The translations under genes were made by a program, and so were the position numbers. A DNA stretch of 63,768 nt from an uncultured Leptolyngbyaceae cyanobacterium (lineage in GTDB: Bacteria; Cyanobacteriota; Cyanobacteriia; Leptolyngbyales; Leptolyngbyaceae). The notes beneath the pieces were generated by a model that was given only the letters and a program-made list of their open reading frames with translations, did not search any database and was not told where the DNA came from. Below, one piece after another: positions 1-63,768 of this stretch. The stretch lies in assembly GCA_938023035.1 (NCBI GenBank), contig CALIDI010000015.1, forward strand, positions 1 to 63,768, in the 5' to 3' direction. Every line of letters begins with the position of its first letter. Positions within the stretch are counted from its first letter, which is position 1.

Positions 1-536
1 TTCAAGACGGTTTGAATACCCTGTAATACCTGATCACAAACGATGTCTGGCGTTTCCTCTGACTGGCAGGTGACTCGGACATCGGCTTGGGCATAGAGGG
101 GAGTGCGCTGCTGCAATAGCGATCGCAGTTTTGTTTCCCAATCAGCCGCGTGTAGGAGCGGACGGGTTTGATCATTTTGGAGGCGCACCTGGAGCTGCTC
201 AACAGGCACATCTAACCAGACAATGACTCCATAGCGGAGATAGCTCCAATTCTGCCGTTTAAGGATAATACCGCCCCCTGTTGCGATTACCAGACGTGTA
301 TAGGCCGATAGCTCTGCTAAAACCTGGGTTTCTAAGGTACGGAAGTGCTCTTCTCCAGACTCCGCAAAAATTTGAACGACTGACTTCTGGGCGACGGCTT
401 CAATCACGCGATCGGTATCACAAAAGCGATAGCCGATCAGCCTAGCGAGTTGCTGCCCAACCGTGCTTTTGCCAGATCCCATCATGCCGATGAGATAGAT
501 GTTTAAGCCCTGTAGCCGGGCAAGTTGTGCTGACAC
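1..536 (-). CDS. aroK: Shikimate kinase, partial at window edge
   Basis: Phosphorylates shikimate at the 3-OH with ATP in the chorismate (aromatic amino acid) pathway; cytoplasmic. I translated the minus strand from a GTG at 536, preceded by a GGGAG about ten bases upstream. The P-loop GMMGSGKST lies at residues 17-25, the DTD shikimate-binding motif near 40-42, the GGG motif near 87-89, and a lid with TRPLL follows. Residue 178 is still coding at the window edge, so only the last residues are missing (family about 170-190). No internal defect is seen. Confidence 0.9.
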   Translation of the reverse strand, partial: MSAQLARLQGLNIYLIGMMGSGKSTVGQQLARLIGYRFCDTDRVIEAVAQKSVVQIFAESGEEHFRTLETQVLAELSAYTRLVIATGGGIILKRQNWSYLRYGVIVWLDVPVEQLQVRLQNDQTRPLLHAADWETKLRSLLQQRTPLYAQADVRVTCQSEETPDIVCDQVLQGIQTVL

Positions 537-1113
537 AGAGTTTTCACTCCCAATCTGGGTTTTATTCCATCTTACGAAGTCGGGAGATTACTTTGGTTTA
601 ATGGTTAATGTAACAGTGAGAGATTTTACATTCTAGGCAGCGGCTCAGAGTGAGTTTTGCAGACAAAGCCGCCTTCATTCACAAAGATTCGAGTATTGGG
701 TGCAGGCAAACCATCGATCAGCGCTCTCTGGCTGTACAAACGGTTGGATTAATCCGACGAAGGTAACTACCCCGTAAAATCTCAAGAAAACCGTCTGTCA
801 TCTCAAGGTTTACCCTAGAAACACCAAGGATTCATCCCATGGATGTCGCTGAATCTGGAGATAAATCACCCTATTTGCCCTCACCCTAGCCCTCTCCCTC
901 CTTGGGAGAGGGCTAGGGTGAGGGTATAGCTTGCTTCCTGCAGGGTGGGTTACGAAGCTTGGATGCACTTTTTCGCTAAGCAACACCATCATTCTATGTT
1001 TGCCTAGGCTGCGAGGGTGAAATTCTCAGCTCAGCAGTTGGTTAGATTGACACTCCTGAGTATGAATCGTTGAAGGTGGCGATGGCTTCTGCGTGAATCG
1101 CAAGCGCCTTAGA
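537..1113. other. Intergenic region between aroK and the DUF4168 gene
   Basis: No convincing gene. It must carry the aroK promoter (reading leftwards). The only marked structure is the perfect 21-bp inverted repeat at 878-924, listed separately. Reading frames over the repeat are low-complexity and have no ribosome binding site. Confidence 0.6.
878..924. repeat. Perfect 21-bp inverted repeat (CCCTCACCC type)
   Basis: The left arm CCCTCACCCTAGCCCTCTCC (plus one C) and its exact reverse complement are separated by a 5-base loop TCCTT. The following bases, about 930-950, read TAGCTTGCTTCCTGCAGGGT and resemble bases near 56810-56830, so this is one member of a dispersed family. It could fold as a very stable hairpin in RNA on either strand, but no T-run follows. 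Confidence 0.85.
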
Positions 1114-1602
1114 TCAGGACTTCTTTAACAGGTCTTCGACCCGTTTTTGCAGGTTTTCATCTTTTTGCAAGATGCCTAAGATTTCCCCAAATCGCTTTGG
1201 CTCCATCTTTTGGGCAACAATGGCCTGATCCATTCGAGTTCTCGCAGATTTGTCGATCGCTTCTACTTGGGCCATGAGTTGCTCGAAGGTTTGTTTTTCC
1301 TGGTTACTAACCGGTGTTGATAGCTTAAAGTTAGGTTCGCGGCGGCTGCGGTCAATTTCAACAATGCGTTCAACTTGCATTCCTGAGGCTTGCACAAGTT
1401 TAAAAACCTCTTGTTTAGCTTCGTTGTCAATTGCAACAATCTGCTTAAATGCATTGGCAAATTGCTGTAGCTCTCCTTGGCTAATATTGGCCGCCGGGGT
1501 GGCTTGGGCCATGATAGTAGTCGATGTTTGTGCTAATGCTGTTGGCACCCCCATGATCAGGCCAGTCATGACTAAACAGCCAGCCAAAAACGTTTTCAAC
1601 AT
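1114..1602 (-). CDS. DUF4168 family secreted protein
   Basis: A 162-residue protein with a clear signal peptide: hydrophobic MLKTFLAGCLVMTGLIMG followed by an Ala-Gln cleavage region near residue 25. The rest is helical and polar and matches my memory of the DUF4168 family of cyanobacteria and other bacteria, whose function is not known. I chose the ATG at 1602 because a GAGG sits upstream and the signal peptide begins there; the frame stays open for 43 more codons upstream but these look non-coding. It is probably periplasmic and is transcribed alone. Confidence 0.7.
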   Translation of the reverse strand: MLKTFLAGCLVMTGLIMGVPTALAQTSTTIMAQATPAANISQGELQQFANAFKQIVAIDNEAKQEVFKLVQASGMQVERIVEIDRSRREPNFKLSTPVSNQEKQTFEQLMAQVEAIDKSARTRMDQAIVAQKMEPKRFGEILGILQKDENLQKRVEDLLKKS

Positions 1603-1855
1603 GATGAAGATCCTCAAGTATGGATGGGGATTCGCTGCAAAAAGTTGCAGGTTTGCCAGTAACACCAGCACGAACCCTTTCGTTTTAGTGTAGGTCGGGT
1701 ACAATTTTTCTGCACTAGGGCGATCGCGCAACGAAGATGCGATCTAGGGCAGCCAACCCCTTGAAGAAGGGCGTACCCGGTTGTTCGGGGGCATACTTAC
1801 CTTGCGAATCGTCTGTTTTTCTATGACTCATTTCATCCCATAACTAGCGCTTTTC

Positions 1856-3901
1856 GTGGTTCTCCCGCCTTCTCCATCCTCTGTTTCCGTGTCCTTGCCG
1901 CAGCAGCGCTGGAAAATTGCCCCAGCCCAGGCCGATGCGGCCCGCCAAATTGCGGCTGCAACGAATTTATCCCCGCTGTTAGCCCAGGTTTTGGTCAATC
2001 GCGGTATCACTGAAGCGGCGGATGCTCAGATTTTTCTCCAACCCGATTTGCAGGTGCTCCCTTCGCCCTTGGAGGTGTTTGCCGATTTGCCGCTGAGTCT
2101 GGAGCTACTCATTAATGCCATGAATCAGGGCGATCGCATCGCGATTTGTGGGGATTATGATGCGGATGGAATGACCAGTACTGCTCTGCTGTTGCGATCG
2201 CTGCGAACCCTGGGGGCGCGTGTGGAGTATGCCATTCCTAGCCGTATGCATGAGGGGTATGGTCTGAACGAGCGCATTGTCGAAGACTTTTATGCAAGTG
2301 GGGTGGCGCTGATTCTCACGGTAGACAATGGCATTGCTGCCCATGCACCCATTGCGCGTGCCCGTGAGCTAGGGCTGGCAGTGATTATTACTGACCACCA
2401 TGATTTACCTCCGATTTTGCCGCAGGCAAATGCCATTCTCAACCCTAAACAAATTCCAGAAACCTCTCCCTACTGGGGCATGGCTGGGGTAGGAATGGCC
2501 TATCTTCTGGCTCTCTCCCTGGCAGAAAGTCTGGGGCGAGGGCCGGAACTAGCCGGGTTGTTGCTAGAGCTATTTACCCTGGGTACTATTGCTGATTTAG
2601 CGCCGCTAACAGGGGTGAATCGCCGCTGGGTAAAACAGGGGTTACAGCAATTGCCTCAATCTCAACTAGCGGGGGTACAGGCCCTGATTCAGGTGGCCGG
2701 GCTGAGTGGTGCCAAAGATCTTAAACCCGAGGCGATTGGGTTTCGCCTCGGGCCGCGGATTAATGCGGTGGGGCGATTAGCCGATCCTCAGATTGTGATT
2801 GAACTGCTGACGACAGATGACCCGGCGGTTGCCCTGGAACGGGCGATGCAGTGTGAGCAGATTAACCAGCAACGGCAACAGTTATGTGAAGTGATTGAGC
2901 AGGAAGCGATCGCCCTATGTGAGCACTCTGATTTAGATGCTTTGGCCGATCGCGTGTTAGTTGTGATCCAACCTGGCTGGCACCATGGAGTGATTGGTAT
3001 TGTCGCCTCGCGGCTGGTGGAGCGTTATGGGGTGCCTGTCTTTATTGGCACCTATGAAGATGAGTCTGAGGCTTATATTCGTGGCTCGGCTCGTAGTATT
3101 CCAGAATTCCATGTCTTTGAGGCGCTGCAAACCTGCAATGGGTTGCTCACCAAATTTGGTGGTCATCAGGCGGCGGGGGGGTTTAGCTTTGCAACAGAGC
3201 ATTTGCCGATGGTGCGATCGCGGCTGCGAGACTACGCCCACACCTGTCTAAAACCAGAACACCTAAAACCTCTGGTGCAAATTGATGCCCAGGCCACCTT
3301 AGATCAGGTGAATCATCAGCTCTATGCTCAGATTGATCGGTTACACCCCTGCGGGGTCGGAAACCCCGCCCCCGTTTTCTGGAGTGCAAATGTCGAAATT
3401 TGTGAGCAAAAAATCCTGTCGGAAAAACATCTGCGGTTGCTGGTGCGGGATGCATCCCTGCGCCCTGGAGAAAAGCAAACGGCGATCGCCTGGCGCTGGG
3501 CAACCTATTTCCCATTACCGCAATGGGTGGATCTGGCCTACCAAATTCGCACAAATGAGTGGAATGGTGAAGTTAGCCTGCAACTCGAGGTCGTGGGTGT
3601 GCGCCTACCCACCCAGGCACCCGTTGAGCCGGAGATTGTCGAATTTTGCTATGGCGATCGCACTTACCGGTGTAAGCGTTTAGACCACCCATCTGGAGAA
3701 GAACTGCGCATCCACAATGATCGGGGGCATGTTTTAATCGTGCAGCGGGGGCAGCGTTATGGCGTGATCCGCCAGACTAACGGTGACACGGAGCAGGTTG
3801 ACGTCGCCCAACCCTACTATTTCAATCTAATTCGCACGGCTGTCAGCGCTCTTAACCAGAGGCATCACCCCACCCCTCAATCCATAGAAGTTTCTGATTG
3901 A
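1856..3901 (+). CDS. recJ: Single-stranded-DNA exonuclease RecJ
   Basis: RecJ degrades single-stranded DNA 5' to 3' in recombination and mismatch/base-excision repair. The 681 residues show the DHH phosphoesterase motifs in order: DYDADG at 100-105, TVDNG at 155-159 and TDHHDLP at 179-185, then the DHHA1 motif GGHQAAGGF near 434-442. The C-terminal part is longer than the E. coli protein (577 residues), as often seen in cyanobacteria. The start used is a GTG with no strong Shine-Dalgarno sequence, so the first 15 or so residues are uncertain. The TGA stop abuts a truncated MITE-like repeat (3903-4048), which may have supplied the present C-terminus. Confidence 0.93.
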   Translation: MVLPPSPSSVSVSLPQQRWKIAPAQADAARQIAAATNLSPLLAQVLVNRGITEAADAQIFLQPDLQVLPSPLEVFADLPLSLELLINAMNQGDRIAICGDYDADGMTSTALLLRSLRTLGARVEYAIPSRMHEGYGLNERIVEDFYASGVALILTVDNGIAAHAPIARARELGLAVIITDHHDLPPILPQANAILNPKQIPETSPYWGMAGVGMAYLLALSLAESLGRGPELAGLLLELFTLGTIADLAPLTGVNRRWVKQGLQQLPQSQLAGVQALIQVAGLSGAKDLKPEAIGFRLGPRINAVGRLADPQIVIELLTTDDPAVALERAMQCEQINQQRQQLCEVIEQEAIALCEHSDLDALADRVLVVIQPGWHHGVIGIVASRLVERYGVPVFIGTYEDESEAYIRGSARSIPEFHVFEALQTCNGLLTKFGGHQAAGGFSFATEHLPMVRSRLRDYAHTCLKPEHLKPLVQIDAQATLDQVNHQLYAQIDRLHPCGVGNPAPVFWSANVEICEQKILSEKHLRLLVRDASLRPGEKQTAIAWRWATYFPLPQWVDLAYQIRTNEWNGEVSLQLEVVGVRLPTQAPVEPEIVEFCYGDRTYRCKRLDHPSGEELRIHNDRGHVLIVQRGQRYGVIRQTNGDTEQVDVAQPYYFNLIRTAVSALNQRHHPTPQSIEVSD

Positions 3902-3902
3902 A

Positions 3903-4048
3903 GTCCCCCTCACCTGCTTCTCCCCATTCCACCCGTTTGCGGGAGGCAAGGGAGGGTGGAGAGAGGGACGTTGAGATGGCTCGGCTCCCCTTCTCTAAGG
4001 TTAGGAGAAGCGCTGGGGGATGAGGGCCTGCAAAGGTGACATGCTTTC
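3903..4048. mobile_element. Left-truncated MITE-like element (copy A1)
   Basis: The right half, from about GAGAGGGACGTTGAGATGGC to the end AAAGGTGACATGCTTTC, matches the two full 159-bp elements at 27651 and 48864. The left terminal repeat (GCATGTCAC) is absent; similarity fades at the recJ stop codon. No target duplication can be assigned. The rest of the 318-bp gap (4049-4219) shows nothing recognisable. Confidence 0.7.
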
Positions 4049-4219
4049 GGTAGCGATAGCCAGACTTCCGGTGACTTGCTGCTGACCGAGCCACATCTTG
4101 CCTTCCTGAGCAGAAATGAGGCTGAACTTTTGAGTGCGATCGCGCGGCTCTTCAGTGCACAGGTGATGCGAGTTTTGTGAACACCACCCAGCCGCATCCC
4201 CGACAAACCAACCCCTGCC

Positions 4220-4645
4220 TTACGCCTCTAGTTGACTAACCCAGCGCTGATACAACCCTCGGATTGCTTTCACGATAGCGGAATCCTCCAGCCCCCCGCC
4301 TTTTTCGTTTTCTAGAACTTGCAACTCAGTGAGTAGTTTAGCTTCCTCATTCGCTATCGTCCCATCGCTATAGACCAATCCGCTGATTGCTTCCATCAAT
4401 TGCTGATAGTCTTCGGCGGTGGGGCGATCGCCCAAATATTGACGCACCCAGGCATAACATTCTTCAGACTTAACCGGGCGAAACTCATAGAGCAATGGAC
4501 TGAGTTCCGGATCGTTTTCTAACTCCTGTTCGCGCACAATCCGGTGCAGATACTCGCGTTCTTCCGGCTGAATTTTGCCATCCAGCCAGGCTGCACCAAT
4601 TAAGATCTTCATCAGCGTTCTGACATCTTTTGCTTCAACCGACAT
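4220..4645 (-). CDS. TerB-like protein
   Basis: A 141-residue acidic, all-helical cytoplasmic protein. The pattern near the N-terminus (MKILIGAAWLDGKIQPEE) and its second occurrence (GLVYSDGTIANEEAKLL) is the paired 'x-x-DG-x-I-x-xEE' metal-binding signature of the TerB (tellurite resistance B) fold. The start at 4645 is favoured by AGGAG seven bases upstream; the frame is open for 23 codons further. TerB proteins in cyanobacteria are widespread and the role is unclear; nothing here suggests a ter operon. Confidence 0.72.
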   Translation of the reverse strand: MSVEAKDVRTLMKILIGAAWLDGKIQPEEREYLHRIVREQELENDPELSPLLYEFRPVKSEECYAWVRQYLGDRPTAEDYQQLMEAISGLVYSDGTIANEEAKLLTELQVLENEKGGGLEDSAIVKAIRGLYQRWVSQLEA

Positions 4646-4850
4646 GGGCAACTCCTGCTGAGGATAGGTGGATACCAGAGGCAGCTCTAACCGTTGCCAG
4701 TTCTGGAGAGCCAACGGCTGTCAGCCAATGACCCTAGGTGAAGGGCTTGACAGGATTGGGGTGCCCTGACGGGCTGACCAATGCTGTCATTTTGCTTTCA
4801 CTTCAGGTCTACCCTTATCTTGCGGCTAGTCGGTCATTATGAACCGGTTC

Positions 4851-6197
4851 TTAACGCTTTTTTAGCTGTGCCATGAAAAAGCCGTCCATATCGTGGCGAT
4901 GATTCCAAACTTTGACCCAGCCCGCTGGCTCCGCAAAAGCTTTGGCCGGATTCTGAGAATCCGGTGGTACCAACTGCCAGTCAGGGGAGTGGTGCAAAAA
5001 AGCTTGAATCACCTGTTCGTTTTCTGCTGGATGTAAGGTACAGGTGGCGTAGACTAGAGTGCCCCCCGGCTTGACCCAGGTGGCCGTTTGGGTGAGCAGT
5101 TCGCGCTGTAACTGGGCTAACCCCTGGACTGAATCGGGGGTCTGCCGCCAGCGCGCGTCGGCGTGGCGGTGCAGGGTTCCTAGGCCCGAACAAGGCGCAT
5201 CCAGTAAGACCCGATCCGCCTGCTGATAAAACTGGGGCTGATGGCGACTATCTCCAGAACAGATGCGGATGCTCTGAAACCCCAGGCGATCGCAATTTTG
5301 CTGGAGTTTTTTCAGCCGCGCCGGGGTGCGATCGCAGGCCCAGACGACACCGCGATCCTGCATTAATTCGGCCAGGTGTAAGGTTTTGCCACCGGGAGCA
5401 GCGCAGGCATCAATCACCACTTCACCGGGTTGGGGGGCCAGCAGATGGGAGACTAATTGGGCACTTGCATCCTGTACCATCCACCAACCCTCTGTAAACC
5501 CCGGTAAATTTCGCACGGCACCAGCGGCGGCAAGCAAGCGCAAGCCCTGGGGGAGATGGGGCAGGGGGTTTACTGGAATTCCCTGGCTTTGTAAAGCCGT
5601 TGCTACCTCTGCCACAGATACTTTCAGGGAATTGACCCGCAGATCGATATGGGGAGGATGGTTCAACCATTCGCAAAGCTGAGCCGTTTCGCTTGCTCCT
5701 AATTGGTCAAAGTAAACCTGCACCATCCAATCCGGAAAGCTGTGCTGAACGCCCAAACGAGCAATAGGGTCGTCGGGCAGATGCAGGGGATCCCTCGTTT
5801 TGGCCCAACGCAGATAGTGCCGCAGCAGCCCATTTGCAAAGCTGGCAAGACCCTTGAGGCCATTTTGCTTCACCAAATTGACCGTTGTGTTGACGGCAGC
5901 CGCCGCTGGAATCTGGTTGAGATAGCGAAGCTGATACAGCCCCAGATGCAAAATCAGACGTAAATCGGGGGGTTGCTGGTGGGCTGGCTTACTGGCCAGT
6001 TGGTCAATCAAAACGTCTAAAGTTCTTTGGTGGCGAGTACTACCGTAGACCAGTTCGGTAAAAAGGCGGCGATCGCGATCGTCTAGCCTACCCTGACGCA
6101 CACCTCGATCCACAGCTTCATCGGCATAGGCCCCTCGCTGAATGGCCCGCAAGGCCAGCAGGGCTAATTGACGGGGGTCACTGACAAATTCTGGCAT
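4851..6197 (-). CDS. rsmB: 16S rRNA (cytosine-967-C5)-methyltransferase RsmB
   Basis: Methylates C967 of 16S rRNA using S-adenosylmethionine. The protein has an N-terminal NusB-like RNA-binding helical domain (about 1-135) and a Rossmann methyltransferase domain. The SAM motif DACAAPGGKT is near residue 260, the motif IV DAPCSGLG near 333, and the catalytic-Cys motif TCTLHPAENE near 382. Length of about 448 is normal. I preferred the ATG at 6197 to a TTG five codons upstream, because family members start close to PRQLALLALR. It is transcribed alone. Confidence 0.92.
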   Translation of the reverse strand: MPEFVSDPRQLALLALRAIQRGAYADEAVDRGVRQGRLDDRDRRLFTELVYGSTRHQRTLDVLIDQLASKPAHQQPPDLRLILHLGLYQLRYLNQIPAAAAVNTTVNLVKQNGLKGLASFANGLLRHYLRWAKTRDPLHLPDDPIARLGVQHSFPDWMVQVYFDQLGASETAQLCEWLNHPPHIDLRVNSLKVSVAEVATALQSQGIPVNPLPHLPQGLRLLAAAGAVRNLPGFTEGWWMVQDASAQLVSHLLAPQPGEVVIDACAAPGGKTLHLAELMQDRGVVWACDRTPARLKKLQQNCDRLGFQSIRICSGDSRHQPQFYQQADRVLLDAPCSGLGTLHRHADARWRQTPDSVQGLAQLQRELLTQTATWVKPGGTLVYATCTLHPAENEQVIQAFLHHSPDWQLVPPDSQNPAKAFAEPAGWVKVWNHRHDMDGFFMAQLKKR

Positions 6198-6271
6198 GAC
6201 GCTTCGATGCAATGCGCTTGCTGGAAAAGGGAAATCGGCAGATGAGAAGCCCCCATTCTAGTCGCGCTGCA

Positions 6272-6919
6272 CTAAATGGGTGGTGGGTTACCAGTTCCCT
6301 GGCTCAACCACACTAGACTGCCTAGTACTAAAGCAGCTAAGCCTAAAGCAACCCAAACAAACTGATTGTCGCGGGTATTGACCTGAGTCGGATCGGGTGG
6401 CGCTGGTAAGGTAAAAGGCTTCGGTTCGGGTGGACGGCGAGGAGCCATCGAAGTAAAGCGAGAGGCACTTCCCCCTTTACCATCCCCTGCTTCTAAATTG
6501 GTTAAATCGGGAATTTGGGTGAGCCATTCGGGCCTCATTTTGAGCTGGGGCGCTTCCAAAATGTAGAGAAGACGCTTGCTCTGGCTGCGCGTCTGATAAT
6601 CAGGATGCCGGGTCAGCCGGCGACATAAATCCAGGGCTTGCGATCGCTCCCCTAGAGCTTCATAGGCGGTTACCAGCCAAATCTGCATTTCCCCTCCTTT
6701 ACTAGAGGCGAGGTCAACCAGAGCACAGGCCTGTTGCAACCGTTGCACCGATTGACGATAGTTGCCTCGTTCAAAGGCCGCCCTGCCTGCTTGATAGTCA
6801 AGCACAGCCTGGGAAGAATTGGATGCAGGGTACGGAGCGTTAGAAGGCGAATCGGGGGAAGTCACAGCAGGGTTTGGACTAGGCACAAATTTTATTTTGC
6901 CATGTCTATCCTGATTCAA
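6272..6919 (-). CDS. Membrane-anchored TPR-like protein, function unknown
   Basis: About 215 residues. The N-terminal 45 are low-complexity (Pro, Ser, Asn). Residues 45-125 have tetratricopeptide-like character (DYQAGRAAFERGNYRQSVQRL, then AYEALGERSQALDLCRRL). Residues about 188-208 form one transmembrane helix close to the C-terminus, so the TPR part probably faces the cytoplasm as a tail-anchored protein. The start is an in-frame TTG without a good ribosome binding site, so the true start is uncertain. I recall similar proteins in other cyanobacteria but no function. Confidence 0.6.
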   Translation of the reverse strand: MNQDRHGKIKFVPSPNPAVTSPDSPSNAPYPASNSSQAVLDYQAGRAAFERGNYRQSVQRLQQACALVDLASSKGGEMQIWLVTAYEALGERSQALDLCRRLTRHPDYQTRSQSKRLLYILEAPQLKMRPEWLTQIPDLTNLEAGDGKGGSASRFTSMAPRRPPEPKPFTLPAPPDPTQVNTRDNQFVWVALGLAALVLGSLVWLSQGTGNPPPI

Positions 6920-7261
6920 CCAAGCACGCGGCAGATACCCGCTTGCACGCTTGGCGCTGCGGGGTGCTAGCCAAAATCACCCAGCATTTGACAAGCTCGC
7001 CACAAGTCCAAACGAGTCTAGTCGGTAACTCTAAGCGTTATCAATGAAATCCACACTGGCTTTGTGACAGTGATAGCTGTATGGGAGATCGCCAGGTAAC
7101 TGAGTCCATGGGGGAGTTAAAGGAGTGCTACCCCTGCAACCCGGTCTCAATCAGATAGCGATGACCATAACTTGCGTTATCTTGAGGGAACTAGTGTTTT
7201 CAAATCGGGTTAAAGCACTCTACCGGCCTCGCCTGTTGACCATTTACCGGAGATGCACCAA
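6920..7261. other. Intergenic region, divergent promoters expected
   Basis: This gap separates two divergently transcribed genes, so promoters for both should be here. I see no repeat, terminator hairpin or known riboswitch. A GGAG at 7250-7254 serves the ATG at 7262. Confidence 0.4.
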
Positions 7262-7837
7262 ATGAATAGCCAGTTGCGATCGATTCCAGTTTTCTTAAAA
7301 GACTCATTGCGCCCTCGTGTTGTTGCCGTGCTGGCGTTGGCAGTAGCCGCTAGTTTTGGTGGTGCTATCTTGGCAGACTCGGTTGCTCAACCTGCTCAGG
7401 CCCATCCCTATCCCGGTCAGCGATCGCGCCAGCGTGGCCCACACCGCGATCGCGCGGTCATTCGTGTCTCCCCACCTTCCTACTATCCCTACGGGCACAG
7501 GTATGGGTACGGGTATGGTTCATCCCTATCGATTCAGTCTGGAGGGCTATCAATCACCATCGGCGGCTCAAATCCCTACCATTACGGCCATCCCCAACGC
7601 TTTTATCGCATTCATCCTGGCCGTCCCATTTTTGTACATCCGCCGGTAATAATTAACCCTTCGGTTTATCCCGAAACCTACTATTACCCCAACTACCCAG
7701 CGCCAATGACTCAACCACGGGTCATTCGCCAACCTGCAACCATTCGCTACGATGGTCAGGGCAATGTTATGGGGCCAGGCAATGAGGCCGCAGGAACGAT
7801 GATTCAAGCCCCTTTTGGGGTGCAAATGAGCCGTTAG
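7262..7837 (+). CDS. Secreted Tyr/Pro/His-rich protein
   Basis: About 191 residues with an N-terminal signal sequence: basic start, hydrophobic VVAVLALAVAASFGGAILA at about 22-40, then an Ala-Gln-Ala-His cleavage zone. The mature part is rich in Tyr, Pro, His and Gly (YPYGHRYGYGYG), resembling proline/tyrosine-rich envelope proteins. No enzyme domain is visible. The ATG at 7262 is used because GGAG lies eight bases before it; an ATG three codons upstream overlaps that site. Metal or surface binding by the His/Tyr region is only a guess. Confidence 0.65.
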   Translation: MNSQLRSIPVFLKDSLRPRVVAVLALAVAASFGGAILADSVAQPAQAHPYPGQRSRQRGPHRDRAVIRVSPPSYYPYGHRYGYGYGSSLSIQSGGLSITIGGSNPYHYGHPQRFYRIHPGRPIFVHPPVIINPSVYPETYYYPNYPAPMTQPRVIRQPATIRYDGQGNVMGPGNEAAGTMIQAPFGVQMSR

Positions 7838-8087
7838 GAGCGGGTGGTTTAACCCTGTGGGAGAGGTAGAGGGGCCGCTTGCCTCATGCATAGATGGCAA
7901 TACTAGCTAAGGTTAGGGCGAAATCCAGGGAAGGCACACGTGTTTTCGGCTCTGCCAGTTGCTGTGAAAAAGGGCAAGCTACGGTTAGGACGAGTTCCAG
8001 AAGCAAACCCCAGTCATGGATTGTGTCTCTGTGTTGCTTCTTTGTCCAAATGCTCCTGACAGACTTGAGGATCTTTTGAGAAAACGG

Positions 8088-9170
8088 CTATTCGTCAATT
8101 TGCCAGAGTTCTTTTGTGTAGTCCTCATCAAGAACTTGTTTTGGCCGCAATACTAGGATGACTTGCCCCAATAAAGGCTCGAGGGGGGGGTGCTCAAACC
8201 ATTGAATTGTCAGCGTTCCTGCCTGTTCAACGAGAAAGAAGCGATCGCCCTGCCAATCGCGCTGCGCCCGATCCACCACTAGCAAAACCTCCTGTGTTTT
8301 GCCTGGTAGAGGGGTGGGAAATTGGTCACTCTTAACCAGAAGTGCGACTGGATCGGTGGCGCTCAAAATCACCTGCCAGCCAGGAACAGCCACCCAGGCT
8401 CCGGTTCCAGAAAAGGTCACCCAATTAAAGGGGGCAATCTCTTCCACTAGGGGAATGGCTTGTAAATCGGCTTTTGTTAAAGGTAATTTGCCAACAACGG
8501 GTAATACCCGCGGCATTTGTTCGGCATCATCGAGGCGATAGACGGGCAAGCGGGGTGGTTCTGCCGCCGCCACCACAGTGAAGTCTGTAAGGAGTTGTTC
8601 AACGCGCTTACGCGCCGTTTCACTGTAGGCGTAGCGCAGCCCCTTCGCAATCAGGCGCGATCGCTCTTGTAAATCGGCCTGCTGTCGGGCTAGTTTGTAA
8701 CACTGGTAGGCGATCGCATCCCCCGGGTAAGGGCCAAACCCCTCTGGCAGGCTACCTAGCCGAGAAAACTCCTTGAGTGCTTTGGCTAAACTATGCATTT
8801 CATCAGCATCAATCTTTTTTTCGACCGCTAGTTCTGCCAGGGCTACCCGCTCGGTTTGGTTCAAAATTCGTAGCTCATATAAAACATCACTGCCCCGTTG
8901 CTGAAAGTAGGCAGTGGCACTTTCCGATAGGCCCCCCGACGTAATACTGGCATAGACCTGGGATGCAACAATCACCTGATTTTGGTGGATTGGCTCAAAC
9001 CCTGTCTCTTCAAAGATGGCTTGGGGGCTATAGCCTGCTTTTTGCAATTGTTGGCAGGCTTGCCCCCAACTCACCCAGTCTCCTTCCTTGCGCCGCAGTG
9101 ATCGCAGAAGTTGCTCTAATTCAGCGCTAGGCTCTGAATCCGTGTTGGGCAGAGGAGGTTGATCAACCAT
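8088..9170 (-). CDS. raf1: RuBisCO accumulation factor 1
   Basis: Raf1 is an assembly chaperone that brackets RbcL dimers during Rubisco biogenesis. The 360-residue length is typical. I recognise the N-terminal alpha-domain (LEQLLRSLRRKEGDWVSWGQ, QKAGYSPQAIFEETGFEP at about 17-66) and the C-terminal beta-domain from about 205 (LPVYRLDDAEQMPRVLPVVG). It is transcribed alone and no rbc genes are nearby. The ATG is preceded by AGGTGATG. Raf1 supports an oxygenic cyanobacterium with form IB Rubisco. Confidence 0.9.
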   Translation of the reverse strand: MVDQPPLPNTDSEPSAELEQLLRSLRRKEGDWVSWGQACQQLQKAGYSPQAIFEETGFEPIHQNQVIVASQVYASITSGGLSESATAYFQQRGSDVLYELRILNQTERVALAELAVEKKIDADEMHSLAKALKEFSRLGSLPEGFGPYPGDAIAYQCYKLARQQADLQERSRLIAKGLRYAYSETARKRVEQLLTDFTVVAAAEPPRLPVYRLDDAEQMPRVLPVVGKLPLTKADLQAIPLVEEIAPFNWVTFSGTGAWVAVPGWQVILSATDPVALLVKSDQFPTPLPGKTQEVLLVVDRAQRDWQGDRFFLVEQAGTLTIQWFEHPPLEPLLGQVILVLRPKQVLDEDYTKELWQIDE

Positions 9171-9630
9171 TTACATCACCTGCATTCACCATATTGCCAT
9201 CATGCCCTATTCAGCCCGGCTGGGGAAGATCGGGTTCTGGAACCCAGCGCCGCTCAAGTAGGGCTGCTACCCCGTTTCTCATGGGCTGGCCAGTCAAAAA
9301 GCCTCCGCAGCCCTAGCGGTTGGGCACTGGGCTTTATCCTAAGCGTTCTGACCAAAGCAGTGGGAGGAACTGCGAAAACGGTCAATGGGTTCGTCGCTCC
9401 GTGAAAGTACGGGAAATGCTCGGCCACAGATGGGAACATCGCAACAAAAGTTATTGTCTTCTGTGGAAGTCAATGCCTAGTTAAGTAACTTTATGGAAAG
9501 AACATAATTTCAGGATTTCTCTTAAGTAAGGAAAAAATTACTGATAAGTAGTCTCTGTGACCAGCGTGAATCGGGAAGGGTGTATTAAGATTTTGTGCGA
9601 TCATCTACGTGTTTACCCTGAGTAACCATC
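9171..9630. other. Intergenic region with dispersed repeat D1
   Basis: It lies between two divergent genes (raf1 and a sugar transferase). It holds repeat copy D1 (9316-9358). Bases 9460-9600 are A+T-rich and probably contain the sugar transferase promoter. No gene is seen. Confidence 0.5.
9316..9358 (+). repeat. Dispersed ~45-bp repeat, copy D1
   Basis: GCGGTTGGGCACTGGGCTTT followed by ATCCTAAGCGTTCTGACCAA. It shares the core 'cac/gct-TGG-TTT-TxxCCTxAGC-xxTCTGACCAA' with copies at 10503, 15296, 33781 (inverted) and 58280. All five copies are intergenic. Confidence 0.65.
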
Positions 9631-10302
9631 ATGCAATCTGTGACTCCGCTTGCTGAGCAACCCTTTTTATTGACTTCCCAAGACTTTGGAGAGCCACATC
9701 CTTCAGCCTTATGCCTGCTGAAGCGTGGCCTCGATATTATCGGCAGCCTAGTTGGATTGGTGATTTTGGCTCTTATCTTTGTTCCTATTGCGATCGCGGT
9801 AAAACTAGATAGCCCAGGGCCGGTATTTTACTCACAGATTCGCTACGGCTTAATGGGGCGGCCCTTTCGCATTTATAAGTTTCGCTCAATGGTGCTCAAT
9901 GCCGACGATCTCAAGACCCTGGTAACCAATGAAGCAAAGGGGCTGATCTTCAAAAACGAGAATGACCCCCGCATTACTCGGGTTGGGCGCTTTCTTAGAC
10001 GCACCAGTTTAGATGAGTTTCCCCAGTTTTGGAATGTGCTGAAGGGCGAAATGAGCCTAGTTGGTACTCGACCTCCGACGGAGGATGAAGTTTCTAAGTA
10101 TCAGCCCCATCATTGGCAGCGGCTGCGGGTAAAGCCCGGTATGACAGGGGAATGGCAGGTCAACGGACGATCTAGTGTCAAGGATTTTGAGGATATTGTG
10201 CGTTTGGATTTGCGTTATCAAGCCCAGTGGCACCCCCTCTACGATCTCGGTCTGATTTTTAGAACGGTTGGGATTTTATTGAACAAGTCAGGGGCCTGTT
10301 AA
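9631..10302 (+). CDS. Sugar transferase (undecaprenyl-phosphate sugar-1-P transferase)
   Basis: Transfers a sugar-1-phosphate to undecaprenyl phosphate, the first membrane step of exopolysaccharide or O-antigen synthesis. A transmembrane segment lies at about 36-58 (GLVILALIFVPIAIAVKL). The bacterial sugar transferase motifs follow: SPGPVFYSQIRYG, FRIYKFRSM, LRRTSLDEFPQFWNVLKGEMSLVGTRP, and VKPGMTGEWQVNGRS. At 223 residues it is the short, single-domain form without the N-terminal multi-helix domain of WcaJ. A second member lies at 46695-47399. No other polysaccharide genes adjoin it. Confidence 0.88.
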   Translation: MQSVTPLAEQPFLLTSQDFGEPHPSALCLLKRGLDIIGSLVGLVILALIFVPIAIAVKLDSPGPVFYSQIRYGLMGRPFRIYKFRSMVLNADDLKTLVTNEAKGLIFKNENDPRITRVGRFLRRTSLDEFPQFWNVLKGEMSLVGTRPPTEDEVSKYQPHHWQRLRVKPGMTGEWQVNGRSSVKDFEDIVRLDLRYQAQWHPLYDLGLIFRTVGILLNKSGAC

Positions 10303-10696
10303 GGGTTCGTGAGTCCCCTCTATCCCCTTTGCACATCACGGTTGCCCAATTGCTGACGGTGACTTTGAGCCGCAAGGCTGGTCGTTTTATTTCTTAGAGG
10401 ATCGTCAGGCGTTTGCAGTCGCTGCTTAGCAAGAGTTTTCCGGTTCGAGATTCTTTTTCTCTGGCCTTGACGCAAACCGCTACCAGAAGGTTCAATCAGC
10501 ATTGAGGTTTGAGTGCTTGGTTTTGGCCTAGACGTTCTGACTAAGGTGATAATTGCTAAAGGCTCTATCCCATCTGAATGGGTCACCATGATTGGATAGC
10601 CCCAGTGCTGTTGATACGCGCTGTTCATACTAGGTTCGTCAGCCCGATGGGGATACCCTCTAGTAGAATCAACGTGGTTCCTATCGATGACTCACC
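10303..10696. other. Intergenic region with dispersed repeat D2
   Basis: It holds repeat copy D2 (10503-10550). An open frame on the minus strand across this gap is mainly repeat sequence and has no ribosome binding site, so I do not call a gene. The promoter of rlmD should lie in about 10600-10690. Confidence 0.5.
10503..10550 (+). repeat. Dispersed ~45-bp repeat, copy D2
   Basis: TTTGAGTGCTTGGTTTTGGC followed by CTAGACGTTCTGACTAAGGT. Very close to copy D3 at 15296 (TTTGAGTGCTTGGTTTTGTC). Confidence 0.75.
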
Positions 10697-12085
10697 ATGG
10701 CAGATGCTTTTTCGCCTTTGACGGTACGATCGGGTTCATGGCAGCAGGGCGCCGTGGTAGAGGTGGTGATTACTGACTTGAGCGATCGTGGCGATGGGGT
10801 CGGTCGGTCGGGTGAGCGGGTGGTTTTTGTGCCAGATACGGTGACGGGTGATCGCGCGCTGGTGCGCTTGCTCCGAGTCAAACCCCAATACGCCTATGGC
10901 AAGTTGCATCAGCTCCTCGAGGCTTCGCCCCATCGTGAGCGGCCTGCTTGTATCGTGGCAGACAAATGCGGTGGGTGTCAGTGGCAGCATGTCCACTACC
11001 CCTATCAGCTAGAGGCCAAGCATAACCAGGTGGTGCAAGCGTTGCAACGACTCGGAGGGTTTCAGTTGCCGCCCGTGTTACCGATGCTCTATGGAGCCTC
11101 ATCCCTAACCTACCGCAACAAGGCCACCTATCCCCTGGGGCGATCGGCGACGGGGCAGGTGCAAGCGGGTTATTACCAAAAGGGAAGCCATCAACTGGTA
11201 AACCTGAATCAGTGCCCAATTCAGGATGCTCGCCTGAACCCCCTCTTGGCAGAAATTAAGCAGGTGATCCAACAGCAGGGTTGGAGTATTTATCAGGAAC
11301 GACTGCACCGGGGTAAGCTGCGTCATCTTTCGTTGCGGGTTGGTCGGCGTACGGGTGAGCAGTTATTAACCCTGGTAACAACCGATTGGGGCTTGATGGG
11401 AATTGAGGCGGTGGCTCAATCCTGGTTAGAGCGCTACCCCGACTTGGTCGGTGTTTGTCTGAATCGTAATCCAGCGCAAACCAACGTTATTTTTGGCCCT
11501 GAAACTCGCTGCCTGGCAGGGCAACCCTATCTCCACGAAAGGTTTGCTGGTTTAACCTTGCAAATTCGTCCAGAAACGTTCTTTCAAGTCAATACGGAAG
11601 TAGCCGAAGCAATGCTAGGCCATATCCGGCAACAACTCCACCTAACGGGTAAGGAAACTCTGCTGGATGCCTACTGCGGTGTTGGCACGCTAACCTTACC
11701 CCTGGCCCAATCAGTCCAGCGGGCGATCGGGTTAGAAATTCAACCTGAAGCGGTAACCCAGGCTCAGCGTAATGCGGCCATCAATCATATTGGCAATGCT
11801 GAATTCTGGGTGGGTGCAGTCGAGACGCTCTTACCCCAACTTAATATCAAGCCAGATGTGGTGCTGCTTGACCCTCCTCGAAAGGGTTGTGAACCAGAAA
11901 CCCTGGCTCTGTTAGGTGCGATGGGGCCAAGCCAAATTGTCTACTTAAGTTGTAACCCCGCGACTCTGGCTCGTGATCTAAAAGTTCTCTGTCGTGAAGC
12001 CGCTTATCGTCTGGTGCAGGTACAACCCGCCGATTTCTTTCCCCAAACTGCCCATGTGGAATGCGCCGCCTTTCTGATAAGGTGA
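10697..12085 (+). CDS. rlmD: 23S rRNA (uracil-1939-C5)-methyltransferase RlmD (RumA type)
   Basis: SAM-dependent m5U methyltransferase of 23S rRNA with a 4Fe-4S cluster. An N-terminal TRAM domain spans about 17-72. Cluster cysteines are visible at C85, C91 and C94 (CIVADKCGGCQWQH) and C173 (NQCPIQD). The methyltransferase domain has DAYCGVGTLTLPLA, DPPRKGCE and the nucleophile motif LSCNPATLARDL near residue 419. Length 462 is normal for RumA-type enzymes. Substrate assignment (U1939 or another site) rests on family resemblance; cyanobacteria often carry one enzyme of this type. Confidence 0.9.
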   Translation: MADAFSPLTVRSGSWQQGAVVEVVITDLSDRGDGVGRSGERVVFVPDTVTGDRALVRLLRVKPQYAYGKLHQLLEASPHRERPACIVADKCGGCQWQHVHYPYQLEAKHNQVVQALQRLGGFQLPPVLPMLYGASSLTYRNKATYPLGRSATGQVQAGYYQKGSHQLVNLNQCPIQDARLNPLLAEIKQVIQQQGWSIYQERLHRGKLRHLSLRVGRRTGEQLLTLVTTDWGLMGIEAVAQSWLERYPDLVGVCLNRNPAQTNVIFGPETRCLAGQPYLHERFAGLTLQIRPETFFQVNTEVAEAMLGHIRQQLHLTGKETLLDAYCGVGTLTLPLAQSVQRAIGLEIQPEAVTQAQRNAAINHIGNAEFWVGAVETLLPQLNIKPDVVLLDPPRKGCEPETLALLGAMGPSQIVYLSCNPATLARDLKVLCREAAYRLVQVQPADFFPQTAHVECAAFLIR

Positions 12086-12113
12086 TAGCGATTAGAGGGA
12101 GTAGCCGTACACG

Positions 12114-13166
12114 ATGAAGTTTAGCGAACTGGTAACCGCGTTAAGCACTGCTAATGGGCAAGCTCTTAGAGCCAATGGAAATGCTGATCAAGAAATTTTG
12201 GGGGTGCAGGCGGTGGATGCAGCCCAGGCTCAGGAGCTCAGCTATATTGAAGGGGGCAAATTTGCGGCGCAGGTGCAAACCACCCAGGCAGGTGTGCTGA
12301 TTTTGCCAACGGATGCATCGCTGCAAGCCAAGGCCGATGAGCGTGGCATTGCTTGGATAGAGGTGCCGTTTCCCCGTTTGGCCTTTGCTCAGGCGATCGC
12401 ACTATTTTATCAACCCTTTACTCCCCCACCGGGGATTCACCCAACGGCAGTCATTGACCCGACCGCTATTTTGGGTGAGGATGTTGCCATCGGTGCCCAT
12501 GTGGTGATTCAGGCAGGGGTGCAGATTGGGTCGGCGGCTTGTATTCACCCGAATGTGGTGATTTATCCAGGGGTCAGCATTGGCAATCGCACGATTCTCC
12601 ACGCTAATGCGGTCATTCATGAACGTGCTCAAATTGGAGCTGACTGCGTCGTTCATTCTGGGGCGGTGATTGGGGCCGAAGGGTTTGGGTTTGTGCCAAT
12701 CCCCACTGGCTGGTATAAGATGCAGCAGTCTGGTAGGACTGTTCTGGAGGACGGTGTTGAAATTGGCTGCAACTCCACGATAGACCGCCCCTCAGTTGGT
12801 GAGACGCGCATCAGGCGCAACACTAAAATCGATAACCTAGTGCATATTGCCCACGGCTGCGAACTTGGGGAAAACTGTGCCATCGCGGCTCAGGTGGGAA
12901 TGGCCGGTGGCGTTACCCTAGGCAACCGGGTGATTATGGGCGGGCAGGCCGGAGTCGCAAACCAATCTAAAGTCGGCGATGGGGTGCAGGCGGGTGCGCG
13001 GGCGGGTATCTTAAGCGACGTTGAGCCAGGGCGGGTGGTCATTGGTACCCCAGCGATTGACTTGAAGGCTTTCTACAAGGCTGCCGCAATTCTTCCACGC
13101 TTACCAGAAATGCGTAAAGCCATTCGTGAGTTACAACGCCGTCTTGACCAGTTGAGCGAAAAGTAG
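12114..13166 (+). CDS. lpxD: UDP-3-O-acylglucosamine N-acyltransferase LpxD
   Basis: Adds the second acyl chain to UDP-3-O-acylglucosamine in lipid A synthesis. The N-terminal uridine-binding domain spans about 1-98 and a left-handed beta-helix of hexapeptide repeats (IGxxxxIxxxVxIGxxxxI pattern) runs from about 105 to 310. The catalytic histidine region HIAHGCELGENCAIAAQ is near 243-259. A C-terminal coiled segment (LPRLPEMRKAIRELQRRLDQL) follows. It begins 28 bases after rlmD and could be co-transcribed; other lpx genes are not adjacent. Confidence 0.93.
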   Translation: MKFSELVTALSTANGQALRANGNADQEILGVQAVDAAQAQELSYIEGGKFAAQVQTTQAGVLILPTDASLQAKADERGIAWIEVPFPRLAFAQAIALFYQPFTPPPGIHPTAVIDPTAILGEDVAIGAHVVIQAGVQIGSAACIHPNVVIYPGVSIGNRTILHANAVIHERAQIGADCVVHSGAVIGAEGFGFVPIPTGWYKMQQSGRTVLEDGVEIGCNSTIDRPSVGETRIRRNTKIDNLVHIAHGCELGENCAIAAQVGMAGGVTLGNRVIMGGQAGVANQSKVGDGVQAGARAGILSDVEPGRVVIGTPAIDLKAFYKAAAILPRLPEMRKAIRELQRRLDQLSEK

Positions 13167-13179
13167 AGGGTGGTGAACC

Positions 13180-13821
13180 TTAGATTGCGACAGGCTGCCG
13201 TTGATTGACCAACTGTACAAAGTTTGCCAGCACCCGCAGCCCCGCGGTTGATGACTTTTCAGGGTGAAATTGTACTGCCATCAGTTGATTTTGAGCGATC
13301 GCCGCTGTCACCGTTTGGCTGCCATGGGTAACGGTTGCGGCTTGTATCAATACCTCCCTTGGATCGACGTAATAGGAATGAACAAAATACATCCAGGGAT
13401 TGGGAGGTAAATCTTGCCAGAGAGGACAGTTTGGCTGAGTCAGTTGGAGGGAGTTCCACCCCATGTGGGGAATCGTTAACCCCGGCTCTGACTGAAATCG
13501 GCGAACTCGCCCAGGGATGACCCCCAGCCCTGGTTCTTGCCCTTCATCACTGCCATCAAACAAAATCTGGAGGCCCAGGCAAATCCCCAGAAACGGCTTT
13601 CCACTGGTGATCGCGGCTTTAATGGGGGCTTCTAACTGCCGCGATCGGAGATGCTGCATCGCTGGGTCAAAAGCCCCTACCCCTGGTAACACAATGCCAT
13701 CTGCTCGCTCCAGTGCCACAGCAGAATCTGTAACTAGGGGCGTCGCACCCGCCTTTTCTAGGCCTTTACATGCAGAGTGCAGATTCCCCATATCGTAATC
13801 AATCACGGCAATCTCTGGCAT
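13180..13821 (-). CDS. hisH: Imidazole glycerol phosphate synthase, glutaminase subunit HisH
   Basis: Class I glutamine amidotransferase that feeds ammonia to HisF in histidine biosynthesis. Counting from the ATG at 13821: oxyanion region PGVGAF at 46-51, nucleophile C81 in GICLGLQILFDG, and the His-Glu pair in VQFHPEKS near 184-190. The start at 13821 is preferred because GAGG lies upstream; five more codons are open. Length 213 is normal. It converges with lpxD, leaving only 13 bases between stops. hisF is not in the window. Confidence 0.93.
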   Translation of the reverse strand: MPEIAVIDYDMGNLHSACKGLEKAGATPLVTDSAVALERADGIVLPGVGAFDPAMQHLRSRQLEAPIKAAITSGKPFLGICLGLQILFDGSDEGQEPGLGVIPGRVRRFQSEPGLTIPHMGWNSLQLTQPNCPLWQDLPPNPWMYFVHSYYVDPREVLIQAATVTHGSQTVTAAIAQNQLMAVQFHPEKSSTAGLRVLANFVQLVNQRQPVAI

Positions 13822-13897
13822 TAGATTTGGCCTCACAAAATCTTCTGTTTAAAATTGTAGGTTGAATCTCCTGTTTGTCTGCACCTGTTTCCACCCT

Positions 13898-14431
13898 ATG
13901 CACCCAACCCTGCTACTCACCTCTTTTGATATTTGGGAACCGCATCACATTACAAACGCATCGGATGATTTACTAGACGAATTAATTTTTAGGAACCTGC
14001 TCCCTGCGAATACCCACCTGTTGAGGAAAATTCCTGTTGACTTTCATCAAGCGCCTCGGCTAGTGATTCACACCATACAAACGCTCCAACCCGATGTGGT
14101 GATTTGCTGCGGTATGGCAGAAAAGCGATCGCGCCTTACGCTCGAAACACGGGGGCACTGGCAAGAGACCCATCTCCACACCCGTCTAGATTTGCCCCAG
14201 ATTGTCCAAAAGCTGGTGTTCAGCGAGATTAGCCACGATGCCGGCAAATTTGTTTGCAATTACCTTTATTTCTCAATCTTGAAATATCTCCAGGAACGAT
14301 CCTTTCCCAGTCATTGCCTCTTTGTTCATGTGCCATTATTGCATGAGGGCAATCTCCACCTCGTACTGCACGACTTTGTGAAAGTCCTTGATCTCGTGCG
14401 AGAGCAATTTGCAATTCCTCAATCAGCCTGA
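13898..14431 (+). CDS. Pyroglutamyl-peptidase I family protein (C15)
   Basis: Homologue of the cysteine peptidases that remove N-terminal pyroglutamate. Counting from the ATG at 13898 (177 residues), the triad is complete: E75 in CGMAEKRSRL, C120 in SHDAGKFVCNYLYF and H144 in LFVHVP. The N-terminal TSFDIWEPH corresponds to the usual 'TGFxPF' loop but is divergent. The protein is shorter than the typical 200-215 residues. An upstream start at 13862 is possible but includes an unlikely N-terminus. Activity is plausible, the substrate is not certain. Confidence 0.8.
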   Translation: MHPTLLLTSFDIWEPHHITNASDDLLDELIFRNLLPANTHLLRKIPVDFHQAPRLVIHTIQTLQPDVVICCGMAEKRSRLTLETRGHWQETHLHTRLDLPQIVQKLVFSEISHDAGKFVCNYLYFSILKYLQERSFPSHCLFVHVPLLHEGNLHLVLHDFVKVLDLVREQFAIPQSA

Positions 14432-14797
14432 CCCTTCTCTATTCGCGCCCCAAATAACTGGCCCTGGGCACCTTGGCAGTTGATTCAGTTTCTTTGGGGA
14501 GCAACCCTTCTCATTTTGAAAGAGTTGCCCTGATCGAGGGGCAACCCTCACTGTTTGCTAAATTTTCTGCACACCAGAATCGCCGTTCTAGCCATTGCAG
14601 GCGATTGCCATCCAACAACATCTGGGCGAGCATTATTCTCATCCTAGCGATCGTGGCCACTGTTAACCAGCTAACTATGCTCAGGAGAAGTATGGTAGAA
14701 TGAGAAACCTGTGGCAAGCTTACTAGTTTAAGCTTCTTGAGGGATACGATGCTCACACTAACTCAATTTCAATGGAATCTAAGCACAAGGGGAAGAC
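14432..14797 (+). promoter_or_regulatory. Leader and likely promoter of the 60-residue basic protein gene
   Basis: No gene is seen here. Bases 14690-14701 contain TATGGTAGAAT, a good extended -10 candidate. Bases 14715-14734 hold the inverted repeat AAGCTTA-ctagtt-TAAGCTT in what would be the 5' leader. The start codon at 14798 has a GGGGA Shine-Dalgarno-like site. Position of the transcription start is inferred. Confidence 0.4.
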
Positions 14798-14980
14798 ATG
14801 GCTAAACGCCGCAACCTGAAGAAAGAAAAAGCACTCCGCAACCAAGCCTATGCGCGCAAGTTTCGCAAAAAGAGTAATTCTGGTCGCTTTGGCAGACGTC
14901 GCTATGATGGCAATCGCTCCAGTGATGCCGAGTCAGATCAAGAAGGTGTATCTTCAGATAACGACGGTGCTGCTGACTAG
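14798..14980 (+). CDS. Small conserved basic/acidic cyanobacterial protein
   Basis: Sixty residues with a strongly basic first half (MAKRRNLKKEKALRNQAYAR, then RKFRKKSNSGRFGRRR) and an acidic, Ser/Asp-rich tail (SSDAESDQEGVSSDNDGAAD). The basic half looks like a nucleic-acid or ribosome-binding tail. I recall such short proteins in many cyanobacteria, with no function. It has its own promoter candidate, a Shine-Dalgarno site and a terminator at 15038-15070, which supports real expression. Confidence 0.72.
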   Translation: MAKRRNLKKEKALRNQAYARKFRKKSNSGRFGRRRYDGNRSSDAESDQEGVSSDNDGAAD

Positions 14981-15013
14981 GCGAAACTCTATAAAATATG
15001 CAGCGGTCTAATT

Positions 15014-15029
15014 TTTCAACATGTTGAAA
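15014..15029. promoter_or_regulatory. Perfect 16-bp palindrome TTTCAACATGTTGAAA
   Basis: TTTCAACATGTTGAAA is fully self-complementary with no spacer. It lies between the stop of the small basic protein and its terminator, so within the expected transcript. It may be a dimeric regulator site or simply a weak hairpin. Confidence 0.35.
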
Positions 15030-15037
15030 TATACTGT

Positions 15038-15070
15038 GGCTCCCTTTGCATCAGGTAAGGGGAGCCTTTT
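15038..15070 (+). terminator. Intrinsic terminator of the 60-residue protein gene
   Basis: GGCTCCC at 15038-15044 pairs with GGGGAGCC near 15059-15066, followed directly by TTTT. The loop is about 14 bases. Confidence 0.75.
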
Positions 15071-15359
15071 GCTTTGGGCCTGATTGGGTGAGTTCAACAG
15101 CATTCTGGTTAGACGCCAGGCTAAAGCCATGAGGGAGCTTCAGGTAAATCACGTACTCTGGACAGAGGGTAAGTTGGGTGGCGACTGCCCCTATCGCTAT
15201 ACACTGCATGCTGTTGTCAAACCGCTTTCACTATCCCGGCGATCGCAGCGAGAACCCTAATGCTCACAGGCCAGAAAGCCTAGCCAGTATCGACATTTGA
15301 GTGCTTGGTTTTGTCCTCAGCTTTCTGACCAACGCTATCTTTAGGTTTGGCAACTCACT
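15071..15359. other. Intergenic region with repeat D3
   Basis: It contains repeat copy D3 at 15296-15335, close to the 3' end of queA. I see nothing else that can be named. Confidence 0.4.
15296..15335 (+). repeat. Dispersed ~45-bp repeat, copy D3
   Basis: TTTGAGTGCTTGGTTTTGTC followed by CTCAGCTTTCTGACCAACGC; same family as 9316, 10503, 33781 (inverted) and 58280. Confidence 0.75.
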
Positions 15360-16559
15360 CTAAGGTTTGTGGCCAATTCTAGCTTCTGGTAGAACCAGCA
15401 TGGCATCTCCAAAGGAATAAAAGCGATAACCCTGCTCGATCGCCAGTTGATAGAGCTGGAGCAATCGTTCCCGACCCAGTAGGGCGCTCACTAACATCAG
15501 GAGGCTGGATTTAGGTAGATGAAAGTTCGTGATTAACCCATCAATTACCTGCCAACGATAACCGGGGTAAATAAATAAATCTGTTTTGCCACAGAAAGGC
15601 TGAAGTGTGCCGTTGCGGGCAGCGGCTTCTAGCGATCGCACCACTGTTGTGCCCACAGCAAACACCCGACCACCCTTCGCCTTAGTTTGCCGGATGATCT
15701 CAACCGTTTCGGGTGGCACCTGTACCCATTCGGCATGCATTGAGTGTTGGGTAATTTCCTCCACTTCAATAGGGCGAAAGGTGCCTACTCCCACGTGCAG
15801 GGTAACAAACGCCTGCTGGATATTGCGTCGCCGCAATTGAGCTAATAGGGTGGGGGTAAAGTGTAGGCCCGCAGTCGGCGCGGCGATCGCCCCTGGATAC
15901 TCCGCGTAAACGGTTTGATAGCGTTCCGGATCAGACTGGTTAGCCCTAATGTAGGGCGGTAAGGGAATTTGCCCCAGTTTTTTAAGACTGGCTTCAAACG
16001 TTTGACCTGGCTGCACTTGAAATTGCAGCACTCGTCCACTGGTCGCCGCATCCGTTGCCAGCACTTTGGCACTTAAAATCGCCTGCTGCACAATCGGGTT
16101 TTCTTCCCCAACATTTTCTGCCAATCCAGAATCTAGAGCTTCTCCCTCAAGCCCCTCTGCTCGGTCAACCGTGACCTTACCCTGTTCAGCCTCTGAGGAT
16201 TGACCAAAGTAAATCATAGCTCCCGGCTTTAAACGTCGCCCGGGTTTGACCAACGCTAGCCAGCAGTCAGGTTGGGGCTGGGGCTCTAATAGCAAGACCT
16301 CGACCGCTAGACCCGTTGCCTTTTGCCCAAACAGTCGTGCCGGAATCACTCGCGTGTTGTTGAGGACTAATAAATCCCCCGAACGTAGAAGATTTGGAAG
16401 ATCACGAAAGATGCCATGGGCGACCTGCTGTGCGTCTTTAATCACCAGCAAGCGGGCACTATCCCGAGGTTCGCAAGGGTTCTGAGCAATTTGCTCTAGA
16501 GGCAGCTCATAGTCGTAGGCCGCCAGTTGGCGATCGCGATCAAGCAAGACATCATTCAT
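15360..16559 (-). CDS. queA: S-adenosylmethionine:tRNA ribosyltransferase-isomerase QueA
   Basis: Makes epoxyqueuosine in tRNA by transferring the ribosyl part of SAM to preQ1-modified tRNA. Family segments are clear: YDYELPLEQIAQNPCEPRDSARLLV near the N-terminus, LLVLNNTRVIPARLFG, GAIAAPTAGLHFTP, LHVGVGTFRPIEVE, FAVGTTVVRSLE and TNFHLPKSSLLMLVSAL. At about 399 residues it is some 45 longer than the E. coli enzyme. The extra sequence lies around 110-170 (acidic, EQGKVTVDRAEGLEGEALDS). I prefer the ATG at 16559, with GAGGAG upstream, to one ten codons earlier. Confidence 0.92.
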   Translation of the reverse strand: MNDVLLDRDRQLAAYDYELPLEQIAQNPCEPRDSARLLVIKDAQQVAHGIFRDLPNLLRSGDLLVLNNTRVIPARLFGQKATGLAVEVLLLEPQPQPDCWLALVKPGRRLKPGAMIYFGQSSEAEQGKVTVDRAEGLEGEALDSGLAENVGEENPIVQQAILSAKVLATDAATSGRVLQFQVQPGQTFEASLKKLGQIPLPPYIRANQSDPERYQTVYAEYPGAIAAPTAGLHFTPTLLAQLRRRNIQQAFVTLHVGVGTFRPIEVEEITQHSMHAEWVQVPPETVEIIRQTKAKGGRVFAVGTTVVRSLEAAARNGTLQPFCGKTDLFIYPGYRWQVIDGLITNFHLPKSSLLMLVSALLGRERLLQLYQLAIEQGYRFYSFGDAMLVLPEARIGHKP

Positions 16560-16714
16560 CCGGCGTGATTCTTTCTCCTCAAAAGGCATGGAAAGCTAGA
16601 AAACTGGGAATTTGGGGAAAATCCCCCGTCTGTTAGGGGAGGTTCACCATAGGCAAAAAGTGGCCAAATCACGAGAATTAAAGATAGGAACGCATGCCTC
16701 CCAGGAGGTCACTA

Positions 16715-17101
16715 ATGAATTATCTCTATAATCTCGCAAATGCTAGTCTGACGCTGCGTGTTGTTGAATATTTGCATCAATCAGACTTGCCTGTTCAGTT
16801 TATGACGGTCATTCACCAAATTGATGGGTGGATTGTGCGCGTTAAAATGGCACGATCGATTGACAGTGATACTCATCAAAATTTTCAGGCATTCATGAGT
16901 GAGTTGGGCATTGTTTGCGAACCCAACATCCGAGTACAGATGGCTCTGTGGGGTCTAGAGACTGGCCAGTCCCCCCTAGATGTGATGCATCGTTATCAGG
17001 TGGCGGTTGTTTCCCATGGCAAACCCGACCGCGAAGATATTGAAGAGTTTCGTAAGCAATTTGTGCGGGGCTTGGGCTATTGTCCAGAAACGCTAGCTTA
17101 G
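16715..17101 (+). CDS. Conserved cyanobacterial hypothetical protein
   Basis: A 128-residue soluble protein starting at the ATG at 16715, seven bases after a perfect AGGAGG. It contains no signal peptide, membrane helix or motif that I can name. The sequence (MNYLYNLANASLTLRVVEYL; later FRKQFVRGLGYCPETLA) has the feel of a small alpha/beta fold. It is transcribed alone, divergently from queA. No function is proposed. Confidence 0.65.
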   Translation: MNYLYNLANASLTLRVVEYLHQSDLPVQFMTVIHQIDGWIVRVKMARSIDSDTHQNFQAFMSELGIVCEPNIRVQMALWGLETGQSPLDVMHRYQVAVVSHGKPDREDIEEFRKQFVRGLGYCPETLA

Positions 17102-17253
17102 TTTTGTTACCTGGCATTAAGCTGCCCAGGTACAGCGGGTGAAATTTTGAGTGCGTTTATCCTTCAAATAGCCTGAACAGTAGACTAGTTCTTGCTGTGA
17201 CGAGCGAGCAGGTTATCGACAGTACTTTTATCTCTTCGTTCAGCAACGCCCTC

Positions 17254-17865
17254 CTACTCTTCAGTCTTGCTAGGGCTAATTTCTGGAGGGAGCGATTTTA
17301 GCAAACCTTCAGGAGAGGGGCGGGGTGCAAGTTGGGGCGATCGCCCCGGTTCTGGCATCAGTGGAATCGGGTAAGTATTGCCCGGTTCATCTCCTGGAGT
17401 CTGCACGCCCCCTGGCAGCTTTAAGCTAGGAATGGATTGCTCTGTTTGATTAGCCTCTGCCGGGAGAGTCGCTAGAGCAACGCGATCGCCCCCAAGCTCC
17501 CGCAACAAATCCAACACTTGAATCACTTCGTCATACAACGCATTCCGCGAGGCATTCAATACTAGCAAACCTTCTGGCTGCTGGCGACGATATTCTTGCA
17601 CCAACTGCCGCAACTGCAAGCGGTCAAACAATTGGGGATTTTGATTCACCAATACAAAACCGTTAGAGGTCAGTGTGACCACTAACATTTCCCTAGCAGG
17701 CGTTGTGCCAGTGTGTGCTCGCGGTAAATTCAGCTCAATTCCCTGCTGGCGTGTAAATTGCAGTGCAGCCAAAATAAAGAACGTGAGAATACAAAAAATC
17801 ACGTCCATGAGCGGAATGATTTGAATCTGGGCCTCCTCTGGAGGCGAATCAAGGTGGATTTTCAT
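17254..17865 (-). CDS. ExbD/TolR family biopolymer transport protein
   Basis: ExbD/TolR proteins work with ExbB/TolQ to couple the proton gradient to outer-membrane processes. One transmembrane helix lies at about 15-38 (QIIPLMDVIFCILTFFILAA) with the conserved aspartate at D21. The periplasmic domain (EGLLVLNASRNALYDEVIQVLDLLRELG) runs to about 135. Then comes a 65-residue Pro/Glu-rich tail not typical of ExbD. No exbB neighbour is visible, so its partner must be encoded elsewhere. The next gene downstream of its start region is the DUF928 gene, 83 bases away. Confidence 0.85.
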   Translation of the reverse strand: MKIHLDSPPEEAQIQIIPLMDVIFCILTFFILAALQFTRQQGIELNLPRAHTGTTPAREMLVVTLTSNGFVLVNQNPQLFDRLQLRQLVQEYRRQQPEGLLVLNASRNALYDEVIQVLDLLRELGGDRVALATLPAEANQTEQSIPSLKLPGGVQTPGDEPGNTYPIPLMPEPGRSPQLAPRPSPEGLLKSLPPEISPSKTEE

Positions 17866-17948
17866 TCACAGAAAACTCAACACATTCGCGCCGTCCTACT
17901 CGGTTTAGTGTAACGGCTATTGTGATTGGATGTTATCTGACCATGCCA

Positions 17949-18725
17949 TTAATTTGCCAGAGGTTCATTGGCAATTCGCTCTAACCCTACCGACTTCAAC
18001 AAATCGCGCCAATCAGCCAGAGAACGAGTGCTAGTGGGAGCTTTACGCCGCTCGTTCGCCAAAAAAGCAAGCGCCTCATGCCAGATGCCTGACTCTGCAT
18101 AGAGCGTGGGATAGGTGCCAGAATCCGCCTTTTGAAGGGCTTTAACCAGGGCGGAAGGAGCTTCTGTTCGCTCGACCCAACCCTCAATCGTTGGGTTGCC
18201 ACTGGCTCCCATAGCCGTGTCACACCCCAGCGTGATAAACCAGTGATATTGTTTCCCTACTTGCAGAGCGGGGGCATCTTCCGGTAGCTGATATTCCACA
18301 ACCCCGGCCCGCTCAGGGAGGATAAATGTCTTCTGGTAGACAATTGTGCTGTCATCGTCAGTCAACAGTAAAAACTCTGCCGTTCGAGCAGGAGAACTGG
18401 GTAAGTAGAAAAAGAAACTAGGGCGGTTAGAAAGAGTGAGCGCCACCTCATCCGTGCCGTCCCTATCTTTAGGGGTCAAGGAAGTAATCGATTTTGCCTT
18501 GTCATTGACCGCACAAAAGCCACGAGTTGCCCCCCCAGCAGTGACCGGGGGAGCTTTTTTGCGAGGGGCATTGAATTTAATACTGACGCGATAAGGTGTC
18601 ATGCGCTGAGAAGGGCCAGAGATGGCCTGCGCTTGCACAGGAGCAGAAGCAAACGCCATGGTGGGAACAGATAAAACCAATGACAAGGTAGCAATAATGG
18701 AACAACTTACCTGATTGATAAACAT
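17949..18725 (-). CDS. DUF928 family secreted protein
   Basis: 258 residues with a signal peptide (hydrophobic 8-26, Ala-rich cleavage region near 33). The mature part has the DUF928 hallmarks: GATRG-C near 65-70, PSFFFYLP near 101-108, LPEDAPALQVGKQYHWFITLGC near 150-171 and GWVERTE near 184. DUF928 proteins are common in cyanobacteria and are likely periplasmic; their function is unknown. It is upstream of the ExbD gene in the same direction (83-base gap), so the two may share a transcript. Confidence 0.82.
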   Translation of the reverse strand: MFINQVSCSIIATLSLVLSVPTMAFASAPVQAQAISGPSQRMTPYRVSIKFNAPRKKAPPVTAGGATRGFCAVNDKAKSITSLTPKDRDGTDEVALTLSNRPSFFFYLPSSPARTAEFLLLTDDDSTIVYQKTFILPERAGVVEYQLPEDAPALQVGKQYHWFITLGCDTAMGASGNPTIEGWVERTEAPSALVKALQKADSGTYPTLYAESGIWHEALAFLANERRKAPTSTRSLADWRDLLKSVGLERIANEPLAN

Positions 18726-18950
18726 AAGCCCCTCGCAGAATAGGATTGGGACAGTAACAGTTTGGAATAATGGTGAGAATGAACTTCCAGTAGATACTGA
18801 ACTGCTGATCTCCTATAGTGGCTTAACTTGAGTCAAAGGAGCAACGATACAGGAGGGTTCACACAATTACTCAAAAAGTAGATTCAGACGGATAGATCAA
18901 AATCCCGGATCTTCATAAAGAAAAGTAATTTCATTGCATCAAAATTAACT

Positions 18951-19685
18951 TTAGTTTCCATCTACAGAAATAATAACGACCGTAATGTTATCACGCCCTC
19001 CGTGTTGCTTCGCATCACTTACCAGAGCGGCGGCGGCTTTGTCGCAGGGACGAATGGTTTTTAGTCGTTGCCCAATTAGTTGATCGGGTAATTCCTCGGT
19101 TAGGCCATCGCTGCACAGGAGTAGGCGATCGCCCGATTGCACCTCTACCGGCATTGGCGTAATGTCAGAAGCCTTTAAGTCCTTTCGTCCTAAGCATTGA
19201 GCTAACATATGCCGCCAGGGATGGGTGCGGGCTTGCTCAGGGGTTAAATCTCCCGACTGCACCGCCCGAGATACCCAGGTGTGATCTTCTGTCAACTGCT
19301 CCAGATGATGTCCGCGGAGGCGATATAAGCGAGAATCGCCAACATGCACTTGCCAGGGCTGCTCACGAAAAATCAAAACTACAACCGTTGTGCCCATTTC
19401 TGAGCGCTCAAAATGTTGGCTTTGATCCGCCAAAATTGCTCGGTTTGCTTCCATCAGGGCGTTTTTCAAAAGCTCTGTTGAGGTTTCATCATCAAACCAA
19501 TGGGATTCGAGATAGTAACGAATTGTTTCGGTTGCAATGCGACTGGCTTCTTGACCGCCTGCATGTCCCCCCATCCCATCTGCAACGATAAAAAATCGCC
19601 CCTGGGGTTCATCGACATAGTAGGTATCCTGGTTAACATTTCGGAGTACGCCGACATCCGTTAAACCATTAAAAAGCAGCTTCAT
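18951..19685 (-). CDS. PP2C-type Ser/Thr protein phosphatase (Stp1/IreP family)
   Basis: Metal-dependent phosphatase that removes phosphate from Ser/Thr. The 244 residues keep the metal-binding motifs: DVGVLRNVNQD at 10-20, VADGMGGHAGG at 34-44 (D36), CSDGLTEEL near 190 and the last aspartate in GRDNITVVII near 232. No extra domain or membrane anchor is present. A UbiB-type kinase and a Ser/Thr kinase are encoded on the same strand within 5 kb, which suggests a signalling neighbourhood though not one operon. Confidence 0.9.
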   Translation of the reverse strand: MKLLFNGLTDVGVLRNVNQDTYYVDEPQGRFFIVADGMGGHAGGQEASRIATETIRYYLESHWFDDETSTELLKNALMEANRAILADQSQHFERSEMGTTVVVLIFREQPWQVHVGDSRLYRLRGHHLEQLTEDHTWVSRAVQSGDLTPEQARTHPWRHMLAQCLGRKDLKASDITPMPVEVQSGDRLLLCSDGLTEELPDQLIGQRLKTIRPCDKAAAALVSDAKQHGGRDNITVVIISVDGN

Positions 19686-20074
19686 AGACGCAGGTAAAGG
19701 CAGTACAGATTGGAAGAATAGAACTTAGGTGGGTTCTGAGGAGATGACCAAGCAAAGTGCAAGGTTTGATGGACGTTTGCGTGGCAACATATAGCCCTGT
19801 CGAGCCTACGAAAAAAGCTAGGTAAACCTTAAATGGTTCGCCTAAGGCGATTCACTAGGCAAAGCTAACGAGGCAAAGTCAAAATCTCATGCCGAAGTTT
19901 ACCACTTCAAATTTTCAACGGGTTCGTTTTCGATTGAACGAATCCCCAATCGCCCATCAGCCTTTTCATTCAGCTACTCTTGTAGCAAGCTGCTGACCTG
20001 TTCCCCAACAACCAACCGTGCCTGCACCCTTTTCTATTGTTAACGAAATATTTACTTTCAGCACATTTTTATAG
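19686..20074. other. Intergenic region, no gene
   Basis: It carries the phosphatase promoter. At 19920-19946 a near-perfect inverted repeat GGGTTCGTT/AACGAATCCC with a 7-base loop could end the upstream minus-strand UbiB transcript, but there is no T-run. Nothing else is recognised. Confidence 0.4.
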
Positions 20075-21862
20075 TTAGGGCATCCGATCCGCGCGCTCTA
20101 ACCGTAGGAGCAACCGCAGCAAAGCGACGGTGGCGATGATTGCTGCGATCGCTGGAATTAAAGCCCACAGAGCCTTGCCTGTCGCCAGTAAAATGGTGGC
20201 ACAAAGGGTAAAGGTACACACCAACAGGGTGTAGTTTGTTCCCATATTGACCCCTCCTAAACGGCGGAGAAGGCGGTCGGTCTCGGTTGAGCGCACCCTG
20301 ACCCGCACATCCCCACGCTCTAACTTATCGAGGGCATCTTCAATACGGCGCGGTAATCCCAAAGCAGAGCTACTCACCTGAGCTGCCTGCCGACTCAACT
20401 CACTGAGTAGATTGTTCGCGTCTGTTGTTGGATTTCCTTGACTCATAAGCTGCATTGCAAATGGTTTCGCAACCTCCATAAAGTTAAACTCAGGATCAAG
20501 CCCCTTACCAACCCCTTCCAGCGTTGAAAAGGCTCGCATCACAAAAGTAAAAGTCGCTGGAAACCGAAACGGCTGCCCATAGGCAATTTCATAGAGGTCG
20601 TCACTAATCGCCTCTACAGATTGCGTCTCAAAGGGCTTATCCATAAAGTTATCCAGCATGAATTGGATCGAGCGCCGCACCGGCGCCATATCCCCAGTCG
20701 GTGCTAAAGCACCCAACTCAATTAAAGAAGCAACAACCCGATCCGCATCTTTCTGAGCAATGCCAAAAAAAGTGTCTAGAAGTTTCTCGCGGGTAATGGC
20801 TTTAACCCGCCCCATCATGCCAAAGTCATAAAAAATCAACCCGCCATCGGGGCTAACTGCGAGATTACCAGGATGGGGATCGGCATGGAAAAAGCCATTA
20901 TTCAATAGCTGAATCAGATAGGCCTTTGCACCTAGCTGGGCGAGCAATCGCCGATCCAACCCGGCGGCATCGATCGCCTCGTAGTGGCTAATTTTAATGC
21001 CCGGCAAGTATTCTAACGTGAGGGTACGAGGCGAAGAATAACGCCAGTAAACCCGGGGCACATGCACCCAGTTTTCACCCCGAAAGTTACGGCGAAAGGT
21101 ATCGGCATTGCGGCCTTCATTCAGGTAGTCAATTTCCTCATACAGAATCCGATAACACTCCTCGTAAATGCCCAACCAATCTCGACCTCTTCCCCATTTA
21201 GGATGACGTTGAAAGTAACGAGCAATATCTTTGAGAATAGCCAGATCGATCCGAAATAGCTTTTTCAATCCGGGACGTTGTACCTTAACGACCACTTCTT
21301 CTCCGGAGTGGAGTTGCGCCCGATGCACCTGTCCTAGGCTAGCTGCGGCGATCGGCAGCGGATCAAAGCTCCGATATAGCTCCTGGATGGGTTTACCCAG
21401 ATCCTGTTCAACAATGGCACGAACCTGCTCATAACCAAACGCGGGCACCTTGTCCTGAAGCTTCGACAAGGACTCGACATACTCAGTTGGGAATAAGTCT
21501 GCCCTAGTAGAAAAAAGCTGTCCAACTTTAATAAAGGTTGGCCCCAGATCCAGCAAAGTCTCCCGAATCCACACAGCAAGCCGTTGCCGACGTCTGGTTC
21601 GCTTTTCTTCCGTCATGCCCCCGATATAGCTCCAGGGCTTGTTATAAAGCATTAAAGAATACAGTAATGTGAGGACAAATGCCCAGATATCTATGGAGCG
21701 GCGAAGCTGGGAATAGTTCTCACGGTTCCAGCGATAAGCTTTGCTGTTATGGACAGACGCTTTGCCAGGAGAAGCCTCCGACAAAATAGAATGGCTGCTT
21801 GCGGTTTTTAATGGCACCGCACGAGTTATCTCCGTATCGGAGTTATTAGTTAGAGCAGACAC
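20075..21862 (-). CDS. ABC1/UbiB (AarF) family atypical kinase
   Basis: The family acts in quinone and prenyl-lipid metabolism in plastids and bacteria as ATPases/kinases. Family marks are visible: KVGQLFSTRADLFP (KxGQ) near 112, the Ala-rich loop AAASLGQVHRAQL near 172, the lysine motif VVVKVQRPG near 190, FHADPHPGNLA near 320 and YDFGMMG near 337. Two hydrophobic helices at the C-terminus (about 545-590) anchor it in a membrane. The N-terminal 50 residues are unlike other members. A plastoquinone or tocopherol-related role is inferred from the family only. Confidence 0.88.
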   Translation of the reverse strand: MSALTNNSDTEITRAVPLKTASSHSILSEASPGKASVHNSKAYRWNRENYSQLRRSIDIWAFVLTLLYSLMLYNKPWSYIGGMTEEKRTRRRQRLAVWIRETLLDLGPTFIKVGQLFSTRADLFPTEYVESLSKLQDKVPAFGYEQVRAIVEQDLGKPIQELYRSFDPLPIAAASLGQVHRAQLHSGEEVVVKVQRPGLKKLFRIDLAILKDIARYFQRHPKWGRGRDWLGIYEECYRILYEEIDYLNEGRNADTFRRNFRGENWVHVPRVYWRYSSPRTLTLEYLPGIKISHYEAIDAAGLDRRLLAQLGAKAYLIQLLNNGFFHADPHPGNLAVSPDGGLIFYDFGMMGRVKAITREKLLDTFFGIAQKDADRVVASLIELGALAPTGDMAPVRRSIQFMLDNFMDKPFETQSVEAISDDLYEIAYGQPFRFPATFTFVMRAFSTLEGVGKGLDPEFNFMEVAKPFAMQLMSQGNPTTDANNLLSELSRQAAQVSSSALGLPRRIEDALDKLERGDVRVRVRSTETDRLLRRLGGVNMGTNYTLLVCTFTLCATILLATGKALWALIPAIAAIIATVALLRLLLRLERADRMP

Positions 21863-22045
21863 TCGATTTTTAACTTACTTAACAACTTTCCCTGATCCTA
21901 CCAAAGGTGAATGGCCAGATGCTAGCCATCCATTAGGCATTAACGAGTTTAGAGAATAAGGCAACGGCTAAAACGTTCCATCCAGAACGAACCCTGAGTT
22001 TCTCAAGTTCATGTAAACATGTAAATTTGAATAAATTTGAAATCA

Positions 22046-22369
22046 CTAAAGCTTGCTGCTGCGGTAGCGCTTCAGTTCGGCACGAACCTGGGCAATTTCT
22101 GCCCGTAAGTTATCAATCGTCTCCTGTAAATCGGCTGATTGGGCCGAGCTGGGGGTGCTTGCCGTAGAGCTACCCTGAGTGGCCGCGGCCTCTGCCTGGG
22201 TAGCACGCTCTAACACCTGAGCCGCAAAGTTACGGAGCCGTTCTCGTTGCTCAGCATCAAACTTGCCAACCTCACTCATAACCTCGGCAAAGGTATTTTC
22301 GGCTTGTTCGTAGATGGCCTCTGCTAGGGCACGACCAACAAAAAAAGCACGGAGAAGGGGATTACTCAT
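22046..22369 (-). CDS. Conserved cyanobacterial protein with C-terminal coiled coil
   Basis: 107 residues. The N-terminal half (MSNPLLRAFFVGRALAEAIY, then EQAENTFAEVMSEVGKFDAEQRERLRNF) is strongly conserved in cyanobacteria and I associate it, from memory, with an uncharacterised family (possibly DUF6825). A Ser/Thr/Ala linker follows, then a heptad-rich coiled coil (LQETIDNLRAEIAQVRAELK). No membrane helix. No function proposed. It lies 72 bases downstream of the kinase gene on the same strand. Confidence 0.7.
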   Translation of the reverse strand: MSNPLLRAFFVGRALAEAIYEQAENTFAEVMSEVGKFDAEQRERLRNFAAQVLERATQAEAAATQGSSTASTPSSAQSADLQETIDNLRAEIAQVRAELKRYRSSKL

Positions 22370-22441
22370 AGATGGTTGGGGTTGCTAACATTACTCTCAA
22401 GCATTGCCCCAAATTATAACGTGGTAAGGGTGTGAACTGGC

Positions 22442-24028
22442 TTAAAGAGAAGTATCAGCGTTGCTTTGACTGGGCGACAGATCGCCCACGGGTGGTGTCG
22501 GAGAAGATTCAGGAAAGCTTGGGGTCGAGAGGGGGGGCGCTGGCGGTGGGGCCGATGGTTCCGGGGGAGGGGCCGCAGGGGAAGAAGGGTTGGCAACCTC
22601 TGGAGCGACAGGTGGGATCGGGGTACTCGGCTCCTTTGGAGGAGGCGCAGGAGACCGCCGCGAGGGGGGTAAAGTCAACTCCGGTGCGGATTCTGGGAGC
22701 ACTGGCGGGCGATCGATACGTGGTCGCGGCGGGCGGGACTGAGCGGGCGGCTCGGATGGCTGTGAGCGCAGGGCCGGGGGCACTGGATCGGCTGAAGTGA
22801 TTCTTTTAGGAAAGTCTGGAAGCGGAGGAAATGCTTGCTCAGCATGAAAGATGCTAGACCCGGGGCCGGTTGATCCACTCATTCTGAGGGCGAGGCCGGC
22901 ACTACTGCCGATCGCCCCAGCCAATAGGCCAGTCAAAACCAGGTTGCGCCAGCTCATACGGTGTTTGACGATTTGTGGAGGCTGTTGAGGGTGCGCGACT
23001 CCCCGCGTTGTTGGTCTTGTCTTTGGCGGCATGGGGGCGGGTGCAATCCCATTCGTTGGCATCAATGGTGTGGGAATACTCGCAGCTAGTTGCTCTTGAC
23101 GCTCCGTGGGTGGTAAGGTCACCGATGCTGGGCGATCGCCCACCGAAGTACCATTAGTCGCTTGATTCATCCCAGCGCTCTGCATTAAGGGCCGTTCTGC
23201 TTCGGTACTAGGCAACAGTGAAAACCAAGCCGCAATCGTCTGAGGGCGTTTGGCAGGGTCCAACTCCATCCCTGCTAAAATTGCCCGCTCTAGGGCTAGG
23301 CTCAGGCCTGGCTGAAGCTGGCGGGGGGCAACCAAGGGAGAATATTGTCGCAACAATGCCGCCGTCGGTTTTTGCCCGGTTACCAAAAAATAGAGGCTGG
23401 CCGCTAAGGCATAGACATCGACAGCCGGGGTAATGCGCTGCTCACGTGCTTGTTCCTGGGGGGATCGCACCACCTCAGGGGCAGCATAGTCCCGCAGCGG
23501 AATCGCCCCCGCTCCATACAGTGCCCGCAACATTTCCCGCTGAATCAAGCCATAATCAACCAACACGGCAAAATCTGCCGATACTGGACGAATCAAATTT
23601 TCTGGCTTCACATCCCCATGGGTCACACCCTGCCGATGCAAGGCTGCAAGGACAGAGCCAACCTGCCGCATTTGTCGCAGGGCGTCTGTTTCTGATAAAG
23701 CTCCCTGCTGTTTCACTACCTGGGTCAAGGAGTGGCCCTCAATAAAATCCATGACCACAAAGGGCAAGCCACCCTCTTCAAACAGATCTAACAGGCCCAC
23801 AAAACCGGGATGACGATATGGCACCAGTTGATGCACCTCGGTGACAAAAGCCTGCCGCAGATGGGCAATATCGATGGGTACCCGCTGCTGGAGGTTAATC
23901 GTCTTCAGCACCACTGCTCGGTTGAGGGGGGCTTGCACCGCCTTAACGGTTTTGCTCAAGCCCTGCCCCAAAATGGCTGCAATAGTGTATTTGCCATTTT
24001 GTAATGTGCTGCCTACTGTCAGAGTCAT
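22442..24028 (-). CDS. Membrane-anchored Ser/Thr protein kinase with Pro-rich tail
   Basis: A 528-residue protein with a eukaryotic-type kinase domain at about 14-270. The VAIK lysine is K42 (VVLKTI). The catalytic loop is HGDVKPENL near 138-146, so it is a non-RD kinase (HRD replaced by HGD). The metal motif is DYG instead of DFG. The glycine loop is weak (GQGLSKTV). One transmembrane helix lies near 362-380 (NLVLTGLLAGAIGSSAGLAL). The last 130 residues are extremely Pro/Ser-rich and would be outside. No PASTA domain. The proline-rich end gives strong GC and long frames on the opposite strand that are not genes. Confidence 0.87.
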   Translation of the reverse strand: MTLTVGSTLQNGKYTIAAILGQGLSKTVKAVQAPLNRAVVLKTINLQQRVPIDIAHLRQAFVTEVHQLVPYRHPGFVGLLDLFEEGGLPFVVMDFIEGHSLTQVVKQQGALSETDALRQMRQVGSVLAALHRQGVTHGDVKPENLIRPVSADFAVLVDYGLIQREMLRALYGAGAIPLRDYAAPEVVRSPQEQAREQRITPAVDVYALAASLYFLVTGQKPTAALLRQYSPLVAPRQLQPGLSLALERAILAGMELDPAKRPQTIAAWFSLLPSTEAERPLMQSAGMNQATNGTSVGDRPASVTLPPTERQEQLAASIPTPLMPTNGIAPAPMPPKTRPTTRGVAHPQQPPQIVKHRMSWRNLVLTGLLAGAIGSSAGLALRMSGSTGPGSSIFHAEQAFPPLPDFPKRITSADPVPPALRSQPSEPPAQSRPPRPRIDRPPVLPESAPELTLPPSRRSPAPPPKEPSTPIPPVAPEVANPSSPAAPPPEPSAPPPAPPLSTPSFPESSPTPPVGDLSPSQSNADTSL

Positions 24029-24676
24029 GAAATTTTCAACTCACTCTTTTGATCATGCTAACCCTTCCCCATACTTTTCGAGGGCAGAGAAATGACTCAA
24101 TCAACTTAGCCTTAGTTTAAAGTCCGACAGGATCCTCAATTTAAGCCGTTCAAAAATCTGTCTGCTGCAAAAAAGTAAATGACCGTTAACCGGTGACCAT
24201 GTTCACTAACACCATTAGTGAATCCACTCTGCAAAACATCAAGGGCTGGTAAGGGGGAAACACATTCTTGGCTGAACAGTGCATATCTGGTGTAATACCT
24301 GGAGAGGTGGTGAAATGGCGAGGGTGGCGACCCATCAAAATTTTCTTGATAGAAAATGAGCGTCAAGTCAGCGATCGCGATGGCATCATGAGCACGCAGG
24401 GCGTACATGCAGAGGATACATCTATCATCCTCTATCTTTGCTGCTGCTGTTGCTGCTCAGCCGGAAAACGATCGCCCTAGTTCCGAAAACTAAAGTTACA
24501 CCCTGCGTAATTTTGCTCGATGGGGTAAGGCGATCGCCGGAAATTCAGTAGTTTTTCCCACAGATGGCTCGTTGATTCCCCAAAATGTTAGGGAATGCTG
24601 TGGGTATAAACAAAGGCTCGCAAAGAGCAGGCACCAACGGTAGTTCTTGTCACGTTTGCAGGAGTTTGGGTCAAGT
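24029..24676. other. Intergenic region between kinase and GAF gene
   Basis: Divergent promoters are expected. A hairpin AGAGGAT-acatct-ATCATCCTCT lies near 24411-24436 and is followed by a GCTGCTGCTGTTGCTGCT tract. A 90-codon minus-strand frame here lacks family resemblance and a ribosome binding site, so I do not call it. Confidence 0.4.
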
Positions 24677-26122
24677 ATGGTTAACGCTGACAATAGGCTA
24701 TATTGCCCCCTAGATGGGCTATCGGTTGCGGCACGAGAGAACCGCCGGGCGCAAGCCATAGCTGCTTTGGGGTTACTTGAACTAGGCCATGTGCCAGTCT
24801 TTGACGAAGCCACCCAAACGGCTGCTCATTTTTTAGACATTCCCATCTGCGTGCTGGGGCTGATGGAAGCTGAGCACGAGCGGTTTAAAGCCGCGATTGG
24901 ATTATCTCGCCTGGGCTTAATGAACGAATTAGCGACCACTCGACAATTGCCACGGGGGCAGTCATTTGGCACCCATATCGTAGATAGCGGTCAGGTTTTG
25001 GTCATTGCTGATACCCTGCAACATCCAGCTTTCGCAGACAGCACTTTAACGCATCGCTACGGTATTCGGGCCTATTTGGGAGTTCCTCTGTTAACCTCAG
25101 ATGGCTTATGCATCGGGTCTTTGGCCGTGATTGATCTCGTTCCCCGTGAGTTTACTTGTCGAGATGTTGAGTTTTTGCAGCTTACGGCTCGTTGGGCCAT
25201 TAGCGAACTAGAGCGCCAAGCAACGGTGCATGGGCTTGCCCCATCGCTCCCTACCACACCTAACGCTAGAACCACTCCAGAGAAGAGAGGCGTCAGTTTA
25301 GCCCATCAACTCAGGGTTGATTTGCTTACCCAACTCACCGAAGAACTCCGTACTCCATTGACCTCAGTCATGGGCATGGCCAGCGTTTTAATGCGCGAAA
25401 TCTATGGCCCCCTAACGGGCAAGCAAAAAGAATATCTCGATATCATTCACCAAAGCGGTCAATATTTGTTATCCCTAGTGAATGAGATTTTGGAGTTGTC
25501 AGCACTGAAAGAGGCTACAGATGAACTAAAGCTGACTTCTGTAGACATTGAGATGTTGTGCCAGCAAGCTATCAATACTCTGGAGCAAGCCTGTCAAAGA
25601 CGCGAGCAAAAAATCCGACTTTCTGTAGAACCCGGTCGGCGGGTATGGATGCTTGATCGCAATAAAGTCCGGCAAATGATTTATCATTTGCTCTTTAGTT
25701 TGCTGCTCTCTTCGACAGCAGGGAGTATTCTGCGGCTACATGTGTCGCGCAAGGTCAAGCATCTGAGTATTTCTGTTTGGGTGTCTCATCCTTGGTTAGG
25801 GGAAGGACTCGCTTATGTCAACCAGGCAACTCTAGTGCCAGCAGGGGGCCTAGAAGCAAGTGCTCATGGCTACCTTGAGGGTGAGGAGGCTAACTTTACC
25901 GAATTTGATTGGAAACCGGCTGAGCAAAATCTGACGACACCGGTTTCATCTGAGGAGTTGGAACGGCATTCTCCCTTGGAGGCAGAGCACTCTGCTCTTG
26001 GGATTCAGTTATGTTGTATTCTGGCGGAAATGCACGGGGGCAAGTTAGTGATTCAAAATACGCTGGAGACGGGAACCCGATACGTCATTAGCTTGCCTCA
26101 GGTTATGGATGCAGAGCCATAA
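24677..26122 (+). CDS. GAF-domain protein with degenerate histidine-kinase module
   Basis: About 481 residues. A GAF domain spans about 30-185 (FLDIPICVLGLMEAEHERFK, later YLGVPLLTSDGLCIGSLAVID). A dimerisation region follows at about 215-280, but where kinases have 'SHELRTPL' this protein has LTEELRTPLTSVMG: the phospho-accepting His is replaced by Glu. The N-box asparagine is also missing (QMIYHLLFSLL), and the glycine-rich DxGxG box is not seen, although a final G2-like GIQLCCILAEMHGGKL remains. It is therefore likely a non-catalytic partner or sensor. I recall related cyanobacterial proteins with the same substitution. A TTG ten codons upstream is an alternative start. Confidence 0.82.
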   Translation: MVNADNRLYCPLDGLSVAARENRRAQAIAALGLLELGHVPVFDEATQTAAHFLDIPICVLGLMEAEHERFKAAIGLSRLGLMNELATTRQLPRGQSFGTHIVDSGQVLVIADTLQHPAFADSTLTHRYGIRAYLGVPLLTSDGLCIGSLAVIDLVPREFTCRDVEFLQLTARWAISELERQATVHGLAPSLPTTPNARTTPEKRGVSLAHQLRVDLLTQLTEELRTPLTSVMGMASVLMREIYGPLTGKQKEYLDIIHQSGQYLLSLVNEILELSALKEATDELKLTSVDIEMLCQQAINTLEQACQRREQKIRLSVEPGRRVWMLDRNKVRQMIYHLLFSLLLSSTAGSILRLHVSRKVKHLSISVWVSHPWLGEGLAYVNQATLVPAGGLEASAHGYLEGEEANFTEFDWKPAEQNLTTPVSSEELERHSPLEAEHSALGIQLCCILAEMHGGKLVIQNTLETGTRYVISLPQVMDAEP

Positions 26123-27023
26123 TAAAACGGATCCACCGGCCCTGGGGTTCATTGGTTTATTATTGCTGATTGGTACTCTGGCTGCTTCGACTGCGGCTCC
26201 TTTAGCTCGCTTGGCGATGGCATCGACGCATTATTCGTCTCCCTTTGGCTTTAGTTTGGTAATGGCTGCAACGCGGATGAGCCTGGCCGCGATCGCATTT
26301 CTACCAGTTTGGCGCAGAATCATTGATAGCCCGCCGGCTATCAACGCCTGGCGCTGGGCTGTTACTGCGGGAGTGGCTCTGGCGCTACACTTTGTGAGCT
26401 GGCTCAGTTCTCTCAGCTATACCTCAATTGTCGCCTCTACCACCCTTGTGACGACTAGCCCTCTCTGGGTAGCCCTATTCACTTGGGGGTGGGAAGGTGT
26501 CGCACCCCGACGCCTTACCTGCTTAGGCATGGGCTTTGCCCTGATCGGTAGTCTTTTAATTGGAAGTGACGGGGGCAGCGGAAATCCCACCAACTGGCCT
26601 TGGCTGGGTAACGCTTTAGCCCTGCTTGGGGCAATTGCCGCTAGCCTCTACTTTTTAAGTGGGAAGCTGGCTCAACAGCAAGGCCTGTCCATTCGCCACT
26701 ACGCCGCGATCGCCTACACAACGGCAGCGATCATTCTATTCCCTCTACCGATGCTGTTTGGGGCAGATTACTTTTCCTATTCCTATCACACCTACAGCTA
26801 TTTGGGGCTGATGGCGTTAGTTCCCCAAATCATTGGGCATACTAGCCTCAACTGGGCGATGCGCTGGGTGTCTCCTGTGTTTGTCACCTTAGTCATCTTG
26901 CTGGAGCCTGTTTTTGCCGGATTTCTGGGGTTTCTCCTGTTTCAGGAACAGCCGGGATTGAGGATTGTATTGGGGGCTGGGGTGTTGTTGACTGGGATCG
27001 CGATCGCGGCCAAAGCGCAATGA
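26109..27023 (+). CDS. EamA/DMT family transporter
   Basis: A 304-residue inner-membrane protein with about ten hydrophobic helices arranged as two EamA repeats (first around 14-145, second around 165-302). Typical segments are SWLSSLSYTSIVASTTLVTTSPLW and VSPVFVTLVILLEPVFAGFLG. Substrates of this family vary (amino acids, nucleotide sugars, metabolites) and cannot be told from sequence. The start codon overlaps the end of the preceding GAF gene by 14 bases, so translation is probably coupled and the two are one operon. Confidence 0.85.
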   Translation: MQSHNKTDPPALGFIGLLLLIGTLAASTAAPLARLAMASTHYSSPFGFSLVMAATRMSLAAIAFLPVWRRIIDSPPAINAWRWAVTAGVALALHFVSWLSSLSYTSIVASTTLVTTSPLWVALFTWGWEGVAPRRLTCLGMGFALIGSLLIGSDGGSGNPTNWPWLGNALALLGAIAASLYFLSGKLAQQQGLSIRHYAAIAYTTAAIILFPLPMLFGADYFSYSYHTYSYLGLMALVPQIIGHTSLNWAMRWVSPVFVTLVILLEPVFAGFLGFLLFQEQPGLRIVLGAGVLLTGIAIAAKAQ

Positions 27024-27254
27024 AACCTCGAATCCAAGAGGCCAAAACCAACCGAAACTGGAGCGGTACGGCATTAGACCATCGGTTAGGTTAAGCGCTT
27101 GCGACCTCAGCCCTTTTAAGAGAATGGGTTGGTCTGACCACAGTTCCACAGGCCCTCATCGTCCATTCAGGAAAGTAGAGAATGTTCTTTGTATATGTGA
27201 CGATGCTCACATCGGCAGGTGATTGGGATCGCTGGTCGTGACCTGCGTTAACCC

Positions 27255-27337
27255 CATACTAGAAGAGACTCAACTTTAGCCGAGTCATCAACAGGGAACA
27301 CACGACCAGCCGACAGGAGACTGTCGGTTTTTTGTTT
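27255..27337 (+). ncRNA. Small-RNA-like unit, copy 1 (71 bp identical to copy 2)
   Basis: The block 27267-27337 is identical to 27953-28023. It begins with hairpin GACTC-aactttagcc-GAGTC, continues with an unpaired CA-rich stretch (ATCAACAGGGAACACACGAC), and ends with a terminator hairpin CCGACAG-gaga-CTGTCGG plus TTTTTTG. A CATACT at 27255-27260 is placed like a -10 box seven bases before the unit, and is also present before copy 2. The layout (5' hairpin, single-strand core, terminator) resembles cyanobacterial Yfr small RNAs, but the Yfr1 core ACTCCTCACAC is absent. Confidence 0.72.
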
Positions 27338-27642
27338 TTGATCTGTTTTATCTCAATTAATCTTCAAATAGCCTTTAGGCTCAGGTGGCTGTGGATAGAC
27401 TCAGAGTGTTGCAAGCCCAATAGCACTTCATTAGGAGCACTTAATTTTCTACCATAGTAGATTTAGCGAAGTTGTCCATCCGATCAGGAAAACATTGAAA
27501 CCCTTCTGCTGTTTGACCTACAGTTCACCCATCTACAAGGTACAAAGCACCCCTGCCCTTCGCCTAGCCATCCATTGTGAACAGCTTGAGTGATGGATAA
27601 CCCAGATTCATTTAAACTCGCTCGCCCAAGCGTTATAAGTTT
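27338..27642. other. Spacer between small-RNA copy 1 and MITE A2
   Basis: About 300 bases with no gene, hairpin or repeat that I can identify. Confidence 0.4.
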
Positions 27643-27817
27643 GGTTGTCTGGGTGCATGTCACTTTTGCCCTCACCCTTTTCTGGTATGCCCAGACTACT
27701 CCAACCTCTCTCCCAATTCGAGACAGAGACTTTGAGATAGCTTGACCCCCTTCTCCCAGGTTGGGAGAAGGGGGTAGGGGATGATAGCCTAAAAAGGTGA
27801 CAAGCTCTCGGTTGTCT
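27643..27817. mobile_element. MITE-like element, full copy A2, with target duplication
   Basis: The element is 27651-27809 (159 bp). It starts GGGTGCATGTCACTTTTGCC and ends AAAAGGTGACAAGCTCTC, so the ends form an imperfect terminal inverted repeat of about 17 bp. Eight-base direct repeats GGTTGTCT flank it at 27643-27650 and 27810-27817. The inside is non-coding and contains TTCTCCCAGGTTGGGAGAAG, a hairpin. It has inserted between the two small-RNA copies. Confidence 0.85.
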
Positions 27818-27940
27818 GAAGGAACGTTAGACGATTTCACCGAACCTGGCAATTCATCGCCCTTTCTCTGCCGAAACTGGGGTGACCAAGATCACAGGGG
27901 CTAGGTGACCGCGATCGCCCATCCCTTTAGCTTTTTCCCG

Positions 27941-28023
27941 CATACTGAAGAGGACTCAACTTTAGCCGAGTCATCAACAGGGAACACACGACCAGCCGAC
28001 AGGAGACTGTCGGTTTTTTGTTT
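27941..28023 (+). ncRNA. Small-RNA-like unit, copy 2
   Basis: Bases 27953-28023 repeat copy 1 exactly, including both hairpins and the T-run. CATACT at 27941-27946 again precedes the unit by six bases, while sequence further upstream and downstream differs. Conservation of only the unit and the -10-like box between two otherwise unrelated flanks argues for an RNA gene rather than a simple segment duplication. Confidence 0.72.
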
Positions 28024-28055
28024 CTCTCTAATTTTCCTGTATAAAAACAATAGCC

Positions 28056-28112
28056 CGAATCAGGGTTTGAGTCTCGAAGATACTCAAACCCTGATTCGAC
28101 TGCGTTCAGTCG
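28056..28112. terminator. 17-bp perfect inverted repeat plus adjacent hairpin
   Basis: CGAATCAGGGTTTGAGT at 28056-28072 and its exact reverse complement at 28082-28098 enclose a 9-base loop. A second hairpin CGACTG-cgtt-CAGTCG follows at 28097-28112. Read on the minus strand, after the end of the gene at 28156, the large hairpin is followed by GGGCTATTGTTTTTATAC, so it could end that transcript. Its perfection is unusual for a terminator. Confidence 0.6.
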
Positions 28113-28155
28113 CAAGGCGCAATGAGATGAAACATAGGACGTTACAAAAAACAGG

Positions 28156-28758
28156 CTAGCGCATGGCAGACATCGTTGTTTTCCAGGACAGTTCTTTGCA
28201 GAGAATCTCAAGCGCCCGTTGATCGGTGCCATTAAACAACTGCAAGGCAATGAGCTCCTCTAGGACCTGCTGAGTCAGTTGAGCGGCAAACAAACCACCA
28301 GAGCGTAATAGATGACTAAAGTAACAAAATTGAGGTCGATTGACCGAGTTCAGATGAAAGTGGTAAATTTCCGTTTTTGTCATCGTACAAACCGGAGTGT
28401 TGACAGGCACAACAATCCTCGGAATGCCATGAACGCCATAAATATTATCTTTGCTTCCAGTCAGGGTGCCAATCAGGGCGATGCCTAAGAGGGTGCGCGT
28501 TTCAACAATCAAATCTGGGGTAAATAGGGGATCGGGTTCGCTGGAAAGACGCGGCCCCATATTCAAGAACATGGGGTTAAAGAGTTGGGAGTTATAAACG
28601 ACTCCAACGGTTACTGGGCAATCCTTCGCCGCTAACTTAACAAAACTGCCAAATCCATAATCATCTGGTTTTGGGGAGTTTTCTCGACTTTTCTCATCAT
28701 CGACTTCAGCCACGTAATCGCAGTGAGAGTTTGACTTCACGATTTTGCCTAAGCGCAT
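28156..28758 (-). CDS. Conserved cyanobacterial protein, HAS-barrel-like N-terminus
   Basis: 200 residues, soluble. I recognise a cyanobacterial family with the start MRLGKIVKSNSHCDYVAEV, the central NPMFLNMGPRLSSEPDPLFTPD and the end ALEILCKELSWKTTMSAMR. The first 60 residues and GSFVKL/VGVVYNSQL look like a HAS-barrel (the small beta-barrel found in HerA and F1 ATPases); this is an inference. A perfect AGGAGG precedes the start. The degenerate RNase III gene lies 24 bases upstream on the same strand, so they are probably one operon. Confidence 0.7.
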   Translation of the reverse strand: MRLGKIVKSNSHCDYVAEVDDEKSRENSPKPDDYGFGSFVKLAAKDCPVTVGVVYNSQLFNPMFLNMGPRLSSEPDPLFTPDLIVETRTLLGIALIGTLTGSKDNIYGVHGIPRIVVPVNTPVCTMTKTEIYHFHLNSVNRPQFCYFSHLLRSGGLFAAQLTQQVLEELIALQLFNGTDQRALEILCKELSWKTTMSAMR

Positions 28759-28782
28759 TTTGCAGCCTCCTATTGACCCAAA

Positions 28783-29235
28783 CTACAATTCTTCTGGAAA
28801 CGCCGCTCGAAACAAATGGCGAACTGCTTGCCGGGCAGCCTGAAAGCCGCCGTCAAAGTAGATTGCGCCAATTAAGGCTTCTAAGGTTTCTGCCAGCACT
28901 CTGGAATTTTCGTAGGCTTTTTGTTGCTTTTCGCCGATGCCTAGCTTGATGACGGAGCTGACTCCGATATCGGTGGCAATTTTTGCGAGCGTTGCCTCTG
29001 ATTCAAGCGCCTTTTTGGTCTCGGTAATGTCCCCACGGGTTTGATAACCCATACGAATTAAGAGTTCTGTTAAAACGGTTTTTAAGATCGCATCCCCTAA
29101 AACACAATAGGCTTGTTGATCGTCACAGGGCTGACCTTGCTGTTGCTGTTCTAGGGCATGGGCTTTGGTCGTCAGCGATCGCCGGAGAATTGATTTATCA
29201 AAAAAATAATAGTTAAGCTGTTCTTCAAGCGGCAT
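28783..29235 (-). CDS. RNase III-domain protein with altered active site
   Basis: 150 residues forming one RNase III domain, without the C-terminal dsRNA-binding domain. The fold marks are LNYYFFDKSILRRSLTTKAHA at 7-27, LGDAILKTVLTELLIRMGY near 46-64 and LAETLEALIGAIYFDGG near 114-130. The signature NERLEFLGD is here DQQAYCVLGD: the two acidic residues before the GD aspartate are lost (Gln and Cys), and the later aspartate is Glu. Only the GD aspartate and the last glutamate remain, so catalysis is doubtful. Similar proteins are, as I recall, conserved in cyanobacteria. Confidence 0.8.
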   Translation of the reverse strand: MPLEEQLNYYFFDKSILRRSLTTKAHALEQQQQGQPCDDQQAYCVLGDAILKTVLTELLIRMGYQTRGDITETKKALESEATLAKIATDIGVSSVIKLGIGEKQQKAYENSRVLAETLEALIGAIYFDGGFQAARQAVRHLFRAAFPEEL

Positions 29236-29739
29236 GGGATCGGGGTAGGCAGGTAATGGGATGACAGGGTTAAACGAGGAACTGGGGGCTGCAGTTGGGT
29301 TAGGGAGGAGTGAGGTAGGAGAATCAAAAGAGGTTCTATTTTTTATCCTTTGATTGGTTGTAATCGCTATGAGCTGTTGACCATTTGTCTTGAGTGAGGC
29401 CTGGAAACTCGTTGGTGGCTCTCGTGGCTATGCGGCCCTAAAAAAGAAAACAAATGTCGTGAGGCTAGAAAGAGGATGAGTAGCTAGTAGACTAAGGCAT
29501 CAGTCTCTGGCTACCCTCACCCCTCTTTCAGAGTGGGAGAGAGGCTTCGAGCCGTCTCTGCTGCTCCTTTGACGGGAACAGGGGTTGGGGATGAGGGCGG
29601 CTGAGGTGAGTCCAGAAATTTCTGCGATTCAGTACGAGTGTGTCAGATCTGAAGTGCGAATGACACCCCGGAGCATTACCCTAAAATCGTTATTTACCAA
29701 AGTCTTCATCTCGCGAAACGACAATATCTTTGTTCTATT
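29236..29739. other. Intergenic region with repeat B1
   Basis: Two divergent genes flank it. It carries repeat copy B1 (29494-29628). Promoters for both genes should be in the rest; no gene is seen. Confidence 0.45.
29494..29628. repeat. Dispersed repeat family B, copy B1
   Basis: One end reads AAGGCATCAGTCTCTGGCTA followed by CCCTCACCCCTCT; the other reads GTGAGTCCAGAAATTTCTGC. The first end matches the reverse complement of bases 59840-59868 and the second matches the reverse complement of bases 54003-54032. This is the CCCTCACCCC-type intergenic repeat, probably a hairpin-forming relic. Confidence 0.65.
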
Positions 29740-30540
29740 ATGATGCATGGCTTTATCCCACCGGAGCGATATTTTGCCTACCTTACCTGGGTTGCGGTTG
29801 AGGCAATGCCAGATAAGGAAAATGTAGTACTGATCCAACCGGTTGGATCGATTGAGCAGCATGGTCCCCACTTGCCTTTAGTGGTCGATAGCGCGATCGC
29901 CCAGGCGGTTTTGGGAAAGGCCTTTGATTATTTAGAACCGACCGTACCTGCCTACAGCCTACCCAGCCTATACTATGGCAAATCGAATGAGCACTGGCAT
30001 TTTCCCGGTACGGTTACCCTCAGTGCCCAAACCCTCATGGCCGTTTTACTCGAAGTTGGAGAAAGTCTCTACCGGGCGGGGTTTCGCAAGTGGGTACTGA
30101 TGAATGCTCATGGGGGGCAGCCCCAGGTAATGGATTTGGTGGCCAGGGACTTACACCAACGGTATGAGGATTTTTGGGTGTTTCCGTTGTTTACTTGGCG
30201 CGTACCCCATTGTGCCGCAGAGCTGTTAACCCCGCAGGAACTGGAGTTTGGCATTCATGCCGGTGATGCCGAAACCAGCTTGCTGCTGGCCATGCTGCCA
30301 CAACAGGTGCGGTTTGAACAGGCGGTGACCGAATACCCGCCGGATTTGCCAGTGAATAGTTTACTGAGTGTGGAAGGGGCACTGCCCTTTGCCTGGGTTA
30401 CCCGCGACTTGAGTCAGAGCGGGGTATTGGGCGATGCGCGGTCTGCAACGAGAGAGAAAGGCGATCGCCTCTGGGAGTCATTGGCAGAGGGCTGGGCCAG
30501 GGTGATTCGTGATGTTTATCAATTTCGTCCGCCCAGGTAA
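29740..30540 (+). CDS. Creatininase family protein
   Basis: Zinc-dependent amidohydrolase fold of the creatininase/formamide-hydrolase family. The 266 residues keep the metal site: E in QPVGSIEQHGPHLPLVVD near 39-48 (E39, H46, D48), the NAHGGQ motif near 123-128 and the E in HAGDAETSLLL near 174-182. Cyanobacterial members are common, with unknown substrate; real creatininase activity is not implied. It is transcribed alone. Confidence 0.87.
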   Translation: MMHGFIPPERYFAYLTWVAVEAMPDKENVVLIQPVGSIEQHGPHLPLVVDSAIAQAVLGKAFDYLEPTVPAYSLPSLYYGKSNEHWHFPGTVTLSAQTLMAVLLEVGESLYRAGFRKWVLMNAHGGQPQVMDLVARDLHQRYEDFWVFPLFTWRVPHCAAELLTPQELEFGIHAGDAETSLLLAMLPQQVRFEQAVTEYPPDLPVNSLLSVEGALPFAWVTRDLSQSGVLGDARSATREKGDRLWESLAEGWARVIRDVYQFRPPR

Positions 30541-30847
30541 ACCATGGGGCAATGGCAAGCTTGAGTTGAAAATCCTAAGAGGTAAGGATTTTATCGCCCG
30601 AAACCTGACCCCAGAGGCACAGAGAACACAGAGCCATCTACCGGCGTCTTCCGGATCTCTGTGGTCAGGCGCGCAGGTTTTCAGTCTGTTGCATTTATGA
30701 GGCTCAAGACAGCACCCCAAGCGACTCCCCAGCCCGGATGCTAAGTACGCTTGCATCAGCTTTGCAGCTTGCTTCATCTGTAGCTCTAAGCGGTTTGGTT
30801 GACTTTAGGGTCAAGCTTGCCTCTACCATCTTGATCATCTAGGTTCC
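30541..30847. other. Intergenic region, nothing recognised
   Basis: It lies between convergent genes. The segment 30610-30700 contains GAGGCACAGAGAACACAGAG, the kind of sequence found in degraded dispersed repeats, but I cannot pair it with another copy here. No terminator with a T-run is visible. Confidence 0.4.
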
Positions 30848-32695
30848 TTAAAACCCCGACAGCGCTGTCAAAGGAGCGCCTAACCAACCTAAAGTATTTT
30901 GAGCTTGCTGCTCTGAAGGTTCTTTGATTGGCACAATCTGGTAATGTTTAGGGCGTGGCTCAGCCAAGAGGATATGGCCATGTCGTAACTCATCCTGATG
31001 GAAGTAGCTGACCTGGATAATATCGCCAACGGCAAAGTCACTTAAGCGATCGCTCCATTGTTCTGCTGTCACGCGAAATCCATTCAGCGCGATAATTTCA
31101 TCACCTGCGTCGAGCCCAGCACGTTGGGCTGGGCTGCCTGTTTCCACAAACTTGACGAGGGTTTGTCCCTGCTCTGCTTTTAGCACCATGCCCGTAAATG
31201 GGAGATTGTCGCTTTCAGGTTGAAGTTGCAGGCCAAACCAACTGAGGTACTCAGCCAGAGGCAATTCTTCAGTTGTGTGCAAGTATCGGTGAAAGAACTC
31301 GCCCAAGTCAATTGCGGCAACGGCCTCAATAGCCTGTTGTAACTGTTGAGGGCTAAAGCCAACCCCTACTTTGCCATAGTGGTGCCAGAGGTGGCGCAGT
31401 ACATCATCCAGCGATCGCTGGTTTTGGTGCTGATGACGAATCAGTAAATCCAGCAGGAGAGAGACCATTTCACCCTTGAGGTAGTAGGAGATCTGATTGT
31501 TAGGGCTATTGGCATCCTGACGATAAAGCTTAATCCAGGCATCAAAACTCGACTCACTAAGTGGCTGTACCCACCGCCCTGGCGTAGTCAGGTAGCGCGA
31601 AACTTCACGGCTCAGAGCAGTCAGGTAGGTACGACCATCATAAAGCCCTGCTCGTAGGGGGATGAGTAAGTCATAGTAGCTGGTGGTGCCTTCACTGAAC
31701 CAAAGGGAGGGAGTGTAGTTTTCCTGATCGTAGTCGAAGCTTTCCAGGGCTTTGGGGCGGAGTCGCTTAATATTCCATAAATGGAAAAACTCATGGGCCA
31801 CTAGCTGCAAAAAGCGGGTGTATTTGTCTCGACTCCGAAAACCAAACCGTTGGTAGAGCAAGGAACAACTGTTTTGGTGCTCTAGTCCTCCGTAGCCGTT
31901 GGTTGTCAAATGCAGGAGAAACAGGTAGCGCTGGTAGGGAAGCCCCCCAAATAGGTCAGCTTCAGCTTGCACGATCTTTTGAATGTCGCTGATGAGTTGA
32001 TCAGAGTTCAGATTACCTTCGCCCCAAACAGCCAGTTGATGGGGCTTGCCTGCTACTTCAAATTCATAGACTGCATGGGTGCCAATTTCAAAGGGGCTAT
32101 CGACTAGGGTGTCAAAGTCAGCGGCTAGAAAGCTGTGAGGAGTTGGGCCATTGGGTAAAGCTGTTGTGACGTGCCAGCCCGGTGGCGGTGCGATCGCCAC
32201 TTCAATCGGGACGCGTTCATAGCCAGGAATATAGAAAAACAAAGCAGCTCCATTAAAATACCCATGCGTGCGATCTAGGTGATTGGTTCTAACCGTCAGT
32301 TCATTAGCATAGACTCGATACCGCACAATTAAGTGCGTAATTCCCTGAGTCGTAATCTGCCAGCGGTTTTTACTTAACTTCTGCCAGGGTAAAAGAGTAT
32401 TGGGCGAATCTCCTGCTAAAGCCGAAAAATCTTGCACATGGCGCGCATACTCGCGGATCAGGTAGGAGCCAGGAGTCCAAACCGGCATATGCAAATCAAG
32501 GTTGGGTTGCTGCCAGCCCGTCACAGTCAAGGTGATTTCAAACAAATGGGTCTCTGGCTCTGGCATCGCAACTCGATAAGCCAGCTTGGCAGACTCCTGC
32601 GATCGCTCCGCCACTACTTCAGCCGTGATCCCAATCAATGCAGGAACTGTCTGGGACACAGGCCCCTGTTCGCAATCAAAGGCGTCTTGATTCAT
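30848..32695 (-). CDS. M61 family (glycyl aminopeptidase-like) peptidase with PDZ domain
   Basis: A 615-residue zinc metallopeptidase. An N-terminal beta-domain spans about 40-210, then the gluzincin domain with HEFFH in LVAHEFFHLWNIKRL near 298-304 and the downstream glutamate in WFSEGTTSYYDLL near 333. A PDZ domain covers about 505-575 (AGLDAGDEIIALNGFRVTAEQW). No signal peptide is obvious, so it is likely cytoplasmic. It starts 15 bases after the stop of the CRP-like gene, which suggests co-transcription. Confidence 0.9.
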   Translation of the reverse strand: MNQDAFDCEQGPVSQTVPALIGITAEVVAERSQESAKLAYRVAMPEPETHLFEITLTVTGWQQPNLDLHMPVWTPGSYLIREYARHVQDFSALAGDSPNTLLPWQKLSKNRWQITTQGITHLIVRYRVYANELTVRTNHLDRTHGYFNGAALFFYIPGYERVPIEVAIAPPPGWHVTTALPNGPTPHSFLAADFDTLVDSPFEIGTHAVYEFEVAGKPHQLAVWGEGNLNSDQLISDIQKIVQAEADLFGGLPYQRYLFLLHLTTNGYGGLEHQNSCSLLYQRFGFRSRDKYTRFLQLVAHEFFHLWNIKRLRPKALESFDYDQENYTPSLWFSEGTTSYYDLLIPLRAGLYDGRTYLTALSREVSRYLTTPGRWVQPLSESSFDAWIKLYRQDANSPNNQISYYLKGEMVSLLLDLLIRHQHQNQRSLDDVLRHLWHHYGKVGVGFSPQQLQQAIEAVAAIDLGEFFHRYLHTTEELPLAEYLSWFGLQLQPESDNLPFTGMVLKAEQGQTLVKFVETGSPAQRAGLDAGDEIIALNGFRVTAEQWSDRLSDFAVGDIIQVSYFHQDELRHGHILLAEPRPKHYQIVPIKEPSEQQAQNTLGWLGAPLTALSGF

Positions 32696-32710
32696 TAGCG
32701 GCCTATTATC

Positions 32711-33400
32711 CTATTGGACTTTACTAGCTAAGTGGGCCAACTGCTTTAAGTTCATTAAATAGATGGTGTTGTTAGTCGAGTCAATTTTAATCCAGCCTTT
32801 GCTATCCAGCCTTTCCATGATCTTTGTCGTCTCTTCGACTCCAATATCGCTGACATCAGCCAAATCCTTATAAGGGATATTGTAAATTTCAGTACCCATT
32901 GCCGTTTCTTCCCCATAGGTTTCGCCCAGGGTCACCAGGGTATTTGCGAGCTTTACCGCTGGAGGCTGGTGCCTCAGTTGAAAGCGCAGGTTAGTCAAGC
33001 GCAGGCGACGCACCATCAGTTGCAACATTCGATGATGCAGTTGCGGATCTTTAAATAGCGTTTGAATAAAGCGTTGAGCTGAAATACTCACCAGCTTTAC
33101 CGGCGATAGGGCAATGACATCGGTTGAACGAGGAGACTCATCTAAAATTGCCATTTCACCAAAAAAGTCTCCCTTTCCCAGAATTGCTAAGGTCACAACC
33201 TCTTCCCCCGAAGAGAGCCGACGCACTTTGACCCACCCTGAGACAATGAAGTACACTGCATTGCCCCAGGCATCTTCCATTAATACAGCTCGATTCGCAG
33301 GATACTCATGTTCCACCGCAACCGAGAGTAACCAGTCAAGGGTTTCAGCATTGGCGGCACTTAACAGAGGAAATAGCTCACTAAAGGCTTCTGTTTGCAT
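32711..33400 (-). CDS. CRP/FNR family transcriptional regulator
   Basis: 229 residues: an N-terminal cyclic-nucleotide-binding beta-roll (about 10-125), a long dimer helix (about 128-150) and a C-terminal winged helix-turn-helix (about 170-222; YKDLADVSDIGVEETTKIMERL). The phosphate-binding cassette reads FGEMAILDESPRSTDV, which keeps the E and the R-S pair of cAMP-binding CRPs. No FNR-type cysteines are present. It is the first gene of a two-gene unit with the M61 peptidase, whose expression it may share. Confidence 0.88.
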   Translation of the reverse strand: MQTEAFSELFPLLSAANAETLDWLLSVAVEHEYPANRAVLMEDAWGNAVYFIVSGWVKVRRLSSGEEVVTLAILGKGDFFGEMAILDESPRSTDVIALSPVKLVSISAQRFIQTLFKDPQLHHRMLQLMVRRLRLTNLRFQLRHQPPAVKLANTLVTLGETYGEETAMGTEIYNIPYKDLADVSDIGVEETTKIMERLDSKGWIKIDSTNNTIYLMNLKQLAHLASKVQ

Positions 33401-33901
33401 GAAAACTCAGAAAAGGAAACGAAGGAAAGAGATCGCGGGGAGGTTATCCAATGATGGGCTGTTGATTCAGCCCTGCGCCTAAGACAGTGTGATGATTAAG
33501 AGGCTGATACTCGTCTGACATAGGTAGACCTTGCCAGCAGCAGCACCCCGGTATCAAACAAAAATGACCCTCAACAGACTTTGAGAATCGATACCTACCT
33601 TTATTAGACTGCCTTTTCTAAGGATTTGCGATCGAATATGCCAGAAATACTAGCAATCTTTTTAGATAACTCACAGAGAAAGATCGCAAGATGTATCAGA
33701 ATGTTGAGAATCTAGACTGTGAGACTCGCCTCAGACAATCGTTTCTGAGCAAGCACGCTGTACCTAGGTTCTATAATCATCCCCTTGGTCAGACTGCTGA
33801 GGCTAAAACCAAGTGCTCAACCGCCAGTGCTCAATTGGCTTTCTGAGGTGCGGTCGCTACGTTTCCCATAACGTAGATTCCCAGTCTACCTTGTCAGAAC
33901 C
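33401..33901. other. Intergenic region with repeat D4
   Basis: The promoter of the CRP-like gene should be in 33400-33550. Bases 33551-33597 have GGTATC and GATACC arms about 33 apart. Repeat copy D4 (inverted) is at 33781-33826. No gene is seen. Confidence 0.45.
33781..33826 (-). repeat. Dispersed ~45-bp repeat, copy D4 (inverted)
   Basis: Read on the minus strand: CGGTTGAGCACTTGGTTTTA followed by GCCTCAGCAGTCTGACCAAG. It is the best match to the consensus of the family and lies downstream of the inositol-phosphatase gene's convergent flank. Confidence 0.75.
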
Positions 33902-34753
33902 CTATTCAACGGCGATCGCTGCCCTGAGCTTGGGGAGCAATTGCTCAATATAGTGGTGCCAGCCAATTAAAATCACTTGGCGATGGGTGAGTGAGTCAGG
34001 GTCGAGAAACTTTGGCAAAAAGGAAATTGGCACACCTTCTAGATCGCAGCAGACTAAACCAGCTGCTTGAGCCAATGCCAGTGGAGCACAGGTATCCCAA
34101 AGCTTCACCCGACGATTAAGATAAAGATAAAGGCCCGCCTTCCCCTGAATTACCTCCAATACCTTTAATCCAAAGCTCCCAACCGAGTAAAAGTTGGCCG
34201 TTGGTATATGTTTCAGAATCGCTGTACCAAAATTCGCCGCATCCCGACGACCAATTAAAATTGGGCAAGCTCCCGCCTCTAGCGAGGGTGGCTTAACCCT
34301 TACCAGCTCTGTCATTGGGACTGCTTTCGTCTGTTCAAACAAGCCCCATCCTTTGCCACCCCAATAGAGGTGATCAGTAGCAGGCGCATAAATCCAACCA
34401 GCTACTGGCTGATAATTGTTTAGGAGGCCAATCATTACCGCATAATCAGGATCACCGGCGATAAAATTCTCGGTACCATCCAGTGGGTCAATACACCAGA
34501 GCCGCTCATAACCTGCGGTGTAAGCCTGTCGTGATTGAGGGTTTTCCTCGGTAATCACCCCATCTTGAGGCAATAGCCCAGCAAACGCAGCAGACAGGTA
34601 ACGATCAAGGGCGGCATCTACGCTAGTCACATAATCACCAGGCGCCTTTTGAGAAACTTCAAAGTGATCAGCAACCATCTGGCTGATTATCTGGCCACAC
34701 TGATGTAATAACTCCCGAATGTTTGCATCTTTCTGATTAGCAATTGAAGTCAT
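33902..34753 (-). CDS. Inositol monophosphatase family protein
   Basis: Mg-dependent phosphatase of the IMPase/CysQ/FIG superfamily. Metal-site motifs are complete: GDYVTSVD at 39-46, EE at 69-70, DPLDGTENF at 89-97 and the late WDTCAPLALAQAAG near 218-231. Length 283 is normal. It could act on inositol phosphate, 3'-phosphoadenosine 5'-phosphate or fructose bisphosphate; sequence alone does not decide. It follows ycf35 on the same strand, 113 bases away and past a terminator, so it probably has its own promoter. Confidence 0.88.
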   Translation of the reverse strand: MTSIANQKDANIRELLHQCGQIISQMVADHFEVSQKAPGDYVTSVDAALDRYLSAAFAGLLPQDGVITEENPQSRQAYTAGYERLWCIDPLDGTENFIAGDPDYAVMIGLLNNYQPVAGWIYAPATDHLYWGGKGWGLFEQTKAVPMTELVRVKPPSLEAGACPILIGRRDAANFGTAILKHIPTANFYSVGSFGLKVLEVIQGKAGLYLYLNRRVKLWDTCAPLALAQAAGLVCCDLEGVPISFLPKFLDPDSLTHRQVILIGWHHYIEQLLPKLRAAIAVE

Positions 34754-34809
34754 GTGCCACCTTTATCAAGCAGGCGATTATCACTCCCAATAAGACACTC
34801 AAACTACAC

Positions 34810-34842
34810 AAAAAAAACGGGTTAACCAATCAGGCTAACCCG
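34810..34842 (-). terminator. Intrinsic terminator of ycf35
   Basis: On the minus strand, CGGGTTA pairs with TAACCCG across an 11-base loop, directly followed by TTTTTTTT. It lies 25 bases after the ycf35 stop. Confidence 0.88.
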
Positions 34843-34866
34843 CCAGTCTGGGAACGCTCAGAGGAA

Positions 34867-35220
34867 CTACTTTTGCAGAACCAACTTCACGTTTGCATTT
34901 TGCAAGCCAGGGCGCTTCACTTCGGCCAGGGTCTTGTTGACGGCATATTTTTGATTGATAGAGTTAATCAACTCAGTTTGGTTGTGCTTCTTAGCAACAC
35001 CCCAGAGATCAGCAATCAGGTCAAAAGTACCATCAGCATTACGAGACCAACCCAGGTCGTACTCGCCCTCTAAAACAGCAACAATATCAGACCGAACACG
35101 CTGGCCATTGTAACCACGGACATCGGCTTCGGTCTTAACGGTAATCCCCAGATCACGCAAAGACTGCTTCAGAATTTCAGCTTCAGTGATCTTTGTACGC
35201 AGGGTGCTAAAGTGAGACAT
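34867..35220 (-). CDS. ycf35: Ycf35 (DUF1257) protein
   Basis: A 117-residue soluble protein of the DUF1257 family, also encoded in red-algal plastids. Recognised by MSHFSTLRTKITEAEILKQS at the start, the ADVRGYNGQR segment and DLGWSRNADGTFDLIADLWG. Function is not established. A TTCC-TCCT (minus strand AGGAGGAAA) Shine-Dalgarno site precedes it. It lies 174 bases after ycf46 on the same strand. A hairpin CTCCTG-ttgggaag-CAGGAG at 35367-35386 is in that gap. Confidence 0.9.
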   Translation of the reverse strand: MSHFSTLRTKITEAEILKQSLRDLGITVKTEADVRGYNGQRVRSDIVAVLEGEYDLGWSRNADGTFDLIADLWGVAKKHNQTELINSINQKYAVNKTLAEVKRPGLQNANVKLVLQK

Positions 35221-35394
35221 TCGGATTTCCTCCTGTAGGGACTCGAGAACAACGTTTGTGAATCACGATCAAAATGGCTACTTGCTTCGTTCGTCAGAGC
35301 AAAACTGCTCCAATGACGTTGCCTTGGCCTATTTAGTTAGTTGCTGCTAGCAGTTGCTAGCCTTTACTCCTGTTGGGAAGCAGGAGAAAGCCTG

Positions 35395-36906
35395 TTAAAA
35401 CTCTAGTCGCTGATATTCAGCAACAGAGGAAGCAGCGGGTCTCGCCCGTTGCCGTGCCCAGTCACGCAGGGCTGTAACCTGCTCAGTCATCGTCTTCGAG
35501 AGGGGCAAGGTAGACTTGATAGCTGCGATAATGTCTAGCTGCGTAAACTCTCGGTCTTGGGCAAATGCGTCATACATAGCTGCAATTAGAGCCTGTTCGA
35601 TTTCAGCTCCAGAATAGCCGTCGCAAACATTAGCTAGCTGCTCTAAATCAAAGCGGGCAATCTCACGCCGACGCTTCTGTAAATGAATTCTGAATATGTC
35701 CTGGCGCTCTTCAGCGTTAGGTAAATCAACAAAGAAAATTTCATCAAATCGGCCTTTGCGAAGAAACTCACCTGGTAACCGTTCAACCCGGTTAGCAGTG
35801 GCCATTACAAAAACTGGAGAAGTTTTCTCTTGCATCCAGGTAAGAAAAGAGCCAAAAATTCGGCTGGAGGTGCCCCCATCAGAGTCTGCCGAGCCAGCAC
35901 TGCCAGCAAATGCCTTATCAATCTCATCAATAAATAAAATTGCTGGCGAAATCGATTCTGCTGTCTTTAAGGCATTCCGTAGGTTGGCTTCTGATCGCCC
36001 TACCATCGAGCCATCGTAGACTCGACCCATATCCAACCGCAATAAAGGAAGGCCCCACAGTCGTGCGGTTGTCTTAGCAATCAATGACTTACCACAACCA
36101 GGAACACCCAATATCAGCATCCCCTTGGGCTGAGGCAAGCCATATTCCCGTGCTCTTTCAGTGAAGGCATTGGAGCGCTGACGCAACCAGCGCTTTAGCT
36201 CCTCGAGACCTCCAACAGAGTCCAGTGTTTCATCTTCTTCAATATAGTCCAGAATTCCGTTGCGCCGAATGAGTTGCTTTTTCTCAGAAAGAACGATATC
36301 AACTTCCTGCTCTGTTAAGCAGCCAGCCGTCACCTGAGCCTTGCGATAAACCTTTTCAGCCTCATCTCGAGTCAAACCAAGAGCCGCCTTCAAGAGCTTC
36401 TCGCGCCCCTCTGTGGTCAAGCGTCGACCCCGAAATTGCTCAAGGTGACTGGTTAAAACCTGATTTAGCTCTGCCATGTTGGGCAAGGCGAAATCAATGA
36501 CGGCAACTTCCTTCTCTAGCTCGATTGGAATGTTCTGCACTGGAGACATTAGAATAATTGTCTTCTGAGACCCCTTGAAGGAAGCGATCGCATCCCGCAA
36601 CCAGCGAGTGACCTCTGCATTGTCAATAAAGGGATGAAGATCCTTGAATATAAAAATACCCGGCTCCCGCTGGCGCATCACCCACTCTATCGCCGGTTGA
36701 GGAGAAACAGTACTATGTTGCGCCACGCTTCGGGGCTGGCCATACTCAACAATCCCATGGGTAACTGTCCAAACAAAGACGCGTCGCTGAGGACGAAGCT
36801 GAATTGCAATCTCTGAGATGGCCTGCTCTGCACGCTCTTCCTCTGAAGTTACAAGGTAGAGCAAAGGGTACTGGGCTTGAACTAATACGTTTAGCTCTTC
36901 CTGCAT
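35395..36906 (-). CDS. ycf46: AAA-type ATPase, Ycf46 family
   Basis: 503 residues. The N-terminal half (about 1-235) is a degenerate AAA-like domain; the second half is a classic AAA module with Walker A GVPGCGKS near 266-273, Walker B ILFIDEID near 325-332 and arginine finger region GEFLRKGRFDEIFFVDLP near 383-400. Ycf46 is found in cyanobacteria and red-lineage plastids; a role in photosynthesis regulation under CO2 change has been suggested, but its action is not settled. Downstream is ycf35 and upstream a small RHH-like gene, on the same strand. Confidence 0.9.
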   Translation of the reverse strand: MQEELNVLVQAQYPLLYLVTSEEERAEQAISEIAIQLRPQRRVFVWTVTHGIVEYGQPRSVAQHSTVSPQPAIEWVMRQREPGIFIFKDLHPFIDNAEVTRWLRDAIASFKGSQKTIILMSPVQNIPIELEKEVAVIDFALPNMAELNQVLTSHLEQFRGRRLTTEGREKLLKAALGLTRDEAEKVYRKAQVTAGCLTEQEVDIVLSEKKQLIRRNGILDYIEEDETLDSVGGLEELKRWLRQRSNAFTERAREYGLPQPKGMLILGVPGCGKSLIAKTTARLWGLPLLRLDMGRVYDGSMVGRSEANLRNALKTAESISPAILFIDEIDKAFAGSAGSADSDGGTSSRIFGSFLTWMQEKTSPVFVMATANRVERLPGEFLRKGRFDEIFFVDLPNAEERQDIFRIHLQKRRREIARFDLEQLANVCDGYSGAEIEQALIAAMYDAFAQDREFTQLDIIAAIKSTLPLSKTMTEQVTALRDWARQRARPAASSVAEYQRLEF

Positions 36907-37019
36907 AACTCAAACCCACTCCGACTAGCGTGAACATGAACCAAATATATAGAACCTGATGCTAACAGTGAGAAACTGCCGCAAACTTCAGACACCCATC
37001 GCTCCGTCGCTTCCAACGA

Positions 37020-37388
37020 CTAGCAGGGAACCAATTGCTCCTCACCCTGTTGCTCCTCACCCTGAGGGAGAGCTGTGACAGCACCAACTGACACTGCGTC
37101 GATAGACAGTGAATCACCCGCCGTTAAAGAACTAACCTGATCCGCTACAGAGCGCAGTTCTCCATCCCGCATAACCAGTGGAGTAGAACAGTCAGGGCAA
37201 GAGTAAACCTGATGAACGTGGCCATACAAGCCTCGATATCGGTCAACTACTTCTGGATAGCTCAAATAAAACTCAATCGCTTTCTGGGCAATCTCCGTCA
37301 TTGTTTCTGACGTCACAGCGGCTTGAATCTTGAGCTGCCGATGCGTTTCCTGAAGGAGATATAACGTAACTTTCTGCTTGTCTTGCAT
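37020..37388 (-). CDS. Small protein with RHH-like N-terminus and a CPDC knuckle
   Basis: 122 residues from the ATG at 37388, with GAGAG upstream. The start MQDKQKVTLYLLQETHRQLK plus IQAAVTSETMTEIAQKAIEFYL resembles a ribbon-helix-helix DNA-binding module (beta strand, then two helices). A CPDC pair near 75-78 resembles half of a zinc ribbon; no second pair is seen. The Gln/Glu-rich end has a direct repeat (GEEQQGEEQ). It lies just upstream of ycf46 in the same direction (113 bases) and may regulate or accompany it. Similar genes occur in other cyanobacteria. Confidence 0.62.
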   Translation of the reverse strand: MQDKQKVTLYLLQETHRQLKIQAAVTSETMTEIAQKAIEFYLSYPEVVDRYRGLYGHVHQVYSCPDCSTPLVMRDGELRSVADQVSSLTAGDSLSIDAVSVGAVTALPQGEEQQGEEQLVPC

Positions 37389-37557
37389 AGAACTCTCAGC
37401 TTTCGTACCCGGGTATGAATAAAGAATAGAGGTTTGCCAGATGGCTGTCAAGACGGAAAGCCGTTTTGACGTCAATTTCTTTGCAGAGCTTAACAGTTGA
37501 CGGGTACAGATCTGCTTCAGTGTGCCGCTCACGCTGTCGCACTATCACCTGGTGTTG

Positions 37558-38055
37558 TCAGGCAATATCTGGTGGTAAAGATGTTTGAGGGAGCGATTGG
37601 CGCAGAAATTCGGCTTCAATTAAGTCTTGCAATTGAGTACGGCGAATCTCGGTGCCAACCATTAAATTGCCTGGGGTTTCAAAAAAAATCGTGCTTTCCA
37701 CTACATCTATTGCTAGCATCTGAAACAAGATATGAACCACTGGCACTGGTAAAGCGATTAGATTAGGATCGTGCATGGGATAGGGGCTTTGATTCACATC
37801 TTGCAAACTTGGAAAGGCATAAATCACAGTCTTTTCTTCCTTCGACTGGGTGTCTTTACTTAAGGTTGTTAAGGCCCAGTCCTGATCAAGGGTTTGTACA
37901 ATGTAATAATGGAGATGGTTTAATTGTTGCGCTAAGCTTTTGAGTGCTGGAGCGATCGCTGCAACATAGGCTTGAGTCTGATCGGCTGATGGTGCATCCT
38001 GAATGAGTGCCTCGATCTGTTCATCTAGGCTCATTTTGTCCAAGCTCATGTGCAT
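37558..38055 (-). CDS. Conserved cyanobacterial hypothetical protein
   Basis: 165 soluble residues: a helical N-terminus (MSLDEQIEALIQDAPSADQT) and a mixed C-terminal part containing YPMHDPNLIALPVPVVHILF and GTEIRRTQLQDLIEAEFLRQ. The second half has beta-sheet-like hydrophobic patterning. I recall homologues in filamentous cyanobacteria but no function. GAGGGG precedes the start at 38055. It is divergent from hetZ, with 172 bases between start codons, so the two promoters probably overlap. Confidence 0.62.
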   Translation of the reverse strand: MHMSLDKMSLDEQIEALIQDAPSADQTQAYVAAIAPALKSLAQQLNHLHYYIVQTLDQDWALTTLSKDTQSKEEKTVIYAFPSLQDVNQSPYPMHDPNLIALPVPVVHILFQMLAIDVVESTIFFETPGNLMVGTEIRRTQLQDLIEAEFLRQSLPQTSLPPDIA

Positions 38056-38227
38056 TTACCCCTCTCGAAAATCGTTGAACCAATTGTGAAATCGAATAAC
38101 TCGTTAGGCCTTCATTTTAGACCCTGCCCTTGAGGCAGAAACCTGGACGCAGGGAAGGAATGTTGCCAGAATTAGACAAGTGGCTGTTGAATTCGTTCGG
38201 TTCTCCTAGTTTTGTAGGCACGGGTGA

Positions 38228-39421
38228 GTGTTAAATCAGACCTTGGATCTCGATAAGGATAAGGAAACCCATCAAAACTCAGAGGCGATCGCCCAAATGC
38301 TTTTGGAAGAGTTGCGTTTGGGAACGAAAGCAAGCGAGCAAAATTGTAGGGCGGTTGCCGGTCGTCTTTTGCAGGAAGTTTTGAGAATTTGCTCTGAAAG
38401 CAGGCGGATTCAAGCTTCTGGAGATGTGTATGCCTGGGCAACGACCTTGGCAAAGCATCGCCTACAGCAATGCCTACGCTACTACAAGCTTGGCTCTCGC
38501 AGGGGGAGAGTTGAATTACACAGCACTCTTAGTGCCGTTGTTTACCGTTACATTACGCCGGCACAGGTGCAGTCGAGCTATCAGGCAAGACTGATTTTGA
38601 TTGAGGATTTTTTGCAAGGTTTTTACATGGAAACGCTCAACGCTTTTCGGCGCGAAGTGCAGTTGCCATCAACCTATCAGCCCCGGACTCTGCTAGAGCT
38701 TGCCGAGTACATGGCCTTTACTGAACGGTATGGTAAACGCCGGATTCCCTTGCCGGGGCAGCGGAACCAACAACTGATTATTTTGCGGGCACAAACTTTT
38801 TCGCAGCAGCAACCGGGAGATACGCTGCTCGACATGGAGCGAGCGGCTGAAGGGGTCTCTAACGATGGTGAGAGTGCCTGGAATGCCGCCTCAATGCAGC
38901 AGGTACGCGAACAAATTGTGGCCCATGAGCCAGAACCCAGCGAAGATACGCTAAGGCAAACAGTCATCAGTGAGCTGATGGCCTATCTGGAGTCTCGAAA
39001 GCAGACAGATTGTGCTGATTACTTTGCGTTGCGCTTGAAGGATTTGCCGGCCCATGAAATTGAGGCAATTTTAGGTCTTTCTCCTCGTCAGAGAGATTAT
39101 TTGCAACAGCGGTTTAAGTATCACTTGATTCGTTTTGCGCTCTCCTACCGCTGGGAACTAGTGCACCAGTGGTTAGAAGCCGATTTAGACCATAATCTTG
39201 GGTTAACTCTCCAGCAGTGGCAGATGTATCGGGCAAATTTGAACCCCAATCAGTTGAAGTTGCTGGATATGAAGCAGGCGAAAGAACCGGATGGAGCGAT
39301 CGCCCAGGCGTTAGGATGTACGGTTAACCAGCTCCAAAAGCAATGGTTTAAGTTGTTAGAACAAGCTTGGGAAATTCGTAACGCTATAGTTTCCGGAGCA
39401 ATGAAATCGATCGATGAATAG
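38228..39421 (+). CDS. hetZ: HetZ-like heterocyst/filament differentiation regulator
   Basis: HetZ acts early in heterocyst differentiation in Anabaena and binds DNA; homologues also occur in filamentous species without heterocysts. I recognise the family from many segments: KASEQNCRAVAGRLLQEVLR, YYKLGSRRGRVELHSTLSAV, TLLELAEYMAFTERYGKRRI, LILRAQTFSQQQP, DCADYFALRLKDLPAHEIEA and LGLSPRQRDYLQQRFKYHLI. The last two form a sigma-factor-like helix-turn-helix zone near 275-310. Length 397 fits. The start is a GTG with a weak ribosome binding site. patU follows 12 bases later. Confidence 0.9.
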   Translation: MLNQTLDLDKDKETHQNSEAIAQMLLEELRLGTKASEQNCRAVAGRLLQEVLRICSESRRIQASGDVYAWATTLAKHRLQQCLRYYKLGSRRGRVELHSTLSAVVYRYITPAQVQSSYQARLILIEDFLQGFYMETLNAFRREVQLPSTYQPRTLLELAEYMAFTERYGKRRIPLPGQRNQQLIILRAQTFSQQQPGDTLLDMERAAEGVSNDGESAWNAASMQQVREQIVAHEPEPSEDTLRQTVISELMAYLESRKQTDCADYFALRLKDLPAHEIEAILGLSPRQRDYLQQRFKYHLIRFALSYRWELVHQWLEADLDHNLGLTLQQWQMYRANLNPNQLKLLDMKQAKEPDGAIAQALGCTVNQLQKQWFKLLEQAWEIRNAIVSGAMKSIDE

Positions 39422-39433
39422 AGGTTTAGAACC

Positions 39434-40522
39434 ATGAATGGTGAATCGGAGGCTCTTCAGAGAAGTTTTCTCAAACTGCTGCAGGAACTGATTCCAAACG
39501 CCTCCCCTGCGGATGCTGAGGTAATTCGTCAGGGGCTTGAGTCAGAGGTGTCTCCGTTGATGAGCGGAGACGTTTTAGGCTCTGATTCGATCGCACCGCA
39601 GGAGCAGCCGTTGGGAGCCGATGAAACGTCTATATCCATCAGCGCATCTTGTGATTCGGAGGCGTTTTCCGTCCAACGAAAATCGTCACATGAACTTGGA
39701 GAGTTACCTGCTGTGCAAGACCGTTTTCACGCCCTGTTGAAGCGTCGGTTAAAAGCTGAAATTCAGCTTAATCCGCCGTTGTTTCCTTGGGAAACAGAAA
39801 TGTATGACTATGAGACCAGTGAGGTGGGCTTTGCATCCAAGGCTGCTATGGCATCAGAACCCGCACCTGTCTTAGCGGCTGACAAAGTGCCTGCGGGGCT
39901 TTGGTTAAGCCAGTTGTGCGCATTTAATTTGCCTGTGGCTCTGCCCGATGCAGTGCTTCAGCAACTCTTTCGGCGGTGCCAAGCGGCTGCGCGCTCTTCT
40001 TTGCGGGAGGGAGCAAAGCTGGTGCATGCTGTTGAGGAATTATTTCCGGGTCGGGACTCAGTGTTGAACTATCTAGCGGGTCTGGTGCTGACAGCTCCGG
40101 CCCGATCACCGGCGACTGCACCTGTAGATACTCATTTATTGGCAACCTATGAAACCGCCGAACCCGCTCAGCAGATGGTTCTTTCACTACTAGCTGCGCG
40201 AGAAATCCTGTCGGCCTTAACCTTGACCGTTTTACCCCACCAAACGGTGGAGCGCCAATGGGTTACTGACCTGGGGCTGTTGACTTTGCGGGTGCATTAT
40301 GAAACGGGTGAACCCAACTGGTTAAGGATAGAGGGTATTTTACCGACGGGTGGCAAGTTGGTGCTGCGCGGGCAAAATACCCAGGCGATCGCCCAGCGTT
40401 CAGATGCAGGTGCTCTCGGTGTTGAGCTAGCCCAAGCCACAGCCAAAGCTGATCATGAGCTAGAGGTAGAGCTTGCTGGCACAACAGAACCACCGATTGT
40501 ATTTATGATCAAGCTGGGTTAG
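39434..40522 (+). CDS. patU: PatU-like protein
   Basis: 362 residues. PatU (split into patU5 and patU3 in Anabaena) is the conserved neighbour of hetZ and affects heterocyst pattern. I identify it from the RFHALLKRRLKAEIQLNPPL plus FPWETEMYDYE segment near 97-127 and its place directly after hetZ. Here the gene is a single frame, not split. An N-terminal helical region (LLQELIPNASPADAEVIRQG), a linker, and a C-terminal beta-rich domain (about 225-362) can be seen. AGAGG precedes the ATG. Transcription ends at 40609-40650. Confidence 0.82.
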   Translation: MNGESEALQRSFLKLLQELIPNASPADAEVIRQGLESEVSPLMSGDVLGSDSIAPQEQPLGADETSISISASCDSEAFSVQRKSSHELGELPAVQDRFHALLKRRLKAEIQLNPPLFPWETEMYDYETSEVGFASKAAMASEPAPVLAADKVPAGLWLSQLCAFNLPVALPDAVLQQLFRRCQAAARSSLREGAKLVHAVEELFPGRDSVLNYLAGLVLTAPARSPATAPVDTHLLATYETAEPAQQMVLSLLAAREILSALTLTVLPHQTVERQWVTDLGLLTLRVHYETGEPNWLRIEGILPTGGKLVLRGQNTQAIAQRSDAGALGVELAQATAKADHELEVELAGTTEPPIVFMIKLG

Positions 40523-40608
40523 TGGCTTTGCGAGACTCCCGACAGCTTTGACCTATGCCCCTTCCACCTTCTAGCTGACAGGCAAGGGTTGAAGCATGAT
40601 TCACTGGC

Positions 40609-40650
40609 GAGCAACTAGTCCGTTGAGTGGACTGGTTGCTCCTATTTTTT
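40609..40650 (+). terminator. Intrinsic terminator of hetZ-patU
   Basis: GAGCAACtAGTCC pairs with GGACTgGTTGCTC around a 7-base loop, followed by CTATTTTTT. A long stem with one mismatch. Confidence 0.9.
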
Positions 40651-40872
40651 ACTCGTATCGCGATCGCTTAGGTGGCTAAGTCCCATTGATGGTTAATGGG
40701 GCGTCTGTCCCAGTAGCCAGGGCTCACCCTTCTACCTATCTCTAATTGGGTGGCCGTAGCGCTCTATTACAGCCCTGTAGACATAAGCTTTCACTTCGAT
40801 TCAAACCTTCAGAGGTGCGAATCGACTCAGCGATGGTGACTGCTCACTGGAGTTTCGGGAGCGCCAAGCGCA
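40651..40872. other. Spacer between hetZ-patU terminator and speA 3' end
   Basis: No gene or repeat is recognised; the genes on both sides converge. Confidence 0.4.
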
Positions 40873-42891
40873 TCAGGCCGATAGGTAAGTATAACGGCTG
40901 AGACTGCGCTCGTAGTTTTGTAACAAAAGCTGAGACTCTTGCAGGGTAATCCGTTTCTCTTGCAGGGCTTGTTCGGTCTGCTGGCGAATGCTTTCAACCA
41001 GATCTTCAGAGTCATATTGCACATAGCCGAGAACCTCGGTCATGGTGTCACCTTTTACCACATGGTCAATGCGGTAACCGTTGGGAGTCAAGGCAATATG
41101 CACCGCATTGGTATCACCAAAGAGATTGTGCAGATTTCCCATAATTTCCTGGTAGGCACCATTCAAAAACATTCCCAGGTAGTAAGGGTCTCCTGGCTTT
41201 ATGGGATGGAGTTCCAACACATGCTTTACATCATAGAGATCGATGAACTGGTCAATCTTGCCATCGCTGTCGCAGGTCAGGTCAGCCAGGGTAGCGCGCT
41301 TGGTCGGTTCTTCCGTGAGGCGATGGATAGGCATGATTGGGAATAGTTGATCAATTGCCCAGCTATCGGGAGCGGACTGAAACACCGATAGATTGACGTA
41401 ATAGATGGAAGCCATAATTTTTTCCAGGTCTTCCAGATCATCGGGTACATACTCTTGCTGGCGGACGATATTCAGAATTTTTTCGCAGCAAGACCAGTAA
41501 AGCCGTTCAGCCCGCGCCCGTTCTGGTAGGCTCAAGTAGCCAAAATTAAAGAGGCTGATTGCTTCTTCCTTAAACTGGGTGGCATCGTGATACATTTCCT
41601 GGTAATTTTCTACCGAAATGCTCTGATAGGTTTCGTAGAGGTTCTGCACAATCAGGTGTTCGCCCGCTTGTAGAGATTCGGGAGGACTAGTGGGGGCATC
41701 GCTGGTACCTAACACGTCAAAAACCAGCACAGATTGGTGAGACGCGATCGCCCGACCACTTTCACTAATCAACGTTGGCACTGGCAATTTGCGTTCAGTA
41801 CAAGCTTCCTTGACCTCAGCAACAATGTCATTGGCATAGTTTTGAACGTTGTAGTTCTTCGAGGCATAAAAATTTGTCTTAGAGCCATCGTAATCGACCC
41901 CTAAGCCTCCTCCCACATCAAGATACTTCATAGTGGCACCGAGTTTTGCGAGTTCCACATATATCTGGCTGGCTTCGCGAATGGCATCTTTGACGACGGC
42001 GATGGAGGAGATTTGAGAGCCAATATGATAGTGCAACAGTTGCAGTGAGTCTAGCATTCCAGCAGCTCGGAGTTTTTCTACAGTAGTCAAAATTTCGGGG
42101 ATCGTGAGACCAAACTTGGCCCGATCGCCCGCAGAGGTTCCCCAGCGCCCAATGCCTTTGCTACTTAGTTTTGCCCTTACCCCAACCACCGGGTGAATGC
42201 CTAGCTCGCTGCTGGCCTGGATCACGATATCGACTTCTTCAATCTGTTCCAGAACCACAATGGCTGTTCGCCCTAACTGCTGCGCCAAAATGGCCATTTC
42301 GATATATTCTCGATCTTTATACCCATTGCAAATCAGCAAAGCTCCCGGGGTTTTCAGGGTGGCCAGGGCAATCATCAGCTCTGGTTTGGAGCCAGCTTCT
42401 AAGCCAAATTGATGGGGTCGCCCAAAGCGCACTAGATCTTCGACCAGATGGCGTTGTTGGTTACATTTAACCGGGAAAACTCCTTTATAGACACCACCAT
42501 AGTTGTAGCGAGCGATCGCCTTGGCAAAAGCGGCATTGAGCCGTTCAATCCGGTCTTCTAAAATATCTGAAAAGCGAATCAGTAAGGGCAAATTCAGATT
42601 CCGTTGCCGGAGTGCGTTGACCAACTCGTAGAGATCGAGAGAGCCGCCGCGATCGCCCCGCGGGGAAACTGTGACATGGCCCGCCGCATTAATCGAGAAA
42701 TAGGGATCTCCCCAACCGTTAATGCGATACAGCTCTTCACTCTGTTCAATCGTCCAGGGAGAATGCTCAGCAGGGGAAACAGCCACTGTTTTCTCAGCAT
42801 TTAGACTTGGGTGAGTTGGTTCTAGCTTGCCATCTTTTTTTAAAGAACCATCGACCAAAGACTTGGTGCCTTTTTCGGGCTGTTCCAGCAT
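40873..42891 (-). CDS. speA: Biosynthetic arginine decarboxylase SpeA
   Basis: PLP-dependent fold-III decarboxylase converting arginine to agmatine for polyamine synthesis and arginine breakdown. The PLP lysine lies in GVFPVKCNQQRHLVE near residue 141; the HYHIGSQIS motif is near 288 and YLDVGGGLGVDYDG near 318. A C-terminal helical region follows, as in the 650-670-residue SpeA type. Residues 1-50 are a low-complexity extension. It is transcribed alone. Confidence 0.95.
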   Translation of the reverse strand: MLEQPEKGTKSLVDGSLKKDGKLEPTHPSLNAEKTVAVSPAEHSPWTIEQSEELYRINGWGDPYFSINAAGHVTVSPRGDRGGSLDLYELVNALRQRNLNLPLLIRFSDILEDRIERLNAAFAKAIARYNYGGVYKGVFPVKCNQQRHLVEDLVRFGRPHQFGLEAGSKPELMIALATLKTPGALLICNGYKDREYIEMAILAQQLGRTAIVVLEQIEEVDIVIQASSELGIHPVVGVRAKLSSKGIGRWGTSAGDRAKFGLTIPEILTTVEKLRAAGMLDSLQLLHYHIGSQISSIAVVKDAIREASQIYVELAKLGATMKYLDVGGGLGVDYDGSKTNFYASKNYNVQNYANDIVAEVKEACTERKLPVPTLISESGRAIASHQSVLVFDVLGTSDAPTSPPESLQAGEHLIVQNLYETYQSISVENYQEMYHDATQFKEEAISLFNFGYLSLPERARAERLYWSCCEKILNIVRQQEYVPDDLEDLEKIMASIYYVNLSVFQSAPDSWAIDQLFPIMPIHRLTEEPTKRATLADLTCDSDGKIDQFIDLYDVKHVLELHPIKPGDPYYLGMFLNGAYQEIMGNLHNLFGDTNAVHIALTPNGYRIDHVVKGDTMTEVLGYVQYDSEDLVESIRQQTEQALQEKRITLQESQLLLQNYERSLSRYTYLSA

Positions 42892-43020
42892 GTCCCACCT
42901 CTGTTAATACACGTCAGCTTATGAGTCTAGCGTATTCCTCACAATCGCGGGGGTGACCCAGAGAACGCCAAACTTATCTGAACCACAGAGAGCCAATGAT
43001 GGTTAACCCCATCGATCCCT

Positions 43021-43515
43021 TCAAAGCGGTTTGACTAACCAGAGCGATTGGGGCTGGTAACCGAGTGCTCCATAAAGCCGCAAAGCGGAGGCATTGGTTT
43101 GAAAAACCTGCAACCCAATTTGGCGATCGCCCCGTTGCTTGGCCCAAGCCTCAGCCTGCTGCATTAGCGTGGTACCAATACCACGACGACGATGCTCTGG
43201 TGCAACATACAACAGAAAAATATACGCATGGCGATCGCCATGCAATTGATCTATTGCTGTACCTAGCCAGAGGCAGGCGATCGGAATGTTAGGGTGTCCT
43301 AAGAAAGATGGGGATAACAGAGATAGAGAAGAGCTATCTACTTCTACCCACCAAATCGGAGTTTCGGTCGAAAGATACTGATCCACCGTCCGCGCCAGAT
43401 GATTCAAGCTCCCCTCTTTCTGCAACTCCGCATAAGTACGCTGCATAAACTTAACCAGCAGCGACCGATCCAAAGGGGAACCCCGTCGTAACCGATAGCC
43501 AGAGGGAAGCGCCAT
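43021..43515 (-). CDS. GNAT family N-acetyltransferase
   Basis: A 164-residue acetyl-CoA-dependent transferase. Motif A is clear: FLLYVAPEHRRRGIGTTLMQ near 98-117 (R/Q-x-x-G-x-G/A form RRRGIG). Motif B, NASALRLYGALGYQP, is near 140-154. Substrate unknown. I use the ATG at 43515 rather than a GTG one codon upstream. It starts about 8 bases after the stop of the small membrane-protein gene, so the two are probably one operon. Confidence 0.85.
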   Translation of the reverse strand: MALPSGYRLRRGSPLDRSLLVKFMQRTYAELQKEGSLNHLARTVDQYLSTETPIWWVEVDSSSLSLLSPSFLGHPNIPIACLWLGTAIDQLHGDRHAYIFLLYVAPEHRRRGIGTTLMQQAEAWAKQRGDRQIGLQVFQTNASALRLYGALGYQPQSLWLVKPL

Positions 43516-43523
43516 CACAGGCT

Positions 43524-43745
43524 CTAAAATTGCTCTACATCTGGTACACCCCGTACCAGTGCCGATAAAGCAGGGGGCAGAGCCGACATCGACTCTGAGT
43601 CCCCCCTCGCTGGAGCAGGCTCTTCTCTTGGAGCAGGAGCAGCCATATCAGCCGCTAGAAAAGCCCGTGAACTCACTGCAACCAGTGCCACAACAAAAAT
43701 TAAAACGATAAAGAGGGGGGCAATATACTGCCGAAAAAATGCCAT
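43524..43745 (-). CDS. Small single-pass membrane protein
   Basis: 73 residues: one N-terminal transmembrane helix (IAPLFIVLIFVVALVAVSSR, about 8-27) and a Pro/Ala/Glu-rich soluble tail. It could be a signal anchor with the tail outside. No family recognised. It is directly upstream of the GNAT gene. Confidence 0.55.
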   Translation of the reverse strand: MAFFRQYIAPLFIVLIFVVALVAVSSRAFLAADMAAPAPREEPAPARGDSESMSALPPALSALVRGVPDVEQF

Positions 43746-44418
43746 AGCTCCGCCTGTTCTACCTCTACCCTGTTACTTCAGGGTGTTTATTTATAAAAAT
43801 TCTTGTTTCTTCATCCTACAGTGATTTGGCTTTCCTTGCTCGCCCATGTGAATCGCCAGAAAAATCGTACCGGCCACTTTTTTTCACTCCCAAAACCACC
43901 CAGACGGTTCAACATTCTTGAGAATGAGTGTTCCTAACCATTGAGAATGCGGCCACCCCCTTTTCTGCATTAATTTAGACAGGAGGTTAAGAACTCACCG
44001 AAACATCACCGCCCCCTGAAAAGATGCTTTAGAAGCCCATTTCCTAGTAGCCCTGACGACTAAAGTCGCCGCAACACCAACAAAACCGGCCTCCGCAGGT
44101 TACAGAAGATTCCGATTGGCTCCACACCGATTTACCAAAGAATGCCGCAGAGACCCAATTCAATACTTTATTAAATATCTTGTAGATTAAATACCTTGTA
44201 GCGCGACGCTGCGGCTATCCAAGACCCTAAATCATAGCAGCGTGGTTTACCTTGACTTGGGGCAAAGCGACTTGGGGCAAAGCAGCCTGTCTCTTCAATC
44301 AAACTGAGATTCAGAGGATGGAACTTTGCCAGCAAACTCTGTCTGTACAGACACCTTCTTTCTTAAAATTCTTTCTTAAAATTGTTTCTTGAAAATTGAA
44401 AATGTTCTTAGTCTTGGC
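43746..44418. other. Long intergenic region with short tandem duplications
   Basis: No gene is seen. It contains the palindrome GACGACTAAAGTCGC (44056-44070, also near 53859), a 15-bp duplication TTAAATAxCTTGTAG at 44171-44201, a 15-bp perfect tandem GACTTGGGGCAAAGC at 44254-44283, and a 13-bp repeat TTTCTTAAAATTx, two to three copies, at about 44359-44398. Confidence 0.7.
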
Positions 44419-44712
44419 TTACTTGCCCTGCTCGCGTTTCTGTCGTTTCTGTTCAGCTTTAGCTTCCAGGCGATACAGCCAGACCATAAGAGCGACGACA
44501 CCCACCTGCAAAGCAAAGTTGGGAATGGTTTCACGGAGGTTTTGGCCTGCCAAAATCTTAGCAAGAAAGACAAATCCACCAATTGCTCCCGACGCGCCAA
44601 AGCCGGTGTAGATAAAACGACGTAAACCCCGATAGGGCGCATTGGCTTCAGCCTTAAGGCGAGCGTAAATCTCTGGATCTAGCTTTGCAGGTTTAGGGCG
44701 ATGGTCAGACAT
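44419..44712 (-). CDS. DUF3493 family membrane protein
   Basis: 97 residues of the DUF3493 family, related to low-PSII-accumulation (LPA) proteins of chloroplasts. Marks are RLKAEANAPYRGLRRFIYTG at 19-38, then two hydrophobic helices (ASGAIGGFVFLAKILAG and NFALQVGVVALMVWLYRL) and a basic tail. Location in the thylakoid or plasma membrane is inferred; a role in photosystem II assembly is suggested only by the family relation. Confidence 0.8.
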   Translation of the reverse strand: MSDHRPKPAKLDPEIYARLKAEANAPYRGLRRFIYTGFGASGAIGGFVFLAKILAGQNLRETIPNFALQVGVVALMVWLYRLEAKAEQKRQKREQGK

Positions 44713-44753
44713 TGGTTGGTAGGTCGGATTGCAATGCTAGTATAGATTAGCCT

Positions 44754-44837
44754 GGAGAGGTGGCAGAGTGGTCGAATGCACTCGACTTGAAATCGAGCAG
44801 GTGATGAGCCTCGCGGGTTCGAATCCCGCCCTCTCCG
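44754..44837 (+). tRNA. trnS-UGA: tRNA-Ser (anticodon UGA)
   Basis: Eighty-four bases with acceptor stem GGAGAGG/CCTCTCC, D-arm, anticodon loop CTTGAAA (anticodon TGA, reads UCA), a long class-II variable arm, and TpsiC arm GCGGGTTCGAATCCCGC. CCA is not encoded. A TATAGA at about 44740 is well placed as a -10 box. It is on the plus strand between two minus-strand genes. Confidence 0.97.
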
Positions 44838-44870
44838 TTGTGTCACTTCCAAAATCACGAGCAATCCCTG

Positions 44871-45812
44871 TCAGGAGTAACCCTGACCCGCCTTAAGCAT
44901 ATGAAAGGCAATGAACAGTTGGGTTAATGCTAGGGGATAACTTTGCAATGTTTCACCCGTTGTCCCTGTCACTTTTCCCAATTCTGGATTCATTTCTCGG
45001 TTACAGACATTGAGCAGATGGGGAATATCACCACAAATGAAATGTTCTAATTGCGCGACCTGTTCACCGGTAGCGTGTCTGTCAATTTCCAGAACATCTA
45101 CTGGTTTGCCCATATCTCGGCCTAACCCCAGTCGTACGGCTGACGTTGTATCACTGGGATCTGTGGTAACAACCTGACTTAAATCAGGATGGGGAATGTT
45201 GGGACGCAATATGAGCCGAACATTGAGGCTGCCGCTGGTGGCTTCGGGGTCGTCTGCGGCAGGATAAAACGTAACCACAATATCGGCCCATTGCCGTTGG
45301 GGTCGAATAAAACTCTCGGAGTCAGATTCGCGCTTTTGCATTTCTGCTAAAACCTGCTCTTCGCTGTACCCCCGCTTTTGAGTGTCTCGTCTAATCTTCC
45401 ATTTTGTGCGCAAATCTTCTGGGGGGGCTAGGTAGACTTTGACATCGTAGGCATCCCGCGCAATCCGGGTGGAATAGCCGAGTAAGCCTTCAACAATGAC
45501 AAATTTGTTGGGCTTGATGTACTCTGGTGCTTCAAAGGTTCCCGTTTTATGGCTATAGATTGGTTTGAGAATGGGTTGCCCTGTGCGCAGCAGAGAGAGG
45601 TGCTGCTGCATGATATCGAGGTAGTTACAGTCGGGATGAAGTGCCGTGATCCCCAAATCAGCCCGTTGTTTACGGTCGTAGCGATGGTAGTCATCGGTGC
45701 AAATAACAGTTACATTCTCAGCCCCCAAAAACTGAGCAATTCCCTTTGTTAGGGTAGTTTTGCCTGCTGCACTGTCACCAACGATACCGAGAATAATGGG
45801 GCGCTGGGTCAT
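44871..45812 (-). CDS. Phosphoribulokinase paralogue lacking the P-loop cysteine
   Basis: 313 residues of the phosphoribulokinase/uridine kinase family: P-loop GDSAAGKTT at 12-20, TDDYHRYDRKQRADLGITAL at 39-58 and KPNKFVIVEGLLGY near 104-117. The Calvin-cycle enzyme of cyanobacteria has 'GDSGCGKS', with a redox cysteine in the P-loop. Here that position is Ala, so thioredoxin/CP12 control through this disulfide is not possible, although C38 (VICTDDYH) remains. This looks like the second PRK-like protein known in many cyanobacteria; its substrate is uncertain. GGGAGG precedes the ATG. Confidence 0.85.
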   Translation of the reverse strand: MTQRPIILGIVGDSAAGKTTLTKGIAQFLGAENVTVICTDDYHRYDRKQRADLGITALHPDCNYLDIMQQHLSLLRTGQPILKPIYSHKTGTFEAPEYIKPNKFVIVEGLLGYSTRIARDAYDVKVYLAPPEDLRTKWKIRRDTQKRGYSEEQVLAEMQKRESDSESFIRPQRQWADIVVTFYPAADDPEATSGSLNVRLILRPNIPHPDLSQVVTTDPSDTTSAVRLGLGRDMGKPVDVLEIDRHATGEQVAQLEHFICGDIPHLLNVCNREMNPELGKVTGTTGETLQSYPLALTQLFIAFHMLKAGQGYS

Positions 45813-46096
45813 GTTTCCTCCCGAAGCGTTTACGTCTGAAGTATTTGCATAATTATCTTCTAATACTTTTGGCGATTATTTTTTACTATCTAAAGTGTGT
45901 TGGTTAAGTATTGCGATCGCTCACTCTTTCGTGCTGTGGAGCAAAATTCAGGTTTTGACGGATCGCCGACAAAAAATCAGGTTCAGTTTCCCCGACTTGG
46001 GGCATCAGAGTTGCATGCGTTGCCTGTTTTAAGACCCGGTCATATCTAGTGCAGTTTCATTCTTCTAGGGAACCTTTCAGGCGACGAGCGCTGGAG

Positions 46097-46708
46097 CTAC
46101 TGACCACGAGTGCCATCGGGCAGTCGCGCCCCTTCGAGCCTTGCTCCTGTCAGGTTTGCACCCTGGAGCCTGGCTTTAATCAGGCGCGTATTGCGTAAAT
46201 CTGCATTTGTCAGGTTTGCACCTCGCAGATCCGCCTGCTCAAGATTGGCATCGCGTAAATCAGCCCCCGTGAGATCGGCGCTAACCAACTGGGTCTGATA
46301 CAAATAGGCCTGCCTGAGGTTGGCTCCCCTTAAATCCGCCTCCTCGAGTTTGACCAAAGCCAAATTAGCCTGCTTGAGAATCGCCTGACTCAGATTTGCC
46401 CTTTTGAGGGAAGACCCTTGTAAATCGGCTGAGGTTAAGTTCGCTGCTTGCAGATCCGCGCTGTCGAAGACGTAGGCATAGAGTCGAGCATCGGATAGAT
46501 CGCAGCCAGGGCAGACATTGCGATGAATGAGTTGATGAACATGTTCAGGGTTAGCCGACTGGGCAAGTTGGCCAACTAACGTTAGGGCGATCGCCCCACA
46601 GACCAGACCCACCCACTGTAACAGTGACTGTGCGCGCCGCAGCCGCAAAATCCTTGAGTTTTTAACACGGGTCGCCAGCAAATCCTGAAATGGCCTAATA
46701 CGCACCAT
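46097..46708 (-). CDS. Pentapeptide-repeat protein
   Basis: About 203 residues. A membrane helix or uncleaved signal lies at about 30-50 (LLQWVGLVCGAIALTLVGQL). It is followed by the motif LIHRNVCPGCDLSDA and a right-handed quadrilateral helix of A(D/N)LxX pentapeptides to the end (TGADLRDANLEQADLRGANL). I take the ATG at 46708, which overlaps the sugar transferase stop by 14 bases and follows AAGGG; translation is likely coupled. Function unknown; pentapeptide proteins are very common in cyanobacteria. Confidence 0.85.
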   Translation of the reverse strand: MVRIRPFQDLLATRVKNSRILRLRRAQSLLQWVGLVCGAIALTLVGQLAQSANPEHVHQLIHRNVCPGCDLSDARLYAYVFDSADLQAANLTSADLQGSSLKRANLSQAILKQANLALVKLEEADLRGANLRQAYLYQTQLVSADLTGADLRDANLEQADLRGANLTNADLRNTRLIKARLQGANLTGARLEGARLPDGTRGQ

Positions 46709-47399
46709 TGCCCTTGGGAAACAAAACAATACCAATGGTTTTGATAATAATCCAAAGGTCAACGCCTAAATTACGATTGTTCACATAATACAGGTCAAGC
46801 TGAACCCGACGAGGGTAAGGGACGTCATTTCGTCCAGAAACTTGCCACAACCCTGTAATGCCAGGACGAATGCTCAATACCCGATCTGCGTAACGCCCAT
46901 AACGCGCAATCTCCTCATCCACCACTGGTCGAGGCCCAACCACACTCATGTCTCCCTTTAAGACATTAAAAAACTGAGGAAACTCGTCTAGACTCGTCAT
47001 TCTAAGGAAGCGCCCGACAACAGTGACCCGTGGATCACGTCGCAACTTAAAGTCCCCCTCGTACTCCCGGCGGAGTTGGGGAGAGTTTTCTATCAGTTGC
47101 AGCAGCATTTCATCTGCGTTTCGCACCATGGTGCGGAATTTGATACACCCAAAAGGTTTGTAATTCTTACCGACTCGCTCCTGTATATAGAACACAGGGC
47201 CTGGCGAACTGATCGCAATCAGAACGATAAGACCCAGGTAAAGGGGAGAAAACAGAATTAATACAGTTAACGAAAAAACAATGTCGAAGACCCGCTTAGC
47301 TAGCGCTCCGTCAAGGATACTCACTAGAAGTGGCCAGAGGCCACGCCTGAGGGATGAACGAAGAGCTTTGCTTGCACCGATTTGACTTTCGGCAGTCAT
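46695..47399 (-). CDS. Exopolysaccharide sugar transferase
   Basis: Undecaprenyl-phosphate sugar-1-phosphate transferase, 234 residues. One membrane helix at about 41-63 (IVFSLTVLILFSPLYLGLIVL). Catalytic motifs: SSPGPVFYIQERVG, FGCIKFRTMVRNAD, LRMTSLDEFPQFFNVLKGDM, SVVGPRP and IRPGITGLWQVSGRND, ending in the typical GNGAY. It sits between a GT4 glycosyltransferase (109 bases upstream) and the pentapeptide gene (overlapping), in what reads as an exopolysaccharide operon. Confidence 0.92.
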   Translation of the reverse strand: MTAESQIGASKALRSSLRRGLWPLLVSILDGALAKRVFDIVFSLTVLILFSPLYLGLIVLIAISSPGPVFYIQERVGKNYKPFGCIKFRTMVRNADEMLLQLIENSPQLRREYEGDFKLRRDPRVTVVGRFLRMTSLDEFPQFFNVLKGDMSVVGPRPVVDEEIARYGRYADRVLSIRPGITGLWQVSGRNDVPYPRRVQLDLYYVNNRNLGVDLWIIIKTIGIVLFPKGNGAY

Positions 47400-47507
47400 T
47401 TTACTCCTTCAAACCACACCACATAGTCCTGCACACAGAATCAGCGCCCTTGACCTTCTCGTCAAAAACAACGCAAGAGCCAAATTAAAGACGCGGAGAT
47501 TCAACCC

Positions 47508-48809
47508 TCATACACTCAAATCATGCACCTGCGAATTTTGCCGCAGCTGAAATTCTTGGTAACAACTTGTCAAAAAGCTAGCATATTGTTTACGAAAAGA
47601 TTCAGGGGTGAATGACAGAGCATGCGATCGCACAATAGACGGGGTTAACCGGCCTAGATGTTGCTCAAAACTCTTCACCGCTGCAACCAGAGCCTCTGGC
47701 TTTTGCTCTGCAAATAATACCCCAGTTCCTTGATCACCGTACTGGTGTAGATCGCGAATTGTCTCGGCAGTTCCTCCTTTGCCATAAGCAATCACCGGTG
47801 TTCCACAGGCTTGCGCCTCAACAGGAGCAATCCCAAAGTCTTCAAAGGCGGCATAAACAAAGGCCCGAGCGCGAGCCATATAGTCCTCAACAACAGCATC
47901 GGGCTGCCAACCCATAAACGTAATATTAGGACGAGCCATTTGGCGAATTTGTTTCAGCTCAGGGCCACTGCCAATCACAATCAGAGGTTTCCCTAACTGG
48001 TTAAAGGCCTGCACAATCAGTGCAACTTTTTTGTAACTGACTATTCGAGAAACCGTTAGATAAAAATTATCTTTTTGCTCGCATAGTTGAAAACGCTCCG
48101 TATCAACTGGGGGATAGATTACTTTAGCGGGGCGGCGATAGTAGCGCCAGATGCGCTGGGCAGTGTTTTTAGAATTGGCAATAAAATAATCAACGTGGTG
48201 AGCCGTTAGCACATCCCACTGGCGCAGGCGATGCAAGAGATACCGGGTCAAAATCCCCAGGAAGCCATGACCCGCTCGACTACTCTTAAGGTAATCAAAG
48301 GTCAGATCCCAGGCATAACGCATGGGGGCGTGACAGTAGCAGATATGTAACTGATGGGGGGCAACCAAAACGCCCTTGGCCACAGCGTGGGATGAGGAGA
48401 GAATCACATCATATTCGCGTAGATCAAATTGTTCGATCGCTAGAGGCAAAAAGGGGAGATACTTTTGAATGCCCTGCCGGGCAAAGGGAAATTGCTGCAA
48501 AAAGGAGGTGCCAATCGAGCGCTTATACAGATAGCTATCTGGATTGGTTGATTCAAAGTCAATCAGAGCATAAAGATCGGCATTAATTATGTTTAATATT
48601 TCTTTAACAACTAATTCTGATCCTCCCGTTGCCAGAGGGGTTAACCACTCATGGACCAATGCAATTTTTCGATTTATCAACTCACCATCTGCGAATTCCC
48701 TGATTGGTTCATTCAAGTTGAAACGCCCCTCCCCATAACACCATTGCTTTGAATAGTAGCCTAAGGCTGGTCTTTTACAGTCACCCAGTCTACTTAAACT
48801 CGCCTCCAA
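47508..48809 (-). CDS. GT4 family glycosyltransferase
   Basis: GT-B fold retaining glycosyltransferase. The N-terminal domain starts at KIALVHEWLTPLATGGSELV near residue 48; the donor-binding domain has FYLTVSRIVSYKKVALIVQA near 245-265, PNITFMGWQPD near 292 and the E-x7-E site FEDFGIAPVEAQACGTPVIA near 316-335. The longest frame begins at a TTG (48809), but its first 43 residues look unlike the family. A TTG at 48680 is a likely alternative start. First gene of the polysaccharide operon; a MITE-like element (48864-49022) sits just upstream, in its promoter region. Confidence 0.88.
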   Translation of the reverse strand: MEASLSRLGDCKRPALGYYSKQWCYGEGRFNLNEPIREFADGELINRKIALVHEWLTPLATGGSELVVKEILNIINADLYALIDFESTNPDSYLYKRSIGTSFLQQFPFARQGIQKYLPFLPLAIEQFDLREYDVILSSSHAVAKGVLVAPHQLHICYCHAPMRYAWDLTFDYLKSSRAGHGFLGILTRYLLHRLRQWDVLTAHHVDYFIANSKNTAQRIWRYYRRPAKVIYPPVDTERFQLCEQKDNFYLTVSRIVSYKKVALIVQAFNQLGKPLIVIGSGPELKQIRQMARPNITFMGWQPDAVVEDYMARARAFVYAAFEDFGIAPVEAQACGTPVIAYGKGGTAETIRDLHQYGDQGTGVLFAEQKPEALVAAVKSFEQHLGRLTPSIVRSHALSFTPESFRKQYASFLTSCYQEFQLRQNSQVHDLSV

Positions 48810-48855
48810 GTCTGTTTGGATTTTTCTCTCAGGTGAAACACCTATTTTCCAGATG

Positions 48856-49030
48856 AGTTGCCAGGGTGCATGTCACTTTTGCCCTCACCCTTTTCTGGTA
48901 TCCCGGATTGCTCTAATCCCTCTCCCAATTTGGGAGAGGAACGTTGAGATGGCTCGACCCCCCTTCTCCCAACCCAGGAGAAGCGACTGGGGGATGAAGG
49001 CCTGAAAAGGTGACATGCTCTCAGTTGCCA
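48856..49030. mobile_element. MITE-like element, full copy A3, with target duplication
   Basis: The element spans 48864-49022 (159 bp, the same length as copy A2). It starts GGGTGCATGTCACTTTTGCC and ends AAAAGGTGACATGCTCTC. The 8-bp direct repeats AGTTGCCA at 48856-48863 and 49023-49030 are target duplications. Internal sequence is non-coding and contains CTCTCCCAATTTGGGAGAG and TTCTCCC-aaccca-GGAGAA hairpins. Confidence 0.88.
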
Positions 49031-49135
49031 TTCCCAGTTTGAGTTTTCACTCCTTACCTACGAGTTACCGGATAATTTTCCTAGACAATTCTGGAGCAGA
49101 GTATTGATGGCTGCTCCCAACAGGTAGAGTGAAAG

Positions 49136-49342
49136 GTGCAAGCCAGACTAGAGGGAAAGATATTGGGTTTCTTAGCGAAGATTGTTGCCGCTTCAGTACT
49201 ACTGACGGTTGCTATTAAATACGGTGGGCCGATTTTGCCAGTTCAAGACAACCCTACGACTATTTTGATCATCATCACTGCCCCCAGCCTGATTTTGGCA
49301 ATTATCCTGGGTTGGCGTTGGCGCAAGTCATTGAAGGAGTAG
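49136..49342 (+). CDS. Small two-helix membrane protein
   Basis: 68 residues beginning with GTG. Two hydrophobic segments (about 13-30 and 42-60) separated by a short loop, and a basic end (GWRWRKSLKE). It ends five bases before the AI-2E family gene and is surely co-transcribed with it. Small genes like this often accompany that permease in cyanobacteria; function unknown. Confidence 0.62.
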   Translation: MQARLEGKILGFLAKIVAASVLLTVAIKYGGPILPVQDNPTTILIIITAPSLILAIILGWRWRKSLKE

Positions 49343-49346
49343 TTTT

Positions 49347-50489
49347 GTGAAATTTGGGCACTGGATTGGGTTAGTCATCCTGGCAGCAGCGCTTTACATC
49401 CTCTGGGAAATTCGCCAACTGCTCCTGCTGGTCTTTGGTGCTGTGATTTTGGCGAACAGTCTAAATCTTCTGGCTAAGCGATTACAGCGTTTAGGAGTGC
49501 AGCGAGGTCTTGCAGTTGCAATTGCGATTAGCAGCTTGATTGCCTTTATGGCGCTATTTTTTGGTTTGGTGGTTCCACCTTTTGTCCAACAGTTTCAGGA
49601 GTTGCTGATTCTTGTGCCGAAGGGAATTGCTGAACTGAACAATCAACTGGAGCGCACCTATGCGTCGCTTCCGTCCTTGGTGAAGGAGTATTTGCCGGAT
49701 CTCGATACGCTGGGTGAACAGGCGACGCCTTTTATTAATGGGGTTTTAGGAGGTTCCTTTGCCATTTTTTCAAGTTCTTTCGGAGCTGGGTTAAACGTTC
49801 TCTTCATCACAGTGCTGGGCATGATGATGCTGGTTAATCCAATGGCTTATCGACAGGGGTTTGTTCGGCTGTTTCCTTCCTTCTATCGCCAACGGGTGCA
49901 TCAAATCTTGCTGGAGTGCGAGATCGCTCTTGGTCACTGGATGGTCGGGGCGCTCATCAGCATGGGAGTGATTTCGCTGCTCAGTCTTATTGGCCTGGCC
50001 CTGATTGGGGTGAAAGCGGCTTTGGCAAATGCGGTACTGGCTGGACTGCTTAACTTTATCCCCAATATTGGGCCGACTTTTAGTGTGATTCCACCGATCG
50101 CGATCGCCCTTCTCGATAACCCGGTTAAAGCCCTTTCTGTGTTGATTCTTTACATCTTGATTCAACAATTTGAGAGTAATTTGCTGACCCCAATTGTGAT
50201 GGCTCAACAAGTTTCCCTACTGCCCGCTGTCACCCTGGTTGCTCAGGTCTTTTTCGCCACCTTTTTTGGTTTTTGGGGGTTATTACTTGCCATTCCGCTG
50301 ACGGTGGTGTGCCAAATTTGGGTGCGTTGCTCCCTTATCGAGGACATTCTTGATCGGTGGGAACACCTGCCCGCGCTCTTCTCTGGGCAAAAAAACGAGT
50401 TGGAAACGCTCACTCTGCCAGAAACCGAACAACCTTCCTCTGAAGTTGAGGATTTAGAAGACCGCTTAACTCACCCTTCTGAGTCATGA
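49347..50489 (+). CDS. AI-2E family transporter
   Basis: 380-residue inner-membrane protein of the AI-2E/PerM (TqsA) family, with about eight helices: two at the N-terminus, a long amphipathic periplasmic section (about 65-130), then the conserved C-terminal helices. The family motif region GVKAALANAVLAGLLNFIPN IGP is near 210-235. Roles described for the family include quorum-signal export and Na+/H+ exchange; substrate here is unknown. GTG start with AAGGAG upstream. The C-terminal 30 residues are acidic. Confidence 0.87.
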   Translation: MKFGHWIGLVILAAALYILWEIRQLLLLVFGAVILANSLNLLAKRLQRLGVQRGLAVAIAISSLIAFMALFFGLVVPPFVQQFQELLILVPKGIAELNNQLERTYASLPSLVKEYLPDLDTLGEQATPFINGVLGGSFAIFSSSFGAGLNVLFITVLGMMMLVNPMAYRQGFVRLFPSFYRQRVHQILLECEIALGHWMVGALISMGVISLLSLIGLALIGVKAALANAVLAGLLNFIPNIGPTFSVIPPIAIALLDNPVKALSVLILYILIQQFESNLLTPIVMAQQVSLLPAVTLVAQVFFATFFGFWGLLLAIPLTVVCQIWVRCSLIEDILDRWEHLPALFSGQKNELETLTLPETEQPSSEVEDLEDRLTHPSES

Positions 50490-50678
50490 TCGGCAACATC
50501 CATCTACCCGCACTGTTCCTTGAGTCTGCATTCTAAACCGCCTGTATTCCTTTTTCCTCCTTACGAGCTCTTCTCGCCCACGTGATTTCAGTCAAAATGA
50601 CTCCCTGCTTGGAGCCGCTAAAGCATGAGCCTGGCCCGTTTGTAAGACTGATCGCATGTAAATCTTCCCCACTGCCCT

Positions 50679-51035
50679 ATGCCACACTCCTTCGACAACG
50701 ACGACGATATCCATCTACAAAATCTGCTGTATCTGGTTCCCATATTTGGGGCGTTTCCAGCTTTGTGGACGCTCTACCACAAGTCAGGCAGCCGCCAGCA
50801 ACGTAATCTGAGTCGTCTGGCTTTAACTCTGGCACTGGGTTGGTTGGTGAGTTACTTGATGCTTGGTCTGGGATCTGAGGTCGCAGAGTCAATCAAGGTT
50901 CCCCTTCTGTTTACTAGTACGGTTGTTTCTTCAGCTTATTTTTTAGGCACCTTGGGGTTGATGGCGCAACTTTACCGGCGCAGAGTGATGAGTCAATCGC
51001 GTTTGCGGCGACTAGAGCAAAAACAGCGGGGATAG
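50679..51035 (+). CDS. Conserved cyanobacterial membrane protein
   Basis: 118 residues: an acidic start, then about three transmembrane helices (LLYLVPIFGAFPALWTLY; LALTLALGWLVSYLMLGLG; TSTVVSSAYFLGTLGLMAQL), and a very basic C-terminus (RRRVMSQSRLRRLEQKQR). No enzyme motif. Function unknown. Confidence 0.6.
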   Translation: MPHSFDNDDDIHLQNLLYLVPIFGAFPALWTLYHKSGSRQQRNLSRLALTLALGWLVSYLMLGLGSEVAESIKVPLLFTSTVVSSAYFLGTLGLMAQLYRRRVMSQSRLRRLEQKQRG

Positions 51036-51281
51036 GGTAGCTGGTTGAAAAGGTTGCACCATTTTGTGGCCGATCGCTTATAGTACCGATGCCGCTGGGT
51101 GGGCTAGTCGCGATCGCTCCCCTGGCTTGTGGGTGTGTGCCCTGACCAGCGTTAGAAGCGGCTGAGACTCGACCATTTTGTTTGAACGGGTAGGTTCTCG
51201 CTTGCAAGCTAGCCCTCACCCAGTTCCTTCACTGAGTTCATTTTCGTTTTTGACTTCATCCACTTCTCGCTCCCTGATACC

Positions 51282-52934
51282 ATGAATCTTCCCTTTATCC
51301 TGGATGTGGGCCTGGGTTTGTTGTTTATCTACCTGATTTTGAGTCTGCTGGCATCAGAGCTTCAAGAATTGTTAGCAACCATCCTACAATGGCGGGCAAA
51401 ACACCTGAGGGAGGCGATCGAAATTCTTCTCGCGGGGGAGAGCAAGCCGCCGCTGGGTGCAAGTTCCCCAGAAAGTCAGATGATCCGTACTGAAATCACC
51501 CAGGCTCAAGAACTGGTGACGAAGCTCTATCACCATCCTCTGTTGAAGGCTCTCAATCAGGAAGCTAAGGGCCTGGTGGGTAAACTGGGGCAGATCGTGA
51601 GTCAACTGACGGGGCTGGTTAAAGTCTTTGATGGGCAAAGTAGTGGGCCTTCCTATGTGCCATCAGAGACCTTTGCCGCGACGCTCGTCAGCACCCTGCG
51701 CTTGGGCGAGTTAGTGCAAAAGCTGAGTGAAATTAAGCTTTACCAGTTAATTCAGGAGCGATTGCTAGGGACGATTGAGGAGTTGGTTACTGACTTGCGC
51801 AATAGTAAGGGAAATTCACGCCTGTTGCAGCGGGAGTTACAAACCCTTTCTAGCGAGTTAGATGGGGTTTATCAGGATTTTGCGAACCAGCAATTGCCAT
51901 TGGCTCATAGCTTGCGGCGATCCGAAGCCTGTGTCAAGCGCTTTATTACGGCTGTTGAGGTCGCTCTATCGGATAATGATGTCATTTATCACAAGTTCTT
52001 AAAGCGTCTGAAAACGCTTGATCAGGATTTGCCTTCCCTGATTCAAGAGGCCGTGCCACGCATTACCGAAGCGATCGCCGAGCTTAAAACCCTCCAGTGG
52101 GTCGCCCAGCAAATGCCAGAAGGGGGCGACCCTCGCCTGGTCATGGCCCGGCTCCGAGACGATGGCGATCGCTTCCGCTTGCAGCAGGGGTATCCCCTGT
52201 TGCAAGCGATGAACCAATCTCTGCAATCTACAGGTGTTGTAACGCTGAATTACCAGCAAGTTTTAGCCGTGACGCCTGGCCATGTGTTTGATAGTCTGGA
52301 GACTTTAGCAAAGTCTGTGCAAGAACGCGCTGCTACGGATGGGAGTCAACTGCTGCTGGGATTGCAAAAAGAGCTGGCAATCTGGTATGACCGCTCGATG
52401 GATCGAGCTTCTGGGGTTTATCGCCGCAATGCTAAGGGTGTTGCCTTAATCATCGGTTTTTTGATCGCGGTCTTAACCAATACCGATACCCTCCACATTG
52501 TGCAGCGGCTGGCGAAAGAACCAACCCTGCGCCAAACCTATGCCGCAGCCGCAGCAGAATTGGTTAAGCAAAACCCGGAGGCGATCGCCTGTTTTCAGGC
52601 CACCCGTGACCCTAAAGAGCGGGCTAATTGCCTGCAACGTGGGGGCATCAGTGCCAGCGCGACGGCTCTGAGCAACGCCCTTGACCAATCCACCGATCTC
52701 CCCCTCGGCTGGACTCAGGCTAACTGGCAGGAGCAATGGCAACCTCGGCGGCGAGGAGTGCTGGCGAGTGGGTTTTTCCTCCTGGTCGGTTGGCTGACTA
52801 GTGGGGTTGCGATCGCGATGGGGGCACCCTTTTGGTTTAGCCTGATTCAGAAGGTCATCCATGCTCGCAATACCGGCGATCGCCCCCCGACTGCTGTAGA
52901 ACGCTCAACTCTCCCAAGAATCCACGATGTCTAG
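51282..52934 (+). CDS. Large membrane protein of unknown function
   Basis: 550 residues. One N-terminal membrane helix (VGLGLLFIYLILSLLASELQ, 9-28), a long helical, coiled-coil-rich soluble region (about 40-375), and two C-terminal helices (GVALIIGFLIAVLTN near 388-402; GVLASGFFLLVGWLTSGVAI near 492-511). A patch between them (ELVKQNPEAIACFQATRDPK) has two cysteines. I recall similar proteins in other bacteria but can name no function. It has no close operon partner. Confidence 0.65.
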   Translation: MNLPFILDVGLGLLFIYLILSLLASELQELLATILQWRAKHLREAIEILLAGESKPPLGASSPESQMIRTEITQAQELVTKLYHHPLLKALNQEAKGLVGKLGQIVSQLTGLVKVFDGQSSGPSYVPSETFAATLVSTLRLGELVQKLSEIKLYQLIQERLLGTIEELVTDLRNSKGNSRLLQRELQTLSSELDGVYQDFANQQLPLAHSLRRSEACVKRFITAVEVALSDNDVIYHKFLKRLKTLDQDLPSLIQEAVPRITEAIAELKTLQWVAQQMPEGGDPRLVMARLRDDGDRFRLQQGYPLLQAMNQSLQSTGVVTLNYQQVLAVTPGHVFDSLETLAKSVQERAATDGSQLLLGLQKELAIWYDRSMDRASGVYRRNAKGVALIIGFLIAVLTNTDTLHIVQRLAKEPTLRQTYAAAAAELVKQNPEAIACFQATRDPKERANCLQRGGISASATALSNALDQSTDLPLGWTQANWQEQWQPRRRGVLASGFFLLVGWLTSGVAIAMGAPFWFSLIQKVIHARNTGDRPPTAVERSTLPRIHDV

Positions 52935-53064
52935 CCGAAATCGTCTAGAGTGAAAGTAGATATTTGCCTGGGTTGGTGGAGGGTTTTTTCAAATATCTTA
53001 AATACCTTAGAAGAAGACCCTAAATCGCCAACGCCTTTTCCTAACTACTCACTGACTTCCTCCC

Positions 53065-53532
53065 ATGTCTCTGGATAATTTGCGCGATCTCTATCAACAA
53101 GTCATTCTTGAGCGGTATAAGAAGCCTCGTTATCGCGGCCAAACAGAGCCAATAGACCGGCGGCAGCGGGGGCATAACCCCTCTTGTGGTGACACGATTG
53201 AGCTAACCGTAAAGTTGAACCCAACCGGCGATCGCGTTGAGGATGTTCGCTTTCAAGGGGAAGGCTGCGCGATCGCAATGGCCTCTGCCGACCTAATGGC
53301 TGAAGCCATTCGCGGGCGTAGCATCGCCGAAGCCCTAGAAATGGTAGAACGCTTTCAACAGATGATGCAGGGAAAGGTCGAATTTCCCCAAGAATTGCGT
53401 AAACTCAACGTCATGCAAGGGGTATCTCAGTTTCCCGTGCGAATTAAGTGCGCCACCCTCAGTTGGCATACCCTGAAAGCCGCACTTGAAGCCGTTATCC
53501 CAGAGCCAGTTGGGTTCGTGAGCAACGAGTAG
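53065..53532 (+). CDS. sufU: SUF-type Fe-S scaffold/sulfur transfer protein SufU
   Basis: 155 residues of the SufU/IscU family. Ligand positions C41 and D43 (HNPSCGD), C68 (EGCAIAMASADLM) and C129 (RIKCATLSW) are all present. The 18-20-residue insertion between the second and third cysteines typical of SufU over IscU is seen. It probably supplies sulfur to the SUF Fe-S cluster machinery with SufS. The sufBCDS genes are not in the window. A small membrane-protein gene follows 12 bases later. Confidence 0.9.
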   Translation: MSLDNLRDLYQQVILERYKKPRYRGQTEPIDRRQRGHNPSCGDTIELTVKLNPTGDRVEDVRFQGEGCAIAMASADLMAEAIRGRSIAEALEMVERFQQMMQGKVEFPQELRKLNVMQGVSQFPVRIKCATLSWHTLKAALEAVIPEPVGFVSNE

Positions 53533-53543
53533 GAAGACTTCTC

Positions 53544-53786
53544 ATGAAGGAAAAAATTCTCCAAGGGATTAACCTAGTACTAATGGCCGATTTGTTTTTC
53601 GTCCTTCTCTGTTTTCTCTGGTTGGCAGCAGCCGTCATCGGCGAACTCGCTGGAATTTCCCTCGGGCTAAATGTTTGGTATCAACTGTGGCAACCCATTG
53701 TACAGCCCGCCTTAGGAATTCTAATGGCAGGAGCAATTTTAAGTGGGGTCGTCAGTTGGGTGCACCGGCGCTTCAGCTCGCAGTAG
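53544..53786 (+). CDS. Small two-helix membrane protein
   Basis: 80 residues with two long hydrophobic segments (about 11-36 and 50-72) and a basic end (VHRRFSSQ). Directly after sufU and on the same strand, so co-transcribed. Not recognised by name. Confidence 0.65.
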   Translation: MKEKILQGINLVLMADLFFVLLCFLWLAAAVIGELAGISLGLNVWYQLWQPIVQPALGILMAGAILSGVVSWVHRRFSSQ

Positions 53787-54494
53787 AGAGTCAGGACGCT
53801 AAACAATTCTGTTATTCCCTTTTAAGAAGCTACTTTTACTTTAGAGCCTGTCTCTCTAGCGACTAAAGTCGCAGCTATCCGGAGAACACCTGCGTTTGAT
53901 TGAGTTCACCGCCCTCTGAATTGAGGACAGAGTGCCTCGCCTAAGGGCAGTGCCCCCATCCTCTATTAACTCCCAGCGAACTCAGCAACTCCTACAGCCA
54001 AGCAGAAATTTCTAGACTCGGCTCAGCTACCCTCATCGCCTTTTCTGAATGCCCGCCAGGGCGATGCCCCTTCTCCCACCGAGGGAGAAGAGAGAGCCGC
54101 AGCAAAAAATCCGCTCCAAAGCCCCTCTCCCCTGCTGAGAGAGGGGTTGGGGTGAAGGGTGTAAGGGGGTAAGGGGGTAAGGGCGGTTCAAGTTTTGTCA
54201 ATCCACCAGGCTCTCGAGTTGAGTGCTGCACGCCATGGAGTTTCCCCCATCTAAATGGCAATTTTTAGTGCTCAGCCCCCCTGATTTTCAAGACAATCTC
54301 ACGCTCTACGTTGTTTTGAAAACGAGCAGAAGCGCGCAGCTTCTTGGCTCGCCTCTAACACGGGAGCGCTCCAACTTTTCTAATCGCTGAGCCAATTTTT
54401 TTGAGTTGAGTGATATGAAATTTGCAGAGATGGGTAAGTTAAGCTCACAACAAAGAGGTCCACTCAACCGCACTTAAAAAGGAGCAACCTTTCC
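53787..54494. other. Intergenic region upstream of the pilin gene
   Basis: It holds the palindrome GCGACTAAAGTCGC (53859-53872, also near 44056), repeat copy B3 (about 54003-54160) and a tandem TAAGGGGG x3 at about 54160-54182. The A+T-rich part 54380-54490 should carry the pilin promoter. No gene is seen. Confidence 0.6.
54003..54160. repeat. Dispersed repeat family B, copy B3
   Basis: Starts GCAGAAATTTCTAGACTCGG, which is the reverse complement of the right end of copy B1, followed by CAGCTACCCTCATCGCCTTT and TCTGAATGCCCGCCAGGGC, shared with copy B2. Ends near CCCCTCTCCCCTGCTGAGAG AGGGGTTGGGG, a hairpin. Confidence 0.6.
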
Positions 54495-55040
54495 ATGAAG
54501 ACCGAATTTCAAGCAAAGTTTCTGAGCCACCTCGCTCAAAAGAAAAAAAATAACGAAGGTTTCACCCTGATCGAACTGTTGGTTGTGATCATCATCATTG
54601 GGATTTTGGCAGCTATTGCTCTGCCCGCCTTCTTAAACCAGGCCAGCAAAGCGAAGCAGTCTGAAGCTAAGACCAACATTGGTTCTTTGAACCGTGGTCA
54701 ACAGGCCTACTTTTTGGAAGCGGGTAAGATGAGCAGCAGCGTTGACTTGCTGGGTCTGGGCATCCCCACTCAAACCACTAACTATAAGTACACGATTCAA
54801 GCTCAGAGTGATACGCTGGTAACGAACCAGGCTCAACCTCAAACCACGGCAATCAAAGCTTACATTGGTGGCGTCAAGCAAGGCACCACGACTGAAACCA
54901 GTGAAGCAACGACGCTGAGCGTGGTTTGCGAAGCCCTTAAGCCCAAAGGTGTAGACGGTGCTGCAGATGGTACTCAACAGGTGGCACCAGGGGGGGCAAC
55001 GGTTCCTCCCGAATGCCCCGGTACATATAAGTCCCTGTAG
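54495..55040 (+). CDS. pilA: Type IV major-pilin-like protein
   Basis: 181-residue prepilin. A 22-residue leader ends in Gly (KKKNNEG) before FTLIELLVVIIIIGILAAIA, the class III prepilin site with Glu at +5, followed by the long hydrophobic N-terminal helix. The globular part is Thr/Gln-rich; two late cysteines (CEALKPKG and PPEC) can make the D-region disulfide. It matches cyanobacterial PilA, used in motility and DNA uptake. AGGAG lies ten bases before the ATG. It is a single gene with its own terminator. Confidence 0.92.
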   Translation: MKTEFQAKFLSHLAQKKKNNEGFTLIELLVVIIIIGILAAIALPAFLNQASKAKQSEAKTNIGSLNRGQQAYFLEAGKMSSSVDLLGLGIPTQTTNYKYTIQAQSDTLVTNQAQPQTTAIKAYIGGVKQGTTTETSEATTLSVVCEALKPKGVDGAADGTQQVAPGGATVPPECPGTYKSL

Positions 55041-55112
55041 TTGCTTAGGGTTGTCTCACTTCTGGTCAATCCTTAGGTGGTCAACAATTAGTATGGTTAG
55101 CTAATTCGTTAA

Positions 55113-55139
55113 GGTGGGTAGCAATGCTGCCCACTTTTT
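55113..55139 (+). terminator. Intrinsic terminator of the pilin gene
   Basis: GTGGGTAGC-aat-GCTGCCCAC stem with one mismatch, followed by TTTTT. About 75 bases after the pilin stop. Confidence 0.88.
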
Positions 55140-55284
55140 GCGTTTTGTCCTGATTTTGATGTAGCGCCAGGCAAAGGTTCTAATCGGGTGCTGCTATGCG
55201 AACTGGCTGAGGAGAGATGCTGGCGCACAGCGAGCGGTTGACTTGGCAACGCTCCTGTAGCAATTGCAATGGCATCGGCTTGGG

Positions 55285-56202
55285 CTATAGCCGAAACTGA
55301 TAAAACACTTCGCTAGCGGCCCGGTGTAACAGCGAATGGCGATAAACCAGTGCCGAGAGGTCGTCGGCGTAGCCACCCCCGATGACGCTCGCTACGGGGT
55401 AGCCCTGGGCAACGCAGGTGCTGAGTACCTGCATTTCTCGACGATAGAGGCCACTATCGGTCAAGGCCAGCTTACCAAGGCGATCGCCAATGTGGGGGTC
55501 AACCCCAGCGTCATACAGGACGAGATCAGGCTTAACCTGGGTCAACAGCTCTGGCAAGTAGGCCGCTAAAGTTTGCAGATAGGCGGCATCCTCCATGCCA
55601 ACGGGCAGGGGTACATCTAGATCGCTGTGTTGCTTTGTGCCTGGAAAGTTCACTGCACAGTGCATTGAAAAGGTAAACACCCGCGGATCTTGCTGAAAAA
55701 TATAGGCGGTGCCATCCCCTTGATGGACATCTAAATCGACAATCAAGATTTTTTGCACCTGCCCATCGCATAGTAGGCATTGGGCGGCGATCGCCAGGTC
55801 GTTGAAAATACAAAATCCTGAACCATAGTCAGGAAAGGCATGATGGGTACCCCCTGCCGTGTTACAGGCTAGCCCATGCTTTAGGGCTAGTTGGGCCGTT
55901 AAAACCGTGCCAGCGACAGCGATACAGGTGCGGTTTGCCAGGGCTGCACTCCAGGGTAGGCCAATGCGGCGCTGTGCCCGTGGGTCTAGAGTCCCCTCGC
56001 AGTAATTCTGCACATATTCTGGTGTATGCACTCGCTCTAGCCACTTACGGGGCAGCAACTCTGGCTGATGAAACTGATGGGGTTCGGCGACACCATCCGA
56101 TACGAGGCGATCGCGCAGCATCCGAAATTTCTCCATGGGAAAGCGATGCCCTGGCGGCAGAGGAGCCACATAATCGGGGTGATAAATAATCGGTAAACTC
56201 AT
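55285..56202 (-). CDS. Histone deacetylase family (AcuC-like) protein
   Basis: Zinc-dependent amidohydrolase, 305 residues. Active-site groups: H120-H121 (GGTHHAFPDYGSGFCIFND), D156, D158 and H160 (VDLDVHQGDGTA), and the later aspartate in LYDAGVDPHIGD near 236. Size and motif order fit the bacterial single-domain class. Substrate unknown (acetyl-lysine or small acetylated amines). It is preceded by the DUF1824 gene on the same strand, 21 bases away, so probably the same transcript. Confidence 0.9.
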   Translation of the reverse strand: MSLPIIYHPDYVAPLPPGHRFPMEKFRMLRDRLVSDGVAEPHQFHQPELLPRKWLERVHTPEYVQNYCEGTLDPRAQRRIGLPWSAALANRTCIAVAGTVLTAQLALKHGLACNTAGGTHHAFPDYGSGFCIFNDLAIAAQCLLCDGQVQKILIVDLDVHQGDGTAYIFQQDPRVFTFSMHCAVNFPGTKQHSDLDVPLPVGMEDAAYLQTLAAYLPELLTQVKPDLVLYDAGVDPHIGDRLGKLALTDSGLYRREMQVLSTCVAQGYPVASVIGGGYADDLSALVYRHSLLHRAASEVFYQFRL

Positions 56203-56223
56203 CGTTTTGCCGAGGATGGCTGT

Positions 56224-56700
56224 CTACAACTCTAGGAACAGATCAAGGGGCAAATGGCCAAAGGTTTCATTAACATCGCCATCGTAGGCAGACTGGCAGG
56301 AAACTAAAACCCCACGATGGTGGCCTGTGTAGCGATCTGTATGGCACCGTTGCTTTTTAGGGTTGTACTTAATGTAGACAGCCCCCTCGATGGGGGCAAT
56401 GTCAGGCTGATCCTCATAGCCCAGGGCACGGAGATAGCTGATCAGGGCGATCGCTCCCTGCTCCCAATCATCGGCACACACCCCCAAAATTTGATAATCT
56501 GAATGCTGCACCACCTGCTGAAGCGCCTGGCGAATTTGATCTGGGGCGGGTAGCGGTTGCGAATCGACACACAGAAACTGCCGCAACAATGCCTGTGCGG
56601 CCTGTAGCTCAGTGGGTTGTCCATTGAGGCCCATGCGTTCTCCCCAAACGATTTGCTTTAGCCTACCATGGTGCCAAGCCAGGCCTACCCAGACTTTCAT
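56224..56700 (-). CDS. DUF1824 family protein
   Basis: 158 residues of the cyanobacteria-specific DUF1824 family, recognised from the C-terminal stretch AVYIKYNPKKQRCHTDRYTG plus HHRGVLVSCQSAYDGDVNET FGHLPLDLF. Soluble. Start ATG at 56700 with GAGGAG five bases before; a GTG two codons earlier overlaps that site. Likely first gene of a pair with the deacetylase-family gene. Function unknown; the family includes single-strand-DNA-like OB predictions, which I cannot confirm. Confidence 0.82.
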   Translation of the reverse strand: MKVWVGLAWHHGRLKQIVWGERMGLNGQPTELQAAQALLRQFLCVDSQPLPAPDQIRQALQQVVQHSDYQILGVCADDWEQGAIALISYLRALGYEDQPDIAPIEGAVYIKYNPKKQRCHTDRYTGHHRGVLVSCQSAYDGDVNETFGHLPLDLFLEL

Positions 56701-57329
56701 CGTCACTCCTCAGGCGATTCTCTGAGTGCCGAACTGCTCTCATCCCCCAGCCCCTAATGAGGAGCCAGATTTAAAGTCCTTTTCCCAAATTTGGGAAGGA
56801 TTTGGAGTGTTGCTTGCTTCCCACAGGGTAGGCAGACTGAGGCGTCACCTTTTACCTAATGATGGGAGCGTTGTCCACCGCCTTGAAGGACTGACATCAA
56901 CCTGACCGAAACTAGGGCGAGGCCGACGCTATCAAAAATTGACCGAATTGTTGCAAAAAACATCAAACTTATTGAGAATAAATTGCAAGTATTCCCCTTT
57001 GCGTGTATGGTGGAATGAGGACGATATTGCAATTGTTGTTACAGAAATGCAAGGTTGCTTTGAGTTGACGGCGTCCCGTGGCATCCGTCTGCCTTAGGCA
57101 TCGGCCTTAATCAATCGAGAAAACCGATCATAACAGTAGTGATTTTCCTGCTGAAGCAGCCATTCTTCTAGTGGGGTTGCAGTGGTTGATTGAGGGGTGA
57201 CCCGTCATTGCTCAAAGTTCTACTGTTTGCTGGTTGGGTCTCTGCTGGTGGGTAACCGGCCACTAGGCGGCCCCTTCTAAGGTGCAATTGTTATCTTTGT
57301 TTTTCCTGTTTTTGTTTCCACTGAAGCCT
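56701..57329. other. Intergenic region
   Basis: Divergent promoters expected. Bases 56735-56835 are another CCCCCAGCCCC-type repeat (TTTTCCCAAATTTGGGAAGG hairpin, then GCTTGCTTCCCACAGGGTAG, similar to 930-950). Nothing recognised in 56840-57329. Confidence 0.5.
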
Positions 57330-57578
57330 ATGGACTCTGCCCAAACCCTAACTCTCTTAACCCAGCCTTTGACAATTTCTCGCAGCGATCGCTGGTTAGC
57401 TTGCCAGCGCTTGCAAGAGCTGCACATTCCCTGTACCTGTCAGCCTGATGGGACTTTACAAGTCGAAATTGCGACCCCGCTTGACCTCATCCAGCTTAGG
57501 AGTGTCGTGCAACAACTGACGGCCCCGCGCTCAATTCTCCTGGATTTATTAGAGCGATGTTGGATACATCACGCCTAG
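57330..57578 (+). CDS. Small conserved cyanobacterial protein
   Basis: 82 residues from the ATG at 57330. The sequence SRSDRWLACQRLQELHIPCT, the QVEIATPLDLIQLRSVVQQL stretch and the end LLERCWIHHA fit a family of short Trp/Cys-containing proteins that I recall from cyanobacteria (function unknown). An upstream start at 57282 would add a hydrophobic 16-residue piece, which I consider non-coding. Confidence 0.6.
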   Translation: MDSAQTLTLLTQPLTISRSDRWLACQRLQELHIPCTCQPDGTLQVEIATPLDLIQLRSVVQQLTAPRSILLDLLERCWIHHA

Positions 57579-57681
57579 TCGAATTTGATTAGGATGATGC
57601 TATCTGCCTAGAGAGGGGCGCGATCGCGCTCAGGCGTTAGGACTGAGGAGTTGGTAAGTCAGCGATAGCAGGTGAAAACCG

Positions 57682-58275
57682 ATGGAAAAGAAAGCTAAAC
57701 ATGTCTCGCTATTTGATTTGCAGGGGCAACTGCGCGATTTCATCATCGAAGATGGCTACAAGATTAAGGGATGCTATCTGGTTGGAGCGGAAACCGAGTA
57801 TCGCATCAAATTTTCTAAAGAGGCCCGCGCTTCTGTCGGTCAGGTTTTGCACCGGGGCGATTGGTTGCAGGTCTGGGGCGAAAAGACGATTAAAGAAACC
57901 GGGGAAGAAAAGCTGAAGGCTTACAAAATTAGGGTTTTATCCTCTCCTGCTGAGGATGTGGCTTTGCCATCTAAACTCCCCCAGTCCCCCAAAAAGGCAA
58001 CTGGGGTCACCATTTTGGTGTGTCAAAAATCGGATTGTATGAAACGGGGTGGCAAGGCTATATGCCAGGCTCTGGCTCAAGAATTGAGCGATCGCCATTT
58101 GACCGATCAAGTCACAGTGCGCATGACCGGTTGCATGAAGCATTGTAAAACTGGCCCCAATTTGGTTGTGATGCCAGCGAAGACTCGCTACAGCCGCATC
58201 ACCGCCGCAGATATTCCGGCTTTGCTTGATCAGCATTTGCCTATGCCTATGCCGACGAGTGTGGTTTTGCCCTAG
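57682..58275 (+). CDS. Thioredoxin-like 2Fe-2S ferredoxin domain protein
   Basis: 197 residues in two parts. Residues 1-90 form a small beta domain (RIKFSKEARASVGQVLHRGD; QVWGEKTIKE) resembling an OB-like fold. Residues 108-190 are a thioredoxin-like ferredoxin: C114 and C119 (LVCQKSDCMKRGG), C128, C151 and C155 (TGCMKHCKTGPNLVV). The C114/C119/C151/C155 set fits the ligands of NuoE-like 2Fe-2S proteins. It is probably an electron carrier or sensor; partner unknown. Transcribed alone. Confidence 0.85.
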   Translation: MEKKAKHVSLFDLQGQLRDFIIEDGYKIKGCYLVGAETEYRIKFSKEARASVGQVLHRGDWLQVWGEKTIKETGEEKLKAYKIRVLSSPAEDVALPSKLPQSPKKATGVTILVCQKSDCMKRGGKAICQALAQELSDRHLTDQVTVRMTGCMKHCKTGPNLVVMPAKTRYSRITAADIPALLDQHLPMPMPTSVVLP

Positions 58276-58646
58276 CCGTGCGACTCACCCGCCTGTGTCC
58301 TAAGCTTGCTGACCAAGGTGATATAAAGTGGCCTGGCGATAGAGCAATAGATGGGGGACAGGGAACAGGGTCAGCTCAAAAATTTGCGGTTTAAGGACAG
58401 GATTGAGGAATAGATAGAAGAGAAGAAACCAGAAACAGGTTCCAGAAGACGGCGTGACATAGGCTTGTGAACGCTAAAATGTCCTAACCTGCATAGGGAA
58501 GCCTATCGCTACCACTTGGCATAGGCTTGAACAGTAAAGCAGAGAGTGGCGGCTGCGTCACCTTTTTGGAGATATGCCTTAACGCAGCAGTCAGCATCAG
58601 CAGACTGGGAGCTTTGTCTCCATCAAAAGGCGACGCTGTTTACCGG
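58276..58646. other. Intergenic region with repeat D5
   Basis: Contains repeat copy D5 (58280-58322), and the words CATAGGCTTG (twice, near 58459 and 58520) with AAGCCTATCG between them, which could form alternative hairpins. No gene is seen. Confidence 0.45.
58280..58322 (+). repeat. Dispersed ~45-bp repeat, copy D5 (diverged)
   Basis: GCGACTCACCCGCCTGTGTC followed by CTAAGCTTGCTGACCAAGGT; the right half matches copies D1-D4, the left half is diverged. Confidence 0.5.
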
Positions 58647-59426
58647 TCAACTCAACCGGGTGAGTTGTACCCGGTAGCGGTCTTTTTTTGTCACTGTAAT
58701 CTCGCCTACTTCGAGCCGGCCTTTGCCACGAATAGCGACTAGATCCCCAGATTTCAGCCCATGACTGGCGGAGGTAACTTCCTTCCAATTGACCCGCACT
58801 TCCCCAGCGGTGATCAGGTCAGCCATTTTGCTACGAGACAGGCCAAACCCAGCGGAGGCGATCGCGTCAAGACGCAAAGAAGCCTCCACGGTGGTCATTT
58901 CTTTCTTTTTGGGTGCTCGTATCTTCAGCTCATCGGCATGGATCAAGCGAACCTTGACAGGCACCGAGCGCACCTGGATCAGATGCAGTTGTAAAAATTC
59001 CACCAGTTCTGGCACTACGATGGCCTGGGCACCCCGCTCCCCTAGCACCAGAATGTCGCCCACCTTTTCTCGCACAATCCCGGTACCGAGCAGCGCTCCC
59101 AAAAAATCGCGATGGGTGGCAGGGTCAAACAAGAAGTTGCCTGCCATTTCGATAAACGCCAGCGGAATTGACTCGACCGCGAGGGGTATCTCAGAACGGG
59201 CGATCGCCAACCGCTGGCGCTCAGCCTGGGAGTACCCTCCCCCAGCAAGCAGTTGAATATCAGTCAGCCGACCCATGACCGTCTGAGCTTCAACCAACTC
59301 CGGCGGCGACAGAAAATCAGACACGACTACTTCCCAGGTTTTGATCGCATGCTCTGCCTGGTCAATGATGCGGGCTAGCGTTTCACGATTTTCTACGGCC
59401 TTTAACAAACTCTCACGGGGTAACAA
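58647..59426 (-). CDS. Photosystem II S4 domain protein
   Basis: 259 residues of the YlmH-like family called 'photosystem II S4' in cyanobacteria and plants. The C-terminal S4 RNA-binding domain is at about 185-245 (RLDAIASAGFGLSRSKMADL; GEVRVNWKEVTSASHGLKSG). The N-terminal domain (about 1-170) has the YlmH-type helical and RRM-like parts. It starts at TTG (59426) with AGGAAG nine bases upstream. A role in ribosome rescue or PSII RNA binding is suggested by the family; the cyanobacterial function is not clear. It is divergent from the structured RNA candidate. Confidence 0.88.
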   Translation of the reverse strand: MLPRESLLKAVENRETLARIIDQAEHAIKTWEVVVSDFLSPPELVEAQTVMGRLTDIQLLAGGGYSQAERQRLAIARSEIPLAVESIPLAFIEMAGNFLFDPATHRDFLGALLGTGIVREKVGDILVLGERGAQAIVVPELVEFLQLHLIQVRSVPVKVRLIHADELKIRAPKKKEMTTVEASLRLDAIASAGFGLSRSKMADLITAGEVRVNWKEVTSASHGLKSGDLVAIRGKGRLEVGEITVTKKDRYRVQLTRLS

Positions 59427-59459
59427 ACTGAGATCTTCCTTGTGCTGAAAAGGTCTAAA

Positions 59460-59700
59460 TTATTAGTGCTGTGTCAATCGTAGAACTGTGGTGGAACCTA
59501 GATTCCTCCAAATCGGCAAACCCCTTGGGCTGGTCACGCCTTGGAAACTCGCCGGATAGTAACAGATTCGCTGAGCAGGTTGTCTCCAATGGAGACGCTC
59601 AGCGGTTTATGGCGATCGGCAAAACGACTTTGCTCAGCCTTCAACAGTTCCCCTGATGACGTCCAATCGTCTGGACGCATCACCCATTCTTATTTTTTTT
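59460..59700 (+). ncRNA. Candidate structured RNA ending at an intrinsic terminator
   Basis: GCTGAGC (59570-59576) can pair with GCTCAGC at 59597-59603, and inside it GTCTCC-aat-GGAGAC forms a second stem. A second GCTCAGC at 59632-59638 can compete for the same strand. A terminator, GATGaCGTCCA/TGGACGCATC with a 6-base loop, spans 59655-59681 and is followed by TTATTTTTTTT. TATTAG near 59461 could be a -10 box. No plausible protein follows on this strand. I cannot match it to a known RNA family. Confidence 0.5.
59655..59700 (+). terminator. Intrinsic terminator
   Basis: Stem GATG-(a)-CGTCCA / TGGACG-CATC, loop ATCGTC, then CACCCATTCTTATTTTTTTT. Plus-strand direction, with no annotated gene immediately upstream other than the candidate RNA. 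Confidence 0.75.
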
Positions 59701-59730
59701 CTTAGCGTTGCTAACGCAGGGATGAATTGC

Positions 59731-59870
59731 GCTCATCCCCCTTTCTTGAATGCCCGCTAGGGCAACACCTGGCTTTTCTTAGGAGCAGGGAGCAAGGGGA
59801 ACCAGATCGAAGCATCTCTCCTTCTCTGGGAGAAGGAGAGGGGTGAGGGTAGCCAGACTGATGCCTTTGT
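59731..59870. repeat. Dispersed repeat family B, copy B2
   Basis: Left part CTCATCCCCCTTTCTTGAAT GCCCGCTAGGGC matches copy B3; right end GAGGGGTGAGGGTAGCCAGA CTGATGCCTTTG matches the reverse complement of copy B1's left end. The rest of the 59701-59960 gap shows nothing else. Confidence 0.65.
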
Positions 59871-59960
59871 CCACTAGGGTGACGGCGAATGGGGGAATTC
59901 CTATTCCGATTCAGTAACGGCTCTTTTGTAACGACGGACGCAACTTTCTGCTCGTAAATT

Positions 59961-60851
59961 TTAGCGCAATAGCTGTCTAATCTCTTGCAACAGGGCAGGC
60001 AAAGCAGTGTTTTGAGATTTGACCCAGACGCCGTAACGGGGGCTAAATAACAGAGCCAGGGTAAAGGCCGCCGCGGTGACCAGCACGATCGCAGGGCCAG
60101 AGGGGAGGTCGTAGAAATAACTCAGATACATGCCACTGATGCTAGCTGTTATCGCAATCACCGACCCCAGAGCCATCACTTGATAAAGGCGACGCACCAG
60201 CAGATAAGCAGTTGCCCCAGGGATAATCAACAGGGCTAGTACTAAAATGACCCCCACCACTTTCATGCTGGCGACCGTAGCCAGGGCAATTAGCACCATG
60301 AGTCCAAAGTTTAATAAATTTACGGGTAGGCCTGCTGCCTGTGCGCCCAGGGGGTCAAAGGTGTAAAACAATAGCTCTTTATACAGCAGCAGCACCACCC
60401 CCACCACAATCGCCACGATAATTGCTGTATCGATTACATCCCTAGGGGTAACACTGAGGATGTTGCCAAACAGGAAGTGGTTTAGGTCAATCTTATTTTG
60501 CTTTTGGATGCGGGTAATGAGTGTAATCCCTAAGGCGAAGAAGCTGGAGAATACAATCCCCATGGCTGCATCTTCTTTGAGGGGCGATCGCACCCGAATC
60601 CAGGCGATCAACAGAGTGCTTAAGATACCGGCGACAAAGGCTCCCACAAAGATATTGATGTTTAGAATAAAGGCGATCGCTAGGCCCGGCATCACCGAGT
60701 GGCTGATGGCATCTCCCAGTAGGGCCATACGCTGTACCAGAAGATAGCTACCCACAATCGCGCAGACTAAACCGACCAATAGTGCCACAACCAGCGATCG
60801 CTGCATAAAACCATAGTGCAGCGGTTCAATCAGCGCCTGAAACACAGCCAT
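59961..60851 (-). CDS. Metal ABC transporter permease (Mn/Zn type)
   Basis: 296-residue integral membrane protein of the ABC-3 family (ZnuB/MntB/TroC-like) with about eight helices. Family segments are LLVQRMALLGDAISHSVMPG LAIAF near 36-60, LKEDAAMGIVFSSFFALG near 92-110 and the late VGVILVLALLIIPGATAYLL near 198-217. It starts 26 bases after the ATPase stop, as part of a two-gene unit, divergent from the binding-protein gene. Confidence 0.92.
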   Translation of the reverse strand: MAVFQALIEPLHYGFMQRSLVVALLVGLVCAIVGSYLLVQRMALLGDAISHSVMPGLAIAFILNINIFVGAFVAGILSTLLIAWIRVRSPLKEDAAMGIVFSSFFALGITLITRIQKQNKIDLNHFLFGNILSVTPRDVIDTAIIVAIVVGVVLLLYKELLFYTFDPLGAQAAGLPVNLLNFGLMVLIALATVASMKVVGVILVLALLIIPGATAYLLVRRLYQVMALGSVIAITASISGMYLSYFYDLPSGPAIVLVTAAAFTLALLFSPRYGVWVKSQNTALPALLQEIRQLLR

Positions 60852-60877
60852 ACCTCTTTGTTTACCGTCGGACTTGT

Positions 60878-61678
60878 CTAAGCAGCTTCCCTAAAAAACG
60901 AAACCTGCCCACCATAGGCGCGATAGAGATTGTTTTGGGTCAGCACCCAGGAGCGAGGGCCGCTAGCGACTAACTCCGTATTCAGCAAAATTAGATCATC
61001 AAAATGGGTAATGGACTCGCCCAGGTCATGGTTCACCAGCAGCACCAGTTTGCCCGACTGGGTCAGCTCCTGAAAAACATCAAAAAGCACCGCCTGGGTT
61101 TTTTGATCAACCCCCACAAACGGCTCATCAAAACAAAAGAAATCGGCTTCTTGGGCTAAGGCCCGGGCTAAAAAGACTCGCTGTTGCTGCCCTCCAGAAA
61201 GCTCGCCAATGGGGCGATCGCGCAGATGGTCGATCCCAACTCGAGCTAAAGCGGCCCGGGCAACTTGCCGACTAGTGGCCGAAAAGCGGCGAAATAAGCC
61301 CGTTTTGCGCACCCGCCCCATCATGACCACATCCCAAACCGTCGCCGGATACAGCCAGTCTACCTGATTGCGTTGAGGTACATAGGCGACTCTGTCTAAC
61401 TGCTCGGCCAAGGGGCGATCGCCCCAAACCACGCTCCCAGTAGCGGAAACCAAACCCAGCATGGCTTTTACTAGAGTGCTTTTACCCGCTCCATTTGGCC
61501 CAAAAACCCCACTCAAGCGGCCAGGCTGAAGCGTCAGGTGAATATCCCGTAGAGCAGTCGCCTTTCCGTAGTCTACGGTCAACCCTACTACCTGTAGAGG
61601 CGGCAAATCGGCGCAAGTATTGCGTCCCGTAGCAGCGAGATGGGGGAGCGATTGCGCAAACTCATGGGAATAGTTCAT
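60878..61678 (-). CDS. Metal ABC transporter ATP-binding protein
   Basis: 266 residues. Walker A GPNGAGKST near 59-67, Q-loop in VAYVPQRNQVDW, ABC signature ELSGGQQQRVFLARAL near 157-172, Walker B DFFCFDEPFVGVD near 178-190, H-loop VNHDLGE near 214. MntA/ZnuC type. First gene of the minus-strand unit. Its start faces the 107-bp regulatory region shared with the binding-protein gene. Confidence 0.94.
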   Translation of the reverse strand: MNYSHEFAQSLPHLAATGRNTCADLPPLQVVGLTVDYGKATALRDIHLTLQPGRLSGVFGPNGAGKSTLVKAMLGLVSATGSVVWGDRPLAEQLDRVAYVPQRNQVDWLYPATVWDVVMMGRVRKTGLFRRFSATSRQVARAALARVGIDHLRDRPIGELSGGQQQRVFLARALAQEADFFCFDEPFVGVDQKTQAVLFDVFQELTQSGKLVLLVNHDLGESITHFDDLILLNTELVASGPRSWVLTQNNLYRAYGGQVSFFREAA

Positions 61679-61785
61679 AGCAATGACCGCAGCAAGAAAG
61701 ATGAAACAATCATGAAATCATGTTAGCAAAAAGTGAAACGATTATGAAAAAATAAAGGACGAAAATGAAAAAAAAATGAAAAGCC
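61679..61785. promoter_or_regulatory. Divergent promoter region with paired direct repeats
   Basis: A+T-rich gap between the importer ATPase and binding-protein genes. Two 21-bp copies occur at 61701-61721 (ATGAAACAATCATGAAATCA) and 61733-61753 (GTGAAACGATTATGAAAAAA). Their starts are 32 bp apart, about three helical turns, so both would face the same side of DNA. They may bind a metal-responsive regulator (a ManR- or Zur-like factor is a guess). A four-codon frame ATG-AAA-AAA-AAA-TGA at 61765 has GGA upstream. Confidence 0.6.
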
Positions 61786-62769
61786 ATGGGAGACCGTCTT
61801 CACTGGAAGCGGGTCAGCATTCGCCGTCGCCGCTTCCTTCAATTTGCCCTGGGTTTGGGTTTTGCCGCATTCACTGGTTGTTTTGCCCCCAATTCCAGGG
61901 ATGAGGCTCGTCCTCTCGTTGTTTCAACCAATACGATTTTGACGGATCTGACGCAACGATTGGCACAAGACACGATTCGGCTGGTCAGTATTCTCAAACC
62001 GGGGGATGACCCCCACGTCTATGAGCCTGTGCCCCGCGACACCCAGGCAATAGAGCAGGCAGATCTGATTCTTTACAACGGCTATAATCTAGAGCCGGCG
62101 TTGATTCGCTTGATTCAATCGGGTAGTACCCGTGGACGCAGTTTAGCTGTGGGAGAGGTCGTGCCCCCCCTGCAATTGGCGGAAAAAGGCCACCGGCTGC
62201 CTGACCCCCATGTCTGGGGCAATGTCCAGAATGTGATCCCCATGGTGCGGGCGATCGCACAGGCGCTGATAACATTGCTGCCTGCGGCCCAAGCCCGCTT
62301 TGAAACCCAGGCGACGACTCTGATTCAAGAATTAGAACACCTGGATCAGTGGATTCGTGCCCAGATCCAGACAATTCCCCCTCACCAACGCAAGCTGGTG
62401 ACGACCCACGATGCTTTTCAGTACTATGGGCAGGCCTATGGATTAGAACTGGCGGGAACCCTGATTGGCATTAGCACAGAGGAGCAACCCAGTGCCCAAA
62501 CGGTAAAGCGCCTGGTAACAGCGATTAAACAGGCAGGGGTACCCGCCATCTTCGCTGAAACCACGATTAACCCGGCGCTGCTTCGAACCGTGGCTGAGGA
62601 AGCTGGAGTGCAACTGGCCCCCCAGGAGCTTTATTCAGACTCTATCGGAGCCGCCGGTAGCGGGGCAGATAGCTACATCACAATGATGATGGCAAACACA
62701 ACGGCGATCGCAACGGCTCTGGGCGGCACAGTCAAGCCGTTTTCACTCCCACAACAGGGGCAGGGATGA
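61786..62769 (+). CDS. Metal ABC transporter substrate-binding lipoprotein (MntC/ZnuA type)
   Basis: 327 residues. An N-terminal twin-arginine-like RRRRFLQ start and hydrophobic stretch ends in a lipobox FTGC (C32). Metal ligands of the cluster A-I family are H77 (GDDPHVYEP), H142 (DPHVWGN), the glutamate in FAETTINPA near 256 and the aspartate in LYSDSIGAAG near 285. The H-H-E-D set is that of MntC/TroA-like proteins and there is no His-rich loop as in ZnuA, which favours manganese. The ATG has no clear Shine-Dalgarno site. Confidence 0.92.
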   Translation: MGDRLHWKRVSIRRRRFLQFALGLGFAAFTGCFAPNSRDEARPLVVSTNTILTDLTQRLAQDTIRLVSILKPGDDPHVYEPVPRDTQAIEQADLILYNGYNLEPALIRLIQSGSTRGRSLAVGEVVPPLQLAEKGHRLPDPHVWGNVQNVIPMVRAIAQALITLLPAAQARFETQATTLIQELEHLDQWIRAQIQTIPPHQRKLVTTHDAFQYYGQAYGLELAGTLIGISTEEQPSAQTVKRLVTAIKQAGVPAIFAETTINPALLRTVAEEAGVQLAPQELYSDSIGAAGSGADSYITMMMANTTAIATALGGTVKPFSLPQQGQG

Positions 62770-63023
62770 TTGGGTTCCTTTATTTCTGTAAACTTTATTT
62801 TTGTAAAAAAGTTGGTTTCTACCCATCCGGTGAGTCACGGTGCTGAGCAACGATGACCCAAAGGGGCGATCGCCCTCAACTCCCCAGCGATCGCCGGTCA
62901 ATCTGCCGCACTGTCGTGTTAGCTGAGCAACGCACCGACAACCTCTCAATCACTCACCTTCACACCTCTCACCGATAACCTCTTGCAACGGCCCTCAGCG
63001 ACAAGTCTCTGGGTGCTCTCGCC
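62770..63023. other. Region after the binding-protein gene
   Basis: AACTTTATTTTTGTAAAAAA near 62787 could fold weakly but is not a convincing terminator. Frames are broken by stops and lack a ribosome binding site. Confidence 0.4.
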
Positions 63024-63345
63024 ATGACAGATAAGCTGCAAGCGAGTGCCCAAACAGGCCAACTCCTGGACGTTTTCGGATTAGCAGATCGCCTCGAAGG
63101 ACAAGTGCAAGGACTAGACGCAGAGCCAGCTAACGGCCAGCATGAGCTACTGCGCGGCTGTGTGGGATGCTACCCCCACTACGTCGCCTGAATCCCTTGA
63201 GCCAACAGAAGAACCTGAGCAAAACCCACACGATACATCAGTTGAAGATATAAAAGCAAGTTTACGCAGAGCTTTGCAACAGGCAACTTCCGGGCAGAGA
63301 ATCCCACCGTCTTAGATGTGGGAAGGGATTGACGCAGAATGGTTA
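63024..63345 (+). pseudogene. Broken coding remnant
   Basis: A coding-like frame begins at the ATG at 63024 (MTDKLQASAQTGQLLDVFGL) and continues to about residue 45. The protein-like sequence then moves to another frame near 63160 (VWDATPTTSPESLEPTEEPE, later SVEDIKASLRRALQQATSGQ). It meets TAG at 63313, after which the same frame reads MWEGIDAE. The last part recalls a short antitoxin-like C-terminus ('LSQMWEGIDAE') that I have seen in cyanobacteria, with a stop in place of Gln. So one frameshift and one nonsense change are likely. The original function is unknown. Confidence 0.45.
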
Positions 63346-63467
63346 GTATTTACCGATTTAGTACTAAATTTGAACCTTAATTACTAAACATACCTCAACA
63401 ATGATTTGAGACCTTTGAGTAATGTATCGTGCATCAGCCTCTTTCTCCCTACAGACAGCCTTGCGGT
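63346..63467. other. A+T-rich non-coding stretch
   Basis: It contains TTAGTACTAAATTTGAACCTTAA-like A+T-rich words; nothing named. Confidence 0.3.
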
Positions 63468-63752
63468 CTAACGGTCGTGTTCAGCAGTGGCAGACAACTT
63501 TTGCATCACCATCAAGTGTTCTAAACTGTCCGCTGCAACACGGTTGTTAGACTGCAAACCTGCTTGACTGACAAAACCTTGACTGACAAAACCTTGACTG
63601 ACAAAACTAAGAAACCGGGATGCGGCTGAGAACCGTGAATTCACACTTGAGCGCATCCTCGTGTTGTCGCCTCGACGCAATCGCAGGTTGAGGGTCGGGA
63701 ACACAGGATAGAAACGGACAAACTCGAACCTTCCATTGATGAGTGATAGCAA
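63468..63752 (-). CDS. Doubtful 94-residue protein with FVSQG repeats
   Basis: The frame encodes a basic N-terminus, then FVSQGFVSQGFVSQAG and an ordinary-looking end (NNRVAADSLEHLMVMQKLSA). The FVSQG run comes from three tandem 15-bp units CTTGACTGACAAAAC at 63563-63607 (plus strand). No clear ribosome binding site. It may be a small real gene or a chance frame over the tandem repeat. Confidence 0.25.
   Translation of the reverse strand: MLSLINGRFEFVRFYPVFPTLNLRLRRGDNTRMRSSVNSRFSAASRFLSFVSQGFVSQGFVSQAGLQSNNRVAADSLEHLMVMQKLSATAEHDR
63563..63607. repeat. Three perfect tandem 15-bp units
   Basis: CTTGACTGACAAAAC repeated three times without change. Because the unit is a multiple of three, it keeps the minus-strand frame open. 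Confidence 0.9.
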
Positions 63753-63768
63753 GGCGAATCCAGTTCCA

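Follow-up and report, generated by a model that had tools for sequence, protein, structure and literature searches.

Duplicated small-RNA genes of a Leptolyngbyaceae cyanobacterium belong to a conserved family apparently under cAMP-CRP control

The stretch of DNA analysed here (hereafter the window) comprises 63,768 nucleotides of an uncultured Leptolyngbyaceae cyanobacterium and harbors two copies of a short unit that appears to represent a new family of a known kind of gene, a stand-alone small RNA (sRNA) seemingly controlled by CRP. We consider it probable that the unit encodes a free-standing, trans-acting, base-pairing sRNA that is activated by cAMP-CRP. What carries this reading at the sequence level is the unit itself, its terminator, its conservation, the positions of the sites upstream of it, and its co-occurrence with a CRP gene. 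An earlier sequence-only reading had proposed duplicated small regulatory RNA genes, a proposal that our analysis supports; the upstream CRP-type sites, which lie outside the region that it described, and the conservation in other genomes go beyond it.

The two units are identical over 71 bp, as that reading had stated (27267-27337 and 27953-28023, with a start-to-start distance of 686 bp), and a repeat scan covers them with an 86-nt repeat of 93% identity. Their flanks differ, again in agreement with it: the copies share 55.5% identity over 98 nt upstream and 56.8% over 80 nt downstream, the upstream value comparing with an average of 0.55 between different genomes. The identity starts at the predicted +1, seven bases past the end of the CATACT box, which is indeed present ahead of each unit (Table 1). 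The terminator hairpin with T-run was recovered at both copies (two found by a terminator scan, against a mean of 1.1 in shuffles), with a stem of 9 pairs, then T, at each. The proposed 5' hairpin, GACTC/GAGTC, is present in the units but weak by itself: of the fold energy of the whole 67 nt (-21.2 kcal/mol, z -3.81), the terminator supplies most, and the pre-terminator part folded alone gives z -1.45. The described core GGGAACACACG occurs at both units and at no third place in the assembly, but its final G is not conserved family-wide. The shorter core AGGGAACACAC is kept throughout the family, with exceptions in 1 of 40 units in one set and 2 of 37 in another.

Table 1. Features of the two sRNA gene copies in the window; centres assume a predicted +1 located 7 nt past the -10 hexamer, and the RNA models R1 and R2 were built partly from the window's own copies
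Feature	Position	Strand	Evidence
CRP-type site TGTGACGATGCTCACA, copy 1, centre -63.5	27196..27211	.	sequence
Proximal degenerate CRP/FNR-type element TGATTGGGATCG, copy 1, centre -41.5	27220..27231	.	
-10 hexamer CATACT, copy 1	27255..27260	+	
sRNA gene copy 1, predicted transcript of about 67 nt	27267..27333	+	71-bp identity, RNA models R1/R2, terminator
CRP-type site GGTGACCAAGATCACA, copy 2, centre -64.5	27881..27896	.	sequence
Proximal degenerate element TGACCGCGATCG, copy 2, centre -41.5	27906..27917	.	
-10 hexamer CATACT, copy 2	27941..27946	+	
sRNA gene copy 2, predicted transcript of about 67 nt	27953..28019	+	71-bp identity, RNA models R1/R2, terminator
5' hairpin GACTC-loop-GAGTC	27267..27286 (copy 1), 27953-27972 (copy 2)	+	fold, alignment
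Core AGGGAACACAC, conserved, mostly unpaired	27293..27303 (copy 1), 27979-27989 (copy 2)	+	
Rho-independent terminator with T-run	27308..27333 (copy 1), 27994-28019 (copy 2)	+	

The search of related genomes that the sequence-only reading had suggested found homologues of the unit in 43 of 58 (90-bp query, E ≤ 1.3e-6; 48 of 58 at E ≤ 1; own genome counted). Homologues in other genomes reach E-values down to 2.9e-23, and the unit is therefore more than a chance arrangement. Over the whole phylum, R2, an RNA model of 37 diverse units, detected it in 48 of 386 sampled genomes. The R1 model had earlier recovered these 48 and six weak ones (E 0.0006-0.01; G338, G211, G112, G294, G157 and G330), which were dropped because R2 gave no match in them. 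A looser R2 scan of 30 genomes, 29 of which were prior negatives, returned the one prior positive; six of the prior negatives gave weak matches (E 0.06-0.41). Moreover, when GTDB contigs were scanned with a pattern, 59 named stretches emerged, for example from Leptolyngbya, Phormidesmis, Oculatella, Stenomitos, Elainella and Myxacorys.

In the alignment of the 37 diverse units, the 26-nt stretch AGCCGAGTCATyAAyAGGGAACACAC is near invariant. Pairing is kept in 96.1% of the cells of the terminator helix and in 87.0% of those of the 5' helix. The latter shows no two-sided change, and the 5' hairpin thus seems to be under selection for its sequence rather than for pairing. Another possible inner hairpin, ACTY/GAGT, is compatible with 95.9% of cells, and two-sided changes are absent from it as well. 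The window's 67-nt unit contains no ATG, GTG or TTG; among 77 homologous units, ATG occurs in 5 (being absent from 72), GTG in 4 and TTG in 22.

The unit looks like a stand-alone gene, since its neighbours vary between loci. Of 83 loci, 55 have a convergent nearest downstream ORF of at least 110 aa and 22 have one on the unit's own strand; in 6, no such ORF was found. This mostly convergent orientation argues that the unit is mostly not a leader. A promoter and a terminator of its own, as required of a trans-acting sRNA, are predicted at both copies. In the window, the convergent neighbour (28156-28758, minus strand) encodes a conserved protein of about 200 aa that has no match in Pfam or NCBIfam, and its homologues hold the same convergent position in many Leptolyngbya-type loci. 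Other neighbours are allophycocyanin-type, PurL and superoxide dismutase genes (best NCBIfam matches, all under cut-off). One PurL-like gene beside a unit (L049:2-1315, minus strand) matches the N-terminal splicing region of inteins.

The sequence-only reading had left the choice between a Yfr2-like RNA and a new family. The latter is favored by the Rfam 15 scan of the window at gathering score, in which a tRNA was the sole match and no sRNA family was recovered. When the region 27200-28060 (861 bases) was scanned with E up to 10, 13 matches appeared, none of them over a unit. The sole sRNA family among these was abiF, an edge-cut fragment at 23.3 of 37 bits, whose match overlaps the distal CRP-type site and not the sRNA unit. 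The proposed covariance check gave no match of Yfr1 or Cyano-1 over the units, and membership in Yfr1, Cyano-1 and Cyano-2 was rejected on these scans and on motif reading. Yfr1 is described as an unpaired core between two stem-loops (PMC6778093), the core being CACUCCUCACACC (PMC4734099). The unit resembles Yfr1 in having a conserved unpaired core, but CACUCCUCACACC is missing from it, as the sequence-only reading had noted.

The three-part layout of the unit recalls Yfr2, as does the fact that Yfr2 genes (Rfam RF01701, Cyano-1) are cyanobacterial, short, present in several copies per genome and arrayed in some. We take Cyano-1 to be of Yfr2 type, judging from its motif GTGTGAGGAG, which is complementary to part of the Yfr1 core. 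However, this motif is not in the unit, Cyano-1 is absent from the 13 weak matches, and Cyano-1 genes lie elsewhere in the own genome (one at 47.8 bits). All 30 genomes examined for Cyano-1, 29 of which carry the sRNA, proved to have it (24 over cut-off), at sites that differ by eye from those of the sRNA. With one locus considered per genome, GTGTGAGGAG is full in 25 of 30 and shortened to GTGAGGAG in 5. The unit might alternatively act as a sponge pairing with Yfr2, since its CACACGAC is complementary to GTCGTGTG at the Cyano-1 gene of its own genome. This was rejected: in one Cyano-1 locus from each of the 30 genomes, the bases ahead of GTGTG do not track those of the sRNA by eye, which leaves about 5 bp. 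A Yfr2-like RNA or a Yfr2 sponge is thus very improbable. Arrays of Cyano-1 were observed at G343:C41:260615-261203 (four genes) and G425:C1:1187558-1187941 (three genes), with a spacing of 153-171 bp.

Two further cyanobacterial sRNAs differ from it in their published descriptions. NsrR1 has homologues in heterocystous strains and two closely related unicellular ones, and an NtcA site over its -10 box (PMC6166021), whereas the present family, found for example in Leptolyngbya, Phormidesmis and Oculatella, has CRP-type sites upstream. NsiR1 also forms a tandem array of sRNA genes, but is described as HetR-dependent. A literature search covering titles and the starts of abstracts found no description of the family. 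The family is apparently undescribed, and transcript tables of carrier strains may list a homologue as an unnamed sRNA.

A promoter scan found no sigma-70 pair of -35 and -10 hexamers at either copy. A hexamer obeying NATANT, the very rule by which the -10 box was sought, is present in 114 of 120 distinct units with upstream DNA, and the six units lacking it were left out. At an offset of 51 or 52 from this hexamer, GTGAN6TCAC occurs in 97 of the 114 promoters (83 at -63.5 and 14 at -64.5), in DNA that lay outside the R1 and R2 search models and among units of which near relatives are not independent. At -41.5, which we take to be the position of a class II activator, TGATcnnGATC (TGATN4ATC) prevails, with 1.27-1.67 bits for each letter of TGAT and GATC (114 units). 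The outer G/C of the CRP consensus is missing from this element in most units, the full GTGAN6TCAC being found there in 15 of 114. When second copies are added, 102 of 122 units have the distal site and 15 the full proximal site; 7 of these 15 have no distal site, and 13 of the 122 have neither full site. Diverged second copies in G023 (L375), G014 (L378), G015 (L376) and G030 (L383) are among the units devoid of a full site. Finally, four loci from genomes of 2.5-3.3 Mb (L149, L157, L158 and L159) have a single full site at -42.5 and no distal site.

The cyanobacterial CRP consensus is given as TGTGAN6TCACA, and most CRP-activated genes identified in two strains are reported to have a TAN3T -10 box about 22 bp past the site (PMC2633013). 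This published spacing is that of the proximal element here (about 21-22 bp to the -10 box); for the distal site the spacing is about 43 bp. The SyCRP1 targets slr1667 and slr0442 of Synechocystis (PMC2633013) have the same TGTGAN6TCACA-type site, but are protein genes. Read as sequence, the promoters of the sRNA combine such a site, a distance typical of class I or class II activation given the predicted +1, and a CRP gene in the genome, and the units are apparently under cAMP-CRP control.

The own genome harbors, on contig C7 (locus L125), a gene for a CRP-type protein with a PRST motif and a RETVTR(VL) recognition helix, RETVTRVL being also the sequence of this helix in E. coli CRP. Among NCBIfam models, CRP matches the protein best, at a score under the model cut-off (76.9 of 266 bits). 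A close orthologue (E ≤ 1e-70) is present in 109 of the 386 genomes, in 47 of the 48 carriers of the unit versus 62 of the 338 non-carriers (Fisher p 9e-29, shared ancestry being ignored). There are consequently 62 CRP-bearing genomes with no detected unit, and the carrier G153 has no close CRP orthologue, yet retains the distal site and the proximal element.

A second cNMP-binding regulator of the CRP family, a paralogue of the genome's CRP, is encoded in the window itself (32711-33400, minus strand), about 4.7 kb from the sRNA pair. It has the PRST motif and the recognition helix VEETTKI, in which a valine takes the place of the CRP arginine that contacts the outer G. Neither a CRP nor a paralogue gene was found in the other unit-bearing loci searched, which measure 1.5 to 8 kb, so that a gene at 4.7 kb often falls outside them. 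CRP might repress the unit, or another protein of the CRP/FNR family, such as this paralogue, might control it. The proximal TGATN4ATC resembles FNR-type sites and the VEETTK helix looks nearer to that of FNR than to that of CRP, which would suit the second case. However, the CRP consensus is matched by the distal sites and, in full, by the site near -42 of the single-site loci; as regards repression, the sites do not overlap the -10 box. We give either possibility little credence. A two-factor promoter, in which CRP would bind at -63.5 and another regulator of the CRP/FNR family (for example the paralogue) at -41.5, with the sRNA as an old, main output of cAMP signalling, is a speculative and rather unlikely variant. 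If it were true, the small genomes would have merged both elements into one full CRP site, and the second copies lacking a full site would have left cAMP control.

For the preferred reading, activation by CRP of a trans-acting sRNA, we infer the following course, from CRP binding and activation (rather than repression) through transcription and its start to base pairing with targets. When cAMP rises, cAMP-bound CRP would occupy the distal consensus site (about -63.5); a second CRP dimer, or CRP jointly with a related regulator, would probably sit on the degenerate element (-41.5). CRP would then recruit RNA polymerase, the promoter having a -10 box but no recognisable -35 box. Transcription, beginning roughly where the 5' hairpin does and ending at the terminator, would yield an RNA of about 60-80 nt that would regulate mRNAs in trans by pairing through the near-invariant, single-stranded AUyAAyAGGGAACACAC. 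CyaR and Spot 42 are CRP-dependent sRNAs of enterobacteria that use Hfq. The likeness to these two, by description only, is that of a free-standing sRNA apparently wired to cAMP-CRP, but they belong to another phylum and depend on Hfq.

Searches for targets started from the complement of the core. Over 44 genomes, the 11-nt complement occurs at 41 places outside sRNA genes, versus 31 for a reversed control, and in the own genome it matches nowhere but at the two sRNA genes. Examination by eye of 40 of the 41 places (G017:C34 being left out) revealed no recurrent gene with a site at its start; three of the 40 lie inside coding sequences that are presumably psaD-like. A 16-nt complement with up to two mismatches gave 92 other places, versus 77 for the control. 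Of these, 80 were examined; the 16 that lie close to the start of a gene stand before genes of which no two are homologous. In addition, the crp 5' regions of 20 genomes form no consistent duplex with the sRNA (z -2.27 to +1.31, mononucleotide shuffles).

The lack of a recurrent near-perfect complement suggests that pairing would be shorter or imperfect, or else that the RNA binds a protein. A CRP-controlled RNA acting by titration in the manner of CsrB/RsmY, and not by pairing with mRNAs, would account for the conservation of loop and core as sequence and for the failure to find a recurrent antisense target, and the extra copies would suit titration. However, titrating RNAs usually repeat their motif, and the present RNA has a single core motif. 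Moreover, a search reported in PMC2662882 failed to identify homologues of RsmA/RsmE in cyanobacteria. We therefore regard action through protein binding as unlikely and retain base pairing as the probable mode of action.

The cyanobacterial genes linked to cAMP-CRP in PMC2633013 and PMC7690835 code for proteins and relate to pili, motility or nitrogen. If its apparent control by CRP is confirmed, the conserved sRNA would provide a post-transcriptional arm for cAMP in many lineages. The presence of second copies with and without a full site within one genome offers a built-in comparison.

Ten of 60 contigs (the 59 named stretches and the window) hold two to five units. In these ten, the terminator part is 0.842-1.0 identical between copies versus 0.663 between genomes, and the upstream DNA 0.555-0.739 versus 0.55. 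This suggests that the transcribed part has been homogenised between copies, because the terminator parts are alike while the upstream DNA has diverged. The flanks of the L085 copies are also similar (0.74 and 0.71), so that a recent duplication may be enough as an explanation there. In G222, the three copies of the array share 0.60-0.74 identity and show no homogenisation. Dispersed copies in six genomes have identities of 0.71-0.91, versus 0.80 between those genomes, the value of 0.71 being due partly to unequal cut ends. Concerted evolution, clear in the ten contigs and absent from the G222 array and the dispersed pairs, was therefore dropped as a trait of the whole family. The extra copies probably raise dosage.

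Copies located at separate places in some genomes (G014, G015, G023, G026, G030, G040 and G222) and the inverted repeats nearby could recall a mobile or REP-like repeat devoid of function. We find this hardly credible for units that number at most five clear ones per genome, have a fixed promoter layout and keep their core across families.

Some minor features accompany the copies. In the distant second copies L375, L378, L376 and L383, the hairpin loop is changed, the core is unchanged and a full CRP-type site is absent; they perhaps represent a sub-family under other control. Between the two copies of the window, a G/C-rich inverted repeat (27741-27781, CCCCCTTCTCCCA..TGGGAGAAGGGGG) looks REP-like and gives weak matches to Rfam miRNA families. 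Directly past copy 2 lies an inverted repeat of 20 nt (28056-28098, 95% complementary, with a 3-nt loop), which is perhaps the terminator of the convergent gene 28156-28758.
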